Of a stretch of DNA of 64,000 nt, positions 1 to 64,000 are shown one piece after another. The stretch comes from Undibacterium sp. KW1 (GTDB lineage: Bacteria > Pseudomonadota > Gammaproteobacteria > Burkholderiales > Burkholderiaceae_D), in NCBI RefSeq assembly GCF_009937955.1, contig NZ_AP018439.1, forward strand, positions 62,001 to 126,000. The letters are read 5' to 3'. How positions within the stretch are numbered: position 1 is the stretch's first letter; each line of letters opens with the position of its first letter. A program made the position numbers and the translations under genes. A model generated the notes under the pieces. That model had not been told where the DNA came from. It saw only the letters and a list, made by a program, of their open reading frames with translations, and made no database searches.

Positions 1-1
1 T

Positions 2-277
2 GAATTTGGGGCAAGTGACACCGGTTCGCGAGGGTACTGTTCCGCGATGCGCTTGTATGGAGCGATTGACCCGGCCTGGGCTAAAGGGCTATCTTCGGGA
101 GTAGTATTCAGCAATGCGAGAGCTGCATTTATGCTTTGTCATGAACCTAAGCGGATGATGGATTTCCCAGCCTTTGCCAGCCTATTCGGACGAGAACTGA
201 TACCTTCGCAGTTGGCTCGTGGAAGATCTTTGATTCATTTCAATCCTGCTAGACTGGATGCTTTTGGACTGCCTTGA
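2..277 (+). CDS. C-terminal part of an unrecognised protein (truncated by window edge)
   Basis: The frame is open from the first complete codon of the window to a stop at 277, so the true start may lie to the left. A possible internal start is the ATG at 47, without a clear ribosome binding site. The 76 residues from that Met are mixed polar/hydrophobic with no motif I recognise, and end in L-D-A-F-G-L-P. I cannot assign a function. It is read in the opposite direction to the small lipoprotein and helicase genes that follow. Confidence 0.35.
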   Translation, partial: EFGASDTGSRGYCSAMRLYGAIDPAWAKGLSSGVVFSNARAAFMLCHEPKRMMDFPAFASLFGRELIPSQLARGRSLIHFNPARLDAFGLP

Positions 278-387
278 ATCAAAAATTGGTGGAAACTACA
301 ACATCTTCAGGTTGCTATTCAAATTGTAGCTTGAAGACCTATCAAAGCACTTAATTTGTGAAATAGGAGGTGCTCATCGGCTGCGCA

Positions 388-419
388 TGAAACAATTTTT
401 TTGACAAGATATTGTTTCA
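388..419. repeat. 9-bp inverted repeat in a gene-poor stretch
   Basis: TGAAACAAT (388-396) and ATTGTTTCA (411-419) form a perfect 9-bp stem around a 14-base T-rich loop. It lies in the 250-base gap between the partial gene and the small lipoprotein gene. It could be a weak terminator or an operator; nothing else is apparent in 278-526. Confidence 0.3.
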
Positions 420-526
420 AAGCCGTAGCCGGTGAGTTACAGCCCTCAACGTGATCCAGGAATTCAATGAGCGTAAAGACTTGATAAAATCCACGTAGGT
501 TACGCTATCCAATCTGGTTTTCTAAA

Positions 527-748
527 TTATCTTCCCTCTCGCAATTTTGCTAGCCTGGCTTTCTCATGCCTCTTAACACTTTGATCCTCGTAGACTACGG
601 CAACTTCTTTGCAGTAGTTATCAGTAGCGGTTTTACCTGTTGATTTACAAGATTTGAAAGCAGTTTCAAGCTGTTCAAAAGTCAGCTTTTCAACAGGCCC
701 TTTTGCCGCTTCGCAACCTACGGTCAACAAAAACATAGTGCTTGCCAA
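527..748 (-). CDS. small putative lipoprotein
   Basis: This 73-residue product starts M-A-S-T-M-F-L-L-T-V-G-C, a short hydrophobic stretch ending in a lipobox-like L-T-V-G-C. The first basic residue comes after the Cys, so the signal sequence is probably incomplete or the start lies upstream. The mature part has two further Cys residues (K-S-C-K and N-Y-C-K) and a charged C-terminus. The layout loosely resembles small entry-exclusion-type lipoproteins found on mobile elements, but I cannot assign a family. It lies on the same strand as the helicase, about 200 bases downstream of the small Cys/His gene. Confidence 0.4.
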   Translation of the reverse strand: MASTMFLLTVGCEAAKGPVEKLTFEQLETAFKSCKSTGKTATDNYCKEVAVVYEDQSVKRHEKARLAKLREGR

Positions 749-948
749 TAGTTGTCTCGATTAATGTGGATTGGATATGAAACCATGATTTTTAATTGCG
801 AAAAGACAACTAATCTCTGGCAGCTCAAGACACGTTAAATAATAGTTTTGTCGGGCGCTTTTGACTACGAAGCTAGTAGCAACAACATGGTTATTTGTGC
901 CCATCCCCTCGAAAAGGTCAAATTGTTGCAATCGCGCTACCAATGATC

Positions 949-1173
949 CTATACAACTAAGGGCACCATCTTTTGGAGCTCTGTAAGCTTCTGAATATCC
1001 CGCCCAATGATATTTTTCGCGCACGTTAGGCAGTAGTGATCCCAGCTTCGGCCGTTCCGCACCTTCAGGCGCACATCCCCTTTCTCTATCCGGTGCTTGG
1101 CGCTGGCTTGGCAATTGTGGGCCTTGCCTGCGGTATCTACCGCGACTTGCGTGATTAGCGATTTAATTGCCAT
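949..1173 (-). CDS. small Cys/His protein, possible zinc-binding partner of the helicase
   Basis: This 74-residue product carries H-N-C, then about 26 residues later W-D-H-Y-C-L-T-C, with the intervening I-E-K-G-D-V-R-L. The Cys/His spacing is compatible with a small zinc-binding fold. Its start overlaps the last 11 bases of the helicase gene, so the two are very likely co-transcribed and translationally coupled. No catalytic motif is visible. Inference: it may be a nucleic-acid-binding accessory of the helicase. The family is not recognised with confidence. Confidence 0.55.
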   Translation of the reverse strand: MAIKSLITQVAVDTAGKAHNCQASAKHRIEKGDVRLKVRNGRSWDHYCLTCAKNIIGRDIQKLTELQKMVPLVV

Positions 1174-2983
1174 TGAATACCTCGGTTATGGCGTTCGCGA
1201 CGATGGTAGCAAAGCCTTGGTCTATCTGGTCTAGCTCAGTTCGTGAGAACTCATGCCGCTGACCGGTACCGTGACCAACGGTTACGTTAATCTGGCGGTC
1301 GATGGCCGCTTTCATTACGATGAGGTTACTCCGTCCCAAGCGGTTCCTGTCGAGTTCGCTGGTTTGCGGGTTGACTCCTCTTTCATTGAGGATTCGTGCA
1401 GCTTCGGTGCGCACGCGCATGTCGAGCCCGCCTCGCATCGCCTGGCGCTCGCGCGCTCTGGTGGTCGGTATCGGCTGCAAGGTCTGATACGCGGCCGCAA
1501 ACTCGGCCGCAACCTGTTCCGCTGTATAGCCGAGCTCCTGAAACCGGCGGAGGGCGGCTATAACAGCGTCGTCCTGCAACAGGGGAATTTCTTCGAGCAA
1601 AACCTCGGACTGGCCGCGCACTTCCACGCCAGACGGATCGTGCGGAATGGGCTCGATTTCACGCTCGCCAGGGTGGTCGTTCGGATCGACGCCCTCCACA
1701 GGCAAGAGCTGGTCGAAATAGTCGCGGTCGGCTTCGCTGTAGGTTTGAAAATCTGTCCACCGGCTTGCGATGTTCGCCCCGGCGTGGAAGACCACGACGC
1801 CCTGGTTCATCACATGGCCGGGGGCATTTTGTACTATAACTCGCATGATGCGACCGACGAATTGGACGAAGGGCGACAGATTGCTAAAAATGCTGAATAC
1901 GGCCGCGACCGAAAGGAACGGATGGTCGAATCCCTCGCCAAGCTTGCGCACCTGGACGATCACATCGAGCTGGTGGTTTTCAAGCCGTTGCATGACAGCT
2001 AGGTTGGCGGGGGCATTCTCTCGCGAATGCACGTAACCAGCCCGCAGGCCGCGTGCGTGGTAGGCCTCGACCACTTGCCGACAGTGTTCGTAGTTGAGGG
2101 CCGACGCTATGATTTTCAGGCGATTGTCCCCGGTTTCTGTACGTAGCCTATTTATCTCGCGGATAGATGCGTCCACGATGGTATTAAGCGTTTCGGCGGA
2201 CGTAACTATGCTGCGGCGGAAATCTGCCTCTTCCTCGCCAAGCCGCCGCACCTCGTCGAGCCCGACCTCGATTTCCTGGCCATCGTCTCGACGCACATAG
2301 CGAAGCGTGCGCGGGTTCAGTTGCACGGCTTTGAGGCGCTTAACGTAGCCTTCCTGGATGGCACGGAAGATAGGGTAGGAGTACAGGACGCGCCCTTCCA
2401 TGACCTGCCCGTCGGCCCGTATCGGCGTGGCACTGAAATTGACGATGCTCGCGGCCGGGAACTGTGCCTTGAGAACCATCCAGCTTTCGGCGACCCCGTG
2501 GTGTCCCTCGTCGAACAAAATCACATCGAAAAAGTCGGCGGGGAGGTCTTGCAACCAACGGTTTTCCTCGCCACCCTGGAGCTGTTGAATGTTGGTGATG
2601 ACGACGTGTGCCTCCTCGAGGTCTGCCCGGTTGGTTGTGTTGCCTCGGATTTCGACGGGCTCCGGGTAGGGCGCTCCGGCCAGTACCGCGCATTTTTGGT
2701 AGAACATCCCGGAATTGGATGGGTCGAAGTCCTTGGCGAGTTGCTGGGCGATGGAAACGCCAGGCGCGACAACCAGCGCACGGCGCGCACGGAACGCGAA
2801 GGGAGCTATGGTGATACAACCCGATTTTCCGCATCCGACTGGAAGGACGATGGCGACCTCGCGCTCGGCATTGTCCCGCACTGTGGCGTATTCGCTCAAA
2901 GCGAGGTAAGCTTCGCGCTGCGGCGTGCGGATAAGTGGGTTGTTTTCGATGTGTGGCTGCCGATTCTGGAACGGGTTTGTCAT
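1163..2983 (-). CDS. SF2 DEAD/DEAH-type helicase (606 aa), cargo gene
   Basis: A complete superfamily 2 helicase core is visible. Motif I is V-G-C-G-K-S (about 49-54), Ia is V-V-A-P-G, II is D-E-G-H (158-161), III is S-A-T-P (184-187), a second RecA-like domain contains K-I-I-A-S-A, motif V is K-L-G-E-G-F-D, and motif VI is Q-F-V-G-R-I-M-R (374-381). The last 200 or so residues are a charged accessory region without a recognised domain. There is no nuclease or methylase motif. The short overlapping downstream gene (Cys/His protein) suggests a two-gene unit. Such helicases with a small partner on islands are often phage-defence genes; that role is inferred here from context only. Confidence 0.8.
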   Translation of the reverse strand: MTNPFQNRQPHIENNPLIRTPQREAYLALSEYATVRDNAEREVAIVLPVGCGKSGCITIAPFAFRARRALVVAPGVSIAQQLAKDFDPSNSGMFYQKCAVLAGAPYPEPVEIRGNTTNRADLEEAHVVITNIQQLQGGEENRWLQDLPADFFDVILFDEGHHGVAESWMVLKAQFPAASIVNFSATPIRADGQVMEGRVLYSYPIFRAIQEGYVKRLKAVQLNPRTLRYVRRDDGQEIEVGLDEVRRLGEEEADFRRSIVTSAETLNTIVDASIREINRLRTETGDNRLKIIASALNYEHCRQVVEAYHARGLRAGYVHSRENAPANLAVMQRLENHQLDVIVQVRKLGEGFDHPFLSVAAVFSIFSNLSPFVQFVGRIMRVIVQNAPGHVMNQGVVVFHAGANIASRWTDFQTYSEADRDYFDQLLPVEGVDPNDHPGEREIEPIPHDPSGVEVRGQSEVLLEEIPLLQDDAVIAALRRFQELGYTAEQVAAEFAAAYQTLQPIPTTRARERQAMRGGLDMRVRTEAARILNERGVNPQTSELDRNRLGRSNLIVMKAAIDRQINVTVGHGTGQRHEFSRTELDQIDQGFATIVANAITEVFNGN

Positions 2984-3369
2984 GGATGCCTTATAAGTGG
3001 TTGTGGACTTGAAGCCTCGTATTCAGGCACTCACGTTGAACATTGCAATTCTAACGGCCGCTGGACGGGCTGAATGTTTGTAAGATACGCCGAATTCCAT
3101 TCAATGCAAGTGTCCGGCATGGCGCACAGCAACGAAAAAGTTATGGACGCTTCGCGATAACTTTTACCTTTTAGAGGGGATGGACATAAAAAAACCAACA
3201 TCTGGCGCAACGTGAATTTTGATCGTTCAATCTTCCTTTTTGAGACTTGATTTACTGGCACACCAAGTTTTTCGGCGACTTGTATCATCAACGATTCCTC
3301 GCACCCTAGAGTATCTTCGCTTTGAAATGATCACTACAGCCTGTTGGTAATTCCATTGATGTTGTTTTC
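2984..3369. other. gap upstream of the helicase; no convincing gene
   Basis: A minus-strand frame (3031-3291, 86 residues) begins after a fair GAGGA site with a peptide reminiscent of an antitoxin-type helix-turn-helix edge (A-E-K-L-G-V-P-V-N-Q-V-S), but it then degenerates and has no family match I recognise. It may be a decayed gene fragment or chance. The helicase promoter presumably lies in this interval. Confidence 0.3.
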
Positions 3370-3618
3370 TTATTTAAAATCCTGGTGTATTCTTGCAACA
3401 ATTGCATCAAGCGATTCATCGACATTTTTGCGTACCACTTTATCTTGGAGAGTTTTATTCACTGCTGTTCGAAGAATTCCATTCAACGACGGAGCGTTAA
3501 CCAGAATTTCCCAAAGGCCTTCAATCTGAAGATTTTCAATAACTGAGATAAAGTCAGCGTAGTCTTGATATGAAGGTACCTGACCACCTAATAACGCAAA
3601 AAAACGATGTTCGTCCAT
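3370..3618 (-). CDS. hypothetical small protein (82 aa)
   Basis: The 82-residue product is soluble, acidic-to-neutral and probably mostly helical, beginning M-D-E-H-R-F-F-A-L-L-G-G. A purine-rich GGAGA site lies just upstream of the start (around 3625), which supports translation. No signal sequence, membrane segment or known motif is seen. It belongs to a run of small same-strand genes of unknown function in the island. Confidence 0.45.
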   Translation of the reverse strand: MDEHRFFALLGGQVPSYQDYADFISVIENLQIEGLWEILVNAPSLNGILRTAVNKTLQDKVVRKNVDESLDAIVARIHQDFK

Positions 3619-3858
3619 TTAAATTTCTCCGATTAAATGTCATATATTGATTTTATATACACGATGTACGTCGCGTTGCTATAACGCCCCATGAAAGTGG
3701 AGTCACCAGAACATATTGTTGTTTCAAACATTTCCTATAGGTATGGTTCCTAAACATTTTCGTTCAGCAAATATGCCAAAGCAAAGACCTAAATGCTCTC
3801 AATGTCAAAGCGGCTTCTTACTACGGTTGCGAAGGTGCTGCGCGGGCTTATCTTTAGC

Positions 3859-4194
3859 CTAAACTAATGAACAGACGTTAATTGAGAACGAGCGACTTTC
3901 ACCGAATCGTGTACTAAGGTCATGAGATAGACTATATGTGCGCCACCTTTTACTAATCTGAACTCGATCATGAGCATCACGTAACTCTGCCCGAACAAGC
4001 CATGCGCATTTTTCTGACTCATTATCCACCATAGGCATATCTATTCGCTCCTTAAACACAACAAGAACCGGACCTCTATCTGGATGCGATTCGGCCCATG
4101 CTTGAATTGGTGCAAAAGTAAGGTTTCTTTTTGTTGTGCCATGTTTATAGAAAGCATGTGCCGCATTAACTAGCAAATAAAGTCCTTGTGACAT
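3859..4194 (-). CDS. hypothetical protein (about 111 aa)
   Basis: I place the start at the ATG at 4194 (M-S-Q-G-L-Y) because GAGGAA lies 3-4 bases upstream; a longer frame begins at 4209 and would overlap the upstream gene by 4 bases. The product is soluble with a mixed alpha/beta look (L-Y-L-L-V-N-A-A-H-A-F-Y, then P-V-L-V-V-F-K-E). No motif is recognised. It forms a tight pair with the gene ending at 4206. Confidence 0.5.
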   Translation of the reverse strand: MSQGLYLLVNAAHAFYKHGTTKRNLTFAPIQAWAESHPDRGPVLVVFKERIDMPMVDNESEKCAWLVRAELRDAHDRVQISKRWRTYSLSHDLSTRFGESRSFSINVCSLV

Positions 4195-4205
4195 AGTTTC
4201 CTCAA

Positions 4206-4502
4206 TCAATCGTGATCATTGAGATGGTCAACAGCTGCAGCTATACGGGCGTCCATACCGTCTGGTACAAAGCGTGAATGAATACGCTCAACAAATCCAA
4301 TTTCAGCCTTTTTAGACACAAGTACCAACGCCAAATCTAAGCCATCGGCTGTTACGATTAGCTTGCCATTCGGCGCACGTTCCGCTTTGAAGCCTGAAAA
4401 CTCACACACTTGCTCAACAGCTTCAACAAGACCAGCCACATTTGGAGCATCGCAGGGATCAGCAGCATCCAGCCACTCATCAAAATCAAACGTTTTTTCC
4501 AT
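4206..4502 (-). CDS. hypothetical acidic protein (about 98 aa)
   Basis: The start at 4502 (M-E-K-T-F-D-F-D-E-W) is preceded by AAGGGA at good spacing; a longer frame from 4517 lacks a better site. The product is acidic, with W-L-D-A-A-D-P-C-D near the N-terminus and a compact alpha/beta pattern after it. Family unknown. It lies 11 bases upstream of the preferred start of the next gene, so the two are probably one operon. Confidence 0.5.
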   Translation of the reverse strand: MEKTFDFDEWLDAADPCDAPNVAGLVEAVEQVCEFSGFKAERAPNGKLIVTADGLDLALVLVSKKAEIGFVERIHSRFVPDGMDARIAAAVDHLNDHD

Positions 4503-4653
4503 TATTTTTCCCTTCACTTTGTCACGAACTCTAATAATTTCATATTGAGCTTACCGATTGCATGGAAATCACTCGTCTTCCCAGCTAAGACGAGTTGGGA
4601 TGCATAATAGAACTCTTGTAGTTATTGCGGATTTTCATCGTTGTATTGGGCAT

Positions 4654-4905
4654 TTAATCATTCCAATCGAGGCGCATGTACCATCCCTTGCGTGCGGTGT
4701 GTTGCCAAAGCGAAGAGCTGTATCGGCCGTCTCCACTATAAAACTTCACCTCTGCATTAAAGCCTTCCTTACTTGCTTCGATATGATACGAAGGGTTAAA
4801 ATCGCTTTTTGGTAGCTTGTCGATGAGTTCTCCGTAGAGAGCGACCACACGGACTCGCAAGTCCTCACTAATAATTTCTGGTATTGGTATAAATTTCTTA
4901 GCCAT
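4654..4905 (-). CDS. hypothetical small protein (83 aa)
   Basis: The product starts M-A-K-K-F-I-P-I-P-E and ends with aromatic-rich beta-like sequence (W-Y-M-R-L-D-W). No signal sequence or transmembrane segment is present. The ribosome site is weak (TAGGA, spacing about 9). I do not recognise the family. It continues the run of small orphan genes on this strand. Confidence 0.4.
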   Translation of the reverse strand: MAKKFIPIPEIISEDLRVRVVALYGELIDKLPKSDFNPSYHIEASKEGFNAEVKFYSGDGRYSSSLWQHTARKGWYMRLDWND

Positions 4906-5299
4906 TTCTATTTGTCCTAGGAGGCATTTAGATTAATTAGATCCGCCACTACCTGCAGGCGCCCGAAAAGGACCACCTACAGATTTAAATCTGGCCCGTT
5001 CATTCTGGGTTTCACTAGTGACTTCCCTACCGTTCCTTTCCGACGCAGCTTCCTGTTTACGTGCAATTCCCGCTATCGCCTAAGGCAGAGGCTGCTATTA
5101 TTCAAATTATTATATCGATAAGATATAGTTACTTTAGATGAATTTTTGAAAACAATTGTTAATGCATATTTGTCATGTTGACGTTGCATTTCTCACTGGA
5201 TAAAGTGACTTGGCAATATCGAACGCATCCAAGATTGGCATGCCATCTTGATGGTAAGCCCGCGGCACTCTGCATCAATCCGGTCTTTGCCAAAGGGCC
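4906..5299. other. gap without an intact gene
   Basis: The stretch is AT-rich, with many stops in all frames and no promoter or repeat that I can defend. Its right part (from about 5220) gives short readable peptides in two frames that lead into the remnant described next, suggesting a decayed coding region. Confidence 0.35.
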
Positions 5300-5425
5300 A
5301 ACCTATGGGGTGGTAAACATACTGTAAGTAATGGTGGAACATATTCAAACGGAAAAGGATCGTCTCACAAAGGCGATATCTATAAGAATACGAAAACCGG
5401 AAATAAATATGGGACGCATAAGTAG
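5300..5425 (+). pseudogene. C-terminal remnant of a small Gly/Ser-rich exported-type protein
   Basis: In one frame the sequence reads G-G-K-H-T-V-S-N-G-G-T-Y-S-N-G-K-G-S-S-H-K-G-D and ends N-K-Y-G-T-H-K then a stop at 5423-5425. The G-x-G-S-S-H-K-G plus Y-x-N-x-x-T-x-N-x-Y pattern is typical of the tails of short secreted proteins. There is no start codon in a usable position, and the upstream sequence changes frame near 5300. This looks like the tail of a gene that has lost its N-terminus. An antiparallel frame (5193-5444) is judged to be a shadow. Confidence 0.4.
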
Positions 5426-5589
5426 TAGCTTGGAAAAGCTGCAAATCTCTAAGCGAGGTGAGTATTGAAGATTTCTGACCGTTATTACATTACTGACAGT
5501 AAACATTCGATCGGTGGTGTTAAATTTTCAGTAGCTTAATTTTTGCCAGATCAAGAGAATTCAAAAATTAACCAGCTAATGAGAGACAT

Positions 5590-7224
5590 ATGGCTACGTC
5601 AACTATCGGGTCTAGAAAATTAACTTTAAGAAATTTCCGCTGCTTCGATTGGAATCATCCCGCAGAACTAATTTTTGATAACGGCTTTACAGCAATAGTT
5701 GGGCCGAACAATTCCGGAAAATCATCTGCACTCCGTGCTGTATATGAGTTGCGACCGCAGTTAGCGAGCATTGAGCAACTCTTCTCTGCCAATGCAAACT
5801 TCAATCCAAGTCTGGGCTATCTCGGTGCGGTAGACGCTTTTGAGCTTGCAAATGATAAAAATCAAACTAAATTTGAGTACGAATTAGATATTTCGATCTA
5901 TGGGAATATGTTTATCGACAGTAGGTATATTGTTAATAAGATTGTCGTTGAATGTGACTTGGTTAGATCGACAAGTAAAGCAACCAAAATAGTCGCCACA
6001 AATATTTCTGGAAGTTCGATTGCCTTAAACTATGCTGAAATCGTCCAAGGTGGCGTATTTCTCGAAGGTAGTCTAATTAAGTACCCGACGAGTACTGAAC
6101 TTTTCAGTTTTGCAGAAATATTTAGCTTTGCACGTGATTTGGGAGGTTCCAGATATTTTCCTGCATTTCGTAATGCAATAAATGAAGGTGCCGGCAACTA
6201 TTACGACATACCTGTGGGGAATGCAATGGTTCAAGCTTGGAATCATTGGAAAGCTGGCCCATCAAAAAAAAGCCAAAGAGCTATCATGCAAGCCGAAGGT
6301 GAGATAGCTAGGTTGCTGAACTTCAAATCTCTGCAGATAAATGCTGATAATTCAGTTAAATCATTGAATGTGACTATTGATGGTATGCCACATAAACTTC
6401 ATGAGATTGGCGCAGGAGTAGCACAGCTAATTATTGTTCTTGCTGCTGCCGTAGTTGCAAGTCCGAAGTATATTTTGATTGACGAACCTGAACTAAGCCT
6501 TCATCCAAGTTTGCAGTTAAATTTTCTTGCTACTCTTGCTTCATACGCGGAATTTGGTATTCTATTTTCTACCCATTCAATCGGCTTGGCCAGGAGCGCT
6601 GCTGAGCGGATTATGGTTACGCAAAAACTGCCTGATGGCGGCGCAACAATGGAACCACTAGGGGAACAAAGAATTAATTACTCAGAATGGTTAGGGGAAC
6701 TGAGTTATTCAAGCCGACTGGCTTTGGGATGTGAGGGTCTTCTATTAGTTGAAGGTTCTACTGATGTTTTGTTTTTTCAGGAATTTCTCAGGAAGACAAA
6801 AAAAGATCATAAATATGTGGTCATGCAGTTGGGCGGCTCATCGCTCATAAACAGCAAGATCGCCCCGCATTTGACCGAGATTACCAGGTTAATTGACGCA
6901 TCTAAAATATACATTTTTATTGATAGCGAAAAGAAAAGTGCAGATGAAGCACTGGCTAATGATCGACAGTTGTTTATTGAAGAGTGTGAGAAGGTTGGCG
7001 TTGTCGCAAGGGCATCGGAACGGCGAGCTACTGAAAATTATTTTGAGAAAAAAGGAATAGCTGCCGCGTTGGGAGATGAATATCAACCTCTTAGTGAATA
7101 TCAATTACTTAAAGAATCTGTGAAACCTTGGAAGAAAGCTGATAATTGGAAAATTGCGCGGCACACTCAATTTTCAGATATTGAAACTACTGATTTAGGC
7201 AGATTCATAGCAAGCCTTCCTTAA
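5590..7224 (+). CDS. AAA ATPase with C-terminal TOPRIM domain (OLD-like), candidate defence gene
   Basis: The N-terminus is an SMC/ABC-type ATPase: L-R-N-F-R-C-F then Walker A G-P-N-N-S-G-K-S-S (38-46), Walker B I-D-E-P-E with L-S-L-H-P (about 297-305), and S-T-H-S. A second domain starts L-L-L-V-E-G-S-T-D-V (Glu388) and has I-D-S-E (445-447), the acidic signature of a TOPRIM nuclease fold. GAGAGAC lies just upstream of the ATG. The architecture is that of OLD-family nucleases, Gabija GajA and PARIS-type ATPases. No GajB-like UvrD helicase or separate AriB gene is adjacent, so the exact type is open. AT-rich codon use differs from the chromosome to the right, consistent with transfer. Confidence 0.8.
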   Translation: MATSTIGSRKLTLRNFRCFDWNHPAELIFDNGFTAIVGPNNSGKSSALRAVYELRPQLASIEQLFSANANFNPSLGYLGAVDAFELANDKNQTKFEYELDISIYGNMFIDSRYIVNKIVVECDLVRSTSKATKIVATNISGSSIALNYAEIVQGGVFLEGSLIKYPTSTELFSFAEIFSFARDLGGSRYFPAFRNAINEGAGNYYDIPVGNAMVQAWNHWKAGPSKKSQRAIMQAEGEIARLLNFKSLQINADNSVKSLNVTIDGMPHKLHEIGAGVAQLIIVLAAAVVASPKYILIDEPELSLHPSLQLNFLATLASYAEFGILFSTHSIGLARSAAERIMVTQKLPDGGATMEPLGEQRINYSEWLGELSYSSRLALGCEGLLLVEGSTDVLFFQEFLRKTKKDHKYVVMQLGGSSLINSKIAPHLTEITRLIDASKIYIFIDSEKKSADEALANDRQLFIEECEKVGVVARASERRATENYFEKKGIAAALGDEYQPLSEYQLLKESVKPWKKADNWKIARHTQFSDIETTDLGRFIASLP

Positions 7225-7383
7225 TAACTTTGAAGGTTAAATAATTGGTAGTGAATATCCTGACGCTGGCGGGAAAAATAATGACTAACGATTCAATTTT
7301 TCATAAAAGACGGCGCTTAATCATTTCATGTCAATTATTATCGTACCTTGTGGAATGACACAATATTTAGGAAGTTATTGATT

Positions 7384-7608
7384 ATGAAAGTTCGTAAGGC
7401 TGCCAAGCGCCGTCAAAAGAAACGCATATTTAAACAGCCGCAGGCCATCAACTCAGAAGATGTGGCCGTGCGATACGCTGAAAAAATAGCGAAAGCAGCT
7501 GCATATGTTCAGGAAAGACTGCGTCAAACTTCTACAGCTAATGTTGGCAAAAAACTCCTTGTCAATGAACCAGAAAATGGCATCCTTGCTGGCTTCCGCC
7601 CCAAATAA
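7384..7608 (+). CDS. small basic hypothetical protein (74 aa)
   Basis: I start it at the ATG at 7384, which gives M-K-V-R-K-A-A-K-R-R-Q-K-K-R, a strongly basic N-terminus, followed by an alanine-rich helix. AGGAAG lies upstream at 7370-7375; a longer frame from 7348 precedes that site and is less likely. The basic head suggests nucleic acid binding, but no family is recognised. It lies between the TOPRIM ATPase and the convergent TnsE-like gene. Confidence 0.45.
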   Translation: MKVRKAAKRRQKKRIFKQPQAINSEDVAVRYAEKIAKAAAYVQERLRQTSTANVGKKLLVNEPENGILAGFRPK

Positions 7609-7694
7609 AATGATGAGAACTGTGGACTAAAATCCGAGTTTCAGGAATATCGATTGGTAAGAAATCTTTGTTACAAGTATTGCGATTGCCAAAA

Positions 7695-9533
7695 TTATTT
7701 AACAGATTTTGCTAGACGAACTGATGCTGGATCTTCTGGAATATTTACCCTCATCATTGAAAGTGCTCGTTTGACAAATCGTTCCTGAGGTTGCTTTTCT
7801 CCAGCTGCAGGTTTGTGAGGAACGGCAAAGGTTGTACCTTGACCAGAAAATGCAAAATTTCCGAATACGCCAGATGTGTAACGGAGTTCATCAAGGAGAC
7901 GATTTACCCGTTCAAAAATGCTTTCTTGTCTTGCAAGTGTGAAAACTAGTCCTTTGAATGACTCTTCACCCGCACGTTCTTTTTCACCCTCTTTTCGAAT
8001 TGTTCGTTGTCTTCGTTGAATTTCAAAAAAGTACACATGGCCGACAGGCGTGAGAATACGAGCAACCAATATCCCTCTAACTTTCCCTTTTTTTCTGTCC
8101 AGATAAAGCCAGTTCGGGTCCTTGATGTCACGCGAATCTAGCTCCTCCTGCGTGAATAATGCAAAGCCTGGAAGAAACGTAGGCAAAGGAACTTCAGAAA
8201 AGTTGCCATTTGGCTCCAGGTACTCAACTTTCCGTATAATGTCTGGGTGGTGTTTGTTCAAAAACTTCAGCATTTTCCATACATCTATGAGAGTCCCAAA
8301 GGACTCCATTGCGGTATTTGAACTAAAAGAGCCGTAACCTACACCCTTTCCGGTACCAGATTTTTCGTCACCAGAATATTTATCTGGTTCTGGTGCATCC
8401 GTACGGTTTTTCGGACCGTTGATATTAGTTGTTGATCGATAAATATCTTTTATAAATCTTGGCGTTCCAAGTAGTTCATATTCTGGGTCTTCAATATCAA
8501 TGCTTGCGGATCCATGGTCAGGCATTTCAGAACTAGTGACGTTTACAATTTCAGCAGTCGGCATGATTTTACGAGGGTGAACCCCATCCCACGCACCACC
8601 ATTTTTCAGAGCACCTGGTAATGGGCCGGTCTTGTTGGTATTTTCACGGTCCCTGTATACCGGCACCCCATCAGGCTCGCTCCCGCCTAATACGTGGAGT
8701 CCCAAAAATTTTTTTCTCCCTTCAAGCCAGATTCCACGTACCTTTAACCTCGCAGGACCCTTAAACCATGGACCAGCTTTAGCAAACACTCGATCGCTCC
8801 CCATAGTGCCTTGCCCTACCTCCAATTCTGCCCAGATTTGCTGGGATTGTCGCCGTGCATAACGGTCGTACTCCAAGTGAGCTAGCAATACCGCGTCTCC
8901 ATTGACAGTCCGCTTTGCCATATTTATGGTCCATGTTCCTGGAATTGCTGGCTCCACTAGGGGGAGCAGTAGCTCTGGTTTAGCTTTTTCCCAAGCGTAG
9001 GTAGCAAGAACGCGCTGCACGTGTTTTGATCGGCCATAGCAGCGAGAGAAGAATTCAAGACAAGGTAAGAGAAGTCCTGCTGGGTCGTTACTGAATTTGA
9101 ATTGGAGTAACTGGGTCTTATCATGACCATAAATTCCATGCAGATCGTAAGCACCATCTGGAATTAATTTTGGACGACCCTCTGCGACGTTTTCGGCAAG
9201 GGAATTGTAGCGCCAGCCATCAACGTTAAAATCAAGTTGGAAAGTTTCGACATTAAGTCTAATTTGGTACTGACAGATTCTTTTATGCCAGATAGTGCCA
9301 ATTTTAAATTGAGCCAGTTCCGTAAGAGCTATTTTTTTATGAACAAAGTCACCAAGTTCATCATTGGGACCAAGAATACGGAAACACACTAGCACTTTAG
9401 GTTGATGGTCACCTTGCTTGCCTTTGATTAAAGCCACATACCACCAAGTTAAAAGGTGCTTTTCACTATGGTCTTTAAAGTCTACTTCAGTGATATGAGG
9501 TACCAAGGGGGTACGAACGACTTTTAATTTCAT
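7695..9533 (-). CDS. TnsE-like transposition protein (612 aa)
   Basis: The start at 9533 (M-K-L-K-V-V) is supported by AGGAGGA 8 bases upstream; a 13-residue longer frame would begin inside the element end. Two regions recall Tn7 TnsE: a central segment L-L-L-P-C-L-E-F-F-S-R-C, placed like TnsE's sliding-clamp-binding segment, and a C-terminal part with S-F-G-T-L-I-D-V-W-K-M-L-K-F-L followed by K-V-R-G-I-L-V-A-R-I and a beta-rich F-F-E-I-Q. TnsE directs Tn7 to replicating, often conjugating, DNA. Its place directly beside the putative element end fits a transposition role. The assignment rests on remembered family features, not an alignment, so other element-borne families remain possible. 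Confidence 0.5.
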   Translation of the reverse strand: MKLKVVRTPLVPHITEVDFKDHSEKHLLTWWYVALIKGKQGDHQPKVLVCFRILGPNDELGDFVHKKIALTELAQFKIGTIWHKRICQYQIRLNVETFQLDFNVDGWRYNSLAENVAEGRPKLIPDGAYDLHGIYGHDKTQLLQFKFSNDPAGLLLPCLEFFSRCYGRSKHVQRVLATYAWEKAKPELLLPLVEPAIPGTWTINMAKRTVNGDAVLLAHLEYDRYARRQSQQIWAELEVGQGTMGSDRVFAKAGPWFKGPARLKVRGIWLEGRKKFLGLHVLGGSEPDGVPVYRDRENTNKTGPLPGALKNGGAWDGVHPRKIMPTAEIVNVTSSEMPDHGSASIDIEDPEYELLGTPRFIKDIYRSTTNINGPKNRTDAPEPDKYSGDEKSGTGKGVGYGSFSSNTAMESFGTLIDVWKMLKFLNKHHPDIIRKVEYLEPNGNFSEVPLPTFLPGFALFTQEELDSRDIKDPNWLYLDRKKGKVRGILVARILTPVGHVYFFEIQRRQRTIRKEGEKERAGEESFKGLVFTLARQESIFERVNRLLDELRYTSGVFGNFAFSGQGTTFAVPHKPAAGEKQPQERFVKRALSMMRVNIPEDPASVRLAKSVK

Positions 9534-9624
9534 GCCACGATTCCTCCTGGCAATAAATATAACTTCTTGCAAGGATTTTGTCGCAGCTATTTTGCTAATG
9601 TCGCATTAATTTATGTATTTCACA
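9534..9624. repeat. putative Tn7-like element end with two TnsB-type repeats
   Basis: Read on the minus strand from the comM junction the sequence begins TGTGAAATACATAAATTAAT. On the plus strand TGTCGCA occurs at 9579-9585 and 9599-9605, exactly 20 bp apart. Repeated motifs at about 20-22 bp period near a terminal TGT...ACA are typical of ends bound by TnsB. The five bases outside the junction, ACCTC (9625-9629), are the candidate target duplication; this cannot be confirmed without the other end. Confidence 0.55.
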
Positions 9625-10494
9625 ACCTCCACCTACTAATGCAACCGCAGATGCTGTGTGATGCGGTGCCCTGTAGGGTCTCGCCTTCCATTTCTCTATG
9701 GAAAAACCGGAAGTCAGGGACTGCACTGCTGCGGATTCCAGTGCTTCCTGATCGGTCATGGTTGGCAAAATACCGGGGAAGCGGGCTGCCAGCATCGATT
9801 TGCCGGTGCCAGGCGGCCCCATCAGAAGTACCGAATGGGAGCCTGCTGCAGCTACTTCAAGTGCGCGTTTTGCCTGTAACTGGCCTTTGACTTCCGCAAA
9901 GTCAGCATATGTGGGGCGACTGGGTCTGGAGGCTGGCCGGTGACGCGCCAGTCTTTGTTCACCATCGACACCAGCGAAGTGAGCGCATACCTGTAGCAGC
10001 GAATCAGCGGGATAAATCGCAGCATCGCTGACCAGCGCCGCTTCATCGGCGTTCGCGCGTGGCAAAATAAAGGCGGGTTCCTGTGCCGAGTGCCACTGGC
10101 TTTTGCAGATCGCAAACGTCATTGCCAGTGCGCCGCGTATCGGCCGCAGTTCGCCTGACAGTGATAACTCTCCGGCAAACTCATATTGTTCCAGTGCATC
10201 TCCAGGGATTTGCCCGGATGCCGCCAGAATACCCAGCGCGATAGGCAAATCGAAGCGGCCAGATTCCTTAGGCAAATCAGCGGGCGCCAAATTCACTGTG
10301 ATGCGCTTGTTCGGGAACTCAAAGCGGGCATTTTGCAGGGCGGCCCTGACCCTGTCCTTGGATTCCTTGACTTCGGTTTCGGGCAGGCCAACGATAGTGA
10401 AGGCGGGCAGGCCATTGGCCAGATGCACTTCCACAGTCACCTGTGGCGCATCCATGCCATTCAGGGCGCGGCTTTTGAGTACGGCTAAGGACAT
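9625..10494 (-). pseudogene. comM: comM (yifB) N-terminal fragment, interrupted by the element
   Basis: The N-terminal lobe (S-L-A-V-L-K-S-R-A-L-N-G-M-D-A-P) and the AAA core (Walker A M-G-P-P-G-T-G-K-S) match the YifB/ComM Mg-chelatase-like ATPase, a helicase that promotes branch migration during natural transformation. The frame reads R-A-P-H-H-T-A-S-A-V-A-L-V-G-G-G and then, instead of the expected continuation toward the Walker B region, turns into unrelated residues and stops at 9595. Intact ComM is about 500 residues; only about 290 remain here. The cell is therefore probably impaired in chromosomal transformation. ubiK lies 26 bases upstream on the same strand. Confidence 0.88.
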
Positions 10495-10520
10495 GCGGTC
10501 TGCGGTTTAGTTGTCTTTTT

Positions 10521-10763
10521 TTAGTCGGCTTTTGGTGGTGCTTCGAGCGCGGCCACGCGTGCCTCCAGGGCTTCGAGCTTGGCGCGCGTCTTGGCCAGCA
10601 CTTGTGCCTGGATATCAAATTCTTCGCGCGTCACCAGGTCTAGCTTGGAAAAACCCTGGCTCATCATGGCCTTGACATTCTTTTCTATGTCCTTGGCTGG
10701 CGAGTTTTCGATTGCCTGGCTGATCTTGGCCTGCATGTCATTAAAGAAATTTTGCTTGTCCAT
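10521..10763 (-). CDS. ubiK: UbiK, ubiquinone biosynthesis accessory factor
   Basis: The 80-residue product has the family's layout: an N-terminal amphipathic part (N-F-F-N-D-M-Q-A-K-I-S-Q-A-I), then V-T-R-E-E-F-D-I-Q-A-Q-V-L and a C-terminal coiled coil (K-L-E-A-L-E-A-R-V-A-A-L-E). UbiK (BMFP/YqiC) associates with UbiJ in the aerobic ubiquinone assembly complex. In many proteobacteria it lies next to comM/yifB, as here. Its upstream region is shared with the divergent torF-glnK-amtB promoter. Confidence 0.85.
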   Translation of the reverse strand: MDKQNFFNDMQAKISQAIENSPAKDIEKNVKAMMSQGFSKLDLVTREEFDIQAQVLAKTRAKLEALEARVAALEAPPKAD

Positions 10764-10784
10764 TTTTATCCTCTATCTTGTAAA

Positions 10785-10801
10785 TGCACATCTTTGGTGC
10801 A
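10785..10801. promoter_or_regulatory. NtrC-type box 1
   Basis: GCAC (10786-10789), seven bases, GTGC (10797-10800), within TGCACATCTTTGGTGCA. It matches the GCAC-N7-GTGC dyad of NtrC enhancer sites and lies about 255 bases upstream of the sigma-54 promoter. Confidence 0.65.
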
Positions 10802-10838
10802 AATCATGCGTTGCCACTTTTTTGTGCGAATTTGTTCT

Positions 10839-10855
10839 TGCCCGCAATTGGTGCG
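10839..10855. promoter_or_regulatory. NtrC-type box 2 (one mismatch)
   Basis: GCCC (10840-10843), seven bases, GTGC (10851-10854): the same dyad with one mismatch, centred 54 bases from box 1. Two sites roughly five helical turns apart are consistent with cooperative NtrC binding. Confidence 0.55.
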
Positions 10856-11042
10856 TAAAGCTGTTTTTTTGCTTGCAAATTTACCTATGTGACAATGATA
10901 GCGCATCTTGCCCAAGCTGCTACTGGTATTGCAGCGCAATATAAAAATCAGGCTGGGCTCAGGGTTTATCGGGCTGTACGCATATTAATACACTCTGGGC
11001 GCCGTGCCTTGTCTCCAATTCAATGATGGGTTGATCCTGGTT

Positions 11043-11057
11043 GGCACGACTCCTGCT
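11043..11057 (+). promoter_or_regulatory. sigma-54 promoter of torF-glnK-amtB
   Basis: TTGGCACGACTCCTGCT has GG at 11043-11044 and GC at 11055-11056, exactly ten bases between them, matching the -24/-12 consensus TGGCAC-N5-TTGC with one mismatch. Transcription would start near 11068, giving a leader of about 140 bases before torF. Confidence 0.75.
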
Positions 11058-11210
11058 AACAGAGAAGGGAAATAAGAATTTAAGAGTTTGCCTGATGCAA
11101 GTAGTGGGTACGCAAATGGTCATAAGTGTCAATGCGTGCCGCTATGAGCTGAGCACAGATTCTGTCCAGGGTTCAATCTAATCAAATCTTAATCAATAGG
11201 GGGAAGCGCA

Positions 11211-12322
<1,112 letters not shown>

Positions 12323-12342
12323 TAGCTAACCAGGGAGTTCAC

Positions 12343-13926
12343 ATGAAAAAACTGTTGAAGAACATGCTGGCGGGGGCTGCTTTGCTGGTCACTGTCGGTT
12401 TCACCTCTGTCGCGTCGGCGCAGGATGCCTCGGCCAAAGCAGAACCTGCGGCAGCTTCTGCTGCCTCAGTTACTGCGTCGGCCAGCGCTTCTGCACCTGC
12501 AGCGGCTCCGGCTTCTGCTGCTGTGGTGGCGCCTGCTTCTGCCCCGGCAGCGGCGGCTGAACCTGCGGCAGCCAGTGCTGCCGCCGCACCTGCACCAACG
12601 CCAAATAAAGGCGACACTGCCTGGATGATGGTTGCCACCTTGCTGGTCATCCTGATGACCATACCTGGCCTGGCACTGTTCTATGGTGGCCTGGTCCGTT
12701 CCAAGAATATGCTGTCTATCCTGATGCAGGTCTTCATGATCTTCGCCGTGATTATTGTTCTGTGGTGCATCTATGGCTATTCGCTGGCATTTACTGAAGG
12801 TGGCAGGTTCATCGGTTCGTTTGACCGCCTGTTCCTGAAAGGTATCTGGGACCCGGCCAAGGCGGCGTTTGGTACGGCCGCGACATTCAGCAAAGGCGTA
12901 GTGATTCCTGAGTTTGCGTATGTGGCCTTCCAGGCGACCTTTGCAGCGATCACTTGCGGCCTGATCATCGGTGCTTTTGCAGAACGTGCAAAATTCACTG
13001 CTGTGTTGTTGTTCGTGGTCTTGTGGTTCACGTTCAGCTACCTGCCGATCGCTCACATGGTCTGGTTCTGGACTGGCCCTGACGCGATCAAGGATGCTGC
13101 AACCCTGGCGACAGAAACTGCCAAAGCTGGTTTCCTGTTCCAAAAAGGCGCGCTGGACTTCGCAGGTGGTACCGTCGTGCATATCAATGCTGCGGTCGCT
13201 GGTCTGGTTGGTGCTTACCTGATAGGCAAACGTGTAGGTTATGGTAAAGAATCCATGGCACCTCACTCCCTGACAATGACGATGATAGGTGCGTCGCTGT
13301 TGTGGGTGGGCTGGTTTGGTTTCAATGCCGGTTCCGCACTGGAAGCAGGCGATGTCGCAGCACTGGCTTTCATCAATACTTTGCTGGCAACGGCTGCCGC
13401 AACTGTGTCATGGGTATTTGGTGAGTGGATGTCCAAAGGCAAGCCTTCCATGCTGGGCGGCGCATCTGGTGCGGTAGCCGGTCTCGTCGCGATTACGCCA
13501 GCTTGCGGCTTCGTCGGCCCTATGGGTGCCCTGGTCATCGGCTTGCTGGCAGGTATTGTTTGCCTGTGGGGTGTCAATGGCCTCAAACGCCTGCTGGGTG
13601 CAGATGACTCCCTTGACGTCTTCGGTGTGCATGGCGTGGGCGGTATCCTGGGTGCCTTGTTGACCGGTGTGTTTGCTGCACCATCCCTCGGCGGTCAAGG
13701 TATATTCGACTATGTCACCAACAAAATGTCGGCTGATCCTTACGACATCTTCGGTCAGGTCATGACACAGGCGACTGCAGTTGGCACGACCATCATCTGG
13801 TCAGGTGTCGTGTCCTTCGTCGCTTACAAACTGGTTGATCTGGTAGTTGGCCTGCGTGTACCGGAAGATGAAGAACGTGAAGGTCTGGACATCACCAGCC
13901 ATGGTGAGTCTGCTTACCACTCTTGA
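12343..13926 (+). CDS. amtB: ammonium transporter AmtB with long Ala-rich exported N-terminus
   Basis: After a signal peptide (cut near A-S-A-Q-D) there is an Ala/Pro-rich linker of about 60 residues and then the eleven-helix Amt core. Diagnostic stretches include D-F-A-G-G-T-V-V-H-I-N (first pore His) and D-V-F-G-V-H-G-V-G-G-I-L-G (second pore His). The cytoplasmic tail ends V-P-E-D-E-E-R-E-G-L-D, a common end where GlnK docks. At 527 residues it is longer than E. coli AmtB because of the linker. AGGGAG lies upstream; a strong terminator follows. Confidence 0.93.
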   Translation: MKKLLKNMLAGAALLVTVGFTSVASAQDASAKAEPAAASAASVTASASASAPAAAPASAAVVAPASAPAAAAEPAAASAAAAPAPTPNKGDTAWMMVATLLVILMTIPGLALFYGGLVRSKNMLSILMQVFMIFAVIIVLWCIYGYSLAFTEGGRFIGSFDRLFLKGIWDPAKAAFGTAATFSKGVVIPEFAYVAFQATFAAITCGLIIGAFAERAKFTAVLLFVVLWFTFSYLPIAHMVWFWTGPDAIKDAATLATETAKAGFLFQKGALDFAGGTVVHINAAVAGLVGAYLIGKRVGYGKESMAPHSLTMTMIGASLLWVGWFGFNAGSALEAGDVAALAFINTLLATAAATVSWVFGEWMSKGKPSMLGGASGAVAGLVAITPACGFVGPMGALVIGLLAGIVCLWGVNGLKRLLGADDSLDVFGVHGVGGILGALLTGVFAAPSLGGQGIFDYVTNKMSADPYDIFGQVMTQATAVGTTIIWSGVVSFVAYKLVDLVVGLRVPEDEEREGLDITSHGESAYHS

Positions 13927-14070
13927 TTCAGTTGTTGATTTGAACAACGCGATCTGAGTAACAAGTTTTGCCCAGCCTGTATCTGATCCTTCGATCAGGC
14001 TGGGGCAGTAAAGAGTATCCAAAGGTGTACCGTCAGTACCGTAATCAGAGCTTGCTGTACTGAACTTGAC

Positions 14071-14106
14071 AGGCTGTTTTGCATAACGCAAAACAGCCTT
14101 TTTTTA
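14071..14106 (+). terminator. Rho-independent terminator of torF-glnK-amtB
   Basis: AGGCTGTTTTGC (14071-14082) pairs perfectly with GCAAAACAGCCT (14088-14099) around a five-base loop, followed by seven or more T. Confidence 0.9.
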
Positions 14107-14150
14107 TCTGGCGGTGAGCCTAGATCTGAATATCTGCACAGGCACGGGTC

Positions 14151-14182
14151 AAAAAAATACGCCACCCGCAGGTGGCGTATTT
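14151..14182 (-). terminator. Rho-independent terminator of the TPR gene
   Basis: ATACGCCACC (14157-14166) and GGTGGCGTAT (14171-14180) form a perfect stem with loop CGCA; on the minus strand it is followed by seven T. It serves the gene ending at 14221. Confidence 0.85.
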
Positions 14183-14220
14183 CTTAACACGGTTTGTCAA
14201 CTGAGGAGAGATTCACCAGC

Positions 14221-15501
14221 TTATTTTGCTTCAGGAGCAAATTTATTGGCAGGTACCAGCAGCCACAAACGTGCAAAGTCAGCAGAACCATCACGGCCTT
14301 GTACCGACTTCAGTGTTTCAACAGCCTTGTCGCGTTTGCCTGCTCTCAGGTAAGCCATGCCCAGATGCAGTTTTGCTTCATCAGGAGACTTCAAGCCACC
14401 TTTGGCGATACCCTGTTCCATCAATCCCAGGCCTTTGTCGTACTGGCCGTTAATGACGTAGTTATAACCAATATTGACCAGGCCGATACCGGTCTTGGCG
14501 TTTTTGGCAGCGGCTTCACCAGCATCGAGGCTCTTGATGTCGTCAGCGGCCTGTTTGTTGACGCGGTCGCGCAATTGTTTGTGCTTGGTCGCTTCCTTGC
14601 CGGTGCCCAGCACGTTCGCTGCATAGCCTGCTTCAATCGCGGTTTTGGCTTCGGCTGGCAAACCTGCCAGCAAGGCCAACTCTGCCATATCGACAAAATC
14701 CGTGGCATCTTCTAATTTGCCGTTCAGGAATTGCAGACGATAGTAGTCGAGCAACAAGCGGTCAGAAAAACCAGGTTTTTTCATCACGCGGTAAATCAGG
14801 TCTGTCCAGAATTCTGGTGTTGGGTACAGTGCAACCAGGCGTTCCAGCGCGACGGCATAGTTATCCCATTCCTTGAGCTGCTGATAAGCAAGAGCCAGCA
14901 ACTTGAGGTTGTCAGAACTGGTATTACGTTGTGCTTTTTCATCAAATGCTATCTGGGCATTCAAGACTTTGACGACATTGGCAAAGTCGTTTTCCAGATA
15001 GTAGGAACGGGCGATCAGATAGACCATGACTTCATTGCCAGGTGCTTTCACCAGGAAACGATTACCCCATACCCTGGAATTAGCATATTTCTTTTCACCA
15101 AACAGGGTACTTGCCATGGCTTCCATCAAACGCTGTTTTTCTGGATCTTTCAGAAAATCAGTCGAAATCATATAGTCGAAGGAGCTCGCCATCAGCGTAG
15201 AGTCATTGATACTGGATGCAACCACGGCACGCAAACGGCTGATCGTAAACAGCTCGAAAGGCGTTTTCTTTTCCAGAGAGGCATCCATGGCATTAATTTT
15301 TTCCAATGCCTGAGGATATTGCTTGGCGGTCAGCAAGTCCTGGATTTCATTAAGTGGCTTGGCCATTTCCTGGCGCACGGTCTGTTGCTTCGCAGGATCA
15401 GCCGCTTCTTGTGCCTGAACGGCATTCACAGTCACGGGAGAGAAGCCAGAACCAAGTGCTGCCAGCATCATGGCGGCGAACAGGTAAGAAGTTTTTTTCA
15501 T
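14221..15501 (-). CDS. exported TPR-repeat protein (426 aa)
   Basis: The start at 15501 (M-K-K-T-S-Y-L-F-A-A-M-M) gives a clean signal peptide; a longer frame adds 22 implausible residues. The mature protein is helical throughout with TPR-like units (for example A-K-Q-Y-P-Q-A-L-E-K-I-N-A-M and G-M-A-Y-L-R-A-G-K-R-D-K-A-V-E-T-L). It is probably periplasmic and a protein-interaction scaffold. No enzyme motif is seen, and the neighbours give no functional hint. It ends in a strong terminator. Confidence 0.75.
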   Translation of the reverse strand: MKKTSYLFAAMMLAALGSGFSPVTVNAVQAQEAADPAKQQTVRQEMAKPLNEIQDLLTAKQYPQALEKINAMDASLEKKTPFELFTISRLRAVVASSINDSTLMASSFDYMISTDFLKDPEKQRLMEAMASTLFGEKKYANSRVWGNRFLVKAPGNEVMVYLIARSYYLENDFANVVKVLNAQIAFDEKAQRNTSSDNLKLLALAYQQLKEWDNYAVALERLVALYPTPEFWTDLIYRVMKKPGFSDRLLLDYYRLQFLNGKLEDATDFVDMAELALLAGLPAEAKTAIEAGYAANVLGTGKEATKHKQLRDRVNKQAADDIKSLDAGEAAAKNAKTGIGLVNIGYNYVINGQYDKGLGLMEQGIAKGGLKSPDEAKLHLGMAYLRAGKRDKAVETLKSVQGRDGSADFARLWLLVPANKFAPEAK

Positions 15502-15694
15502 GAATGATCCAGATAAAAAATGAAAACTATTGCAATAATGTAAAAACATTGCGCAATAATCAGTCAAAACACATCAATAATACAAATGACAACAGGCGTA
15601 GTACCGGCCTTCATCCCTGCTTATGCCCTGGCCGTTCCATGCAAGCCCGTTTCACAGTACGGAATCCGGCATTATAGCCGAGCTCTTGCCAGCA

Positions 15695-16333
15695 TTACCA
15701 TTTGCAGCCTGTGTCCACAACGGCGCTCACTGCCAGCGGGATGACAGCCAGTATGCCTATGCCCGAATATGCCTTCAGGCACTCTTTCTTTTCTGCCCGT
15801 CTGGTGCCTTCACCCAGCCGCTTTTCCAGGCTGTCGCCGCGCCTGTGACTGGCCTGTATCTGTTCAATTTCTGTGGGCTTCATGGCCAGGGCCGACTTGC
15901 GCACAGACTCCAGGTTCAGACCCAGTCCCGTTGGACTATCGGGGCTGATACTCGTTTGAGGTGAGGGCTGGCTGACGGCGTCAGTTGCGATTTCTGCCGC
16001 TGGCTGCTCTGGGCGGGTCAGTGATCTGGCAGGTTTGTTCGTCGTGATGGGCCTGCTGGCCTCTTTTTTAGCGGGCTTTTCAGGTTTGGCAGACTCCTCC
16101 ACAGGCTCGCTTGCCTTCGGAGGGACAGGCTTGGGGGCTATCGTCAATAATTGCAGGTACTGCATCAAGGGATGGCGCTCACCCGCCCTCGTAGTGGCGT
16201 GTTGATGACGCAGTAATTGCCAGAAAAGCAGGTGGGCAAGAACGACCAGCAAGATGGTCATTGCCGGAAAGCCCGGTTTGCTGATCCCATGATTTGCTGG
16301 TGAATGTGTAGTTGCCAGAGAAAATTGCATCAT
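15695..16333 (-). CDS. single-pass membrane protein with Pro/Lys-rich linker (TonB-like layout)
   Basis: A hydrophobic segment (A-M-T-I-L-L-V-V-L-A-H-L-L-F-W-Q-L-L, about 24-41) is followed by a Pro/Glu/Lys-rich stretch of some 80 residues and a short C-terminal region ending in a second hydrophobic patch (G-I-G-I-L-A-V-I-P-L-A-V). The layout recalls TonB-type energy transducers or DUF-type periplasmic linkers, but the C-terminus lacks a TonB domain I can recognise. The family is unknown. It is the gene next to DUF2288, with a 91-base gap. Confidence 0.55.
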   Translation of the reverse strand: MMQFSLATTHSPANHGISKPGFPAMTILLVVLAHLLFWQLLRHQHATTRAGERHPLMQYLQLLTIAPKPVPPKASEPVEESAKPEKPAKKEASRPITTNKPARSLTRPEQPAAEIATDAVSQPSPQTSISPDSPTGLGLNLESVRKSALAMKPTEIEQIQASHRRGDSLEKRLGEGTRRAEKKECLKAYSGIGILAVIPLAVSAVVDTGCKW

Positions 16334-16424
16334 GCCTTTCCCAAACTATTCTGTTACGGTATCTCGACTCAGACAGCCCCTGCTTGTTAGAAGTTCATGT
16401 CAACACGCAATCTTACCGGCAGTG

Positions 16425-16724
16425 TCATTTTTGTCTTTCCTGCACCAGTATCCAGGGCTTGACGACCACGGTCCAGTGCTGTGCGTCCTGCTCCAGCCAT
16501 GCCTGGGCCTGCTCATCGCTGACCTTGCCTATCTGGCCATGCTCAAGCAGGGCAGAGATCACATCTGCATGGTCTTCTGCCATGTGGAAGGCAACTTCGA
16601 CCAGGTCCAGGCCGGGCTGGACCACCAGTACTGTGCCACCTGCAAAATGACGTAATAACTCACTCCAGGGGTAAGCTGCAGTTTCGAGATTGATCTTGCT
16701 ACGTAAAATATCAGTATTGGACAT
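16425..16724 (-). CDS. DUF2288 protein
   Basis: The 99-residue product matches DUF2288: L-E-T-A-A-Y-P-W-S-E-L-L-R-H-F-A-G-G near the N-terminus, then P-G-L-D-L-V-E-V-A-F-H-M-A-E-D, and a C-terminus W-T-V-V-V-K-P-W-I-L-V-Q-E. The function of this family is unknown. It is soluble and complete. It stands divergent from lapD with about 210 bases between them. Confidence 0.85.
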   Translation of the reverse strand: MSNTDILRSKINLETAAYPWSELLRHFAGGTVLVVQPGLDLVEVAFHMAEDHADVISALLEHGQIGKVSDEQAQAWLEQDAQHWTVVVKPWILVQERQK

Positions 16725-16937
16725 GAAATTTAATTAAAATATATTGAGCCGGGGTGGTAAACAATGATCAAACAATGCTCCACATCCATAATTTTATGCA
16801 AATCCTGAAATAAAGCGGAAGAAATAAGCGGGAAGGGCTATTTTCTTGTTAAAGTCGCCATAAGCATGACTTATTAATATTTAGAAAATTGCAGACAGAA
16901 ATGAGTTCCAGGGAATGAAAACACTCAAAGAGACCTT

Positions 16938-18896
16938 ATGACGCTGAGACGCCAACTCCTTCTTGCCATATCCATCATCTTTTTTGCCGTGTTTCTTGGA
17001 TTGCAAATCCTGTCTGTGCTGACGATGCGGGATTATTTGCAGCAGCAACTGGCCTCGCATGCCCAGGATGCTGCCACAGCCTTGTCACGTCCGCTCGAAG
17101 AAGCACTGGCCAAGAATGACCAGACGCTGGCAAATATCCAGATATCCACCCTGTTTGACCGCGGTTATTATAAAAAAATCGTGGTCCTTGATCCCGCAGG
17201 CAAAGTGCTGTTGCACAAGGAACTCAACGGGGGCAAAGACAATGTGCCAGCCTGGCTACCTGCCTTGTTTGACTTGCAGACCCCGCCGGGCGAGGCTTTC
17301 ATTTCTTCTGGCTGGCGTCAGCTGGGCAAGGTTGTCGTGGTCAGCCACCCGGCTTATGCTTACGATTACCTGTGGCGCTCCATGCGGGAAATGGCTTTGT
17401 GGATGTTTGCCATGTACCTGGTGGTCTGGGGCCTGACTGTGGTCTTGCTGAGAATTATCCTGGGGCCGCTGGAAAAAATCGAAGAAGTCGCGATTGCCAT
17501 ACAGGCCAAGAATTTCCGCCGTATTGAAGTCGTGCCTCAGACTCGCGAGCTGCAGCGTGTAGTGGTCGCCATGAACCACATGACAGAGCGCATATCGAGC
17601 CTGCTTGATGAAGAAATCGCCAGGGCAGAAAATTTCAGGCGCGAAGCTTTCATCGACAAAGTCAGTGGTCTGGAAAACCGTCATGGTTTTGACTTGCGCT
17701 TCAATCATTTGCTGTCAGAAGAAGGGCGCTTTGAAACTGCCGTCATCTTTGTGCTGGAATTTGATGGCCTTAAAGAATACAACCACCAGCACGGCTATCA
17801 GCAAGGCGATATCCTGCTGGCCGATGTGGCGACGGTGGTCACAGAAGTCTTCAGCAAATATAGCAATATCCTCGGTCGCATAGGCGGTGCCTCAATGGCA
17901 GCGGTGTGTATCGATGTCGATCAAAAGACCATGCAGTTGCTGGTAGATGCACTTCAGTACCGCCTGAACCAGGTATTGCTGCGTGCCTCGCGCCAGGTCA
18001 GCCTGGCTGCCGGTGCGCTGGTGTTTGGCCCGGCGCAAACACGCGGCGACATTTTCTCCCGGGCAGACCTGGCAATAGAAGTCATGCGCCAGGCTGGTAA
18101 TGGACAGATCAGCCTGACCCTTATGGAAGACAGTGAAGCCGTCATCGCCGGTTCACATGGCTGGCGTACCCTGATCCACAATGCCCTCGCAGACCACCGC
18201 TGGGTCTTGTTTGCCCAACCCGTCATGCGTTTGCAATTGCGCCAGCTTGTCCATCATGAAGTATTTTCGCGTTTGCTTGATACCCAGGGCAATCTGGTTC
18301 CGGCCAACCAGTTTTTACCCATGGCCTTGCGTCACCAGCTCATGCCCGAGATAGACCAGGCGGTAGTGACCCTGGTGATGGAGATGCTGCAAAAAAATCG
18401 CGGCACCTATAAAAATATCGCCATCAATGTGTCCCTGCAATCGATGGAGAGCAAAGAGTTCTGTGAATGGATGCAGGCGCGCCTCAAATATTCGCCAGAG
18501 CTGACGGCCTTGTTGTCAGTGGAGATCAGTGAATTTGCCTGCGCCAAAGACCATGCCGTGACCAGGAAATTTGTCAGTGTCTTGCGCGAATTAGGCGTGC
18601 GTTTTGGTGTCGATCATTTTGGCCTGGACCCGCATGCCCTGAACTTTATCCGCGAAGTACCGCCAGACTATATCAAGCTTGATGGCGGCCTGGTGCAGGA
18701 AGTTGCCACGAATGACAACAGCCATGCCCACTTGCGCGCTATCGTCAAATTCGCGCAATCCCTGGGTATACCCCTGATAGCCCAGAATGTGGAAAGCGAA
18801 GCATCGCTGCAATTACTGATTGCAGATCAGGTCGAATGCGGGCAGGGTTTTTATTTTGGCGCACCAGAAAAAATCGTTGTGGCTGAGGCAGGGTAA
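16938..18896 (+). CDS. lapD: LapD-type c-di-GMP receptor
   Basis: Order: first transmembrane helix (about 6-26), a periplasmic LapD/MoxY-type domain with a conserved W in S-S-G-W, a second helix (about 150-172), HAMP, a degenerate GGDEF domain (G-G-A-S-M instead of G-G-D-E-F) and a degenerate EAL domain (H-E-V-F-S-R in place of E-A-L-x-R). The loss of both catalytic motifs and the convergent lapG gene fit LapD, which binds c-di-GMP and holds the LapG protease at the inner membrane so adhesins stay on the cell surface. At 652 residues it has the family's size. No LapA adhesin is in the window. Confidence 0.88.
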   Translation: MTLRRQLLLAISIIFFAVFLGLQILSVLTMRDYLQQQLASHAQDAATALSRPLEEALAKNDQTLANIQISTLFDRGYYKKIVVLDPAGKVLLHKELNGGKDNVPAWLPALFDLQTPPGEAFISSGWRQLGKVVVVSHPAYAYDYLWRSMREMALWMFAMYLVVWGLTVVLLRIILGPLEKIEEVAIAIQAKNFRRIEVVPQTRELQRVVVAMNHMTERISSLLDEEIARAENFRREAFIDKVSGLENRHGFDLRFNHLLSEEGRFETAVIFVLEFDGLKEYNHQHGYQQGDILLADVATVVTEVFSKYSNILGRIGGASMAAVCIDVDQKTMQLLVDALQYRLNQVLLRASRQVSLAAGALVFGPAQTRGDIFSRADLAIEVMRQAGNGQISLTLMEDSEAVIAGSHGWRTLIHNALADHRWVLFAQPVMRLQLRQLVHHEVFSRLLDTQGNLVPANQFLPMALRHQLMPEIDQAVVTLVMEMLQKNRGTYKNIAINVSLQSMESKEFCEWMQARLKYSPELTALLSVEISEFACAKDHAVTRKFVSVLRELGVRFGVDHFGLDPHALNFIREVPPDYIKLDGGLVQEVATNDNSHAHLRAIVKFAQSLGIPLIAQNVESEASLQLLIADQVECGQGFYFGAPEKIVVAEAG

Positions 18897-18936
18897 GCGG
18901 AGAGTATCGTCAGTGCCTACTGAAACTGAAAGCCGC

Positions 18937-19638
18937 TCACATGCGTTTTTCTTTTTCCATTTTTTCTATCAACTCCTTCCACAGGCGCACAGTCGATGCG
19001 CCGCCCTTGCGGGTATTGCCGCTGGCCAGCCACAGGTCATCATCATTAAAGCTATACACAGGCACCAGGTCATTGCGGGCAGAGCCCGGCTGTATCTCAT
19101 CGACGAGATTGTCTAGTATCCAGGGTTCGGCGGCAGGCGTTGGATAGTAGGCCAGCACCATGTGCGTCTCACCTATGCGGGTCGCCCTGACATAGGTAAT
19201 GCGCAGGCGTTCTGCCGGTATCCCCAGGTCTTTCAGTGTCATGTATTTGGCAATCGCATAGTCTTCACAATCACCACCCCAGGATGCGATAAATTCTACC
19301 GGGGTCGCCCAATAATCATTGACGCCCCAGTGTTCCTGATCACTGAAGTAGGGAACGCGGTTATAAAAATCATTCACCTGCCGCAAGACCGGCATTTCAT
19401 ATAGTCCATCGCTAGAGCGAGCGGCATTTTTGGCAAAGTCCTTGCCTGCAGTGGCTTTGATCCTGTTGATGGCGATCTGCATTTGTGTCAGCCGACGCGG
19501 CCCTTCAGCGCCAAAGCGTTTGTGCACATGCTCGATCAGGCCCAGCGAAAAATCCACCAAACCAGATACCACTGCCGGGCTTATTAGGCCCAGCAGTAAA
19601 AACAGGCTTGCAGCGATTTTCGCATCCTTACTGCGCAT
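18937..19638 (-). CDS. lapG: LapG periplasmic cysteine protease
   Basis: This 233-residue transglutaminase-like cysteine peptidase has an N-terminal signal/anchor helix and the catalytic triad Cys in G-G-D-C-E-D-Y-A, His in E-T-H-M-V-L-A-Y and Asp in W-I-L-D-N-L. LapG cuts the N-terminus of LapA-type adhesins when LapD is free of c-di-GMP. It converges on lapD with 40 bases between the stops. The pairing supports both assignments. Confidence 0.9.
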   Translation of the reverse strand: MRSKDAKIAASLFLLLGLISPAVVSGLVDFSLGLIEHVHKRFGAEGPRRLTQMQIAINRIKATAGKDFAKNAARSSDGLYEMPVLRQVNDFYNRVPYFSDQEHWGVNDYWATPVEFIASWGGDCEDYAIAKYMTLKDLGIPAERLRITYVRATRIGETHMVLAYYPTPAAEPWILDNLVDEIQPGSARNDLVPVYSFNDDDLWLASGNTRKGGASTVRLWKELIEKMEKEKRM

Positions 19639-19774
19639 GGGTGATTGATCTGGTAAGCATGGACAAGGGCAACAGTGTAGCTGTTTCTAGTGCCGCAATA
19701 CCCGGATTTGTGGCTTTAAAAATTGTCAGATGAAAATTGTTAGAATAGATCATCTCCCTCCACAAGGAAAAACC

Positions 19775-20821
19775 ATGTCAGAAAGCCAGCAAAACTGGAT
19801 AGATTTACGCAGTGACACCGTCACCCGACCTACTCCTGCCATGCGTGAACTCATGCATACTGCCGAACTCGGTGATGATGTGTATGGGGATGATCCCACA
19901 GTCAACCGCCTGCAAGACTATGCCGCCGACCTGTTTGGCTATGAAGCTGCTCTGTTCGCCCCATCCGGCACACAAAGCAATTTGCTGGCCCTGCTCGCAC
20001 ATTGCGCCCGCGGTGATGAATACATCGTCGGGCAAGAGGCGCACACTTATAAATACGAGGGCGGTGGTGCTGCCGTGCTGGGCAGCATACAACCACAGCC
20101 CCTGACCAACCAGGCAGACGGCAGCATTGCCCTGGACGATATTGCCAATGCCATCAAGCCAGACGATTTTCACTTTGCCCGCAGCCGTTTGCTGGCGCTG
20201 GAAAATACCATAGGCGGCAAGGTCCTGCCACCTGACTACCTACAAGCTGCCACCAGCCTCGCCCATGAGCGCGGCCTGGCTACCCATCTGGATGGCGCAC
20301 GCATCTGCAATGCCATCGTCAAGCTGGGCATCAGCCCCAGGCAGGCGGTACAGGGTTTTGACAGTGTCTCGGTCTGTTTGTCCAAGGGTCTGGGCGCACC
20401 CATAGGTTCTGTGCTGTGTGGTAGCCACGACTTGATCGCTCAGGCCAAACGCTGGCGCAAGATGCTCGGTGGCGGCATGCGCCAGGCCGGCATGCTTGCT
20501 GCTGCCGGTTTGTATGCGCTGGAACATCATATTCCGCGCCTGGCAGAAGACCATGCCAATGCAGAACGCCTGGCAAATGGCTTGCGCCAGATCAGCGCCT
20601 TGCAAGTGCAGACGCCGCAAACCAATATCGTCTATGCCGACCTGCCCGCTACAGCCTGTGCCGGGCTGGCAGAACTCTTGCGCGAAAATGGCATCCTGGC
20701 CAGGGTCACACCGCACATGCGCATGGTCACCCATCTCGATGTCCCGGCTGCCGATATCGATAAAGTGCTGTCTGTATTCCAGACCTACTTCAGCAAGCAT
20801 CCCGGCGTATCGTCTATCTGA
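19775..20821 (+). CDS. ltaE: low-specificity L-threonine aldolase
   Basis: The start at 19775 ([17 protein letters not shown]) follows AAGGA; a longer frame from 19730 adds 15 residues without a site. Landmarks of the PLP-dependent aldolase are [11 protein letters not shown], the S-G-T-Q-S-N loop and the Lys in [11 protein letters not shown]. It splits L-threonine/allo-threonine into glycine and acetaldehyde in the cytoplasm. The last 8 bases overlap the convergent gene. Confidence 0.9.
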
Positions 20822-21821
20822 CATCCTGCATGGGGCTGTACAGGATGATGCGGCTGACATGCAGGCTGGTCTGGTTTTCGCATAGTCTTGCATGATCCAC
20901 ATAGGGCAGGCTACTTAGCCCCAGCCCCAGGTTGCTTTGCGGGTATTTGGCCTTGATGATGACATTGAACAGGCTCAGGCACTGGTGCAAATCACGCTGC
21001 CTTGGCTGTGAGAGATTTTCCAGGCTGAAGCTGACAGAGTTTCTCTCATGCGCCTGTCCCGGTTTCTGCTTTATCGATACCGGGAAAGAGACGCTGTTAT
21101 TGTTTGCGGCATTGGTGATGGTTTGCAGCCAGCTACGGGTGGCTGCGTCATACACAATACGGCAACTCAGAATGTCGCCAGGTTTGACTGGCATGCTGGG
21201 ACCGCCAAAGCAGGTTTGCGCAGTTGTTTGTTTGCTGCCAGCATGCACATACTGACCGCACACCCACCAGCCCGCATGATGTCCTGTGCCAATTGTTGGG
21301 CTATAGCTGAGTACTGCCTGCAAGCCACCATCCATGTTTTCAACATTATTGTCCTGACCAGGCCGCAGGCAGGGCCACAGATACGCATGTGCCTGCTCAC
21401 TGCTCAGAAAAGGTACTTGCAACTGCGCCTGTACTGAAACCCAGTTATTGCCAGGGGCTGCGGTAATGCTCAGTTTGCTGTCTGGTACTGCCGGTTTCTC
21501 AAAACAGTCAGCACCTGGTTCTGCATGTAGTGCAGGTGACCCTGAGAAGAAGACTGCATCGCCTGCATGCAAGACCTGATGGTGATACATGATGGCGTAA
21601 TGTTTGACGTAAAAGAAAAAACTGATGCGGTCATCTGCTGCCGCAAATGCCTTGGCTTCTGCCAGCGTCATGCATGACATGCGGCAGACTTCGAGATGAT
21701 GGCTGTCTTCATCAAGTACTGCCATGCCGCCTATTCTTTGCCATTGCAGGCCGGGTTCTTCTGGCGCAAAAATAACCAGAGGATCAATGTCATCAGCGAC
21801 GAGTAGTTTTTTTTCTGTCAT
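20814..21821 (-). CDS. unknown protein with beta-sandwich region, last gene of the sigma-54 operon
   Basis: The preferred start is 21821 (M-T-E-K-K-L-L-V-A-D-D); an alternative at 21854 adds 11 residues. The product (about 335 aa) has no signal peptide. The C-terminal two thirds looks like a beta sandwich: G-L-Q-A-V-L-S-Y-S then A-G-W-W-V-C-G-Q-Y-V-H, then V-K-P-G-D-I-L-S-C. The W/G-rich strands followed by P-G-D resemble eqolisin/lectin-like jelly rolls, but catalytic Glu/Gln residues cannot be assigned. It is third in an operon with two other unknown genes and overlaps the end of ltaE by 8 bases. Confidence 0.6.
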   Translation of the reverse strand: MTEKKLLVADDIDPLVIFAPEEPGLQWQRIGGMAVLDEDSHHLEVCRMSCMTLAEAKAFAAADDRISFFFYVKHYAIMYHHQVLHAGDAVFFSGSPALHAEPGADCFEKPAVPDSKLSITAAPGNNWVSVQAQLQVPFLSSEQAHAYLWPCLRPGQDNNVENMDGGLQAVLSYSPTIGTGHHAGWWVCGQYVHAGSKQTTAQTCFGGPSMPVKPGDILSCRIVYDAATRSWLQTITNAANNNSVSFPVSIKQKPGQAHERNSVSFSLENLSQPRQRDLHQCLSLFNVIIKAKYPQSNLGLGLSSLPYVDHARLCENQTSLHVSRIILYSPMQDVR

Positions 21822-21891
21822 CATGTCTATCCTGATTTTGTCAGCAGCCTGCATAATTTTTTATCGTGCTTTACCGCACGCATACAAAGCA

Positions 21892-22185
21892 TCAACCCGC
21901 ATTGCCATCACTTTTGCGGCGGTGATAATTCGGTTTTATGTTGTTGACCGTTGGCACTGATTTGTCCCGTTTGCGGCGGTCGAAGCCAGTTTTGGCACCA
22001 GAAAAAAGACTGCGAAAATTCTCTATCGCCGCAGCTTCTTCAGCCTCACTAGGTGTGTGTTCGCCAAACAAATTAGCCTGCAATCTCAGCATGGGCGGCA
22101 GACAATCCTGAAAAAGCGCAAAGTCTGCAACAGGATCAAGTTTCAATAGCATCTCTGCATTCACGAATTGCTGTGCGGGCTTCAT
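21892..22185 (-). CDS. small unknown protein (97 aa) of the sigma-54 operon
   Basis: The start at 22185 (M-K-P-A-Q-Q-F-V-N-A-E-M) is set by AGGAG six bases upstream. The product is helical with D-P-V-A-D-F-A-L-F-Q-D-C-L-P-P-M-L-R-L-Q-A-N-L-F-G and a basic C-terminus (D-R-R-K-R-D-K). No known domain is recognised. It sits 43 bases downstream of the first operon gene and 70 upstream of the third. Confidence 0.55.
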   Translation of the reverse strand: MKPAQQFVNAEMLLKLDPVADFALFQDCLPPMLRLQANLFGEHTPSEAEEAAAIENFRSLFSGAKTGFDRRKRDKSVPTVNNIKPNYHRRKSDGNAG

Positions 22186-22228
22186 ACGTGACTCCTGGAA
22201 GAATATAGGCATGACTCGTTGCTCCGGA

Positions 22229-22771
22229 TTATTTGTAAAACAGGGCATGCTGCAACATCCCCATGTCCAGCAGGTCCTGTGCAGTCTTGCCAGGCTTGAC
22301 GGCAGGTTTGCGGGTTGGTGCAGACGGGGCTACTGGCTGTTCTTCAGCCATGGTTTCCACCTTCTTCTCGGGCTTCAGGCTGACCGTGGTGGACCATGGC
22401 GTATCTTTTGAGGCCCAGGTAGTCGCCCACAGGGCGTACGGCACTTCGAGCACTGAAGGTGCCGGTTCTGGCAAGGGGCGCAAACGCAAGTGGGTAGAAG
22501 TGTGCACAGCGGCAGACCAGGCAGCCTGCGGGTCTTGTGGGCGGGTCACTGGCAACTGAGTGACCGTACCTATGCTGGACCAGCCCCAGCTAAGCCTGGC
22601 GCGTTCTACATTTTTTTGTATCAGTACACCACGGGTTTCATTGTAATAAACATCGTCTGTCAGCAAGCGCATGGCAATATTGCGCGCCAGCCTGGCCTTC
22701 AAGGCCATTTTGCTGAGCAGCATGAATAACAGCAGGTTAAGGGCAATTAATAAAATTTCAGTGGTAAGCAT
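22229..22771 (-). CDS. membrane-anchored unknown protein (180 aa), first gene of the sigma-54 operon
   Basis: AAGGAGA upstream fixes the start at 22771. An N-terminal transmembrane helix (T-E-I-L-L-I-A-L-N-L-L-L-F-M-L-L) is followed by a cytoplasmic or periplasmic region with repeated tryptophans (L-S-W-G-W-S, A-A-W-S-A-A, A-L-W-A-T-T-W) and a Pro/Lys-rich tail. I do not recognise the family. A near-consensus sigma-54 promoter lies 54-68 bases upstream, and an FHA sigma-54 activator is divergent. Confidence 0.6.
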   Translation of the reverse strand: MLTTEILLIALNLLLFMLLSKMALKARLARNIAMRLLTDDVYYNETRGVLIQKNVERARLSWGWSSIGTVTQLPVTRPQDPQAAWSAAVHTSTHLRLRPLPEPAPSVLEVPYALWATTWASKDTPWSTTVSLKPEKKVETMAEEQPVAPSAPTRKPAVKPGKTAQDLLDMGMLQHALFYK

Positions 22772-22824
22772 GATGATCTCCTTCAGGGGGCAAGTACGTT
22801 CACTTGCGCAATGCATGCCTCTTT

Positions 22825-22839
22825 GCAAACGCCGTGCCA
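22825..22839 (-). promoter_or_regulatory. sigma-54 promoter of the three-gene unknown operon
   Basis: On the minus strand the sequence reads TGGCACGGCGTTTGCA. GG (-24) and GC (-12) are ten bases apart and the match to TGGCAC-N5-TTGCA is complete. Expected transcription start is near 22813, about 40 bases before the first ATG. A sigma-54 activator gene is divergent at 22960. Confidence 0.8.
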
Positions 22840-22878
22840 GCACTGTTTCCCTAGGGAGAAGGCATTTTTTTAGCCCAA

Positions 22879-22907
22879 TTGACATGTAAAGCATACAAAT
22901 TTACATT
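22879..22907 (+). promoter_or_regulatory. sigma-70-type promoter of the FHA activator gene
   Basis: TTGACA (22879-22884), a 17-base spacer and TACATT (22902-22907). The spacing is ideal and the elements are close to consensus. It would start transcription near 22914, about 45 bases before the activator ATG. Confidence 0.55.
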
Positions 22908-22959
22908 GGCGCTTTACACTAACGGTTTACACCCAAGTACAGAATCCGCAGTAAACACA

Positions 22960-24479
22960 ATGACCGATACCGACTACACCCTGACCTCACCCCTGGCCAA
23001 ACTGGCCGACAATGCCTCGGCCCTGCTGGGCCTGACCATCATCTGGCATCCAGACAGCCAGCGCATAGGTGAGCAGTTCATGGCCAGCAACCCTGACGGC
23101 CTGGTCGAAATCAACCGTTTCCTCCCGCTATTCCGCCATCCTGGCAAAGATGGTCTCCCGCTGGGTTATGGTGGTATCTCGCGTGAACCTGTGCGCATCA
23201 GTCGCGATGCTGGTGACAACATTCTCATCACCCCCCCGCCAGCCGTATGGTGGTAGAAGTGAATGGAGTAGAGATCAACGCAGCCGTGGCGCTCAGCCGT
23301 GAACAGGTAGAAAGAGGCGTCATTCTTTGCCTGGGCCGCGCCATCATCATCTGCCTGCACTGGATGCGCTGCCTGCCCAAGCACAATCCCGCGCTGGGTT
23401 TCATCGGTGTAGGCAGCGCCGCCATCGTCGCCCGCGACCAGATACGCCAGGTCGCCGGCACCGAGCTGCCCGTCCTGCTATTGGGTGAAACCGGCACAGG
23501 CAAAGAAATCGCCGCCCGCGCTATCCACGCTTACAGCAAGCGTGCCAATGCAGAACTGGTCAGTGTCAACATGGCAGCCCTGAATGAAGCCCTGGCCGCA
23601 GCTGACTTGTTCGGTGCCGTCAAAGGCGCCTACACAGGTGCACAAAACGCCCGCAAAGGTCTGTTTGCCGAGGCAGAAGGTGCAACACTCTTCCTCGATG
23701 AGATAGGCAATACCCCAGCCAGCATACAACCCATGCTCTTGCGCGTACTGGAGAGCGGCGATTACCGCCCGCTGGGTGCCCAGCAAGACCAAAAGTCCAG
23801 CGCCCGCCTGATCGCCGCGACCGACCAGGATTTATATAGCGAAGGCTTCAACCAGGCCCTGCTGCGCCGCCTCGAGAGCTTCATCATCCATCTGCCACCC
23901 CTGCGCACCCGCCGTGAAGATATAGGCGTATTGTTGCTGCACCTGCTCAGCAATAGCAAACTGCCAAATGAAATAGGCACCAGCCTGCCGGTGGCACTGG
24001 TCAGCGAATTTGCCAATTACGACTGGCCCGGCAATATCCGCCAGTTGTCCCACGTACTGCGCCGCACCCTGCTAGCCCTGCAACTCGGCGAAGTGCCGCA
24101 ACTCGCCAGCCTGGTCAAAACCACCCACCATGCCCCATCCAGCGTGACACAGGCCAGCATCAGCACAGACAGTAAATTCCCTCAGCCAGCCAGCCCTCGC
24201 AAGAAATTGGCCGAACTCAGTGACGAAGATGTTTTGCGCGCGATGGAAAACAACGACTGGTATATACAGGGAGCCGCGCAAGAGCTGGGTGTCTCACGGC
24301 CATCGATGTACAAGCTGCTCGACAACCACAGCCAGATACGCCGCGCTGAACAGATACCCACAGAAGAAATTCGCCAGTCACTGGAAACCAGTGCTGGCGA
24401 TGTAGAAGCCTGCGCCGCCTTATTGAAAACGCCTAGTGAGGCTTTGAGGCGGTATTTGAGGATAACAATACTTAACTGA
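22960..24479 (+). CDS. FHA-domain sigma-54 activator, split by a one-base frameshift
   Basis: The frame from the ATG at 22960 encodes an FHA-like N-terminal domain (P-V-R-I-S-R-D-A-G-D-N) and stops at 23256. A shifted frame continues seamlessly from 23247 (M-V-V-E-V-N-G-V-E-I-N-A-A-V-A-L-S). Adding one C to the C7 run at 23231-23237 joins them as I-T-P-P-A-S-R-M-V-V-E. The second part has the AAA+ core: Walker A G-E-T-G-T-G-K-E, G-A-Y-T-G-A (a GAFTGA variant), L-F-L-D-E-I-G, and a Fis-type helix-turn-helix (A-A-Q-E-L-G-V-S-R-P-S-M-Y-K), then a 45-residue extra tail. Joined length is 506 residues. FHA domains bind phosphothreonine; a kinase gene is nearby. Confidence 0.85.
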
Positions 24480-24574
24480 ATTCACTTTAAAGCTATTTCT
24501 TGGCAATGAAGACAAATTAATAAAGAAGTATTTAAATTATGGAAGCAATGAAAATCACATTGCTTCCACGTGTT

Positions 24575-25039
24575 TTAACCCCCACTGCCCGATTCAACAT
24601 CAACTTCGGGGTCTGGTAAATAGAAGAATTCTGAGCTTATAACGTTGCCTGAAGAGTCTTTGAAATCAGCTGAAAATGAGATAGTAAATCCCCAAAAACC
24701 AATACTATCTGCACTCATGGTCATGGTTGCACCGTCAACAGGGCAAGCTGTAACTGATGTTCCAACGACGTTGGATTCACCATTAGGTTGCTTACCTTTG
24801 CAAATCGCGATAAATGCACTAGCTGTAACGGTAACTGTATCTTGAGGATTCGTTGGAGTACCAACAAAATTGAAAGTGACGGTATCGCCAACGCATAGGT
24901 AAGGACGACCTGTAGTAGTGTCTGTGGGAAGTACGGGGGAAAATTTCCCATGCGCTGAAACTGTGGCCCGGCTTTGCGGGATACCCTGATTAAAGTAGGT
25001 CGTGAAAGTGTAATTTACCGGAGGTTTTGGATCACTCAT
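24575..25039 (-). CDS. unknown protein (154 aa)
   Basis: The product starts M-S-D-P-K-P-P-V-N-Y-T-F-T-T-Y-F-N and is rich in Thr, Ser and Val in alternating patterns that suggest beta strands (D-T-V-T-F-N-F-V-G-T, T-V-T-V-T-A-S-A). It has three Cys and ends in an acidic Gly/Ser tail. No signal peptide is present. It is on the kinase strand, 138 bases downstream of its stop. The function is unknown. It might be a target or partner of the kinase, an inference from position only. Confidence 0.55.
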   Translation of the reverse strand: MSDPKPPVNYTFTTYFNQGIPQSRATVSAHGKFSPVLPTDTTTGRPYLCVGDTVTFNFVGTPTNPQDTVTVTASAFIAICKGKQPNGESNVVGTSVTACPVDGATMTMSADSIGFWGFTISFSADFKDSSGNVISSEFFYLPDPEVDVESGSGG

Positions 25040-25177
25040 ATTCTATCTTTCAAGTTGTTGGATGAAATGAATTATCATATGTGTACATGATATTCATGCT
25101 TGTAGTTTCAATAATTAGAGATGTCATATTATTGAAATTATTACTTCCGAAATTTGGTTAGCAATAACTGTTCCAAC

Positions 25178-27409
25178 TTATTTTGATTGATTTACAGTTA
25201 TTTTTACGTATCGTGCGTCACGTCTTAAATTGAGTAAGTCGGGTTCGGACTCCAGAGATTTAATTGAGTAACCAAATTCGATTGCTTTACTAATTGCTGC
25301 GAGTGCTTCATCTCTTTGACCTAAAAGTTCATAAGCGAGGCCAACTCGAAAATGAACATTGGCATCTTTGGGACCTAACTTTAGAGCGCGTTGCATGTAT
25401 TCGTTTGCTTTTTCTTTGTCACCAACTCGAGCAGAATACAAGCCAAAGCGCGAAACAAGTACCACATCATTTGGAGATATTTGTAATCTTGGTAATAGCA
25501 GTTCAATAGCTTTACCATATGCTTTCTTCGCTTCGTTGGCACGACCAGGTATCCAAAGTAGGCTATCCCCAAGATTTGCCCATCCTAGGTATTTTGCTGG
25601 ATTGCCTTTATTCGGTGTAACGGCTAGTTCAAAAGCTTCAGAAGCACCTAGATAGTCTCTTTTTTTGAATAGTGCAACTCCTAAACTTGAATACAAGAGA
25701 GCACTTGGCCTGATCAAAAGTCCTTGTTGTAAGACTTGCATTCCTTCATCATCTCTATTTTGCTTTACTAACGTGTTATTCAAGTTTGCATAGGCGAAAA
25801 CAGTGTCAGGCTGAATTTTAATACTTAGCCTGAAAAAATTTTCAGCAAGTGAATAATTGCTCTTCTCAAAGTAAATGATGCCAAGTTCTTCCGCAAACAT
25901 TCGCTCTTGGGGGAATCTCTCCAACCCACTCTTTGCATATCGAATGGCATCCTCATACTGCTTCATTTTCCTCAATGCTATGATGCGTCCAAAAGAGGCA
26001 AAGATATTGTCAGGATCAAGCTTCAGTGCTTTTTCATACTCTTCCAGGGCTTTATCATTCTTTCCCATTTGAGAATTAACTCTCGCAACAGCAATATGAC
26101 TGATTGCAAGTTTGTCGTTTAATTTTAAGGCCTGCTGTGCGCTAGCATCGGCTTTTTGAAGTATCACCTCATCTTGTTTGTCACTATCATAGCGAGAAGT
26201 GTAGATGATAGATAATCCAGCAACAGCGCCAGCATGTTGAGGATTGCGCTTTAATATTGCTTCAAAATTTGCTTCTGCAACATCAAGACTGCCTGGTCTA
26301 TCAAATTGTTTCAACGCCTCCACCCCTTGTTTCATAGCCAACGACTCTGAAAACGGCTTCAACGACATCTTGTCCATCTCAAGATAAGGCACAGCCTGCC
26401 AGGCCCCATATCCCAGCGCGATGAGGAAAGCCCCTGCAATAGCAAAGCGCTTTGGCTTGCTCAGCGACTTCCCGCCTTTACCAGAGACACTGCTGATCTT
26501 GTCCGCATCGCTTGCTGCTACAAGCACCGGCACACTAATCAACCCACGTAATTGCTCATGCACCTGCTGCATACTGCTCAGGCGTTTCTCAGTCTGTCTG
26601 GCCGTCATCACCAGCACCAGCTTGATCAGTTCTGGTTTGCATCCGGTTGGGAATTCCCAGGTGTCTGAGTTCGATTGCATGAGGGCGGCGGCCAGGGCCA
26701 GGCCGCTGGCGTTGGCGAAGGGGCGTTGGCCGGTCAGGGTTTCGTAGAGGATGACGCCGAGGGCATAGATGTCGCTTTGGGCGCTGGCCGGGCTGCCCAT
26801 CATGCGTTCTGGTGCCATGTAGGCTATCGTGCCTTGCGGGTCGAGCTGGCTCATGGACGTGGTGGCTTGTGCATCGGTTTTTGATGCGAGGCCAAAGTCG
26901 AGTATGCGGACTTTGCCGTCGGGTTCGACCATGAGGTTCGATGGTTTCAGGTCGCCATGGATAAGGCCGCTGGCGTGGGCCTCTTGCATGGCTTCAGCGA
27001 CCTGGCTGATGATGTTGATGGCTTGCTGTTCTGGCAGCGGCTGCTGTGCTTGTTGTGAGTTTTGCTGCAGCAATTGCTTGAGGGTCAGGCCGGGTACGAG
27101 TTCCATGACGATGGAGTGGCTATTGTCTTCATCTTCAATGGCAAAGATTTTGACGAAGGCGGGGTGCTTGAGCGACGCGGCCAGGCGGGCTTCCTTGAGC
27201 AGGCTACTGGTCTGGATTGCGCTTCCTGCACCTTCTGTGGCTTTGAGTTGTTTGATGGCGACAGGGCGGCAGAGTTTGCTGTCCCAGGCTTCATGGACTT
27301 GCCCAAAGCCGCCCTCACCAAGACGTTTTTTGAATTCGTAATGTCTGAGGCTGACGCTTACTTCCTCTACTCCAGTATTGTCGTTGCTAGCCAGATTGGT
27401 ATTTTGCAT
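25178..27409 (-). CDS. membrane Ser/Thr protein kinase with C-terminal TPRs
   Basis: Kinase domain (about 25-285): G-loop G-E-G-G-F-G (31-36), Lys53 in V-A-I-K, H-G-D-L-K-P-S-N (catalytic Asp153; HGD rather than HRD), D-F-G (171-173) and A-P-E (199-201). A transmembrane helix lies at about 325-345 (A-I-A-G-A-F-L-I-A-L-G-Y). The following 390 residues hold TPRs (for example G-K-N-D-K-A-L-E-E-Y-E-K-A-L-K-L-D-P-D-N), probably periplasmic. It lies downstream of the FHA activator on the other strand, which makes it a candidate source of the phosphothreonine that activator reads. Third-base composition is AT-richer in the TPR half than in the kinase half. Confidence 0.9.
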   Translation of the reverse strand: MQNTNLASNDNTGVEEVSVSLRHYEFKKRLGEGGFGQVHEAWDSKLCRPVAIKQLKATEGAGSAIQTSSLLKEARLAASLKHPAFVKIFAIEDEDNSHSIVMELVPGLTLKQLLQQNSQQAQQPLPEQQAINIISQVAEAMQEAHASGLIHGDLKPSNLMVEPDGKVRILDFGLASKTDAQATTSMSQLDPQGTIAYMAPERMMGSPASAQSDIYALGVILYETLTGQRPFANASGLALAAALMQSNSDTWEFPTGCKPELIKLVLVMTARQTEKRLSSMQQVHEQLRGLISVPVLVAASDADKISSVSGKGGKSLSKPKRFAIAGAFLIALGYGAWQAVPYLEMDKMSLKPFSESLAMKQGVEALKQFDRPGSLDVAEANFEAILKRNPQHAGAVAGLSIIYTSRYDSDKQDEVILQKADASAQQALKLNDKLAISHIAVARVNSQMGKNDKALEEYEKALKLDPDNIFASFGRIIALRKMKQYEDAIRYAKSGLERFPQERMFAEELGIIYFEKSNYSLAENFFRLSIKIQPDTVFAYANLNNTLVKQNRDDEGMQVLQQGLLIRPSALLYSSLGVALFKKRDYLGASEAFELAVTPNKGNPAKYLGWANLGDSLLWIPGRANEAKKAYGKAIELLLPRLQISPNDVVLVSRFGLYSARVGDKEKANEYMQRALKLGPKDANVHFRVGLAYELLGQRDEALAAISKAIEFGYSIKSLESEPDLLNLRRDARYVKITVNQSK

Positions 27410-27655
27410 GGGTTTCTTGCATGGTTATTATTTTTTGCCGCAATTGTTCGATGTGCAGCTATCTATCCATGCAAGATAGTTGCTAGTCGTAACAAGATGT
27501 AACGGCAATAATATAGCGAACTTTATTCCAAAACTGTGTAATCACAGTGACAAGCAAAGCTATTTTATATGTAAATGACATGTGAATTGACAGTAATTTA
27601 CATGTAAAAACCTCGCTTGCACAGTCACTACGGGGCGGGAACGATGGGGTGGAAA

Positions 27656-28251
27656 CTAAATAGTTGGTTCTGGCTTGATGATGCTGACTTGCCCTTTGAG
27701 CATTTCTATCAATTCAGCTTCAAAGCTGGCAGCGAGTTTTTGTTTAAGGCTGATGCTGATGGTGGCTGATTCGGTATAGGCCAGCCCGGTGACGCTGGCG
27801 GTGAATTTGTCGCACAGGCGGCGTACGTGGGATTCATCTGCATAGGCGCAGACGATGTCCCATTCAAGCATGTATTCAACTTCTGTCAGTTCTGCGAGCT
27901 TGAAGGCGTCAGAGATGGCCTGGCCATAAGCGCGGGTCAGGCCGCCTGCGCCGAGCTTGATGCCGCCCCAGTAGCGCACGACCACGGCCAGCACATTAGT
28001 CACGTCCTTGTGTACCAACACGTTGTACATGGGCTTGGCGGCGGTGCCTGATGGTTCGCCATCGTCATCCAGGCCAGAGTCGCCGCTGCAGATCAGCGCC
28101 CAGCAGACATGGACGGCATCCGGGTGTTGCGCCCGTATCTGTGCCAGTTGCTGGCGTGCCTCGGCTCGGCTGTTGAGGGGTAGAGCTGGCCCAGGAAACG
28201 GCTTTTCTTGATTTCAATTTCGGCAAAAGCGGGGGCGGCGAGCTGGTACAT
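27656..28251 (-). pseudogene. yigZ: YigZ/IMPACT family protein, frameshifted
   Basis: The frame from 28251 reads M-Y-Q-L-A-A-P-A-F-A-E-I-E-I-K-K-S-R-F-L-G-Q-L-Y-P, the family's N-terminus. It then leaves frame; another frame continues L-N-S-R-A-E-A-R-Q-Q-L-A-Q-I-R with the signature D-D-D-G-E-P-S-G-T-A-A-K-P-M and V-V-V-R-Y-W-G-G-I-K-L-G-A-G-G-L. One base is missing in the run of four G at 28178-28181. The repaired protein would be 198 residues, normal for YigZ. The slip may be real or a sequencing error. YigZ is a UPF0029 protein possibly linked to translation control. Confidence 0.8.
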
Positions 28252-28347
28252 GGGGTGCTGGATGGGGCAAAACCGCTATTTTGGCGGCTAATTGGGTTTG
28301 GGTATACATAAACTGTAGCGCCAGGATACTGAGCATAGCCTTGATGT

Positions 28348-28361
28348 CTGATGTACATCAA
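28348..28361. promoter_or_regulatory. FNR-type box and promoter upstream of deoC
   Basis: CTGATGTACATCAA matches TTGAT-N4-ATCAA with one mismatch, centred at 28354.5. A -10-like TTATCT sits at 28383-28388, so a start near 28396 would put the box at -41.5, the class II activation position. Confidence 0.45.
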
Positions 28362-28428
28362 GCAGTGGCATCCACATGCGCCTTATCTTTGACCATTCTT
28401 TAAACTTTGTTTTTACCGGAGCAAGAAA

Positions 28429-29211
28429 ATGTCTTCCACCCCAGATACGGCTTTGAAGCAGGCAGCCAGCCGCGCTCTGCGCCTGATGGATCTGACCAGC
28501 CTGAATGAGGACGACACCAGGGAAAAGATCACCGCCTTGTGCAATGCTGCCAGCAGTGAGCAGGGGCAGGTCGCGGCGCTATGTATTTACCCGCGCTTTA
28601 TCCCGCATGCAAAAAAAATGCTGCGTGAATTTGGCACGCCAGCGATCAAACTGGCGACGGTGGTTAATTTTCCGCATGGTGAGGCCGACGTGGATGTTGC
28701 CGTGGCCGAGACCAGGGCGGCCATTGCCTATGGTGCAGACGAGGTCGATCTGGTTTTCCCTTATGCCGCGCTGATGGCGGGCGACACCAGCACCGGGGCA
28801 GAGATGGTCAGGGCTTGCAAGGCAGCTTGCGGCGACAAGGTCTTGAAGGTCATCATAGAAAGTGGCGAGCTAAAGACGGATACCTTTATCCGCGCCGCCA
28901 GCCTGATAGCCATCACGGCAGGAGCAGACTTTATCAAGACTTCTACCGGCAAGGTGGCAGTGAATGCCACGCTGGCAGCGGCAGAAGCCATGCTGACCGT
29001 GATCAAGGAAACCGGTGGACTTTGTGGCTTCAAGGCCGCAGGCGGGGTACGGACGGTGGAGGAGGCCGCTGCCTACCTGGCATTGGCAGATGAGCTCATG
29101 GGCAAGGACTGGGTGAGCCCCGCTCATTTTCGCTTTGGTGCTTCCAGCCTCTTGGGCAATTTGCAGGCTTACCTGCGCGATGTACCGCCCCAAATCAAGT
29201 CAGGATACTGA
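28429..29211 (+). CDS. deoC: deoxyribose-phosphate aldolase
   Basis: This 260-residue class I aldolase contains the DeoC landmarks V-K-V-I-I-E-S-G-like sequence ([10 protein letters not shown]), the Schiff-base Lys in D-F-I-K-T-S-T-G-K, and [10 protein letters not shown]. It splits 2-deoxyribose 5-phosphate into glyceraldehyde 3-phosphate and acetaldehyde in nucleoside salvage. It is first in deoC-deoA-deoD; deoA starts one base after its stop. A possible FNR-type promoter lies upstream. Confidence 0.93.
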
Positions 29212-29212
29212 G

Positions 29213-30568
29213 ATGTTGCTGGCGCAAGAGCTGATACGCAAGAAGCGCGCAGGCCTGGCCCTGGATCAGGCAGAGATACAGGCGCTGGTAACCGGCATGG
29301 TTGATGGCAGCATAACAGACGCGCAGCTCGGGGCATTTTGCATGGCGACCTGTTTCCAGGGCATGACAGCGGCAGAGGGTGCTGCGCTGACGCTGGCCAT
29401 GCGTGATTCTGGCAATGTCTTGCGCTGGGATGAGATGGATTTGCCCGGCCCGGTCGTGGACAAGCATTCCACAGGTGGCGTGGGAGACCTGGTGTCGCTG
29501 GTGCTGGCCCCGATGGTGGTGGCTTGCGGCGGCATCGTCCCCATGATCAGCGGGCGTGGGCTGGCTCATACTGGTGGTACGCAAGACAAGCTCGAAGCCA
29601 TACCCGGTTATTGCACGACGCCTGATCTGGCGCGCTTCCGTCGTGTGGTCAGGGATTGCGGCATGGCCATCATAGGCCAGACTGCTGATCTGGCCCCGGC
29701 AGACAAGCGCCTGTATGCGATACGCGACGTGACAGCAACGGTAGATAGCCTGCCTTTGATTACGGCATCCATCCTGTCCAAGAAATTTGCTGCCGGGCTG
29801 GATGCGTTGGTCATGGATATCAAATGTGGCAATGGTGCTCAGACACCAGAGCTGGCGCAGGCGCAGGCATTGGCAAAAAACATCATAGACACTGCCAATG
29901 CGGCGGGCATGGCTTGCTCAGCCCTGATTACCGACATGAGCCAACCGCTGGCACCCAGCATAGGCAATGCGCTGGAAGTGACTGCCGCACTCAGTTATCT
30001 GCGTACCGACACCTGCCCACAGCGCCTGCATCAGACCGTATTGGCACTGGGCACAGAGATGCTGGTAGTGGCTGGTCTGGCAGAAAATGCACTGGAAGCC
30101 CAGGTGCGGCTGCTGGACGCCCTGCACAGCGGCAAGGCTGCGCAAGTGTTTGAAAAGTCTTGCGCAGCACTGGGTGCCCCACCTGATTTGCTGGCCAACC
30201 ATGCACGCTATTTGCCTCAGGCCAAGCTGCGACAGCCGGTCTTCGCACCTGCGGGCATGTATCTCAACAGCATGGACACGCGGGCCATAGGCATGCTGGC
30301 CCTGCAATTGAGTACGACAGCTCATGGCAAACAAGATGCCAGTACGGGCTTGAGCCAGTTGGCAGAACTGGGCCAACGCATGGAGGCTGATACTCCCTTG
30401 GCCATGATCCATGCTGTTGATGAAGACAGTCTGTCTATGGCCAGCAAGCGTCTGCTCGCAGCTTGCACATTTGGCGAAACTGCCGCGCCGCGACCACAAC
30501 AGATACGGCAGAGCATGCGCGGCGGCTTGCGCCTGCCTGCATACGCATTGACCACGGAAGCAATATGA
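29213..30568 (+). CDS. deoA: thymidine phosphorylase
   Basis: The start at 29213 ([11 protein letters not shown]) directly follows the deoC stop, so translation is probably coupled; longer frames run inside deoC. Signatures of the pyrimidine-nucleoside phosphorylase family are [11 protein letters not shown] and [19 protein letters not shown]. It converts thymidine and phosphate to thymine and deoxyribose 1-phosphate. The product has 451 residues, a normal length. Its stop overlaps the deoD start (ATGA). Confidence 0.93.
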
Positions 30569-31278
30569 CTACTCCCCATATCAATGCCGCTCCCGGTGAC
30601 TTTGCCGACATCGTGCTGATGCCCGGCGACCCCCTGCGTGCCAAGATGATTGCCGACCATTGGCTCAGCGACGCGCTGCTGGTCAATACCGTGCGCAATA
30701 TGCTGGGCTATACCGGCCGGTACCGCGACAAGAAAATTTCTGTACTCGCACATGGCATGGGCATACCCTCCATCAGCATTTATGCAACTGAGCTGATACG
30801 CCACTATGGCGTCAGGCAGCTCATACGCCTGGGATCATGCGGTGCGTTGCGGGCAGACATGCAACTTGGTGATGTCATCGTCGCCATGGGCGCCAGTACT
30901 GACAGCAAGGTCAACCGCATGCGCTTCATGGACCATGATTTTGCGGCGCTTGCTGATTATGGTTTGCTCGCCAAGGCCGTGCAGACTGCGCATTGCCTGC
31001 AAAAGCCTGTCAGGGTGGGCAATGTATTTTCTGCCGACCTGTTTTACAGCGTGCAGCCGCAGCTTTTTGACATCATGGAAAAAATGCAGATACTGGCGGT
31101 GGAGATGGAGCTGGCAGGTTTATATTCAGTCGCCGCCGAACATGGTGTACAGGCACTGGGTTTGCTGACGGTGGCAGATCATTTGCGCAGTGGTACTGGC
31201 ATGACGCCGGAACAAAGGCAAAACAGCTTTGGCGATATGGTCGAAATTGCGCTCGAAAGCTGTTGCACCTGCGATTGA
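30565..31278 (+). CDS. deoD: purine-nucleoside phosphorylase DeoD
   Basis: The ATG at 30565 overlaps the deoA stop. The 237-residue product has the trimeric/hexameric PNP layout: [26 protein letters not shown], the V-E-M-E-L-A-G-L-Y substrate loop and V-A-D-H-L. It phosphorolyses purine (deoxy)nucleosides. No deoB or cdd lies in the operon, so deoxyribose 1-phosphate must be isomerised by an enzyme encoded elsewhere. Confidence 0.92.
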
Positions 31279-31291
31279 TGGCTGGCAAGCT

Positions 31292-31702
31292 CTACTGGAT
31301 GACGAAGTTTTCAAAAAACACGTCAGTCACTCCATCGCGTTCTTTGAGGTCCAGGGTCTTGTTGACACCATTCTTGATTTCTTCCATCAACTGGTGCTTG
31401 CCGTCCAGGCTTTGCAATTGTTCGCCGTCCTTGCTACTGAGCAGCAGGATCAGGGTATGCCTGACCTTGGGCATGAATAATTTAATTTTGTCGCTGACTT
31501 CTGCGCTGGCGATTTGCAAGGCCATGCTGAGTTGCAGATAACGTTCTGTACTCGACAGATTGACTGTGAACGCCTCTAGCTTGGCAGTTGAACCGCCACC
31601 AGATGCACTGGCACTGCCACCAGAATTGGCCAGGGCCATGCCAGAAGACAGGCTGAGTGCGAGGCAAAGCAGGAATGGGTATAAATGTTTTTTCAGCATC
31701 AT
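31292..31702 (-). CDS. FliL-like exported protein, away from flagellar genes
   Basis: The N-terminus is a signal/anchor (K-K-H-L-Y-P-F-L-L-C-L-A-L-S-L-S) followed by a Gly/Ser linker and a FliL-type domain: L-E-A-F-T-V-N-L-S-S-T-E-R-Y-L-Q-L-S-M-A-L-Q-I and R-H-T-L-I-L-L-L-S-S-K-D. FliL supports flagellar stator function at the motor. No flagellar gene is near, so this is a paralogue of uncertain role. It ends 14 bases from the convergent deoD stop. Confidence 0.75.
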   Translation of the reverse strand: MMLKKHLYPFLLCLALSLSSGMALANSGGSASASGGGSTAKLEAFTVNLSSTERYLQLSMALQIASAEVSDKIKLFMPKVRHTLILLLSSKDGEQLQSLDGKHQLMEEIKNGVNKTLDLKERDGVTDVFFENFVIQ

Positions 31703-31828
31703 GTCTTAACTTCTGCAAGTATTTGCTCAGGAAAAATCCCTATTTTTCAATAGCTTACCGCAATGCAATAAAACATACTGTTAAACAACTTGAAGCCGTC
31801 AGGCAGATAGCTGAAGTAGTGTTTTTGC

Positions 31829-31858
31829 AATAAGCCTGTCTGAATAACAAACAGGCTT
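31829..31858 (-). terminator. hairpin after ettA, weak terminator
   Basis: ATAAGCCTGT and ACAGGCTTAT form a perfect 10-bp stem with an 11-base loop. No long T run follows on the minus strand (TTGCAAAAAC), so termination is uncertain. Confidence 0.45.
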
Positions 31859-31905
31859 ATGCAAATTACATACCGGGTGTTGGCCGGCCTTGGCCGTTTG
31901 ACGGT

Positions 31906-33573
31906 TTATACGCTCAAAGGTTTGTAACGGATGCGTTTTGGTTTGGCACCTTCTTCACCCAGGCGTTTTTTCTTGTCGGCTTCATATTCCTGATAGTTGC
32001 CATCAAAGAAAGTAACTTGGGAATTGCCTTCAAATGCCAGGATGTGGGTAGCGATACGGTCAAGGAACCAGCGGTCATGTGAGATCACCATGACGCTGCC
32101 GGCAAATTCCAGCAAGGCATCTTCCAGCGCACGCAGGGTTTCCACGTCCAGATCATTCGATGGTTCATCGAGCAGCAAGACATTGCCGCCTTGTAGCAGG
32201 GTTTTGGCCAGATGCAAACGGCCACGTTCACCACCAGACAGGTTGCCCACGATCTTTTGCTGGTCACCGCCCTTGAAGTTGAAGCGGCCCAGGTAGGCGC
32301 GCGAAGGCATTTCAAAACGGCCTACTGTCAGGATGTCGGCACCATTTGCCACGTCTTCAAACACGGTCTTGGTATTGCCCAGGTCTTCACGTGATTGATC
32401 TACCAGCGAGATTTTGGCTGTCTGGCCCAGCACGACTTCACCGCTATCCGGTGTTTCCAGACCCTTGATCATCTTGAACAGGGTAGATTTACCGGCACCG
32501 TTGGGACCGATGATACCGACAATCGCACCAGGAGGGATTTTGAAGCTCAGGTTATCGATGAGCAGGCGATCACCAAAGGCTTTTGTGACGTTCTTGAATT
32601 CGATGACTTCATTACCCAGACGCTCGGCCACAGGGATGAAAATCTCCTGGGTTTCATTGCGCTTCTGGTATTCATGTTCGCTCATTTCATTGAAGCGGGC
32701 CAGACGTGCCTTGCTCTTGGCCTGACGCGCTTTGGGGTTCTGGCGTGACCATTCCAGTTCTTTTTGCAGGGCTTTCTGGCGTGCAGATTCTGTCGCTTCT
32801 TCCTGCTTCAGGCGGGCTTGTTTCTGGTCCAGCCAGGAAGAGTAATTGCCTTTCCAGGGGATACCATGGCCACGATCCAGTTCCAGTATCCACTCAGCCG
32901 CATTGTCAAGGAAGTAGCGGTCATGGGTAATCGCCACGACGGTGCCAGGGAAGCGCAACAGGAATTGTTCCAGCCAATCGACAGATTCAGCATCCAGATG
33001 GTTGGTTGGTTCATCAAGCAAGAGCATGTCAGGCTTGGACAGCAGCAAACGGCACAGGGCGACACGGCGTTTTTCACCACCGGACAGGACAGCTATCTTG
33101 GCATCCCAGGCGGGCAGGCGCAGCGCATCGGCAGCCATTTCCAGTTGCAGTTCTACGTTGTCACCGGCAGAGGCCGAGATGATGGCTTCCAGGCGTGCCT
33201 GCTCATTCGCTAGTGCATCAAAGTCAGCGTCTTCTTCAGCATAAGCGGCATACACTTCTTCGAGCTTGGCTTTGGCTTCAAATACTTCACCCAGGGCAGA
33301 TTCGACGGCCTGGCGCACGGTCTGTTCTGGATCGAGTTGCGGTTCCTGCGGCAGGTAACCGATGTTCAGGTTGGGCATGGGCACTGCTTCACCCTGTATG
33401 TCCTTGTCTATGCCTGCCATGATTTTGAGCAGGGAAGACTTGCCTGAACCATTCAGACCCAGCACGCCTATCTTGGCGCCAGGGAAAAAGGACAGGGAAA
33501 TATCTTTGAGGATTTGACGCTTGGGCGGCACGATTTTGCCGACGCGATTCATGGTATAGACGTAATTGGCCAT
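31906..33573 (-). CDS. ettA: energy-dependent translational throttle protein EttA
   Basis: This ABC-F protein of 555 residues has two ATPase domains: Walker A G-L-N-G-S-G-K-S-S with D-E-P-T-N-H-L-D, and G-P-N-G-A-G-K-S-T with D-E-P-S-N-D-L-D. Signatures S-G-G-E-K-R-R and S-G-G-E-R-G-R precede each Walker B. The linker between domains has the arm region rich in Arg/Lys (K-A-R-Q-A-K-S-K-A-R). The N-terminus A-N-Y-V-Y-T-M-N-R-V-G-K-I-V-P-P matches EttA. It binds the ribosomal E site and gates early elongation according to ATP/ADP level. Confidence 0.95.
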   Translation of the reverse strand: MANYVYTMNRVGKIVPPKRQILKDISLSFFPGAKIGVLGLNGSGKSSLLKIMAGIDKDIQGEAVPMPNLNIGYLPQEPQLDPEQTVRQAVESALGEVFEAKAKLEEVYAAYAEEDADFDALANEQARLEAIISASAGDNVELQLEMAADALRLPAWDAKIAVLSGGEKRRVALCRLLLSKPDMLLLDEPTNHLDAESVDWLEQFLLRFPGTVVAITHDRYFLDNAAEWILELDRGHGIPWKGNYSSWLDQKQARLKQEEATESARQKALQKELEWSRQNPKARQAKSKARLARFNEMSEHEYQKRNETQEIFIPVAERLGNEVIEFKNVTKAFGDRLLIDNLSFKIPPGAIVGIIGPNGAGKSTLFKMIKGLETPDSGEVVLGQTAKISLVDQSREDLGNTKTVFEDVANGADILTVGRFEMPSRAYLGRFNFKGGDQQKIVGNLSGGERGRLHLAKTLLQGGNVLLLDEPSNDLDVETLRALEDALLEFAGSVMVISHDRWFLDRIATHILAFEGNSQVTFFDGNYQEYEADKKKRLGEEGAKPKRIRYKPLSV

Positions 33574-33766
33574 TTTTCTTGATTTTTCATAGGGAATAAG
33601 AATGTTTGTAAGGATACCTCATGCAGACACAGGACGGAATATTTCGGCCAGTTTATGTAAGGCTGGCGGCTTGCCGTCGGGCACGGCTATTTTTGTGACG
33701 CCTGCTGAGAGTTGAAATGCGGCACATTTCATCGGGAAACGCATTTTATGGTGCCCTGCACCAAAG

Positions 33767-33780
33767 TTGATGTAGCTCAA
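33767..33780. promoter_or_regulatory. FNR-type box upstream of ompW
   Basis: TTGATGTAGCTCAA differs from TTGAT-N4-ATCAA at one base. A -10-like TACACT is at 33803-33808; a start near 33815 puts the box centre (33773.5) at -41.5. OmpW genes are known FNR targets in enterobacteria. Confidence 0.55.
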
Positions 33781-33842
33781 TCCCCTGTAAATAGTGTGGA
33801 TTTACACTTTGTTCATCACTGTTGAGAAAAGAGGAAATGAAA

Positions 33843-34457
33843 ATGAAAAAGCTTGTTATCGCACTCTCCCTGGCAGCTATCGGCCTCACTGCAAACCAGG
33901 CAATGGCTCAAGAACAGAGCCCATGGCAAGTGCGTGCCCGTGTCGTCAATATCGATCCAGCAAATGGTTCTGATCCTGTAGGCGGCGTCGGTGCTGCCGA
34001 CCGCATCACTGTCAGCAGCAAGGAAATTCCTGAAGTCGATATCACTTATTTTTTCACGCCAAACTGGGCGGCAGAACTGATACTGACTTACCCGCAAAAA
34101 CATGACGTTATGCTCGACGGTGCCATCATCGGTACTTTCAAGCATTTGCCACCGACACTGACTGCGCAATACCATTTTGCACCTGGTTCAAAAGTCAGCC
34201 CGTATGTTGGTGCAGGTGTCAATTACACCCGCATCTCTGATGTGAACCTGCTCAAGGGTACTGGTGGCCTCGACAGCAACAGTTTTGGTCTGGCCATACA
34301 GGCTGGTGTCGATTTCAAACTCGACAAAAACTGGTCCTTGAACCTGGATGTCAAGAAAGTGCAAATACGCAGCGATGTGACGATCAGCGGTGCCAAAGTC
34401 AGCGCCGTCAAAGTTGATCCTTGGCTGGTAGGCGTAGGCTTAGGCTATCGCTTCTAA
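33843..34457 (+). CDS. ompW: OmpW-family outer-membrane protein
   Basis: The start at 33843 (M-K-K-L-V-I-A-L-S-L-A-A) follows AGAGGA at seven bases and gives a signal peptide cut after A-M-A-Q. The mature protein has P-W-Q-V-R-A-R-V-V-N-I, F-F-T-P-N-W-A-A-E-L-I-L-T-Y-P and P-Y-V-G-A-G-V-N-Y-T, the OmpW landmarks, and ends G-L-G-Y-R-F with terminal Phe. It forms an eight-stranded barrel for small hydrophobic compounds. A strong terminator follows. Confidence 0.9.
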   Translation: MKKLVIALSLAAIGLTANQAMAQEQSPWQVRARVVNIDPANGSDPVGGVGAADRITVSSKEIPEVDITYFFTPNWAAELILTYPQKHDVMLDGAIIGTFKHLPPTLTAQYHFAPGSKVSPYVGAGVNYTRISDVNLLKGTGGLDSNSFGLAIQAGVDFKLDKNWSLNLDVKKVQIRSDVTISGAKVSAVKVDPWLVGVGLGYRF

Positions 34458-34484
34458 GGCAGAATATTTGCCGATAATGATGTG

Positions 34485-34510
34485 ATCCCCTTCCATGAAG
34501 GGGATTTTTA
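34485..34510 (+). terminator. Rho-independent terminator of ompW
   Basis: ATCCCCTTC and GAAGGGGAT form a perfect stem with a three-base loop, followed by TTTTTATTT. Confidence 0.85.
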
Positions 34511-34559
34511 TTTGGGCAAAAGATTTTCCCCGCCATCACTGTGCTAATTCGCACACCAG

Positions 34560-34575
34560 CGTTCGATGACGAACG
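34560..34575. promoter_or_regulatory. candidate enhancer dyad for the sigma-54 regulator
   Basis: CGTTCGATGACGAACG is a perfect 6-bp inverted repeat with a 4-base centre, about 95 bases upstream of the sigma-54 promoter. That distance fits an activator site for the NtrC-type regulator encoded in the same operon. Confidence 0.5.
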
Positions 34576-34662
34576 ATGTCGCTGCACTATTCTTTCCTTT
34601 TCTTGCTGTTGAAATCTTCCAAGTAGTTGATTTTAAATAGTTAAATCAAAATCCAAGAGGCA

Positions 34663-34677
34663 GGCACGGCGCTTGCA
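34663..34677 (+). promoter_or_regulatory. sigma-54 promoter of the ABC export operon
   Basis: AGGCACGGCGCTTGCAAA has GG (34663-34664) and GC (34675-34676) ten bases apart and matches the -24/-12 consensus at nearly every position. The start would be near 34688, 26 bases before the adaptor ATG. Confidence 0.8.
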
Positions 34678-34713
34678 AACCTGATCTGTTAGTTAATTAC
34701 ATCAGGTTTCAAC

Positions 34714-35961
34714 ATGGATCAGGCTATCAGCCACGACACGCTCAAAAATCGCAGGCGCAAGACTATCTTGCTGCTGGCTGCTGCCGCTATTTCTGTCACT
34801 GGTGCGGCATGGGCCGTGAACCGGCTCATCAGCCCCGGTGTCAGCCTCGGTGAGATACGCGTGGGCGAGGTGCGCGTAGGGGCTATCGACAATACCATCA
34901 ACGCGGCGGGCGTCGTCATCCCTGTTCATGAAGAACAACTATCCAGCCCTAACCAGTCGCGTATCAGCAAAGTCATTGCCAAGGCTGGCCAACAAGTACG
35001 CGCCGGTGAATTGCTGATGCTGCTGGATGACCATAGCATACGCCTGGCAATCGACAATTTGCGCGAGCAGGTTTCCAAGCAAGATGTAAAGGGTCAATTG
35101 CTGGCGATGGAGATGGAATCCAATCTCAAAAAAATTGCCAGTGAAATTGAATTGCTGGAACTGGATTTGCAGAGTAATAAAGTCAAACTCGCACGCTATC
35201 AAAAACTGGGTGCTATAGGCATTACCTCAGCCGTTGATTTGCAAGCGGCAGAACTGGCCGTCAAACGCAATGAAGTGCAATTGCGCCAGCATAAAGAGAG
35301 TTTGAACGATACCCGCCGCACCACACAAAGCAATGTAGAGGCTGCACGTCTGCAAAAGTCCATTTACCAGAAACAGATGGAAGCGCAGCAAAGATTGCTG
35401 GAACAAACTCAGGTCAAAGCCCCCTTTGATGGTTTGCTGACCTGGATGCTGGCAGACGAAGGTGCCAGCCTGAATACCGGGCAACTGATCGCCAAGGTGT
35501 CTGAATTGAATAATTTCAAGGTAGAAGCCACGGTCTCTGATTTTTATGCACGTTACCTCAGTCCCGGTCAAAAAGTGCGGGTTGAATACAGTGGGCAAAT
35601 CATGCCCGGTGAAGTACAAACCATTTTGCCTGAGATTCAAAACGGCACTGTGAAACTTATCGTCGTACTGGACCAGGCAAACCACCCTTCACTGCGGCAT
35701 AAACTGCGGGTAGAAGTGAATATCATCACAGAGCAAAAAGCGCGCAGCCTGATTGTTGAAAATGGGCCAGCCATCAGTGGCAAGGGCAGGCAGGATGTGT
35801 ATGTACTGGAAGATGGCAAGGCAGTAAAACGCAGCGTGGAGATAGGCCTGGGTGACAGCAAGATGGTGGAAGTCTTGCAGGGCGCAAAAGCAGGAGAAAG
35901 GCTGGTGATTTCTGATATCAGCAGCCTCAAACACTTAAGCAGTTTCAGGGTGTCGCAATAA
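34714..35961 (+). CDS. periplasmic adaptor of an ABC export system (HlyD/MacA-like)
   Basis: The product begins with a cytoplasmic tail and one transmembrane helix (K-T-I-L-L-L-A-A-A-A-I-S-V-T-G-A-A-W), then a lipoyl-like half (S-K-V-I-A-K-A-G-Q-Q-V-R-A-G-E-L-L-M-L-L-D), a long coiled coil (about 110-225), the second lipoyl half (V-K-A-P-F-D-G-L-L) and a beta-barrel domain. It is 415 residues, normal for the family. The operon supplies an ATPase and two permeases but no TolC-type outer-membrane channel. It stands directly behind the sigma-54 promoter. Confidence 0.88.
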   Translation: MDQAISHDTLKNRRRKTILLLAAAAISVTGAAWAVNRLISPGVSLGEIRVGEVRVGAIDNTINAAGVVIPVHEEQLSSPNQSRISKVIAKAGQQVRAGELLMLLDDHSIRLAIDNLREQVSKQDVKGQLLAMEMESNLKKIASEIELLELDLQSNKVKLARYQKLGAIGITSAVDLQAAELAVKRNEVQLRQHKESLNDTRRTTQSNVEAARLQKSIYQKQMEAQQRLLEQTQVKAPFDGLLTWMLADEGASLNTGQLIAKVSELNNFKVEATVSDFYARYLSPGQKVRVEYSGQIMPGEVQTILPEIQNGTVKLIVVLDQANHPSLRHKLRVEVNIITEQKARSLIVENGPAISGKGRQDVYVLEDGKAVKRSVEIGLGDSKMVEVLQGAKAGERLVISDISSLKHLSSFRVSQ

Positions 35962-35999
35962 ACCTCAAGCATAAAAATTGAATAAAAAAGGAAACGATC

Positions 36000-36662
36000 A
36001 TGATCAAGCTGGAAAACGTCAGCAAAACCTATCAGACCGATAAAGTCGAAACCCTGGCTTTGCGCGACATTAATCTGCATGTCAAAAAGGGCGAGTTTGT
36101 TTCCATCATGGGCCCTAGCGGCTGCGGTAAAAGTACGCTGTTGAATTTGATCGGTCTGCTCGACAGACCTGGCAAAGGCAAAATTGCCGTCGATGGGGCT
36201 GAGATGAAGTCCTGGCGCGACAAGGAGCTGGCCAGCATGCGCAACCGTACCTTTGGTTTTATTTTTCAGAGCTTTCACCTGATCAATGATTTGCGTGTCA
36301 TCGATAATGTGGAGCTGCCCTTGCTGTACCGTTCCTGTAGCGCCAAAGAACGTCGCCGTCTGGCAGAGGAAGCGCTGGCCAGGGTCGGCTTGTCGGCTCG
36401 CATGGACCACTATCCGAATCAATTGTCTGGCGGCCAGCAGCAGAGGGTGGCGATTGCCCGCGCCATGGTCGGTCGCCCCAGCATCTTGCTGGCAGATGAA
36501 CCTACCGGAAATCTCGATAGCCAGATGGGGGCCGAGGTCATGGATATCCTGCTCAAGCTCAGTCATGAAGGTACTACGGTCGTCATGGTCACCCATGATG
36601 AGCGTCAGGCCAAACAGGGTGGCCGCATCGTGCGGGTATTTGACGGCCAACTGGTGGCTTAG
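36000..36662 (+). CDS. ABC transporter ATPase (MacB/LolD type)
   Basis: The 220-residue ATPase has Walker A G-P-S-G-C-G-K-S-T, Q-loop F-Q-S-F-H-L-I, signature L-S-G-G-Q-Q-Q-R-V-A-I-A-R-A and Walker B I-L-L-A-D-E-P-T-G-N-L-D. The H-loop His is in V-T-H-D. The sequence is typical of mechanotransmission exporters that work with FtsX-like permeases. The two permease genes follow at once. Confidence 0.92.
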   Translation: MIKLENVSKTYQTDKVETLALRDINLHVKKGEFVSIMGPSGCGKSTLLNLIGLLDRPGKGKIAVDGAEMKSWRDKELASMRNRTFGFIFQSFHLINDLRVIDNVELPLLYRSCSAKERRRLAEEALARVGLSARMDHYPNQLSGGQQQRVAIARAMVGRPSILLADEPTGNLDSQMGAEVMDILLKLSHEGTTVVMVTHDERQAKQGGRIVRVFDGQLVA

Positions 36663-36671
36663 GGGAATACC

Positions 36672-37907
36672 ATGTTAAAGAACTATTTCCAGATTGCCTG
36701 CAAGGTGTATCTGCGGCGTAAATTATTTACCGCTATCAACCTGCTCTGCATAGTCTTGACCATGGTGGTTTTGCTGGTGGTGACGGCAATTCTGCAAGCC
36801 ACGTTTTTTCCTACCGGTGTGGAAGGCAAGAGCGAGCGGTTTTTACAGATCGGCACGATTACTCAGGTCAGCAAGAACAACACCAGGCGCAGCCCGCTGG
36901 GCTACAAAGTCATTGATCAATATTTGCGCAAAATGAAGACGGTGGAAAAGGTGGCTGCGGTCACTGGCCCGGAATCTGTGTCTGTTTATCAAAAAGACAG
37001 TGTCAATGAAATCATGATGCGCCGTGCCGATGCAGAGTACTGGCAGATACTGGATTTCAAAATACTTTCTGGTCATGTGCCTACAGCGGAGGATGTCAGG
37101 CTGGGGCGCTTCGTCGCAGTCGTCAACGAGAGTACCGCGAAAAAAATATTTGGGAGTACAGCTGTCGTCGGTCAAAAAATCAACGCCGGTGGGCAGCAGT
37201 TTGAAATCATCGGTGTGGTGGAAGACGTTATACACATGAATGCTTTTGCAGACATCTGGGTACCCGTCACGACTTTTCCCTCCTCACAGTATCGTGAGCA
37301 ATATTCAGGTAATTTCAATGCCATGTTGATGGGCAAGAGTGCAGCAGACCTGCCTCTGATCAGGGATGAACTTTTGCAGGTCGTCAAGCAAATCAATGCC
37401 GATGAACCAACTCACTGGGAACACACCTACATGTGGGCAGACAGCAAACTGGACTTTTTCGCCAGAGGTATATTGAACCGTGATGAAGTACCTGATTCAG
37501 GAGCCGTAAAGTTACTGGTTGGCGTGGTATTTTTCATGTTGCTATTCATGCTTTTGCCCGCTTTGAACCTGGTCAACCTGAACTCTGGCCGCATCATGGA
37601 AAGAGCTGCCGAGATAGGCGTGCGCAAAGCCTTTGGTGCCAGTAACCGTGAACTGGTCAAACAATTCGTCATGGAAAATATACTGCTCTGCCTGTTCGGT
37701 GCCTTGGTGGGATTGATATTCACCAAGCTGACCCTGGTCTGGCTCAGCAATGCAGACCTGATCCCTTATCTGAAAGTGGATTTGAGCTTTGCCGTGTTTG
37801 CTTATGGTTTTGTGATTGCCGTCGTGTTTGGCGTTTTGTCTGGCGTCATCCCGGCATGGAAAATGTCGCGCCTTGATCCCGTGCTTGCCCTGAAAGGAGC
37901 TGCATAA
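36672..37907 (+). CDS. FtsX/MacB-type permease 1
   Basis: This 411-residue protein has one N-terminal helix (F-T-A-I-N-L-L-C-I-V-L-T-M-V-V-L), a large periplasmic core domain (about 45-275) and three C-terminal helices (M-L-L-F-M-L-L-P-A-L-N-L-V-N-L; N-I-L-L-C-L-F-G-A-L-V-G-L-I; F-V-I-A-V-V-F-G-V-L-S-G-V-I-P-A-W). That is the MacB permease topology without a fused ATPase. A conserved G-x-R-K-A-F-G-A-S lies before helix 3. The stop shares a base with the next start (TAATG). Confidence 0.88.
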   Translation: MLKNYFQIACKVYLRRKLFTAINLLCIVLTMVVLLVVTAILQATFFPTGVEGKSERFLQIGTITQVSKNNTRRSPLGYKVIDQYLRKMKTVEKVAAVTGPESVSVYQKDSVNEIMMRRADAEYWQILDFKILSGHVPTAEDVRLGRFVAVVNESTAKKIFGSTAVVGQKINAGGQQFEIIGVVEDVIHMNAFADIWVPVTTFPSSQYREQYSGNFNAMLMGKSAADLPLIRDELLQVVKQINADEPTHWEHTYMWADSKLDFFARGILNRDEVPDSGAVKLLVGVVFFMLLFMLLPALNLVNLNSGRIMERAAEIGVRKAFGASNRELVKQFVMENILLCLFGALVGLIFTKLTLVWLSNADLIPYLKVDLSFAVFAYGFVIAVVFGVLSGVIPAWKMSRLDPVLALKGAA

Positions 37908-39109
37908 TGTTTTTTCATATACTCAAGCCTATCTGGAAACGCAAGTTCAAGAATTTATTGCTGAGTCTGGAAATACTGCTGGCTTTTTGTGTTGTCTTTG
38001 GCCTGGCCTTGATGAGTGCCCGTTACTACCAGCTATATCATCTACCTACAGGCTTTGTCTATCAGGATGTGTGGTCAGTCAGGATGCTGAGCTCGGGAGA
38101 ATTTGATAAAAAAAATGATCCCAACGTGACCGAAAATTTCCAGCGCAGCCTGTCGGCCCTGCCCGAGGTGGAACAGGTTGGCTTCATCAATTATTCACCC
38201 TATAGCAATTCTACCTGGCGCTCAGACTTGTTTTTACCTGACAATAAATCAGGTTTCAAGGTCAACTTGACGGACATGGCTGATGAAACGCCTGGGTTGC
38301 TGGGAATGAAATTGCTGGAGGGCCGCTGGTTTTCCAGTGAAGATGAAGGCAGGGCAGAAAAAGCCATCGTCATCAATAAAAAACTGGCCGACAGCATGTT
38401 CCCTGGCAAGAGCGCAGTGGGACAACTGGTGACCGATACTGAACCGGGATCAAAAGAAACCAAGTTCTTGCGTATCACCGGGGTATTTGAAGACTTCCGT
38501 AATAAAGGCGAATTCATGGCCCCGACCAATTTTGTCATCATGCGGTTTTCCCGGGCGGTAGGAGACGAGCGCATGGAGGTAGCCATGATCAAGGTAAAAC
38601 CAGGTACCTCACGCGCCTTTGAAGAAAAACTGAACCAGCAATTGAAACTCATACGCAGTGACTGGGGCTACAGGATTTCACCCCTGGCTGAGATGCGTAA
38701 ATCAAAGATGACCGAAGACACCATTCCACTGATGGTCATGGCAGTTATTGCAGTTTTCCTCCTCATCATGGTTGGTTTTGGCCTGTTTGGCGTGCTCTGG
38801 CAAAATACTACGCAACGTATCCCCGAGATAGGTTTGCGGCGTGCCATTGGTGCCAGTAGCAGGCATATCTATCAGCAAATCGTCACCGAGCAATTGTTGT
38901 TGAGTTCGATTGCCATCCTGGCTGGCATGGTGTTGCTGATACAACTGCCACTGACCGGCGTTTTGGGGGACGCGATCAACTGGACTGTATTCATCACTGC
39001 TACGGTCATTTCCATGGCGCTGATCTATGCGATTTCCACATTGTGTTCCCTGTACCCTGCATGGCGTGCCAGCAGGCTCAGCCCGACCGAGGCCTTGCAC
39101 TATGAATAA
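37907..39109 (+). CDS. FtsX/MacB-type permease 2
   Basis: The 400-residue paralogue has the same topology: N-terminal helix (L-L-S-L-E-I-L-L-A-F-C-V-V-F-G-L-A-L), periplasmic core, three C-terminal helices and I-G-L-R-R-A-I-G-A-S before the second-last pair. It is translationally coupled to permease 1 and probably forms a heterodimer with it. The cargo (peptide, lipid, lipoprotein or antibiotic) cannot be told from sequence. Confidence 0.88.
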   Translation: MFFHILKPIWKRKFKNLLLSLEILLAFCVVFGLALMSARYYQLYHLPTGFVYQDVWSVRMLSSGEFDKKNDPNVTENFQRSLSALPEVEQVGFINYSPYSNSTWRSDLFLPDNKSGFKVNLTDMADETPGLLGMKLLEGRWFSSEDEGRAEKAIVINKKLADSMFPGKSAVGQLVTDTEPGSKETKFLRITGVFEDFRNKGEFMAPTNFVIMRFSRAVGDERMEVAMIKVKPGTSRAFEEKLNQQLKLIRSDWGYRISPLAEMRKSKMTEDTIPLMVMAVIAVFLLIMVGFGLFGVLWQNTTQRIPEIGLRRAIGASSRHIYQQIVTEQLLLSSIAILAGMVLLIQLPLTGVLGDAINWTVFITATVISMALIYAISTLCSLYPAWRASRLSPTEALHYE

Positions 39110-39178
39110 TATATGCTTGCCAAAGCTTAAAGCGTATAAGATAGGCAGCCTGTTTTCACTCATTGGTAATTGAAGGCC

Positions 39179-40594
39179 ATGCCAGCAGCATTAGCAAATC
39201 AACGTATCCTGATCATAGATGACGACAACTCGGTGCTGGTGTCGCTGGCCTTGCTGCTGAAGCAAGCTGGCTATACCAGCATCAGTTGTGACGATGCGCA
39301 GCAGGCAATGCAGATACTGGCAACGCAAGAGATCAACCTGGTCTTGCAGGACATGAATTTTTCCCTGCAAACTACGGGGGAAGAAGGCCTGGCTTTATTG
39401 GCTGACATCAAGCGTCTGTATCCAGCTTTGCCAGTGTTGCTGATGACGGCCTGGGGTTCAATTGCGCTGGCGGTGCGCGGCGTCAAACTCGGGGCCGCAG
39501 ATTTTTTTACCAAGCCCTGGGATAATACCCAACTGCAGGAACTGATACGCAGCACGCTGGAGATGGCACAAGTTGCCATGCCCGCTAATGCAGATCGCCA
39601 GGCGCTGGACAGGCAGTTTGATTTCAGCGACATCATAGGCGAGCATGCTGAATTGCTGAAGGTATTGGCGACCATAGGCCGGGTTGCCAAAACCAATGCC
39701 TCAGTCCTGATACTAGGTGAGAGTGGTACTGGCAAGGAACTCATCGCCGACGCGATACACCGCAACAGCCCGCGCGCTGGCAAAGCCATCGTCAAAGTGA
39801 ACATGGGGGCAGTGACGACGAGCCTGTTTGAGAGCGAAATGTTTGGTCATGTCAGAGGTGCGTTCACGGATGCCAAAAGCGACCGTAAGGGTCACTTCGC
39901 CATGGCCAGCCAGGGCAGTTTATTTCTCGATGAAATCGGTGAACTGAACCGCAACGACCAGGTCAAGCTTTTGCGGGTATTGCAAAATCAAAGCTATCAG
40001 GTAGTCGGTGCCAGCAAGACCGAGCAGGCTGACGTGCGCATTATCTCGGCCACCAACCGCGAACTCGCCGAACTGGTTGCCAGCAATGAATTTCGTGAAG
40101 ACCTGTATTACCGCCTGAACCTCATCACCATACGCTTGCCACCCTTGCGTGAACGCCGCAGTGATATCCCACTGCTGGCAAACCGCATGATGGCAGGCCT
40201 GGTGCATAGCTATGGCATGCAGCCAGTCATCCTTGCACCATCCGCACTGAACTGGCTGAGTAGCAGGGCATGGCCGGGCAATATACGCCAGCTCAGGCAA
40301 TGTCTGGAGCGAACCCTGCTACTGGTGGGCAAGCCTGTTCTCGAGCAACATGATTTTCTGTTTGCCGAACAGCATGAAGAAGCACAAGGCCAGGGCATGA
40401 GTATGAGCATGGCTGGCATGACACTCGATCAGGTAGAAAAACTGATGATAGAAAAAGCCATGGAACAGCATAATGGCAATATCACCCGCGTCGCCAAGGC
40501 TTTGGGCCTGAGCAGATTTTCACTGTACCGCAGGCTGGAAAAACATCAGATCACTGTTACTGAGGATGATGATGGTAATGAGGTAAAGCAATGA
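39179..40594 (+). CDS. NtrC-family response regulator
   Basis: I take the ATG at 39179; a TTG at 39170 would add three residues. A receiver domain (I-I-D-D-D, phosphoacceptor Asp58 in L-Q-D-M-N, Lys in T-K-P-W) precedes an AAA+ domain with G-E-S-G-T-G-K-E, G-A-F-T-D-A (variant of GAFTGA), L-F-L-D-E-I-G and a C-terminal Fis-type HTH (V-A-K-A-L-G-L-S-R-F-S-L-Y-R-R). The sigma-54 promoter at 34663 and a dyad at 34560 make this operon its likely target. The stop overlaps the kinase start (ATGA). Confidence 0.9.
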   Translation: MPAALANQRILIIDDDNSVLVSLALLLKQAGYTSISCDDAQQAMQILATQEINLVLQDMNFSLQTTGEEGLALLADIKRLYPALPVLLMTAWGSIALAVRGVKLGAADFFTKPWDNTQLQELIRSTLEMAQVAMPANADRQALDRQFDFSDIIGEHAELLKVLATIGRVAKTNASVLILGESGTGKELIADAIHRNSPRAGKAIVKVNMGAVTTSLFESEMFGHVRGAFTDAKSDRKGHFAMASQGSLFLDEIGELNRNDQVKLLRVLQNQSYQVVGASKTEQADVRIISATNRELAELVASNEFREDLYYRLNLITIRLPPLRERRSDIPLLANRMMAGLVHSYGMQPVILAPSALNWLSSRAWPGNIRQLRQCLERTLLLVGKPVLEQHDFLFAEQHEEAQGQGMSMSMAGMTLDQVEKLMIEKAMEQHNGNITRVAKALGLSRFSLYRRLEKHQITVTEDDDGNEVKQ

Positions 40595-41958
40595 GCCTGA
40601 AGCGGCGCTTGCTGGCTTATCTATTCATTATCCATGGTATTTTCCTGGGTCTGGCTTTCAGCTTTTACCTGAGCCAGCCCTTGCTCATCGTCTTTCTGGA
40701 ACTGGGCCTGGCTTGTAGCCTGGCGCTGGGCATTCACCTCGTCAACAAGGTCTTGCAGCCACTGGATTTTGCCCAGCAATTTCATGATCTTTTGCAAGAT
40801 GAGAATTATGCCAGCCGCATCAAACCGGACAGCAACAAGGAAATCAATGAGCTGGTCATGCTGTTCAACCGCATGCTCGAAGCCCTGTATAAAGAAAGGC
40901 TGGAACTCGGCGAGCAACGTGGCTTTCTGGACCGCTTGCTGGAAGCGACACCAACTGCAGTCATTGTATTTGATTTTGACGACAAGATCAGCCTGATGAA
41001 TGCCAGTGCCCAGGGCTTGCTGGGTAGCAGGGATCTGGCGGGATGGAGCTTGCCGCAGTTGATGCTGGACAGTGATATTTCCAGCAATAGCGGGTTGCTG
41101 CAACAACTGCAACAGTTGCAAAACCTGTTGCCTGGTGAAAGTACCGTGTATGGTGATACCGAGGGCAGGCGCTATCGCTGCCAGAGAAACCAATTCACAG
41201 ACCGTGGCTTCAAGCGCGATTTTTTATTGATCGACGAGATCACGGCAGAACTGGCCAGTTCAGAAAAAGCCACTTATGAAAAACTCATAAGGGTGCTGGC
41301 ACATGAAGTCAATAATACGGTGGCAGCAACCGGGTCGGTACTCGAATCATTGCTGTTCTATAGCGGACAATTGCAGTCTGAGGATGCGCATGATTTTATT
41401 ACTGCCATCACCGCTGTCAGGAAGCGTAATGGCAATCTTGGTGAATTCATAGAACGCTTTACCCGCGTCGTCAAAATGCCGGAACCTGAATTGAAGTCGC
41501 ATGACCTGGCCGCCATGCTGGATGGTATTGTTTATCTGTACCGTCAGCAATGCAGCGAGCTGGGCATCAGTTTCAACTGGGTGGCACGTGAAGAACTGCC
41601 ATTGCAAATGCTGGATGGACATTTGATGGAACAGGCTTTATTGAATATCGTCAAGAATGCGATTGAAGCTGTCGAATCATCGATCAGGCAGGGGCGGTAT
41701 GAGTCTGGCTATGTCAGTCTCGAACTCAGGCGTGACCCCAATACCCAGAGCATACTGTTATCCATCAGGGATTCTGCCAATCTTTTATCGGATGTGCCAC
41801 ACGGACAATTGTTTACACCTTTCTTCACGACCAAGAAAGGTGGCCAGGGCATAGGACTGATGTTTGTGCGTGAGGTCTTGAACCGGCATGGCTATAGTCA
41901 TAAACTCATGGCAAATGGCCAGGGTGAGACCAGTTTTGATATCTTTATCGATGGCTGA
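40591..41958 (+). CDS. sensor histidine kinase (NtrY-like)
   Basis: Two N-terminal helices with a very short outer loop (Y-L-F-I-I-H-G-I-F-L-G-L-A-F; L-L-I-V-F-L-E-L-G-L-A-C) suggest it senses within or at the membrane. A HAMP-like segment and PAS-like region (A-T-P-T-A-V-I-V-F-D-F-D) follow. The phosphoacceptor is in L-A-H-E-V-N-N-T and the ATPase has N-I-V-K-N-A-I-E-A and G-G-Q-G-I-G-L. It pairs with the regulator upstream. Membrane stress or an exported compound is a possible signal. Confidence 0.88.
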   Translation: MSLKRRLLAYLFIIHGIFLGLAFSFYLSQPLLIVFLELGLACSLALGIHLVNKVLQPLDFAQQFHDLLQDENYASRIKPDSNKEINELVMLFNRMLEALYKERLELGEQRGFLDRLLEATPTAVIVFDFDDKISLMNASAQGLLGSRDLAGWSLPQLMLDSDISSNSGLLQQLQQLQNLLPGESTVYGDTEGRRYRCQRNQFTDRGFKRDFLLIDEITAELASSEKATYEKLIRVLAHEVNNTVAATGSVLESLLFYSGQLQSEDAHDFITAITAVRKRNGNLGEFIERFTRVVKMPEPELKSHDLAAMLDGIVYLYRQQCSELGISFNWVAREELPLQMLDGHLMEQALLNIVKNAIEAVESSIRQGRYESGYVSLELRRDPNTQSILLSIRDSANLLSDVPHGQLFTPFFTTKKGGQGIGLMFVREVLNRHGYSHKLMANGQGETSFDIFIDG

Positions 41959-42062
41959 TACAGGGAAAATTCAGGAAAATTCTAAGCTCATACGCAAATT
42001 TTCTATCCATCCTATAATGCAGCGCCATTCGGCGCATTCTGCCAACTATTTAGGAGATTTCC

Positions 42063-42572
42063 ATGTCCATTTCCATGTACGCTGCCTCTGTTCCCGTGTT
42101 TAACCAGATGCTTGATAGCCTCAGCGATGTCCTGAAAAAAGCTGAAGCGCATGCGACAGCCAAGAATATCCCGGCAGAGAATTTCTTGCAGGCGCGTTTG
42201 TTCCCTGACATGCTGGCGTTGACACGTCAGGTACAGATCGCTGCTGACTTCGCCAAAGGTGTAACTGGCCGTCTGGCCCAGGCTGAATTGCCTGCCTACG
42301 AAGACAATGAGCAGACTTTTGCAGAGCTGCAAGAGCGTATCGCCAAGACCAAGGCTTTCATTGCCACGCTGGATGCATCCAAATTTGAAGGCAGCGAGAC
42401 CCGCAACATCGTCTTGCGCCCAGGTACACCAAAAGAACAGACTTTCACTGGCCAGGTTTATTTGTTGAACTACGGCTTGCCGCAATTCTTTTTCCATGTG
42501 ACGACGGCGTATGCCCTGTTCCGTCATAACGGTGTGGAAATTGGTAAAAAAGATTTTATGGGTTTGCGTTAA
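42063..42572 (+). CDS. DUF1993 protein
   Basis: The 169-residue product begins M-S-I-S-M-Y-A-A-S-V-P-V-F-N-Q-M-L and contains A-R-L-F-P-D-M-L-A-L-T-R-Q-V-Q-I-A-A-D-F-A-K-G and the end L-L-N-Y-G-L-P-Q-F-F-F-H-V-T-T-A-Y-A-L-F-R-H-N-G-V, which match DUF1993. The fold is a DinB-like four-helix bundle. The function is unknown. AGGAGATT lies upstream of the ATG. Confidence 0.88.
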   Translation: MSISMYAASVPVFNQMLDSLSDVLKKAEAHATAKNIPAENFLQARLFPDMLALTRQVQIAADFAKGVTGRLAQAELPAYEDNEQTFAELQERIAKTKAFIATLDASKFEGSETRNIVLRPGTPKEQTFTGQVYLLNYGLPQFFFHVTTAYALFRHNGVEIGKKDFMGLR

Positions 42573-42598
42573 TTTAATTTCGTAGGTTGAGTTTACCT

Positions 42599-42716
42599 CG
42601 TAGGTTGGGCCGGGCCTCGCTAGGCTACGGTTTACCAGCCCAACACTGTGCTTTTGATAAACGTATAAGTTATTTAAAAGCCGAGTGTTGGGCTGATACC
42701 CCGTAGCCCAACCTAC
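42599..42716. repeat. nested inverted repeat element
   Basis: Outer arms GTAGGTTGGGC (42600-42610) and GCCCAACCTAC (42706-42716) and inner arms CAGCCCAACACT (42636-42647) and AGTGTTGGGCTG (42684-42695) are perfect complements. A partial copy CGTAGGTTG lies at 42581-42589. It looks like an interspersed palindromic element and may also end transcription. Confidence 0.65.
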
Positions 42717-42762
42717 ACGAATTAAGCCGCCACCGCAAAACCCTGCACCGCCTTCAACCTCA

Positions 42763-43032
42763 AATGATAACTACAGCGCCGTCACCAATACTGCCAATTT
42801 TGATGAACAGGGCAAGCCTATCGCATCTGCCACCCAGGGTAACAAGGCTGACAAGCTGACATACAAATTGTCTGCCGCCTACCGAGCTTTTGATAATCTC
42901 CTGTTGCGTGCTTCGTATGGCACGGGTTTCAAGATGGCCAGCATGAGCGATATCACATCACCGCTGACGCACAGTGGCAATACCGGTGGTACTTATCCCT
43001 GCCCGGTTCGTATAACTTCTGATCAGAGTTGA
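42763..43032 (+). pseudogene. TonB-dependent receptor fragment
   Basis: The frame gives 89 residues ending at a stop at 43030. The text N-D-N-Y-S-A-V-T, K-L-T-Y-K-L-S-A-A-Y-R-A-F-D-N-L-L-L-R-A-S-Y-G-T-G-F-K is typical of outer strands of TonB-dependent receptor barrels. There is no start codon, plug domain or C-terminal strand. It is a remnant of a much larger gene, lying directly beside the palindromic element. It is not a segment of the receptor at 50.4 kb, which differs in sequence. Confidence 0.65.
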
Positions 43033-43075
43033 CTCATACCTGCCCCGCAGTCATTTGAAGAAAACCAGGGGAGGG

Positions 43076-43582
43076 TCAGTGCTGTAAATTGAAATAGGCA
43101 TAAGCCAGCGCCGCTGCAATAAACAGGCAGATATAAATACCCAGTGCAGAACCCTGATTTTGCACTGGACTGCCTGGGCGGCGGGGCTTATCCGTCTTGC
43201 TTGCCGTCTGCCGTTTTTTATCCGTATCTGCCGCCATCAAGGCCAGGATAGGTCCGGGATCAAGTTTGACCAGCTTCGCATATGCGCGTGTGAAGCCTTT
43301 GACTATCGCCGCTTCTGGCAGGGCGGGATAGTCGTCTTTTTCCAGTGCTATGATTTGGCGGGGTGCCAGTTTCAACTGGGCCGCCACCTGTTCAACTGAC
43401 CAGCCAAGTGCCGTGCGTCCGGCTGCCAGTTTGGCACCGGGTGAAGCTGCCAGTCTTTGTGCTTCAGCCTCGATCAAATCCGCAGCGATTGGTTGACCGA
43501 GCCGTGATTCAATCAATTCCTGATAATGAAACGTACCAGTGACTTCTGACAGAGCAGGCTGACTATGTTCAGAATCTTTCAT
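43076..43582 (-). CDS. RodZ-like protein: N-terminal HTH and one transmembrane helix
   Basis: I start at 43582 (M-K-D-S-E-H-S-Q) after an AAGGGT site. A Xre/HTH_25-type region (G-W-S-V-E-Q-V-A-A-Q-L-K-L-A-P-R-Q-I-I-A-L-E-K-D-D-Y) is followed by V-K-G-F-T-R-A-Y-A-K-L, a basic linker and a C-terminal helix (L-G-I-Y-I-C-L-F-I-A-A-A-L-A-Y). RodZ itself has a larger periplasmic domain; this 168-residue version stops right after the helix. Role unknown. It is divergent from the T6SS module. Confidence 0.7.
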   Translation of the reverse strand: MKDSEHSQPALSEVTGTFHYQELIESRLGQPIAADLIEAEAQRLAASPGAKLAAGRTALGWSVEQVAAQLKLAPRQIIALEKDDYPALPEAAIVKGFTRAYAKLVKLDPGPILALMAADTDKKRQTASKTDKPRRPGSPVQNQGSALGIYICLFIAAALAYAYFNLQH

Positions 43583-44010
43583 TACCCTTGCCTCATATAT
43601 AACAATCGTCCATATGTGCTGCCATTGCATAAATGGCAGCATACTATAACAGCAATAAAGAGCAGATCATGCTCAAGCTTGCACAGTGGTATTCATGCTG
43701 CTTGCCAAATTTGGAAACCGATATTTAATTGATATCAAGTGTCGTACTTTGTCGTAATGTATGCTGCAAACAGCAAAACTTGGCTCCGCCGAGTCGCCGA
43801 TTTCATGATAATCGGGTAAGCTGCGAGTTCATGTTGACATGGCAAGATATTAACTTGGTGGTCTTTGCGGGAAATAATCATTTATTTGAGCATTAATGCC
43901 ACCATTCTTGCCAGAATCAGCATAAAAAGCACTGTCGTAAGATTATCTCAAACTGCCTGTTCAGGATACTTATTTTATAGGCGATACAAAATGGTTTTGG
44001 AGTGCCACTA
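43583..44010. other. divergent intergenic region before the T6SS module
   Basis: No gene is seen in these 428 bases. A hairpin GCTGCCATT...AATGGCAGC (43618-43642) lies close to the RodZ-like start. Promoters for tagH and the RodZ-like gene should be here, but no element stands out clearly. Confidence 0.4.
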
Positions 44011-45297
44011 ATGATTAAAATTGCCGTTGTTTCTTACAATAACGAAGCACCAGCCGATCCGGTTTCTGCTGTATTCGGCCCGGAACCAGCTACCATGGGG
44101 AGAAATGTAGAAAATTTCCTCGCACTGCCCGACCCCAAGCACTTCGTTTCACGTACCCAGGCCAATATCTGGAGTACCGGTAGCCGGCATTTCATCCATA
44201 ACCTCAGTCTGGCCAATCCTGTTTCTATCAATGGCAAGGAAATAGTGGCAGAAACAGATGTGGAATTTCATGCCGGGGACCAAATACAGGTTGGCCTGTA
44301 TGTATTGCGTGCCGACGCCGTAGACCTTGCCGCAGAGGAGCAAGCAAGCGAAGTTGCCAGTGAAACTTTGGCTCCGGCAGCACAGGTGCAGGCAGAAACT
44401 GCTCCTGAAGCTCAAAGCGATGAATTAAAAACAAATACCCAGGCTGAAGCACCGTCAGCCAGCCCGGCAGTGACACGTTTGTCCACCGGCAAAGAAGTGC
44501 CTGCGGCACAGCCCCCACAATTCCTGCTGCGTCCGGAAGTAGTCGCTTCCCAGGGAGATGCTGCTGGCACAGACAACAAATCCGTCGCCCAGGCTGAAAC
44601 CGCAGTCGCTGATGCTCAGCCTGTCCAGGCTGGTGCGGCAAAGCCGGAAGTTGCCAAGGCTGCAAGTGCGCCAGCTACTGCTACCACTAATGCCACTGCT
44701 AATGCCAATGAGCTCATGCAAGCTTTCCTGCAGGGCGCCGGTTTGCAGCAATTGAACCTGGCTTCTGGCCTGACTGTGGAATTGATGGAAACCCTGGGCA
44801 AATTCATGGCGACTTCAGTACAGGGAGCGATGGAAGAGTTGTCCCAGCGCGCATTGCTCAAGCGGGAAGTGAAAGCAGAAGTAACCATGGTTGTCTTAAG
44901 GGAAAACAATCCCTTAAAATTTTTCCCTGACAGTAAAACCGTGCTGACCCAGATGTTGCGTAAAAAGATGCCGGGTTTCATGGCACCTGCTGAGGCGATG
45001 GAAGATGCTTTTTTTGACATACGTACTCACCAGATGGGGGTAGCTGCAGGTACCCGCGCAGTGACCGATGCCATTCTGAAAACCTTGCAGCCCAGCCATG
45101 TGGAAGCACAACTGGGAACACCTGGTCTGATGGACCAGATTAATCCAGGTCGTCGCAAAGCTGCCATGTGGGATCAGTTTAATGTCTTGTATGAAGGTAT
45201 TGCATCCGGCAAGAAAGATGAGTTCCAGGCGATGTTTGGCAAGGAATTTTTGCTTGCCTATGAAAAAGAAGTAGAAAAAGCAGAGTCAAACCGCTAG
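44011..45297 (+). CDS. tagH: TagH, T6SS FHA-domain protein
   Basis: The ATG at 44011 (M-I-K-I-A-V-V-S) has GGAG eight bases upstream; a GTG at 44002 is possible. The N-terminus is an FHA domain (T-M-G-R-N, S-R-T-Q-A-N-I, L-A-N-P-V-S-I-N-G). An Ala/Gln-rich linker leads to the C-terminal TagH domain (K-R-E-V-K-A-E-V-T-M-V, N-P-L-K-F-F-P-D, F-M-A-P-A-E-A-M-E-D-A-F-F-D-I). In T6SS the FHA protein is phosphorylated by PpkA and triggers assembly. pppA and ppkA follow. Confidence 0.88.
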   Translation: MIKIAVVSYNNEAPADPVSAVFGPEPATMGRNVENFLALPDPKHFVSRTQANIWSTGSRHFIHNLSLANPVSINGKEIVAETDVEFHAGDQIQVGLYVLRADAVDLAAEEQASEVASETLAPAAQVQAETAPEAQSDELKTNTQAEAPSASPAVTRLSTGKEVPAAQPPQFLLRPEVVASQGDAAGTDNKSVAQAETAVADAQPVQAGAAKPEVAKAASAPATATTNATANANELMQAFLQGAGLQQLNLASGLTVELMETLGKFMATSVQGAMEELSQRALLKREVKAEVTMVVLRENNPLKFFPDSKTVLTQMLRKKMPGFMAPAEAMEDAFFDIRTHQMGVAAGTRAVTDAILKTLQPSHVEAQLGTPGLMDQINPGRRKAAMWDQFNVLYEGIASGKKDEFQAMFGKEFLLAYEKEVEKAESNR

Positions 45298-45303
45298 TTT
45301 TCT

Positions 45304-46095
45304 GTGCATAAACCTAACCTTAAGCTTGCCATGCATCTGGATGCAGCACAATTTACTGCCATCGGTACCCGGAAAACCAATGAAGATGCACTGGCTTGGG
45401 CAAATGAAGATGAACTTGCCTGTTTTGTGCTGGCCGATGGCACGGGCGGCCATTCTGGTGGTGAAATTGCAGCCAGGCTGGCGATCGATGCGGTCATAGA
45501 GAAATTCGTACGCGAAGCCTCGTTCAGTGCCAGGGCCTTGCGCTCTTATCTGGACTGGGCGATCCTGAAAGTGGCACAAAGCAAGCGGGATAATCTGAGC
45601 CAGCGGCAGATGAGCACCACGATTGCTGCGGTGCTGATAGACCAGAGCAATCGCTGCGCCTTGTGGGCGCACATGGGGGACACCAGGATTTACCAGTTCC
45701 GCCAGGGCAGGATCAAGGCAGTGTCAAAAGACCATAGCCAGGCCCAGCGCCTGGTCGATGCAGGGATGGCAGATTATTCGCGGATACGCCAGCACCCTCA
45801 TCGCAACCGGCTGTTTGCTGCCATCGGTGCCGAGGGCGACAGTGTCCCCGAAGTGACGGCAGATGCCCTAGAATTACGCCATGGTGATGCCTTTCTCATG
45901 TGCACTGATGGTTTTTGGGAATGGGTACTTGAGCATGAAATGGAATTTTGCCTGGCAACGACCAACAGTAGTGAGGCCTGGTTAAGTAAAATGAATGCCA
46001 TTGCAGAAAAAAATATTAGTACGTCAAAGGCAATTAACAGGGATAATTTCTCGGCTTTTGCAATTTGTCTGCATGATGAGCAGGTAAAACGCTGA
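45304..46095 (+). CDS. pppA: PppA, T6SS PP2C-type phosphatase
   Basis: PP2C metal motifs are present: R-K-T-N-E-D-A, L-A-D-G-T-G-G-H-S-G-G-E, W-A-H-M-G-D-T-R-I-Y and C-T-D-G-F-W-E. The start at 45304 lacks a good site; M-H-L-D-A-A-Q at 45331 is an alternative. It removes phosphate from FHA/TagH and so opposes the kinase encoded next. It lies 6 bases after tagH. Confidence 0.9.
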   Translation: MHKPNLKLAMHLDAAQFTAIGTRKTNEDALAWANEDELACFVLADGTGGHSGGEIAARLAIDAVIEKFVREASFSARALRSYLDWAILKVAQSKRDNLSQRQMSTTIAAVLIDQSNRCALWAHMGDTRIYQFRQGRIKAVSKDHSQAQRLVDAGMADYSRIRQHPHRNRLFAAIGAEGDSVPEVTADALELRHGDAFLMCTDGFWEWVLEHEMEFCLATTNSSEAWLSKMNAIAEKNISTSKAINRDNFSAFAICLHDEQVKR

Positions 46096-46132
46096 ATTAA
46101 CCCGAACCGGAAGCCGAAAATGTGGTCAACAC

Positions 46133-47899
46133 ATGGCTTCTGCTTCTAAAAAGAAACTAAGATCCGAGTCAGCCTTGAACACAGAAAAAGCACTCGCCGC
46201 TGCAGCACCAACTGCATTTCATGCAGGTACCGAGAATTGTCTCGCTGTCGGCACGCGGCTAAATGACTTTGAAATCACCGGTGTATTGGGTGAGGGTGGC
46301 TTTGGTATTGTGTATCTGGCTTTTGACCATTCCCTGCAGCGCACGGTAGCCATCAAGGAATACATGCCAGGTGCACTGGCAGGTCGCTCTGCCGATACCA
46401 GTGTGACCGTCAGGTCAGAGCGGCACAAGGCTACCTTTGAAGCCGGTTTGAAGAGTTTTATCAATGAAGCGCGCCTGCTGGCCCAATTTGACCACCCTTC
46501 GTTGGTCAAGGTGTACCGTTTCTGGGAAGAAAACAAGACCGCCTACATGGTCATGCGCCATTACGATGGTCATACCCTCAAGCAAATCGTCAATAAACGC
46601 CCCAAGCTGGTGACCGAAGCCTGGTTGCGGTTTATCTTCAAGCAGATACTGGAAGCGCTCGATACCCTGTACCGTTCCAAGATTTTGCACAGGGATATTT
46701 CACCTGACAATATCATCGTGCAAAAGAATGGCGTGGCTGTCTTGCTGGATTTTGGTTCTGCCCGCCAGATCATTGGTGACATGACGCAAGGCATGACGGT
46801 CATCCTCAAGCCCGGTTATGCACCGATAGAACAATATGCCGACGATGTAGAAATGCCCCAGGGCTCATGGACTGACATCTATGCCCTGGCTGCGGTCATG
46901 TATTTTGCGATCATGAAATCGCCGCCGCCGATATCAGTGGGCCGGGTCGTCAAGGATACCATGCTGCCCCTGCAGGATGGTGAGCATGCAGGTTTCAGTG
47001 CCAAGTTCCTCAAGGGCATAGACCATGCGCTGGCAATACAGCCGCAAGACCGTCCGCAAAGCATGGATGAATTCCGTCAGTTGCTGGGTATCAGCTCGTT
47101 TGCTTCTGTGCGCAAATCGCGCAAGGGCAGGGAAGAGCATGCTGCAGGCATGGCAGAGGGGCAGGATCATGTGCATGCCTTGCCCGTCAAAGATACTTCA
47201 GCCGTCAAAACACACAGGCCGGAAGCCAAAATTGCAGAAGGTGGGACGGCAGTGTCAGCAAAGTCCGGCAAGCTTTTAGTGCCCATGCTGGCGCTAGCCG
47301 CAGTATTGATCGTGGTGATTGCTTATCTTGCCAGTCGCCAGGGTGCTAACAAGCCCGGGCAAACCTTGCTTGCTGCTCCAAGCCCTGCTTCCACTGCTGC
47401 ATCAGCAGCGCAGTCAGTGCCCACTCCAGTATCGTCGGCCGTAGCAGTGCCGCTTGAAAAAACTGCAACAGCGGCCAGCAATGCTGCGCCCGCACCTGCA
47501 AGTGTGGCAGAAGCTGCCGACAAACCAGATCCGGAAAAACTGGCATGGGACAAGCTCAAGGACGATAATACAGTGACGCCTGAGGCCTTGAACGCCTACT
47601 TGCAGCAATATCCGCAAGGCAAATTTACCGAGGCGGCGCAAGCACGCCTCAAAGAAGTCAAGGCAGCCAAGGCTGCGGCGGCCAGCAAACTTAACCTCAA
47701 GCTTGCCATCAAGCCCTGGGGCACGGTTTTTGTGGATGGCGTACAGCAGGGGGCCAGTCCGCCTCTCAAGCATTTGAGTCTGGCTGCAGGCAAGCATAAG
47801 ATCAGAGTGACCAACCCTGGCTTCCCCGACTTCATTACCGAAGTTGAAGCCGGAAAAACCACGACTGCAACCATAGAACATGAGTTCACGAATAAGTAA
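46133..47899 (+). CDS. ppkA: PpkA, T6SS Ser/Thr kinase with PEGA domain
   Basis: Kinase motifs: G-E-G-G-F-G (53-58), Lys75 in V-A-I-K, H-R-D-I-S-P-D-N (186-193), D-F-G (206-208) and a C-lobe P-G-Y-A-P-I-E-Q-Y. A transmembrane helix lies near 380-400 (L-L-V-P-M-L-A-L-A-A-V-L-I-V-V-I-A). The periplasmic part has an Ala/Pro/Ser linker and a C-terminal PEGA domain (P-W-G-T-V-F-V-D-G...G-K-H-K-I-R-V-T-N-P-G). It probably senses an envelope signal and phosphorylates TagH. Confidence 0.92.
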   Translation: MASASKKKLRSESALNTEKALAAAAPTAFHAGTENCLAVGTRLNDFEITGVLGEGGFGIVYLAFDHSLQRTVAIKEYMPGALAGRSADTSVTVRSERHKATFEAGLKSFINEARLLAQFDHPSLVKVYRFWEENKTAYMVMRHYDGHTLKQIVNKRPKLVTEAWLRFIFKQILEALDTLYRSKILHRDISPDNIIVQKNGVAVLLDFGSARQIIGDMTQGMTVILKPGYAPIEQYADDVEMPQGSWTDIYALAAVMYFAIMKSPPPISVGRVVKDTMLPLQDGEHAGFSAKFLKGIDHALAIQPQDRPQSMDEFRQLLGISSFASVRKSRKGREEHAAGMAEGQDHVHALPVKDTSAVKTHRPEAKIAEGGTAVSAKSGKLLVPMLALAAVLIVVIAYLASRQGANKPGQTLLAAPSPASTAASAAQSVPTPVSSAVAVPLEKTATAASNAAPAPASVAEAADKPDPEKLAWDKLKDDNTVTPEALNAYLQQYPQGKFTEAAQARLKEVKAAKAAAASKLNLKLAIKPWGTVFVDGVQQGASPPLKHLSLAAGKHKIRVTNPGFPDFITEVEAGKTTTATIEHEFTNK

Positions 47900-47911
47900 A
47901 GTGTAAGAAAA

Positions 47912-48421
47912 ATGAATAAATTAGCCCAAACGCTGTCTGTGGCTGGTCTGATGGTGGCATGTGTGCTTCTGCAGGGTTGCGAAACGGCGCCCAAGCAGGC
48001 TCCGGCTCCCAAGCCTGTCGTAAAGCCAAAAGAACCACCGCCGCCACCACCTCCTCCGCCTGTAGAGCCTGCAGTTCCTGCGCTGAGTCCGGACGTGCAG
48101 GCATTGAAAGATGGTACGGCCCTGTATGACGGTGGTGACTACAATGGCGCCATCAAAAAAATGGGTGGCAATGAAATCTGGAGCGGTCATAACAAGGATG
48201 TGCAACTGGGCGCCTTGAAAATCATGGCCTTCAGTTACTGCGTGACTTCCCGCACGCAATTGTGCCGCCAGCAATTTGACAAGGCCCTGAAGCTGGACCC
48301 CACTTTCAATTTGTCAGCCGCTGAAATTGGTCATCCCGTCTGGGGACCGGTATTCCTGAAATCCAGGAATGCCGTAAAGGCACCAGCCAAGAAAAAAGAA
48401 AGCACCGCCGTAAGCAAGTAA
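47912..48421 (+). CDS. tssQ: TssQ-family T6SS-associated lipoprotein
   Basis: The signal peptide ends in a lipobox L-L-Q-G-C-E (Cys about 26). A run of nine prolines follows K-E-P, then a TPR-like fold (L-K-D-G-T-A-L-Y-D-G-G-D-Y-N-G-A-I-K-K and C-R-Q-Q-F-D-K-A-L-K-L-D-P-T-F). Position directly after ppkA agrees with the TssQ family found with T6SS phosphorylation genes. Its exact role is unknown. Confidence 0.8.
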   Translation: MNKLAQTLSVAGLMVACVLLQGCETAPKQAPAPKPVVKPKEPPPPPPPPPVEPAVPALSPDVQALKDGTALYDGGDYNGAIKKMGGNEIWSGHNKDVQLGALKIMAFSYCVTSRTQLCRQQFDKALKLDPTFNLSAAEIGHPVWGPVFLKSRNAVKAPAKKKESTAVSK

Positions 48422-48486
48422 GTTAGTACTAAGTGAGCAGATAAGTGAGTAGATACTACCGGCATGGAAGATGCCGGTAGCAGATA

Positions 48487-49698
48487 TCAATCGCGGCCAA
48501 ACGGCGCATCAACTGCATGGCTTTGGCCCGTGAACCAGCGTGGCCCTTGTTCGGTCATGTAGAAATGGTCTTCCAGGCGTATGCCAAATTCGCCTTCTAT
48601 GCAAATCATGGGTTCATTGCTGAAACACATGCCAGCCGCCAGCGGGCGCTGATTACCCTTGACCAGGTAAGTCCATTCATGAATATCCAGGCCTATGCCA
48701 TGACCGGTACGGTGCGGCAGGCCGGGTAACTGGTAGTCAGGACCAAAACCGGCTGCTGCCAATACTTTTCTCGCTGCCGCATCGACCTGTTCGCAAGGCA
48801 CACCTGGCTGTGCCGCATCAAATGCGGCTGCCTGCGCGGCTTTCTCCAGTTCCCAGATATCACGCTGGCGCTGACTGGGTTTGCCAAACACATAGCTGCG
48901 CGTGATGTCCGAGTTGTAGCCATGCAGCTTGCAACCGGTATCAATCAGTACCATGTCACCTTCGCGTAAAAACAGCTCGGCATCCGGGCCATGTGGCATG
49001 GCAGTCGCTTCACCAAAGCTGACAATACAAAATGTTGATGCGCTGCCGCCATAGGCGCGATGCGCCTGGTCAATAAAGCGGGCAACTTCAAAAGAAGAAA
49101 TCCCTTCATGCAAGATCTTTGCTGCCTTCTTTTGCACTTCCAGCGTCAGGTTCTTGACCTGCTGCATGATGGCCAGTTCGGCTGCTGACTTATGCATGCG
49201 GCACTCTGCCGTGATGCTGCTGGCATTGATGATCTGTGCCAACGGCAAGGTGCGGCGCAGCCCGTCGAAAATAAAAAAGGCAGCATTTTCATCGAGTGCG
49301 ATGGTGGTGCTTTTATAACCTGAATCTTGCAGGAATGTTTTGATCAGCAGGCAAGGATCATCTTCTTCTTGCCACAGGCGGATGTCAGCATCTGCGCCCA
49401 GAGTTTCGCGCAGTTTGGAATCTTCAAAACAGGGGCACACATAAGTCAGCTTAGCATCTGGCGTTAGTATTGCTGCCGTCAGGCGTTCACTCGGATACCA
49501 GCGCAGGCCAGTAAAATAATACAGGCTGCTGCCAGCCGGCAAGATCATGGCATCCACACCATTTTGCTGCATTAGCCTGGCCGCCTTTTCTACCCTGGCC
49601 TGACGCTCTGCCGCACTGATCGGGCTGACATCGCTGAAGTCTGTCTGGATGCTGGCTAATTCTAGGGCTGCTGTGGAACCGCCTATGCCTGATGTCAT
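48487..49698 (-). CDS. M24 family aminopeptidase (Xaa-Pro type)
   Basis: The start at 49698 (M-T-S-G-I-G-G) follows GGAG; a longer frame adds 48 residues of low-complexity sequence. The N-terminal creatinase-like domain (A-R-L-M-Q-Q-N-G-V-D-A-M-I-L) precedes the pita-bread fold with metal ligands in V-L-I-D-T-G, S-D-I-T-R, H-R-T-G-H-G-I-G-L-D-I-H-E, N-E-P-M and R-L-E-D. It is a cytoplasmic dipeptidase/aminopeptidase P homologue of 403 residues. The exact substrate is not clear. Confidence 0.9.
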   Translation of the reverse strand: MTSGIGGSTAALELASIQTDFSDVSPISAAERQARVEKAARLMQQNGVDAMILPAGSSLYYFTGLRWYPSERLTAAILTPDAKLTYVCPCFEDSKLRETLGADADIRLWQEEDDPCLLIKTFLQDSGYKSTTIALDENAAFFIFDGLRRTLPLAQIINASSITAECRMHKSAAELAIMQQVKNLTLEVQKKAAKILHEGISSFEVARFIDQAHRAYGGSASTFCIVSFGEATAMPHGPDAELFLREGDMVLIDTGCKLHGYNSDITRSYVFGKPSQRQRDIWELEKAAQAAAFDAAQPGVPCEQVDAAARKVLAAAGFGPDYQLPGLPHRTGHGIGLDIHEWTYLVKGNQRPLAAGMCFSNEPMICIEGEFGIRLEDHFYMTEQGPRWFTGQSHAVDAPFGRD

Positions 49699-50427
49699 GC
49701 TGGTACTCCGGTGTGGGTGTTGATGGATGCGGGGGAGAATAGTATAAAGCGGGGGCTTGGGTCTTGATGGTTTGTGCTTGGGGTTTTGACGAAATCGGCA
49801 TAGTGATGGAGCCTGTGGTGTAATCACTGATCGCTGATGCAATCTAATAAATTGCCACGATTCTCGATAGACCGTATCTTTAATGGCGTCATTCCAGCAT
49901 GTTTTTGGCTGGAATCCAGTGGCGTTCGTTGCGTACTGTTAGGTATATTAATTTCAGATTCGTCGTGTTTTGCGCATTTGTTTTTTGGAATACGCTTACA
50001 CGTAATTTACAATTGCCGGTCGGGGGTAGCCCGACAGCTACTCACTTTTCTTGCCGTCGCCAAGAAAAGTAAGCAAAAGAAGGCGACCCAGGCATAGCCG
50101 CCCCTAAAGGGGTTCCCGTTTGCGCAATACAAAAAATGGGAAGGCCCGAAACTCGCTTCGGCCTTGCCCCTAGGAACATGCGCTTGCAAGCGCATGTCGT
50201 TACGCAAGCACGCAGCAGTGCTCCCTACGCGGGCCGGCCGAAACCTCTGCTACACCTCAAACAGCGGCTCTTCTTTTTCCATTTTCTGCCTCGCAGCAAA
50301 GGCATCGACACATGGAAACTGCAAAAAGTCAAAAGCAAAGTCAAAGACAACCCCAAAAGTCAAGACCGGTTGATTTATCTTTCTGGAGCTTAATGCGGTT
50401 GCCTTTGATCTCTCCTTAGCCCTGCTC
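49699..50427. repeat. intergenic block with several hairpins
   Basis: No gene is convincing in these 729 bases; the short frames have no start context. ACTTTTCTTG and CAAGAAAAGT form a perfect stem at 50042-50068, and CATGCGCTTGCAAGCGCATG (50177-50196) is a perfect 20-bp palindrome. GCCCC-TAAA-GGGG lies between. The block resembles dispersed intergenic repeats rather than a regulatory region. Confidence 0.45.
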
Positions 50428-53199
50428 TTAAAACTTATGCTCAAACGACAATTTCAACACGCGACCACGCAAAGGCAATGGGCTGCCTGGGCGCATTTGC
50501 ATGACAGTTTCGCGGTTGAAGGCGTTGAACAGGTTCATGGTCAGCAGTGTGTTTTTCCAGCCTTTGTAATTGAGCGAGAAATCTACTGTGGTGTCGGCAG
50601 CAACTTTGCACTGATCGACGGCGACGCCACGGTCTATACAACCTTGTTCAGTGTTGGCACTGTCGAGGTCGCCCCAGCTTAATGTGGTGCCGCTGGTGTA
50701 GTAGATGCGGGTGCCTGCGTTCCAGTCGCCGTTGGCCCAGCCGAGTTTGGCGATGGCGCGGATTTTTGGTACGCCGCGACGGCCTACATAGTTTTCGCTA
50801 TAGTCATTGGTGAAGGAACTCCAGCTACGGTAATCAGTCTGGTAATTCATTTCCAGACCGGTACTGAGCTTGCCTGCGCTACCCAGATTCCATTTGCTGT
50901 TGACATCAACGTCGACACCAGCGACCTTGGTCTTGGTCAGATTCGCATATTGCGCACCAATGGTGGCGATAGGACCGATGGTGAAGCCCAGGGGTTTGCC
51001 TGCCAGCTCAGATGCGCGCTGGGCCAGCTCTATGTCCTGGGTCGTCATGACACCACGTTCTACCAGCCCGGCTTTTTTATCTTCATTGGCCAGGGTTTCA
51101 TCGACGCCGAGTACTGAGATTTCATCGCGGCGCTTGATGTTGTAATAATCGATGGTGATGCTGGTGTCTTTGGTCGCTTGCAAGACCAGACCCAGGGTGA
51201 AGCTGTTGGATTTTTCTGGTTTCAAATCCTTGTTCGGCAAGACACGTGCCGGGAAACTGACCGAGCAACCCAGGTTGTAAGCAACGCTGGCATTGGCCTG
51301 ATCAATGGAATTACCTTTTTTCAGGGCATCAGACATCTGTGTCGCCATGGCGTAGCGTTTTGGATCGAGGTAACCATTGTTGAACCAGGATGCGCCGCCA
51401 TTGCCTGTCTCTGGCAAGCTCGGTGCGCGGAAACCTTCCGCTGCGGTACCGCGCAGCATCAGGAAATCCGTGGCTTTGTACGAGAGACCGAGTTTTGGAA
51501 CTACCGCTGCTTCTGTCGTGCCGGATTTGTCTGCGCGCAGAGCGAAACTGCCTTCCAGCTGTTTGGTGAACGGTGCGTTCAATTCAGCAAATGCGGCACC
51601 GACATTGCGTGAGCCTTGTATGGAGACACCGCTGAATTGCACGATTTGTGCATTCAATACATTGTCGCTGCTGGCCTGTTCAAAAGTCTCATGACGCAGG
51701 TCGAAGCCAGTCGCCAGTTGCAGGGGGCCGCCGCCCAGGGCCATCAATTCACGTGAGGCCTTGAAGTCCAAAAAGGTTTGAGTAGAAGTGCCGTGCGAAC
51801 CCATTTCCGGGAACATTTTGTCGAGTACTGCTTGCGAGTTTGTTGCGCCAAATTTATATTCTCCCTTCACGATGGCATCGTAGTAACCATAGCGGTCGCG
51901 GTACAGGTGCTGCTTCTGGGTTGCGGTAGAACTCATGCGTCCTATGGCACCGTCCCATTCCCAGCCCAGATGAGTGCCTTCCAGACCAACCAGAACACGG
52001 TATTGCTTCGCTTCACCCACGTTCTTGAACATCTCTGGATTATCGGCGAAGCGATAGTTCAAACCCACCGGGAAGGAGTAGGGATTGAAAGGGTGACCAA
52101 CCGGTAATTGCGGGTCAGTAAAATACTGCATCTGCCCCTTGATGGAGTCATACCAGGTCAGCGGCACGCCGGTGATATTCGAGCGCGGGACCGAGGTATA
52201 GTAAGTACTCTTGGTGTTCGAGAAATTGACTTCGGCAAAACCGGTCAGGTTGTCACCCAGCTTTTTTCTGCCCATGCTGAAGAAGGCAATCCGGTCGGCT
52301 GCGGGATTCGCATCACTGTCTTTCCAGTAGTCATAACGGCACAGGCCACCTATGAGCAGTGACGGTGCACACCCCGGGGCTGCGGTCGTGAAGGATTTTC
52401 CAGCAAGACTGGCATCGGCATAATTGGCAGGGTAGCGCCCGGTATAGTTGCCGGGGTAAGAGCCGGTCGACAGGGAGGCGCGGTCCGGATTCATTTTCAG
52501 GTACCAGTCCGGCAGTTGTGGAAAGATGTCGCGGTCTTTGTAAGCACCACGATGATAGGCTTCCAGGTGACCAAAGACATTGTAGCCATCTTTCTTCATG
52601 TCGCCAGCACCTACTGTGATAGAGGCAGTCTGGGATTTGTTCAGCATGCTGTTGCGCAGTGATTGCTGGGCACTGGCATTCAGGGTCACGCCCTTGAAGT
52701 CTTTGCGAGTAATGATATTGATGACACCTGCAACAGCGTCAGAACCATAAATCGCCGAGGCACCATCCTTGAGGATTTCTATGCGTTCTATCGCATTCGC
52801 CGGTATCGCATCGATATTCACGAAGGTAGCCTGCAAACCATCAGCAAAACCATAGCTGGGCAGGCGGCGGCCATTCAGCAAGGTCAGCGTTGCAGACAAA
52901 CCAAGATTGCGCAGCGATACACCCGATGCGCCACTGGCCCAGGAGTTGGCACCACCGAGGTCGCTGATGGCACTGCGGTCATTATTGCTAAGATTGTCGA
53001 GGATGTCCTTGACGGTATTGGCACCGCTGTCCATGATTTCCTGACGAGTCAGGACTTGCACCGGCGACGCAGTTTCGCTGTCCAGGCGTTTGATATTCGA
53101 ACCGGTCACAACGACTTTTTGTACCGGTGCAGCATCTTGTGCATAGCTGCTTTGCAGTCCCATCAGCGCAATCGAAATGGCCAATGCGGATTTTTTCAT
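50428..53199 (-). CDS. TonB-dependent outer-membrane receptor
   Basis: The start at 53199 (M-K-K-S-A-L-A-I-S-I-A-L-M-G) gives a signal peptide cut near Y-A-Q-D; 53229 would add ten residues. The TonB box-like V-Q-K-V-V-V-T-G-S and plug domain (S-P-V-Q-V-L-T-R-Q-E-I, I-L-K-D-G-A-S-A-I-Y-G-S-D-A-V-A-G-V-I-N-I-I-T) are followed by a 22-strand barrel ending K-L-S-F-E-H-K-F. N-terminus V-T-G-S-N-I-K-R-L-D fits the subfamily common in oligosaccharide/peptide utilisation. The ligand is unknown. No TonB or peptidase partner is within its operon. Confidence 0.93.
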   Translation of the reverse strand: MKKSALAISIALMGLQSSYAQDAAPVQKVVVTGSNIKRLDSETASPVQVLTRQEIMDSGANTVKDILDNLSNNDRSAISDLGGANSWASGASGVSLRNLGLSATLTLLNGRRLPSYGFADGLQATFVNIDAIPANAIERIEILKDGASAIYGSDAVAGVINIITRKDFKGVTLNASAQQSLRNSMLNKSQTASITVGAGDMKKDGYNVFGHLEAYHRGAYKDRDIFPQLPDWYLKMNPDRASLSTGSYPGNYTGRYPANYADASLAGKSFTTAAPGCAPSLLIGGLCRYDYWKDSDANPAADRIAFFSMGRKKLGDNLTGFAEVNFSNTKSTYYTSVPRSNITGVPLTWYDSIKGQMQYFTDPQLPVGHPFNPYSFPVGLNYRFADNPEMFKNVGEAKQYRVLVGLEGTHLGWEWDGAIGRMSSTATQKQHLYRDRYGYYDAIVKGEYKFGATNSQAVLDKMFPEMGSHGTSTQTFLDFKASRELMALGGGPLQLATGFDLRHETFEQASSDNVLNAQIVQFSGVSIQGSRNVGAAFAELNAPFTKQLEGSFALRADKSGTTEAAVVPKLGLSYKATDFLMLRGTAAEGFRAPSLPETGNGGASWFNNGYLDPKRYAMATQMSDALKKGNSIDQANASVAYNLGCSVSFPARVLPNKDLKPEKSNSFTLGLVLQATKDTSITIDYYNIKRRDEISVLGVDETLANEDKKAGLVERGVMTTQDIELAQRASELAGKPLGFTIGPIATIGAQYANLTKTKVAGVDVDVNSKWNLGSAGKLSTGLEMNYQTDYRSWSSFTNDYSENYVGRRGVPKIRAIAKLGWANGDWNAGTRIYYTSGTTLSWGDLDSANTEQGCIDRGVAVDQCKVAADTTVDFSLNYKGWKNTLLTMNLFNAFNRETVMQMRPGSPLPLRGRVLKLSFEHKF

Positions 53200-53517
53200 A
53201 GTAGGTAGGTTTTTCAAAGTATGCTCCATAGTTTTGAGGTTGCCCTCTGTCTCACCATTCAATCCCTCGAATGAACAGCCATTTCCATTTCACTTTGCGT
53301 CTGCATGTGCATGGATATCTTCCGGGTCTGGTTCCCGCCTTTTTGTGACAGGGCTGGGCCAGCCTTCTCTTTATATGGTGCAAATTCACGCCTGGGTTTT
53401 TACCCTGCTTCGCTCTGCACGGCAGGGGTGTTTGTCATCAGCATGCCTTTGCCAGATCACCGCCAAAATCTGGAAAAAATAAGAAATCCAAATTCCGGCG
53501 GGACTCAAATGTACCAA

Positions 53518-53544
53518 TATAAATATATTTAAGGTATATTTATA
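53518..53544. promoter_or_regulatory. AT-rich dyad between divergent genes
   Basis: TATAAATATA (53518-53527) and TATATTTATA (53535-53544) are perfect inverted repeats with a 7-base centre, in the gap between the TonB receptor and the M9 peptidase gene. It could be an operator or an AT-rich promoter. The remaining 300 bases of the gap show no gene. Confidence 0.4.
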
Positions 53545-53627
53545 AAATATTTGCGGCGTATTTGCAACGCGCTGATATCAAGATGTAAGCTTGTTTTGCA
53601 GCAGAGAAATGAAAAAGGGAGACGGAG

Positions 53628-54542
53628 TTGAAATTCAGAAATAATGGGATGCTGTCCTTGCCTTTGCTGGCTCTGGGCCTGGTCGCTTGCAGCAGCAATC
53701 CGCAGCAGGCGCATAATTCACATGATCTTGCGCGTGACCAGGAAATACAAAAAGTACTGACGCATGTTCATCAGTGCAGCCCTACGCTGAGCCTGCGTTC
53801 ACAGGCATTGACGCCGGAAGATGAACGCAAGTCTTGCGAGATGCTTGGCGCGCTTGAGCAACAGTTTCATGGCATCTTCGGTACCGCAGGCAAGCCGGTG
53901 AAGGATGACCATAATGGCAGCCTCAGAGCCAATATCTACCAGTCCAAGGAAGACTTCATCAAATACGCGACCCAGCATTTTGATATGCCGACCAATAACG
54001 GTGGCATGTATCTGGAAGGTTATCCTGAAAGACCGGGCAATCAGGCCGAGTTTGTCGCCAACCAGAAAAAAGATGGCAGTGTGCTCAATCTCGGCCATGA
54101 GTATGTGCATTACCTCGACGGTCGTTTCAATCTGTATGGTGACTTTTGCGCGAATTTGCACGACTCTCATGCGCCACCAGAAAACTGCGCCAAACCTGCA
54201 CCAATGACACCTTATCTGGTGTGGTGGACTGAAGGCATTGCTGAGTATGTTTCCAGGGGCAAGGATAATCCGGCTGCCATCAAACTTGCTGCTGAAAAGA
54301 CTTATGCATTGAGTCAGTTATTCGATACCGGCTATGAAAACAATAACGGTACTGCGCGCATATATAGCTGGGGTTATCTGGCCGTGCGCTTCATGATGGA
54401 AAAGCACAGGCCAGAGATAGAGCAGATGCTGGTATTCACACGCAGTGGTGACTACTCGCGCTATCAATCTCTGGTCAGATCATGGGGTACGGGCATGGAT
54501 AAAGAGTTTGCAGCCTGGCTAGATAGTCTGGCTAAAGCGTAG
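53628..54542 (+). CDS. M9 collagenase-like lipoprotein, catalytic domain only
   Basis: A TTG start at 53628 with GGGAGA six bases upstream gives M-K-F-R-N-N-G-M-L-S-L-P-L-L-A-L-G-L-V-A-C, a lipoprotein signal with Cys21. The later ATG lacks basic residues. The peptidase motif is H-E-Y-V-H-Y-L-D-G-R-F-N-L-Y, with the third zinc ligand in W-W-T-E-G-I-A-E-Y, both classic for peptidase M9. At 304 residues it lacks the activator and C-terminal domains of full collagenases. Substrates may be small or non-collagenous. Confidence 0.85.
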   Translation: MKFRNNGMLSLPLLALGLVACSSNPQQAHNSHDLARDQEIQKVLTHVHQCSPTLSLRSQALTPEDERKSCEMLGALEQQFHGIFGTAGKPVKDDHNGSLRANIYQSKEDFIKYATQHFDMPTNNGGMYLEGYPERPGNQAEFVANQKKDGSVLNLGHEYVHYLDGRFNLYGDFCANLHDSHAPPENCAKPAPMTPYLVWWTEGIAEYVSRGKDNPAAIKLAAEKTYALSQLFDTGYENNNGTARIYSWGYLAVRFMMEKHRPEIEQMLVFTRSGDYSRYQSLVRSWGTGMDKEFAAWLDSLAKA

Positions 54543-54596
54543 TTGGAATGAGGCCGGACACTCGCGTCCGACTTCATTTTCTCAGGCAGCCATTAC

Positions 54597-55268
54597 TCAG
54601 TAAGCAGCAGATTTCGATTTTCTTGGGACCGGCACAAAATCAAACTGCCATTTGACCGGGGTTGCCTGGTCATTGACTTTGACAGTCTGGCTCAGTGGCG
54701 GCTTGATGCTGCCCAGAATTGGATGCCAGGCCTTGATTTCGTAATTGCCATCTGGCAGTTTATCCAGCATGGCAGCGCCGTTCTGATCCGTCTTGACGAA
54801 GTAGGGTGTGTCCAGCACCAGCACATAGGCGCGCATCCAGTTATGCAGGAGGCAATAGACGATGACGATGCCGGGTTTGTCGAAGATCACAGGTGGTGGT
54901 ACCACGCCGCGTTCATAAGTCTTGATTTCAAATTCCTTGGTCGCCGAGAAAGACTTCACATGATGTTCCATCTTGTCATAGTTGGGGAACTTGACTTGTG
55001 AGCCTGTGCGTATTGCCGTTACATACGGTGAGAACTGCATATCGTTTTGCGATATGATAGCCTCGGTTTTTTCTGAGGCTGGCAAGGGCGCGCCTACTGG
55101 TGTCGCATATACGACGACATCGCTCATGGCATTGCCATTTTTATCGACCGCCTGGAAATTCAGTTTTGCTGCATGTGCTACCATGGGTGAGCTTGCCACC
55201 AGTGTCAACGTCACCGTCAGCGCCAGAGCGAGCAAGCTGCGATACTTTTGCAAAAATAATAGCTTCAT
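54597..55268 (-). CDS. exported cupredoxin-like protein (methylamine-utilisation type)
   Basis: The start at 55268 (M-K-L-L-F-L-Q-K-Y-R-S) follows AAGGTGG. A signal peptide ends at A-H-A-A-K. The mature protein has a plastocyanin-like core: M-E-H-H-V-K-S-F-S as first copper ligands and V-Y-C-L-L-H-N-W-M with Cys/His, then a carboxypeptidase-regulatory-like beta domain (L-P-D-G-N-Y-E-I-K-A-W-H). Similar proteins are often labelled methylamine utilisation protein without evidence. It lies next to the trHb/DUF3034 pairs, perhaps in a shared respiratory or metal role. Confidence 0.78.
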   Translation of the reverse strand: MKLLFLQKYRSLLALALTVTLTLVASSPMVAHAAKLNFQAVDKNGNAMSDVVVYATPVGAPLPASEKTEAIISQNDMQFSPYVTAIRTGSQVKFPNYDKMEHHVKSFSATKEFEIKTYERGVVPPPVIFDKPGIVIVYCLLHNWMRAYVLVLDTPYFVKTDQNGAAMLDKLPDGNYEIKAWHPILGSIKPPLSQTVKVNDQATPVKWQFDFVPVPRKSKSAAY

Positions 55269-55286
55269 TTTTACCACCTTTAGATT

Positions 55287-55553
55287 AGAACTCATTTCAT
55301 AAATATGAATGAGATGCGTTTGCCTCATAACACGGACCGGTAACACGTTGTGGTTGTCAATTGTGGCACTATTTTCAATAAATCCAATGTTGTCTGATAC
55401 GTGTTATGAGGCAAACCCTTCGGGAACTGACGATTTGGGTGCATTGCTGCGTTGCGTCCTTTGCTAAGGCATGAGCCTTAGCTGCAGGCCACGCCTTGCA
55501 CTGCATCCCAAATCGCCTTGTTCGCACTCATCCCTATTTATGAAATGAGTTCT
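55287..55553. repeat. MITE-like nested inverted repeat
   Basis: AGAACTCATTTCATAAATA (55287-55305) and TATTTATGAAATGAGTTCT (55535-55553) are perfect 19-bp complements. An inner pair GTTTGCCTCATAACACG (55318-55334) and CGTGTTATGAGGCAAAC (55400-55416) is also perfect. A third imperfect pair begins CGATTTGGG (55430) and ends CCCAAATCG (55506-55515). No coding sequence lies inside. It fills the gap between the cupredoxin and haemoglobin genes. Confidence 0.7.
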
Positions 55554-55555
55554 AC

Positions 55556-56005
55556 TTACTTGGACACGATGGGACGCTGCATGGGTGCCAGTTTGGCGAT
55601 CAGCCTGTTTTGCACAGATGATGGTACATCATGTTTTTCCATGGCGATCTGCAAGTCTTCTGCCAGTGCATTGAAATGGGCATTCGTCACTTCCATGTCC
55701 TTGTGTACGTCTGCCATGCTGCGGCCACTGTATTTGCAAGGGCCACCGCTGAGTTCACAGAATTGTTCGGTCAGCAGGCTGGCCAGTCTTTCTGTATCTG
55801 TTTCCTTGAAAGCCTTATTGATGCGCGCATCATCGAGCACGATGGCAACGAAGGAATTGACGAAAGTACTGATGCCGGTTTTGCCACCCAGACTTTGATA
55901 CAGGGCGTCATTGCCGGTTTGCGCATGGGCAGGCAGGCTGGCAAACAAACTGATAAACAAAGTGGAAGCGGCTATGGTTTTGCACAGGCGGGAGAGAATA
56001 TTCAT
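55556..56005 (-). CDS. exported group 1 truncated haemoglobin, copy 2
   Basis: A signal peptide (A-S-T-L-F-I-S-L-F-A-S-L-P-A-H-A) precedes a trHb1 domain: L-Y-Q-S-L-G-G-K-T-G-I, F-V-A-I-V-L-D-D, the G-G-P-C-K-Y-S-G motif and the proximal His in A-D-V-H-K-D-M. Periplasmic location is unusual for globins. It follows its DUF3034 partner by 33 bases and repeats the same gene pair found just upstream. Confidence 0.87.
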   Translation of the reverse strand: MNILSRLCKTIAASTLFISLFASLPAHAQTGNDALYQSLGGKTGISTFVNSFVAIVLDDARINKAFKETDTERLASLLTEQFCELSGGPCKYSGRSMADVHKDMEVTNAHFNALAEDLQIAMEKHDVPSSVQNRLIAKLAPMQRPIVSK

Positions 56006-56038
56006 GATAGGTCTTTTTTATAGATAGTCAGTGGGCGC

Positions 56039-56947
56039 TCAGAATCCTGCTTGCAGGGACAAGTACCAGCCACGCTGATTTTTTGGATTGAAGATGGTGA
56101 TGTCACCCAGTGTCGCGTAAGCCGCCGTGACAGACACATTCTTGGTTGGGAACCAGGCGACAAACACGTCGTAATAATCTTTTTCATTATCCACGCCCAG
56201 ATTGCGCGGCTTCATGCGGTATTCAGCACCGACCGCCAGTTTGCGGTTGATCAGATAAGCAACTGAGGTTTCCAGCATGGGTTTATAGCTGTCTTTCTTG
56301 TCGCCACCAAAGCCCAGTATGCCCATCTGGTTGGCCTTGGTCATGCGCACCGTACCATTCAGCAGCAGGCTTTGTTCGAGCAGGATCTTGGTCGCAGAAA
56401 AATAGTAATCAACGCCGCTGTCATCCTTTGCACCGAGTTGCTTAACGTTAGTCACACCCAGTGCACCGAGACCACCTATGCCTTTGTTGCGCTTGTACAT
56501 GGCACCAACGGCGATTTGTGGCATCCAGCTGTCCTGGTCATATACCGCATCACCGGCAACTTTGACTTTGACGCCCAAAATATCCTGTTTGATATTCAGC
56601 GCATTCAAAGGGGCCTGCGAGCCTGTGAATTCCTGGCTGGCGAGCGACAGCTCTACCCGGTCGGCAATGCCAACTGCAACGCCATAGGTTTTCAGGCTGT
56701 AGTCCTGAGTGTTGACCTGGGTATAGTGGGCATTGGCACCATAGCTGTCGCGCGTACCATAGCCTGTGATCAAGGCCCATGGCGTCAGACCGCCGCCGCC
56801 CGCACCTTCGAGCTGGCTGACACCGCCAGTAGCTGTCAGTTTGCCCATGTCCGGTTTCAGCATGTCCTGGGCCAGGCTGGCCTGCATGCAGAAAACGCTG
56901 CTGCCTGACAGGGCCAGGGCAACAAATTTATTCTTCATTTGCATCAT
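56039..56947 (-). CDS. DUF3034 outer-membrane-type protein, copy 2
   Basis: GAGGAG directly upstream supports the Met-Met start at 56947/56944. A signal peptide ends near S-L-A-Q. The mature protein has G-K-L-T-A-T-G-G-V-S-Q-L-E-G-A-G-G-G-G-L-T-P-W-A and the end K-N-Q-R-G-W-Y-L-S-L-Q-A-G-F with terminal Phe, matching DUF3034. It is predicted to be a beta barrel. Copy 1 at 57.5 kb is similar over its whole length. Confidence 0.87.
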   Translation of the reverse strand: MMQMKNKFVALALSGSSVFCMQASLAQDMLKPDMGKLTATGGVSQLEGAGGGGLTPWALITGYGTRDSYGANAHYTQVNTQDYSLKTYGVAVGIADRVELSLASQEFTGSQAPLNALNIKQDILGVKVKVAGDAVYDQDSWMPQIAVGAMYKRNKGIGGLGALGVTNVKQLGAKDDSGVDYYFSATKILLEQSLLLNGTVRMTKANQMGILGFGGDKKDSYKPMLETSVAYLINRKLAVGAEYRMKPRNLGVDNEKDYYDVFVAWFPTKNVSVTAAYATLGDITIFNPKNQRGWYLSLQAGF

Positions 56948-57058
56948 ATCTCCTCTTTATAAAGCGGCAATCTCGCACGAAAAACCGTGTATCTGCTCTT
57001 TGTACGAAGGCTACTGAAAATCAGATTCAGATTTAATGCAAAAAAAAAGATAAAAATA

Positions 57059-57523
57059 TCAGGGTTGCGCCTTGGGGAAAACGATGTCGCGTTTCATCGG
57101 AGCCAGCAAGGCCATCAGGCGGTTTTGTGTGTTAGATGGAATGGCCAGTTTGTCCATGGCGATCTGTACATCTTCTGCCAGGGCATAAAATTGTGCAGCA
57201 TTGATACCCAGACCCTGATGCACGGTTTTCATGTCATCTCCACTGTATTTGCAAGGGCCAGCACTGATGACACAAAATTGCTCTTTCAGTAATTGCGCCA
57301 GTCTGGGGATATTGGTTTCCTTGAAGCTGGCCTTGATGCGTTCATCCTGCAAAATGATGCCGACTGCTTCATCAACGATCTGACTGATACCGCTTTCACT
57401 ACCCAGCGCCTGATACAGGGTTTGCGGTGTAGTCTGGGCCTGGACTGCAGAAGTGTTTGCCATTACTGCAAACAGCAAACAGGCAAGCGCGGGAATGGGT
57501 GGAATGGGTGATATGAATTTCAT
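57059..57523 (-). CDS. exported group 1 truncated haemoglobin, copy 1
   Basis: The start at 57523 (M-K-F-I-S-P-I-P) follows TGAGGA; a longer frame runs into DUF3034 copy 1. The signal peptide ends at V-Q-A-Q. The trHb1 motifs are L-Y-Q-A-L-G-S-E-S-G-I, A-G-P-C-K-Y-S-G and proximal His in K-T-V-H-Q-G-L. It lies 10 bases after DUF3034 copy 1, so the pair is co-translated. Confidence 0.86.
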   Translation of the reverse strand: MKFISPIPPIPALACLLFAVMANTSAVQAQTTPQTLYQALGSESGISQIVDEAVGIILQDERIKASFKETNIPRLAQLLKEQFCVISAGPCKYSGDDMKTVHQGLGINAAQFYALAEDVQIAMDKLAIPSNTQNRLMALLAPMKRDIVFPKAQP

Positions 57524-57533
57524 GCGCTTATCC

Positions 57534-58427
57534 TCAATTGCCGATTTGCAGTGACAGGTACCAGCCACGCTGGTTCTTCGGATTGAAAATGGTAATGTCA
57601 CCCAGATGGGCATAGGCCAGTGTCAGTGAAACTGATTTGCTGGGAAACCAGGCCAGGAAGGCATCGTAGTAAGCCTTTTCATGATCGACCGCCAGATTTT
57701 GCGGTTTGCTGCGGTATTCGACGCCAGCGACTAGCTTGCGGTTGAGCAGGTAAGCAACCGACACTTCTGGCAATAACTGGTAATGGTTGCGCTTGTCGCC
57801 GCCAAACCCCAGCAAGCCCATCTGGTTGGCTTTGCTCAGACGTAAAGTGCCATTCAGTAGCAGGCTATGATCGAGTATCAGCTTGGTGGCCGACAGATAA
57901 TAATCAATGCCGCTGTCATCCACCGCACCCAGTTGTTTGACGCTGGTGATACCCAGTGCCTCCAGACCTTTGACTGCATGATTGCGCTTATACATGGCGC
58001 CCAGGGCGACCTGGGGTTGCCAGGTGTCCTGATCCGTGACCAGGTCACCGGCTATTTTGAGTTTGATGCCGACGACATCCTGTTGCAGTTCGAGTTTGTC
58101 GAGAGGGGCCAGGCTGCCCGTAAATTTTTGTGTCGCCAGTGACATTTCCAGTTTGTCGGCAATACCGATAGCGACACCAGCAGTTTGCAGGCGATAGTCC
58201 TGGGTGCTGACCTGGGTGATATGGGCATTGACGCCATAGCTGTCTTCACTGCCATAACCGGTAATCGTCGCCCATGGTGTCAGACCACCACCGCCTGCGC
58301 CTTCCAGTTGTATCACGCCTCCGGTCGCCAGCAGTTTGCCTTTGTCGGGCATGGGCAGACCTTGCGCCATGGAGATACTGGCGCAAGCTGACAGAGTAAA
58401 GACGAGGAGGGATTTCAGGCGCAGCAT
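57534..58427 (-). CDS. DUF3034 outer-membrane-type protein, copy 1
   Basis: ATG at 58427 (M-L-R-L-K-S-L-L-V-F) gives a signal peptide cut near S-M-A-Q; a GTG at 58442 is possible. It shares with copy 2 the T-G-G-V-x-Q-L-E-G-A-G-G-G-G-L-T-P-W-A opening, the G-L-L-G-F-G-G-D-K middle and the D-I-T-I-F-N-P-K-N-Q-R-G-W-Y end. Likely an outer-membrane barrel of unknown cargo, first in the four-gene run. Confidence 0.86.
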   Translation of the reverse strand: MLRLKSLLVFTLSACASISMAQGLPMPDKGKLLATGGVIQLEGAGGGGLTPWATITGYGSEDSYGVNAHITQVSTQDYRLQTAGVAIGIADKLEMSLATQKFTGSLAPLDKLELQQDVVGIKLKIAGDLVTDQDTWQPQVALGAMYKRNHAVKGLEALGITSVKQLGAVDDSGIDYYLSATKLILDHSLLLNGTLRLSKANQMGLLGFGGDKRNHYQLLPEVSVAYLLNRKLVAGVEYRSKPQNLAVDHEKAYYDAFLAWFPSKSVSLTLAYAHLGDITIFNPKNQRGWYLSLQIGN

Positions 58428-58519
58428 GGTGACTATTCTCACGGCAGTTCGTGGTAATCCAGCCTGCGGCTGGAGCTGGCTTCATTTATACAAGCTAGTC
58501 AGGTGTTGCACAAGACCAA

Positions 58520-59689
58520 TTAACGCTTTGCAACAAGTGTGTCAGGTTTATGAATTACGGCTTCTCTGGTCATGGCCTGGAGTCTGGCTTGCGCCTTTGC
58601 CTGCCCCAGCCTGGCCGCTTCCTGCAAATCAGCCTGCTCTTGCGCACCTTGCAGCATCGCCAGCTGGCTGAACAAATTGTAGGCCAGATGGTAGTCACGC
58701 CTGTCCAGGGCAACATCGGCAAGTACGCTGATGGTCAAGGCATAATTGCGTGAACCGGTCAGCCGGGATAGCTGCTCCAGGGCTTCATGCAGCATCTGGT
58801 CTGCGGCGTCGAGCGATCCCATCTTGCGTAAAGTGTCGCCTATTTGCATCAGGCAATTGCCTATGCTGGGTGCCCAGCCTGTGGGTTTGGCCAGTTGCAG
58901 TGCTTTTTGTAGCCATTCCAGTGCAGTTTCAAAATCATTTGCCTTGGTATAGCTATAACCTATATTGGCTGCAGTCAGGATGGCACGGCGAATCTGGCCA
59001 GAATCGAGACAGGCCTGATACGCCTTGCTCAGGTGGCTAACAGATTCGTCGAGCTGACCATTCAGGCCAGCATATAAACCAAGAAAATCATCCATCAGGG
59101 CGGCCAGGCCAGGGTGGATTTCTTTTGGGGTATTCCTCGAGGCAAAATAGCGGTCGAAATAGGATTTCGCCAATTTATCATCACGTAAAACCGCCACCCG
59201 GGCCAGGGCAGCGGCTGTACATTGCTTGCGCAAGACATCATCACCCTTGCTGGCTTCATCTATGGAGATGGCCATCTCTATGTCACATTCCACATGCTTG
59301 CCCTGGTCAGAGAAGATGAAACCCAGCATGCGATGGGCATCGCTGAGGGCGGCCGGGTCGAGATGCACGTCAGGGTGGCGCAGTATGGCCTGGATGATGG
59401 CTGCCGCGCTGTCGAGATCAGCATGCAGCCACTTTTCTTCTGCCCTGATCAACTGCAGGCGCAGATAGACCAGGGCTTTGTCGGTGTCCGTCCTGCAGGA
59501 GGTATTTAACAGTTTACTGACCTGTTCGCACAGGTTCAGGGCGCGGCTGCTGTCGCGCTGACGCAGGTGCCAGGCCAGTGTCAGTAATTCGTCGAGTTGT
59601 TCTTGCGTCACCGTTCCGGTCAAGCGCTGCTCTAACTGCGTAACTTCGCTATCGGTGGCGTATAAGTCCATGGTATGTTGGTTGCTCAA
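58520..59689 (-). CDS. cytoplasmic TPR protein (389 aa)
   Basis: The product has no signal peptide and is built of TPR-like helices (A-N-I-G-Y-S-Y-T-K-A-N-D-F-E-T-A-L-E-W-L-Q-K-A-L). The pattern resembles the TPR halves of TPR-GGDEF cyclases and MalT-type sensors, but there is no effector domain attached. A cyclase gene is divergent 285 bases away; a link is possible but unproven. Confidence 0.75.
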   Translation of the reverse strand: MSNQHTMDLYATDSEVTQLEQRLTGTVTQEQLDELLTLAWHLRQRDSSRALNLCEQVSKLLNTSCRTDTDKALVYLRLQLIRAEEKWLHADLDSAAAIIQAILRHPDVHLDPAALSDAHRMLGFIFSDQGKHVECDIEMAISIDEASKGDDVLRKQCTAAALARVAVLRDDKLAKSYFDRYFASRNTPKEIHPGLAALMDDFLGLYAGLNGQLDESVSHLSKAYQACLDSGQIRRAILTAANIGYSYTKANDFETALEWLQKALQLAKPTGWAPSIGNCLMQIGDTLRKMGSLDAADQMLHEALEQLSRLTGSRNYALTISVLADVALDRRDYHLAYNLFSQLAMLQGAQEQADLQEAARLGQAKAQARLQAMTREAVIHKPDTLVAKR

Positions 59690-59973
59690 AAGAAATTTTT
59701 CATCAGAGTAACCGATTCATTTTATAAAAGAAATGGTAGAAATTTAAGCTGGCCTTTGTATTTCGTCTTGATCTGACCAGTCCATTTACCACAATACGCA
59801 AGATTTAATCTCTGTGTTGTCACATAAGTTGGTTTTAACAATTTTTAACGGTATATACTAAAGCCCCCTGATTTTTCTTCATGGTATTTTGCCGCTTTGG
59901 ATAGCTAGAAGTAGCGGGGAAGTGCAGCACAGGATGCCGGACAGGAATTTCCGATCGCTTTTTTTGAGCCTGA

Positions 59974-61698
59974 TTGAGCCCAAGTATGAGTCGTTCTTCT
60001 TTGCGTCGAGAATTGGTGATACCCATCATCGTCCTGGTGATAGGGGTGTCTGCCGCCATAGGATGGGTCTCCATGAAGGCCGGGACAGATGCCGTCTATA
60101 CCCTGACGCAGCGCATACTTGGCGATATGGTCAACCGTATCAACCTGGCGACCGAAAAACACCTCGATGGCGCCCTGATTGCGCTGGAATCTGTCGCACC
60201 CAGTCCCAGCAATTTACCCAAAGAGCAGAATTTTTCTGCGGACATGAAAGCCCTGGAAGAAAAATTCTGGGCGGCCAGTGGCTTGTTCATGGATGTGAAT
60301 AATTATGTGTACTTTGGCGGTAGCGACGGGCGTTTTGTCGGTGTTTACCGAATTTCCAGGGAAATGGTGCAATTGTTCTGGCGGGAACCCGATGGCGACA
60401 AGCGCACGGTGTATCGCGTCAGCCATGTCGGCGACCGTTCCAACGTCTTGCGTAGTGATGACTTCGATCCGCGTTTGCGCCCCTGGTACAAGATTGCCCA
60501 GACCTCGGAAAGACCGGTCTGGTCAAAAATCTACAATAATTTCTCTTTCCATTATCCGACTATCACACTGGCAAAATCGGTCTTTAACAAGAATCATGAG
60601 TTTGCCGGTGTCATGGCAACCGACCTGACGCTCAAGGAATTATCGAATTTCCTGCGTAAACTCGAGATCAGCAAGAACAGTGTCGCCTATATCGTCGATG
60701 CGGATGGTTATATTGTTGCCACGTCTGGCCAGGAACTGCCTGAGCGCACCGTGAATGGCGTGCCAGAACGCATGCGTGCCATCGATATGAAAACACCGCT
60801 GATCAGTGAGACTTTCCAAAGAGTCGGGAGCATGAAATTGCAGGCTACCCAGACACAATCGATGGAGCTCAGCAATGGCACCATTGATGTGGCGATTTCT
60901 CCACTGGGCAACAAGCAGGGCTTGAACTGGCTGACCGTGGTCGCCGTGCCCCGTGCTGATTTCATGAGCAGTATCAACCAGGGTTTCATGCAGAGTATGG
61001 TGATTGCCCTGGCCTGTGTGATCTTTGCTCTCACCATAGGCCTGACCATCGTCGAGCGCGTGATACGAGATATACGCAAGTTGACTTCTGCTGCTGAAAA
61101 ATTTGGCAATGGCGAACCCATGCCCAGCCTGCAAATCCGTCGCACGGACGAGATAGGCGCACTGGCCCAGACTTTCATGGAGATGGAAAACAAGCTGCGC
61201 TATGACAAGCTGACCCAGGTGGCCAACCGTGAATCCCTGTTCACCCAGATCAATTACCTGCAAAAGCAGGCGCTGGAAAATCCTGGTGCCAGTGAAGGCT
61301 TTACCTTATTGTTCATAGACCTGGACCGCTTCAAATACATCAATGACAATCACGGCCATGATGCTGGCGACAAGGCCCTGGTTGTGATTGCTGCGCGTTT
61401 GCGCTCGGCTATCCGTGAGACGGATGAAGTGGCACGTTACGGCGGTGATGAATTCGTGTTGCTGCTGAAAGATACCAAGAGCTCTATCGATATCAACAAT
61501 ACCGTGGAAAAAATCTGCAATGTCGTCGAACAGCCAATTGCGCTCGAAGACATCGTTGTCAGTGTTGGTGTGTCGGTAGGCTGGGCCAGCTTCCCTGAGG
61601 ATGGCAGTGATTATGTGCGACTCATCAAGATCGCCGACAGCCGCATGTATAACCGCAAGCGCGACCGCAAATCAGGCCAGTTCGTGCATCTGGCCTGA
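59974..61698 (+). CDS. diguanylate cyclase with Cache-type sensor
   Basis: An N-terminal helix (V-I-P-I-I-V-L-V-I-G-V-S-A-A-I) and a second near 345-365 bracket a periplasmic dCache domain (D-P-R-L-R-P-W-Y, D-L-T-L-K-E-L). HAMP follows, then a GGDEF domain with R-Y-G-G-D-E-F (active site intact) and I-D-L-D-R-F-K-Y-I-N-D. No RxxD inhibitory site stands out. It makes c-di-GMP from two GTP in response to an outside ligand. Start at 59974 or 59986. Confidence 0.9.
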   Translation: MSPSMSRSSLRRELVIPIIVLVIGVSAAIGWVSMKAGTDAVYTLTQRILGDMVNRINLATEKHLDGALIALESVAPSPSNLPKEQNFSADMKALEEKFWAASGLFMDVNNYVYFGGSDGRFVGVYRISREMVQLFWREPDGDKRTVYRVSHVGDRSNVLRSDDFDPRLRPWYKIAQTSERPVWSKIYNNFSFHYPTITLAKSVFNKNHEFAGVMATDLTLKELSNFLRKLEISKNSVAYIVDADGYIVATSGQELPERTVNGVPERMRAIDMKTPLISETFQRVGSMKLQATQTQSMELSNGTIDVAISPLGNKQGLNWLTVVAVPRADFMSSINQGFMQSMVIALACVIFALTIGLTIVERVIRDIRKLTSAAEKFGNGEPMPSLQIRRTDEIGALAQTFMEMENKLRYDKLTQVANRESLFTQINYLQKQALENPGASEGFTLLFIDLDRFKYINDNHGHDAGDKALVVIAARLRSAIRETDEVARYGGDEFVLLLKDTKSSIDINNTVEKICNVVEQPIALEDIVVSVGVSVGWASFPEDGSDYVRLIKIADSRMYNRKRDRKSGQFVHLA

Positions 61699-61708
61699 TG
61701 GTTCTGAT

Positions 61709-64000
61709 TCAGGCTTGACTCGCTGGCTGGTTTTGTTCCTGCCACTTGCCCAGCCAGGCGGGCATGTCAGTTGAAGGCATGGGTTTGCTGATGTAATAAC
61801 CTTGAGCCTGGTCGCAGCCCAGCTCCTTCAGCAAATTCATGACTTCTATATTTTCCACACCCTCGGCCACTACACGCAAGCCCATATTGTGTCCCAGGTC
61901 TATGGTCGATTTGACGATCTTGGTGTCATCAATATCCTTCTCCATCTTGAGTACAAAAGATTTGTCTATCTTCAGTTCATGGACCGGCAGGCGCTTCAGG
62001 TAGGCCAGTGACGAATAACCCGTGCCAAAATCATCGATAGACAACTCAAAGCCCATGGCATGCAATTTGTCCAGCGTCTGGAAGGCCCGGACCGGGTCAT
62101 CCATGATGGCACTCTCAGTGATTTCCAGGCAAAACGAGGCAGCTTTTACTTCATGGTTCTGCAACACCTGGGCAAATTTGCCTGGCAAATCCTGATCCAG
62201 CAAATCTCGGGTAGAAATATTGACCGAGATTTTCAGGTGTATGCCCTGCTGGGCCCAAAGGTGGCAGACCCGTGCTGCTTCATTCATGACCCAGTGCGTC
62301 AACTGGCGTATGAAGCCGGTTTGCTCGGCAAAGGGAATGAACTGATCGGGGAAGATAAAGCCACGCTCGGGATGTATCCAGCGTACCAGTGCTTCGACTG
62401 CAATCACCTGGCCATGGTCTAGACCAACCTTGGGTTGTACATATAAACGGAAGGCCTGCTGTTCCAGTGCTGCCCGCAATTCGCTGAGCAAAGACAGGCT
62501 TTGCTGGCTGGACTTGTCGATGTCGGGGGAATAAATGACTGCGCCACTATTGCCGAGTTTTGCCGCATACATGGCAACCTCAACCCGGCTCAGCAAACTT
62601 TGGGCATCCCCCGCATGTTCAGGAAAACCGGCGATGCCTATGCCGGCCCCCAGATCAACAGTCTGGTCTTCTATGGAGATAGGTTTTTCCAGTGAACGCA
62701 GGATGCGGTTCGCCAGCTCTAGTGCATCTTCCTTGGCGCTATTTGGCAACAGTATGGCAAATTCATCACCACCGAGGCGGGCGGGTTTGGTACCGCCAGC
62801 TCCAAGTTCTGCCGACAGGCGTATGGCAACCTGGTTCAGCAGGATATCGCCAAAGCGGTGTCCCATGACGTCATTCACATGCTTGAAACGGTCGAGGTCC
62901 ATCATCAGCACATAGCAGGACTTTTCATGGGAACGTGCGCTGGCAATGGCTTCTTCCAGCATGTCGGTAAACAGTGCCCGGTTTGGCAGATTGGTCAGGG
63001 TGTCCCAGTAAGCCAGACGGCTGATTTCTTTTTCACGCTGGGCAATACCATCACGCATGGTCATGAAGGTGCGCGCCAGGTCGCCGATCTCGTCCTTTTG
63101 TTTGACGTCAATGGTGGCAGTGTAGTCACCGGCACCCAGGCTGCGCGCAGTTTCTGCCAGTTGCCGTACCGGCCCGGTAATGCGACGGGCCGTGATGGCG
63201 CTGATGATGCTGGCAACCACGGCAGCAAGTACCGTCAGTAGCAAGAGATTGCGCTGCAAGTCCTTATAAGGGGCGACTGCCTGGCTGATCGACAGTTGCA
63301 GCACGGCGATGGTATTAAACTGTTCGTTCTGTGCCAGTCTGAGTATGCGGGCGCTATACTGGTCGTCATCGATTTGCAGGGCAGGCAGATAATTGACCAG
63401 TTTGTCTGCAACAGGTAATTGCTGGGCCAGCTTGCCAGCGTTCTCATCATTGAGGCTGGACACATTCGCGAGCCAGCGCCCCTGTTTTTCAGAGGTCAGC
63501 AAACTGATTTGCATGCGCGATAATTCATGCATGTCGGTCACCAGGGCCTTGCCTATGGGGATGGCCATGACTACCCAACTGATGGTGACCGGTGCTTCGA
63601 TAGGCACGACCACCATTTGATAAGGTTTGCCATCGACGATGGCCGTACTGGCAGCACTGCCGGTTTTTTCTGCGGTTTGTATCAGTGCGGCAACCGATTG
63701 CTGCAGGCTATTGCTTAATTCATTGTTTGCACCATTGCTGCGGCTGGTTTTGCTGGTTGCTGAAAAAGCCGTGATTTTCCTGTCCAACCCGACCAGCATG
63801 GTCAGGTCTGAACCTATGCGGTTGCCATGATTGGACAAGGTTGAGACGATGGTTTCAGTATCGTGCGTACCTATGGCTTCGCGAAAGGCATAATCCTTGG
63901 CGAGGACGATGGCGCCCTGTATGAGTTTTTGTGCATTCTGGTCCAGCAGGCGCAGCAGGAATTTTTCATTGATTTTCAGATTCTCTTCAACGGCGGTACG
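61709..64000 (-). CDS. GGDEF-EAL protein, N-terminus beyond the right edge
   Basis: The frame stays open to 64000, beyond an apparent start at 63838, so at least 54 more residues belong to it (for example K-I-N-E-K-F-L-L-R-L-L-D). Visible parts: periplasmic sensor, transmembrane helix (L-L-L-L-T-V-L-A-A-V-V-A-S-I-I), HAMP, GGDEF with R-L-G-G-D-E-F, and EAL with V-E-A-L-V-R-W and D-D-F-G-T-G-Y-S-S-L. Both catalytic motifs are intact. It may make or break c-di-GMP. It converges with the cyclase, the stops 10 bases apart. Confidence 0.9.
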   Translation of the reverse strand, partial: RTAVEENLKINEKFLLRLLDQNAQKLIQGAIVLAKDYAFREAIGTHDTETIVSTLSNHGNRIGSDLTMLVGLDRKITAFSATSKTSRSNGANNELSNSLQQSVAALIQTAEKTGSAASTAIVDGKPYQMVVVPIEAPVTISWVVMAIPIGKALVTDMHELSRMQISLLTSEKQGRWLANVSSLNDENAGKLAQQLPVADKLVNYLPALQIDDDQYSARILRLAQNEQFNTIAVLQLSISQAVAPYKDLQRNLLLLTVLAAVVASIISAITARRITGPVRQLAETARSLGAGDYTATIDVKQKDEIGDLARTFMTMRDGIAQREKEISRLAYWDTLTNLPNRALFTDMLEEAIASARSHEKSCYVLMMDLDRFKHVNDVMGHRFGDILLNQVAIRLSAELGAGGTKPARLGGDEFAILLPNSAKEDALELANRILRSLEKPISIEDQTVDLGAGIGIAGFPEHAGDAQSLLSRVEVAMYAAKLGNSGAVIYSPDIDKSSQQSLSLLSELRAALEQQAFRLYVQPKVGLDHGQVIAVEALVRWIHPERGFIFPDQFIPFAEQTGFIRQLTHWVMNEAARVCHLWAQQGIHLKISVNISTRDLLDQDLPGKFAQVLQNHEVKAASFCLEITESAIMDDPVRAFQTLDKLHAMGFELSIDDFGTGYSSLAYLKRLPVHELKIDKSFVLKMEKDIDDTKIVKSTIDLGHNMGLRVVAEGVENIEVMNLLKELGCDQAQGYYISKPMPSTDMPAWLGKWQEQNQPASQA

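Follow-up and report, generated by a model that had tools for sequence, protein, structure and literature searches.

A conserved kinase and activator locus in Undibacterium and relatives with a divergent sigma-54 promoter suggests phosphothreonine-dependent gene control

Control of sigma-54 activators by phosphothreonine has been little described, as far as the literature searched shows. FHA-domain enhancer-binding proteins reportedly occur in Myxococcus xanthus and resemble the activator analysed here in that FHA is joined with a sigma-54 activator; the present locus, on the other hand, belongs to another phylum and combines the activator with a convergent TPR-kinase, a gene for a protein with a DPE tail and a dedicated divergent promoter. 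In PpkA-Fha of the T6SS, threonine phosphorylation by a membrane Hanks kinase is coupled to an FHA reader, an arrangement which the present locus shares, while its output is a sigma-54 promoter. Equally, peptides with a double-glycine leader are exported by C39 ABC transporters, and in Undibacterium sp. YM2, U. pigrum, U. hunanense and one further genome (G329) such GG peptides come with a C39-peptidase ABC transporter and HlyD. Unlike in the usual double-glycine systems, these peptides possess short PE-x-x-V cores similar to the end of a neighbouring protein, and the locus of the window has none. Furthermore, sister Undibacterium loci in which a Cys-rich repeat ORF and genes of the APH-like, HopA1 and LanC-like types accompany the pair of kinase and activator resemble class V lanthipeptide clusters (PMC9486802); they differ from these clusters by extra TPR kinases and an FAD gene, and the set is absent from the window. 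No description of the locus itself was found in the literature searched, which took in few subscription papers. With its single dedicated promoter, conserved in several genera, the kinase-activator pair offers a compact test system for phosphothreonine control of sigma-54.

The window, the entire stretch of 64,000 nucleotides that was analysed (G000:C1:62001-126000, from a genome of 6.69 Mb), derives from a freshwater bacterium, Undibacterium sp. KW1, whose relatives carry a conserved version of the gene neighbourhood. The activator gene is divergent from ORF1-ORF2-ORF3 and convergent with the DPE-tail gene and the kinase gene. Genes were called greedily as longest ORFs, which is error-prone in GC-rich genomes, and the locus sets used below (59 named loci, 37 kinase loci, 60 relatives) overlap. 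The features are, in positions of the window:

20814-21824, minus strand: ORF3, 336 aa, closest relatives in Undibacterium, sub-threshold Peptidase_A4 resemblance
21892-22185, minus strand: ORF2, 97 aa, without family match
22229-22771, minus strand: ORF1, 180 aa, N-terminal hydrophobic segment (by eye)
22825-22839, minus strand: sigma-54 -24/-12 site TGGCACGGCGTTTGC, full consensus, 53 bp before the ORF1 start codon
22885-22905, no strand: palindrome TGTAAAGCATACAAATTTACA, candidate activator-binding site
22960-24479, plus strand: FHA-AAA+-Fis sigma-54 activator, reading frame interrupted in this assembly at the C run 23231-23237
24575-25039, minus strand: small beta protein, 154 aa, DPE tail LPDPEVDVESGSGG, tentatively PixA-like fold
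25161-25175, minus strand: second sigma-54-like site TGGAACAGTTATTGC, one mismatch, directly behind the kinase stop
25178-27409, minus strand: Hanks Ser/Thr kinase, 743 aa, one hydrophobic segment at about residues 320-345 (by eye), TPR C-terminus

A transmembrane Ser/Thr kinase with TPRs had been proposed from the sequence, and the gene indeed encodes a Hanks kinase (PF00069, E 1.2e-52) with its catalytic motifs and a TPR C-terminus, the transmembrane segment being placed by eye. In loose motif counts over 56 loci, read in three frames each, APE was present in 55, HxDLK in 53, VAIK in 51 and DFG in 49. When 60 genomes were compared, with activator orthologs defined at E <= 1e-120 (next best match 6.6e-55) and the kinase at E <= 1e-90, the kinase occurred in 22 of the 23 genomes with the activator and in none of the 37 others; in the one genome that departs from this (G022) the contig breaks off next to the activator. 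A convergent kinase match above 80 bits accompanies the activator in 54 of 59 named loci, and the remaining five (L137, L151, L153, L160, L181) reside on contigs of 3.3 to 18.9 kb; in L151 and L181 the 2.9 and 3.9 kb behind the activator were searched and gave no kinase match. Within the family, the kinase is found at E <= 1e-90 in 113 of 392 genomes and in 8 of 44 genera. Among 37 kinase loci, 36 of them hand-picked from the listed places and one (L196) found via a peptide match, the activator, where present, is convergent with the kinase and within about 1 kb (27/27). No activator match is seen in the other 10 loci, and the kinase therefore has a job without the activator. Activator, kinase and divergent sigma-54 promoter thus co-occur and are syntenic. 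As this co-occurrence and synteny are well supported and the fold speaks for the FHA domain, a failure to co-occur cannot be held against the original prediction, whose circuit from kinase via FHA to sigma-54 is partly supported.

The locus is best read as a conserved signalling module in which a membrane kinase acts through the FHA activator on the divergent sigma-54 promoter, a reading to which we assign a probability of roughly 0.6. Its observed basis consists of the gene arrangement, the domains, the conservation of promoter and palindrome, and co-occurrence; the direction of signalling, the substrate of the kinase, the ligand of the FHA domain and the use of the palindrome are what we infer. 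With its catalytic domain inside and its TPR part beyond the one hydrophobic segment (topology by eye), the kinase would respond to a signal and produce phosphothreonine on itself or on a partner. Binding of this phosphothreonine by the FHA domain would allow the AAA+ ring, positioned at the palindrome TGTAAA..TTTACA, to open the divergent promoter, leading to expression of ORF1-ORF2-ORF3; in the clade of the window, the DPE-tail gene could come under the same activator through the second site. Against the circuit stand the broken activator frame, the upstream regions without a site of at most one mismatch (21/60), the kinase loci without an activator match (10/37) and the two loci, L151 and L181, without a kinase match.

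The DPE-tail gene, absent from the original prediction, is a more conserved partner than ORF1-3 and the most constant neighbour of the kinase, being located directly behind it in 30 of 37 kinase loci, in 17 of these 30 with a start that overlaps the kinase stop by 4 bases (starts called mechanically). Equally, all 10 kinase loci that lack the activator retain this ORF, and in G329 the kinase and DPE-tail genes are clustered with those for the peptides, HlyD and the C39 exporter; a search of that genome for the FHA activator at 1e-5, run without positive control, gave no match. These observations speak for an alternative, the less probable one, namely that the kinase works mainly for the DPE-tail protein and for any exported peptides present, with the FHA activator either sensing this state or having joined later, and that ORF1-3 are an accessory output. 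However, wherever the activator is present it adjoins the kinase in the constant convergent arrangement described above and its promoter is conserved, and no DPE-tail ORF was found in 7 of the 37 loci, which have activator and kinase, nor in 13 of 54 loci of a larger set.

Tentatively, the DPE-tail protein has a PixA-like fold. It has no family in Pfam or NCBIfam, PF12306 (PixA/AidA) is not among the profile matches of 20 members at E <= 10, and the best PDB match by sequence has an E of 0.035; the likeness in fold to the PixA/AidA inclusion body proteins (PF12306; PDB 4lzk, 4pib; PMC9060813) is tentative. A scan from 30 bases inside to 120 bases behind the kinase stop, allowing at most one mismatch, detected a site such as TGGAACAGTTATTGC in 5 of 56 loci, all from the clade of the window. 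Sigma-54 sites before the DPE-tail gene as a general feature were rejected, the frequent TGGCATATGAATTGC-type matches being kinase codons for LAYELL (frame by reading).

Returning to the module of kinase, activator and promoter, the activator contains an AAA+ sigma-54 interaction domain (PF00158, E 1e-49) and a Fis HTH domain, both recognised by Pfam, and its GAFTGA-type loop reads GAYTGA, with Y for F, invariantly in 21 of 21 relatives and also in the window fragment. The N-terminal FHA domain is missed by Pfam in the window activator and was recovered in one of 15 family members, with an E of 0.22. Structure comparison with a model of the YM2 ortholog, on the other hand, gave 16 matches naming FHA among the first 20 listed, and the FHA domain chain 3gqs of the PDB matched with an E of 0.019; with the whole model, the 50 Foldseek matches listed were AAA+ proteins. 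The usual FHA domain holds an S.NG stretch, which is not recognisable in the activator alignment. The identity of the N-terminal domain as FHA is thus supported by the predicted fold, and its phosphothreonine binding is putative.

While the domains predicted for the activator stand, with FHA coming from structure comparison, its single open frame does not, as the gene is spread over two frames (22960-23256 and 23247-24479) with the break in a run of seven C at 23231-23237; relatives with complete copies have a single frame. That the strain carries a true pseudogene with the circuit switched off might be argued from this being the only assembly seen and from the C run being prone to genuine slippage or even phase variation. 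We regard it as unlikely, as the two frames are still 98% and 96% identical to YM2 and the promoter, the palindrome and the kinase are all intact. An assembly error is likely, if not proven, because a one-base gap relative to YM2 is also seen in a further gene, near 28176, as assembly errors would give. This gene, which we take to be yigZ-like, encodes 124 aa here compared with 195-198 aa in five relatives. In a comparison of split genes, 2 of 48 YM2 genes, one of them the activator, appear split in the window, and 0 of 44 in the opposite direction. The other, a candidate second frameshift in the window at 36663, was dismissed, the letters there looking like a one-base length difference between genes.

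For the promoter, the 420 bp upstream of the activator were scanned in 60 loci on the strand pointing away from the activator and compared with 100 dinucleotide shuffles. A perfect sigma-54 site is present in 23 of the 60 regions versus a shuffle mean of 0.12 (maximum 1), and a site with at most one mismatch in 39 versus a mean of 1.32 (maximum 5), control counts in the same regions being 2 for the opposite strand and 0 for the reversed pattern. The GG/GC -24/-12 elements before ORF1 have the right spacing and are conserved. A single site by itself would be weak evidence, as the pattern matches 59 times in the own genome, which holds one sigma-54 gene, versus 13 times for its reversal. Although this count could speak for a chance match before ORF1, such an explanation is extremely improbable, given that 23 to 39 of 60 loci, where 0.12 to 1.32 are expected, have a site on the same side, at a similar place and with a varying spacer. 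The full-consensus promoter that had been proposed, TGGCACGGCGTTTGC, hence heads ORF1-3 and exceeds chance across orthologs, with the restriction that 21 of 60 regions, including 8 titled Massilia and all 3 titled Janthinobacterium, lack a site with at most one mismatch. Equally, a palindrome of the form TGTAAA-N5-12-TTTACA is found in 23 of 60 upstream regions versus 0.03 expected, and that of the window has no further match in its own genome when up to 3 mismatches are allowed.

Activator and kinase lie 6.4-6.7 kb apart in YM2, U. pigrum and U. hunanense, and this gap accommodates HlyD and the C39 exporter together with 10, 9 and 8 ORFs with a GGPE core, respectively; in the window, neither GG peptide genes nor a C39 exporter lie between activator and kinase. 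Direct sigma-54 control of the peptide genes was discarded, no site with up to two mismatches occurring within 200 bases of any of the 27 peptide ORFs of these three genomes. Related peptides number 170 at E <= 0.01, and among the 120 listed, of which 19 were inspected, they come from Undibacterium, Massilia, Roseateles and metagenomes. Within the family, a peptide match, in several cases weak, was obtained in 13 of 392 genomes. The genome of the window itself has one weak match, with stops inside, at 2 kb from another C39 exporter, near which no GG peptide was found by pattern expression.

The peptide cores resemble the DPE tail of the same genome. In a permutation over 7 groups, which are related to one another and whose peptides were found by expression or by eye, 8 of 5040 pairings, counting the own one, scored as well as or better than the own pairing; the within-genome match is carried by 4 of the 7 groups, and in the other 3 (Massilia Root418, Pseudoduganella aquatica, Massilia Root351) the tail of another genome scores better. 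The shared tail occupies the position of the last strand of the DPE-tail protein, which invites a reading as mimicry. Tentatively, and with considerable doubt, the GG peptides, from self or kin, might imitate this C-terminal strand and compete with it for one site, perhaps in the TPR part of the kinase, the result being passed as phosphothreonine to the FHA activator and the sigma-54 promoter; this would amount to a peptide-sensing Ser/Thr-kinase circuit, with the window strain as a listener without peptides of its own. If functional, the resemblance would point to a Hanks kinase as the reader of a peptide signal and would give a PixA-like protein a function.

Conservation of the locus extends to activator, kinase and promoter, while the three-gene operon does not reach beyond part of Undibacterium, with ORF3 present in 6 of 60 genomes. 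ORF1 and ORF2 have no family in Pfam or NCBIfam, and the matches that PADLOC listed were to kinase and AAA+ domains and led no further. ORF3, probably the beta-sandwich protein of the original prediction, matches Peptidase_A4 with an E of 0.013, below the cut-off; a PDB sequence search yielded nothing useful, and a sequence search reaches Tagaea, Balneolaceae, Polyangiales and chytrid fungi with no named function. ORF1-3 are in fact the output of one clade, and other clades place other genes at the promoter. Relatives of ORF1 head the promoter in the clade of the window, and 95 aa versions hold the same place in U. curvum, U. crateris and U. rugosum. In 11 Undibacterium-type loci an FAD gene (in G031 with Pfam FAD_binding_3 and Trp_halogenase) takes the promoter position, most of these loci also carrying LANC_like, HopA1 and APH genes where the contig reaches, and the Cys-rich repeat ORF was seen in that of G031. 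Eight loci titled Massilia or Telluria have in common a protein of about 330-350 aa at the promoter position, of which the one copy tested, from Telluria, matches AAA_16.

Tiny open reading frames for double-glycine leader peptides, 8 to 10 per array and with similar acidic cores, adjoin the C39-peptidase ABC exporter in Undibacterium sp. YM2 (locus L075) and in the relatives' loci L078 and L079. A further exporter of the C39 type, 51% identical to that of YM2 and with a HlyD match nearby, is encoded in the genome of strain KW1 itself (locus L247), where a sequence-expression search found no double-glycine peptides beside it.

L075:7300-9057 and 12741-13185, double-glycine peptide ORF array of YM2
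G000:C1:602925-604985, further C39-type ABC exporter of strain KW1

The same FHA activator is adjoined in Undibacterium by LanC-like, HopA1, APH and FAD genes forming class V lanthipeptide-like clusters, with at least two TPR kinases located at the activator in these loci. One TPR kinase copy in genome G031 looks degenerate by eye.

L089 (G031), L088 (G002), L094 (G010), L097 (G024) and comparable loci, class V lanthipeptide-like cluster

Small genes also occupy the space between activator and kinase in the relative's locus L164, where one of four open reading frames carries the DPE tail, and the row is possibly an array of DPE-tail genes.

L164:11484-13460, minus strand, four small ORFs of 152, 173, 152 and 150 aa

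In the window, a presumably yigZ-like gene encodes 124 aa; its counterparts in relatives encode 195-198 aa. Alignment to YM2 shows a one-base gap near 28176.

Window, about 27656-28180, gene of 124 aa

The homologue search with ORF3, the 336 aa product of the third gene behind the sigma-54 site, reached chytrid fungal proteins (P0263, P0273, P0275, P0277 and P0283), two of which, P0275 and P0283, contain Pfam PF00734.
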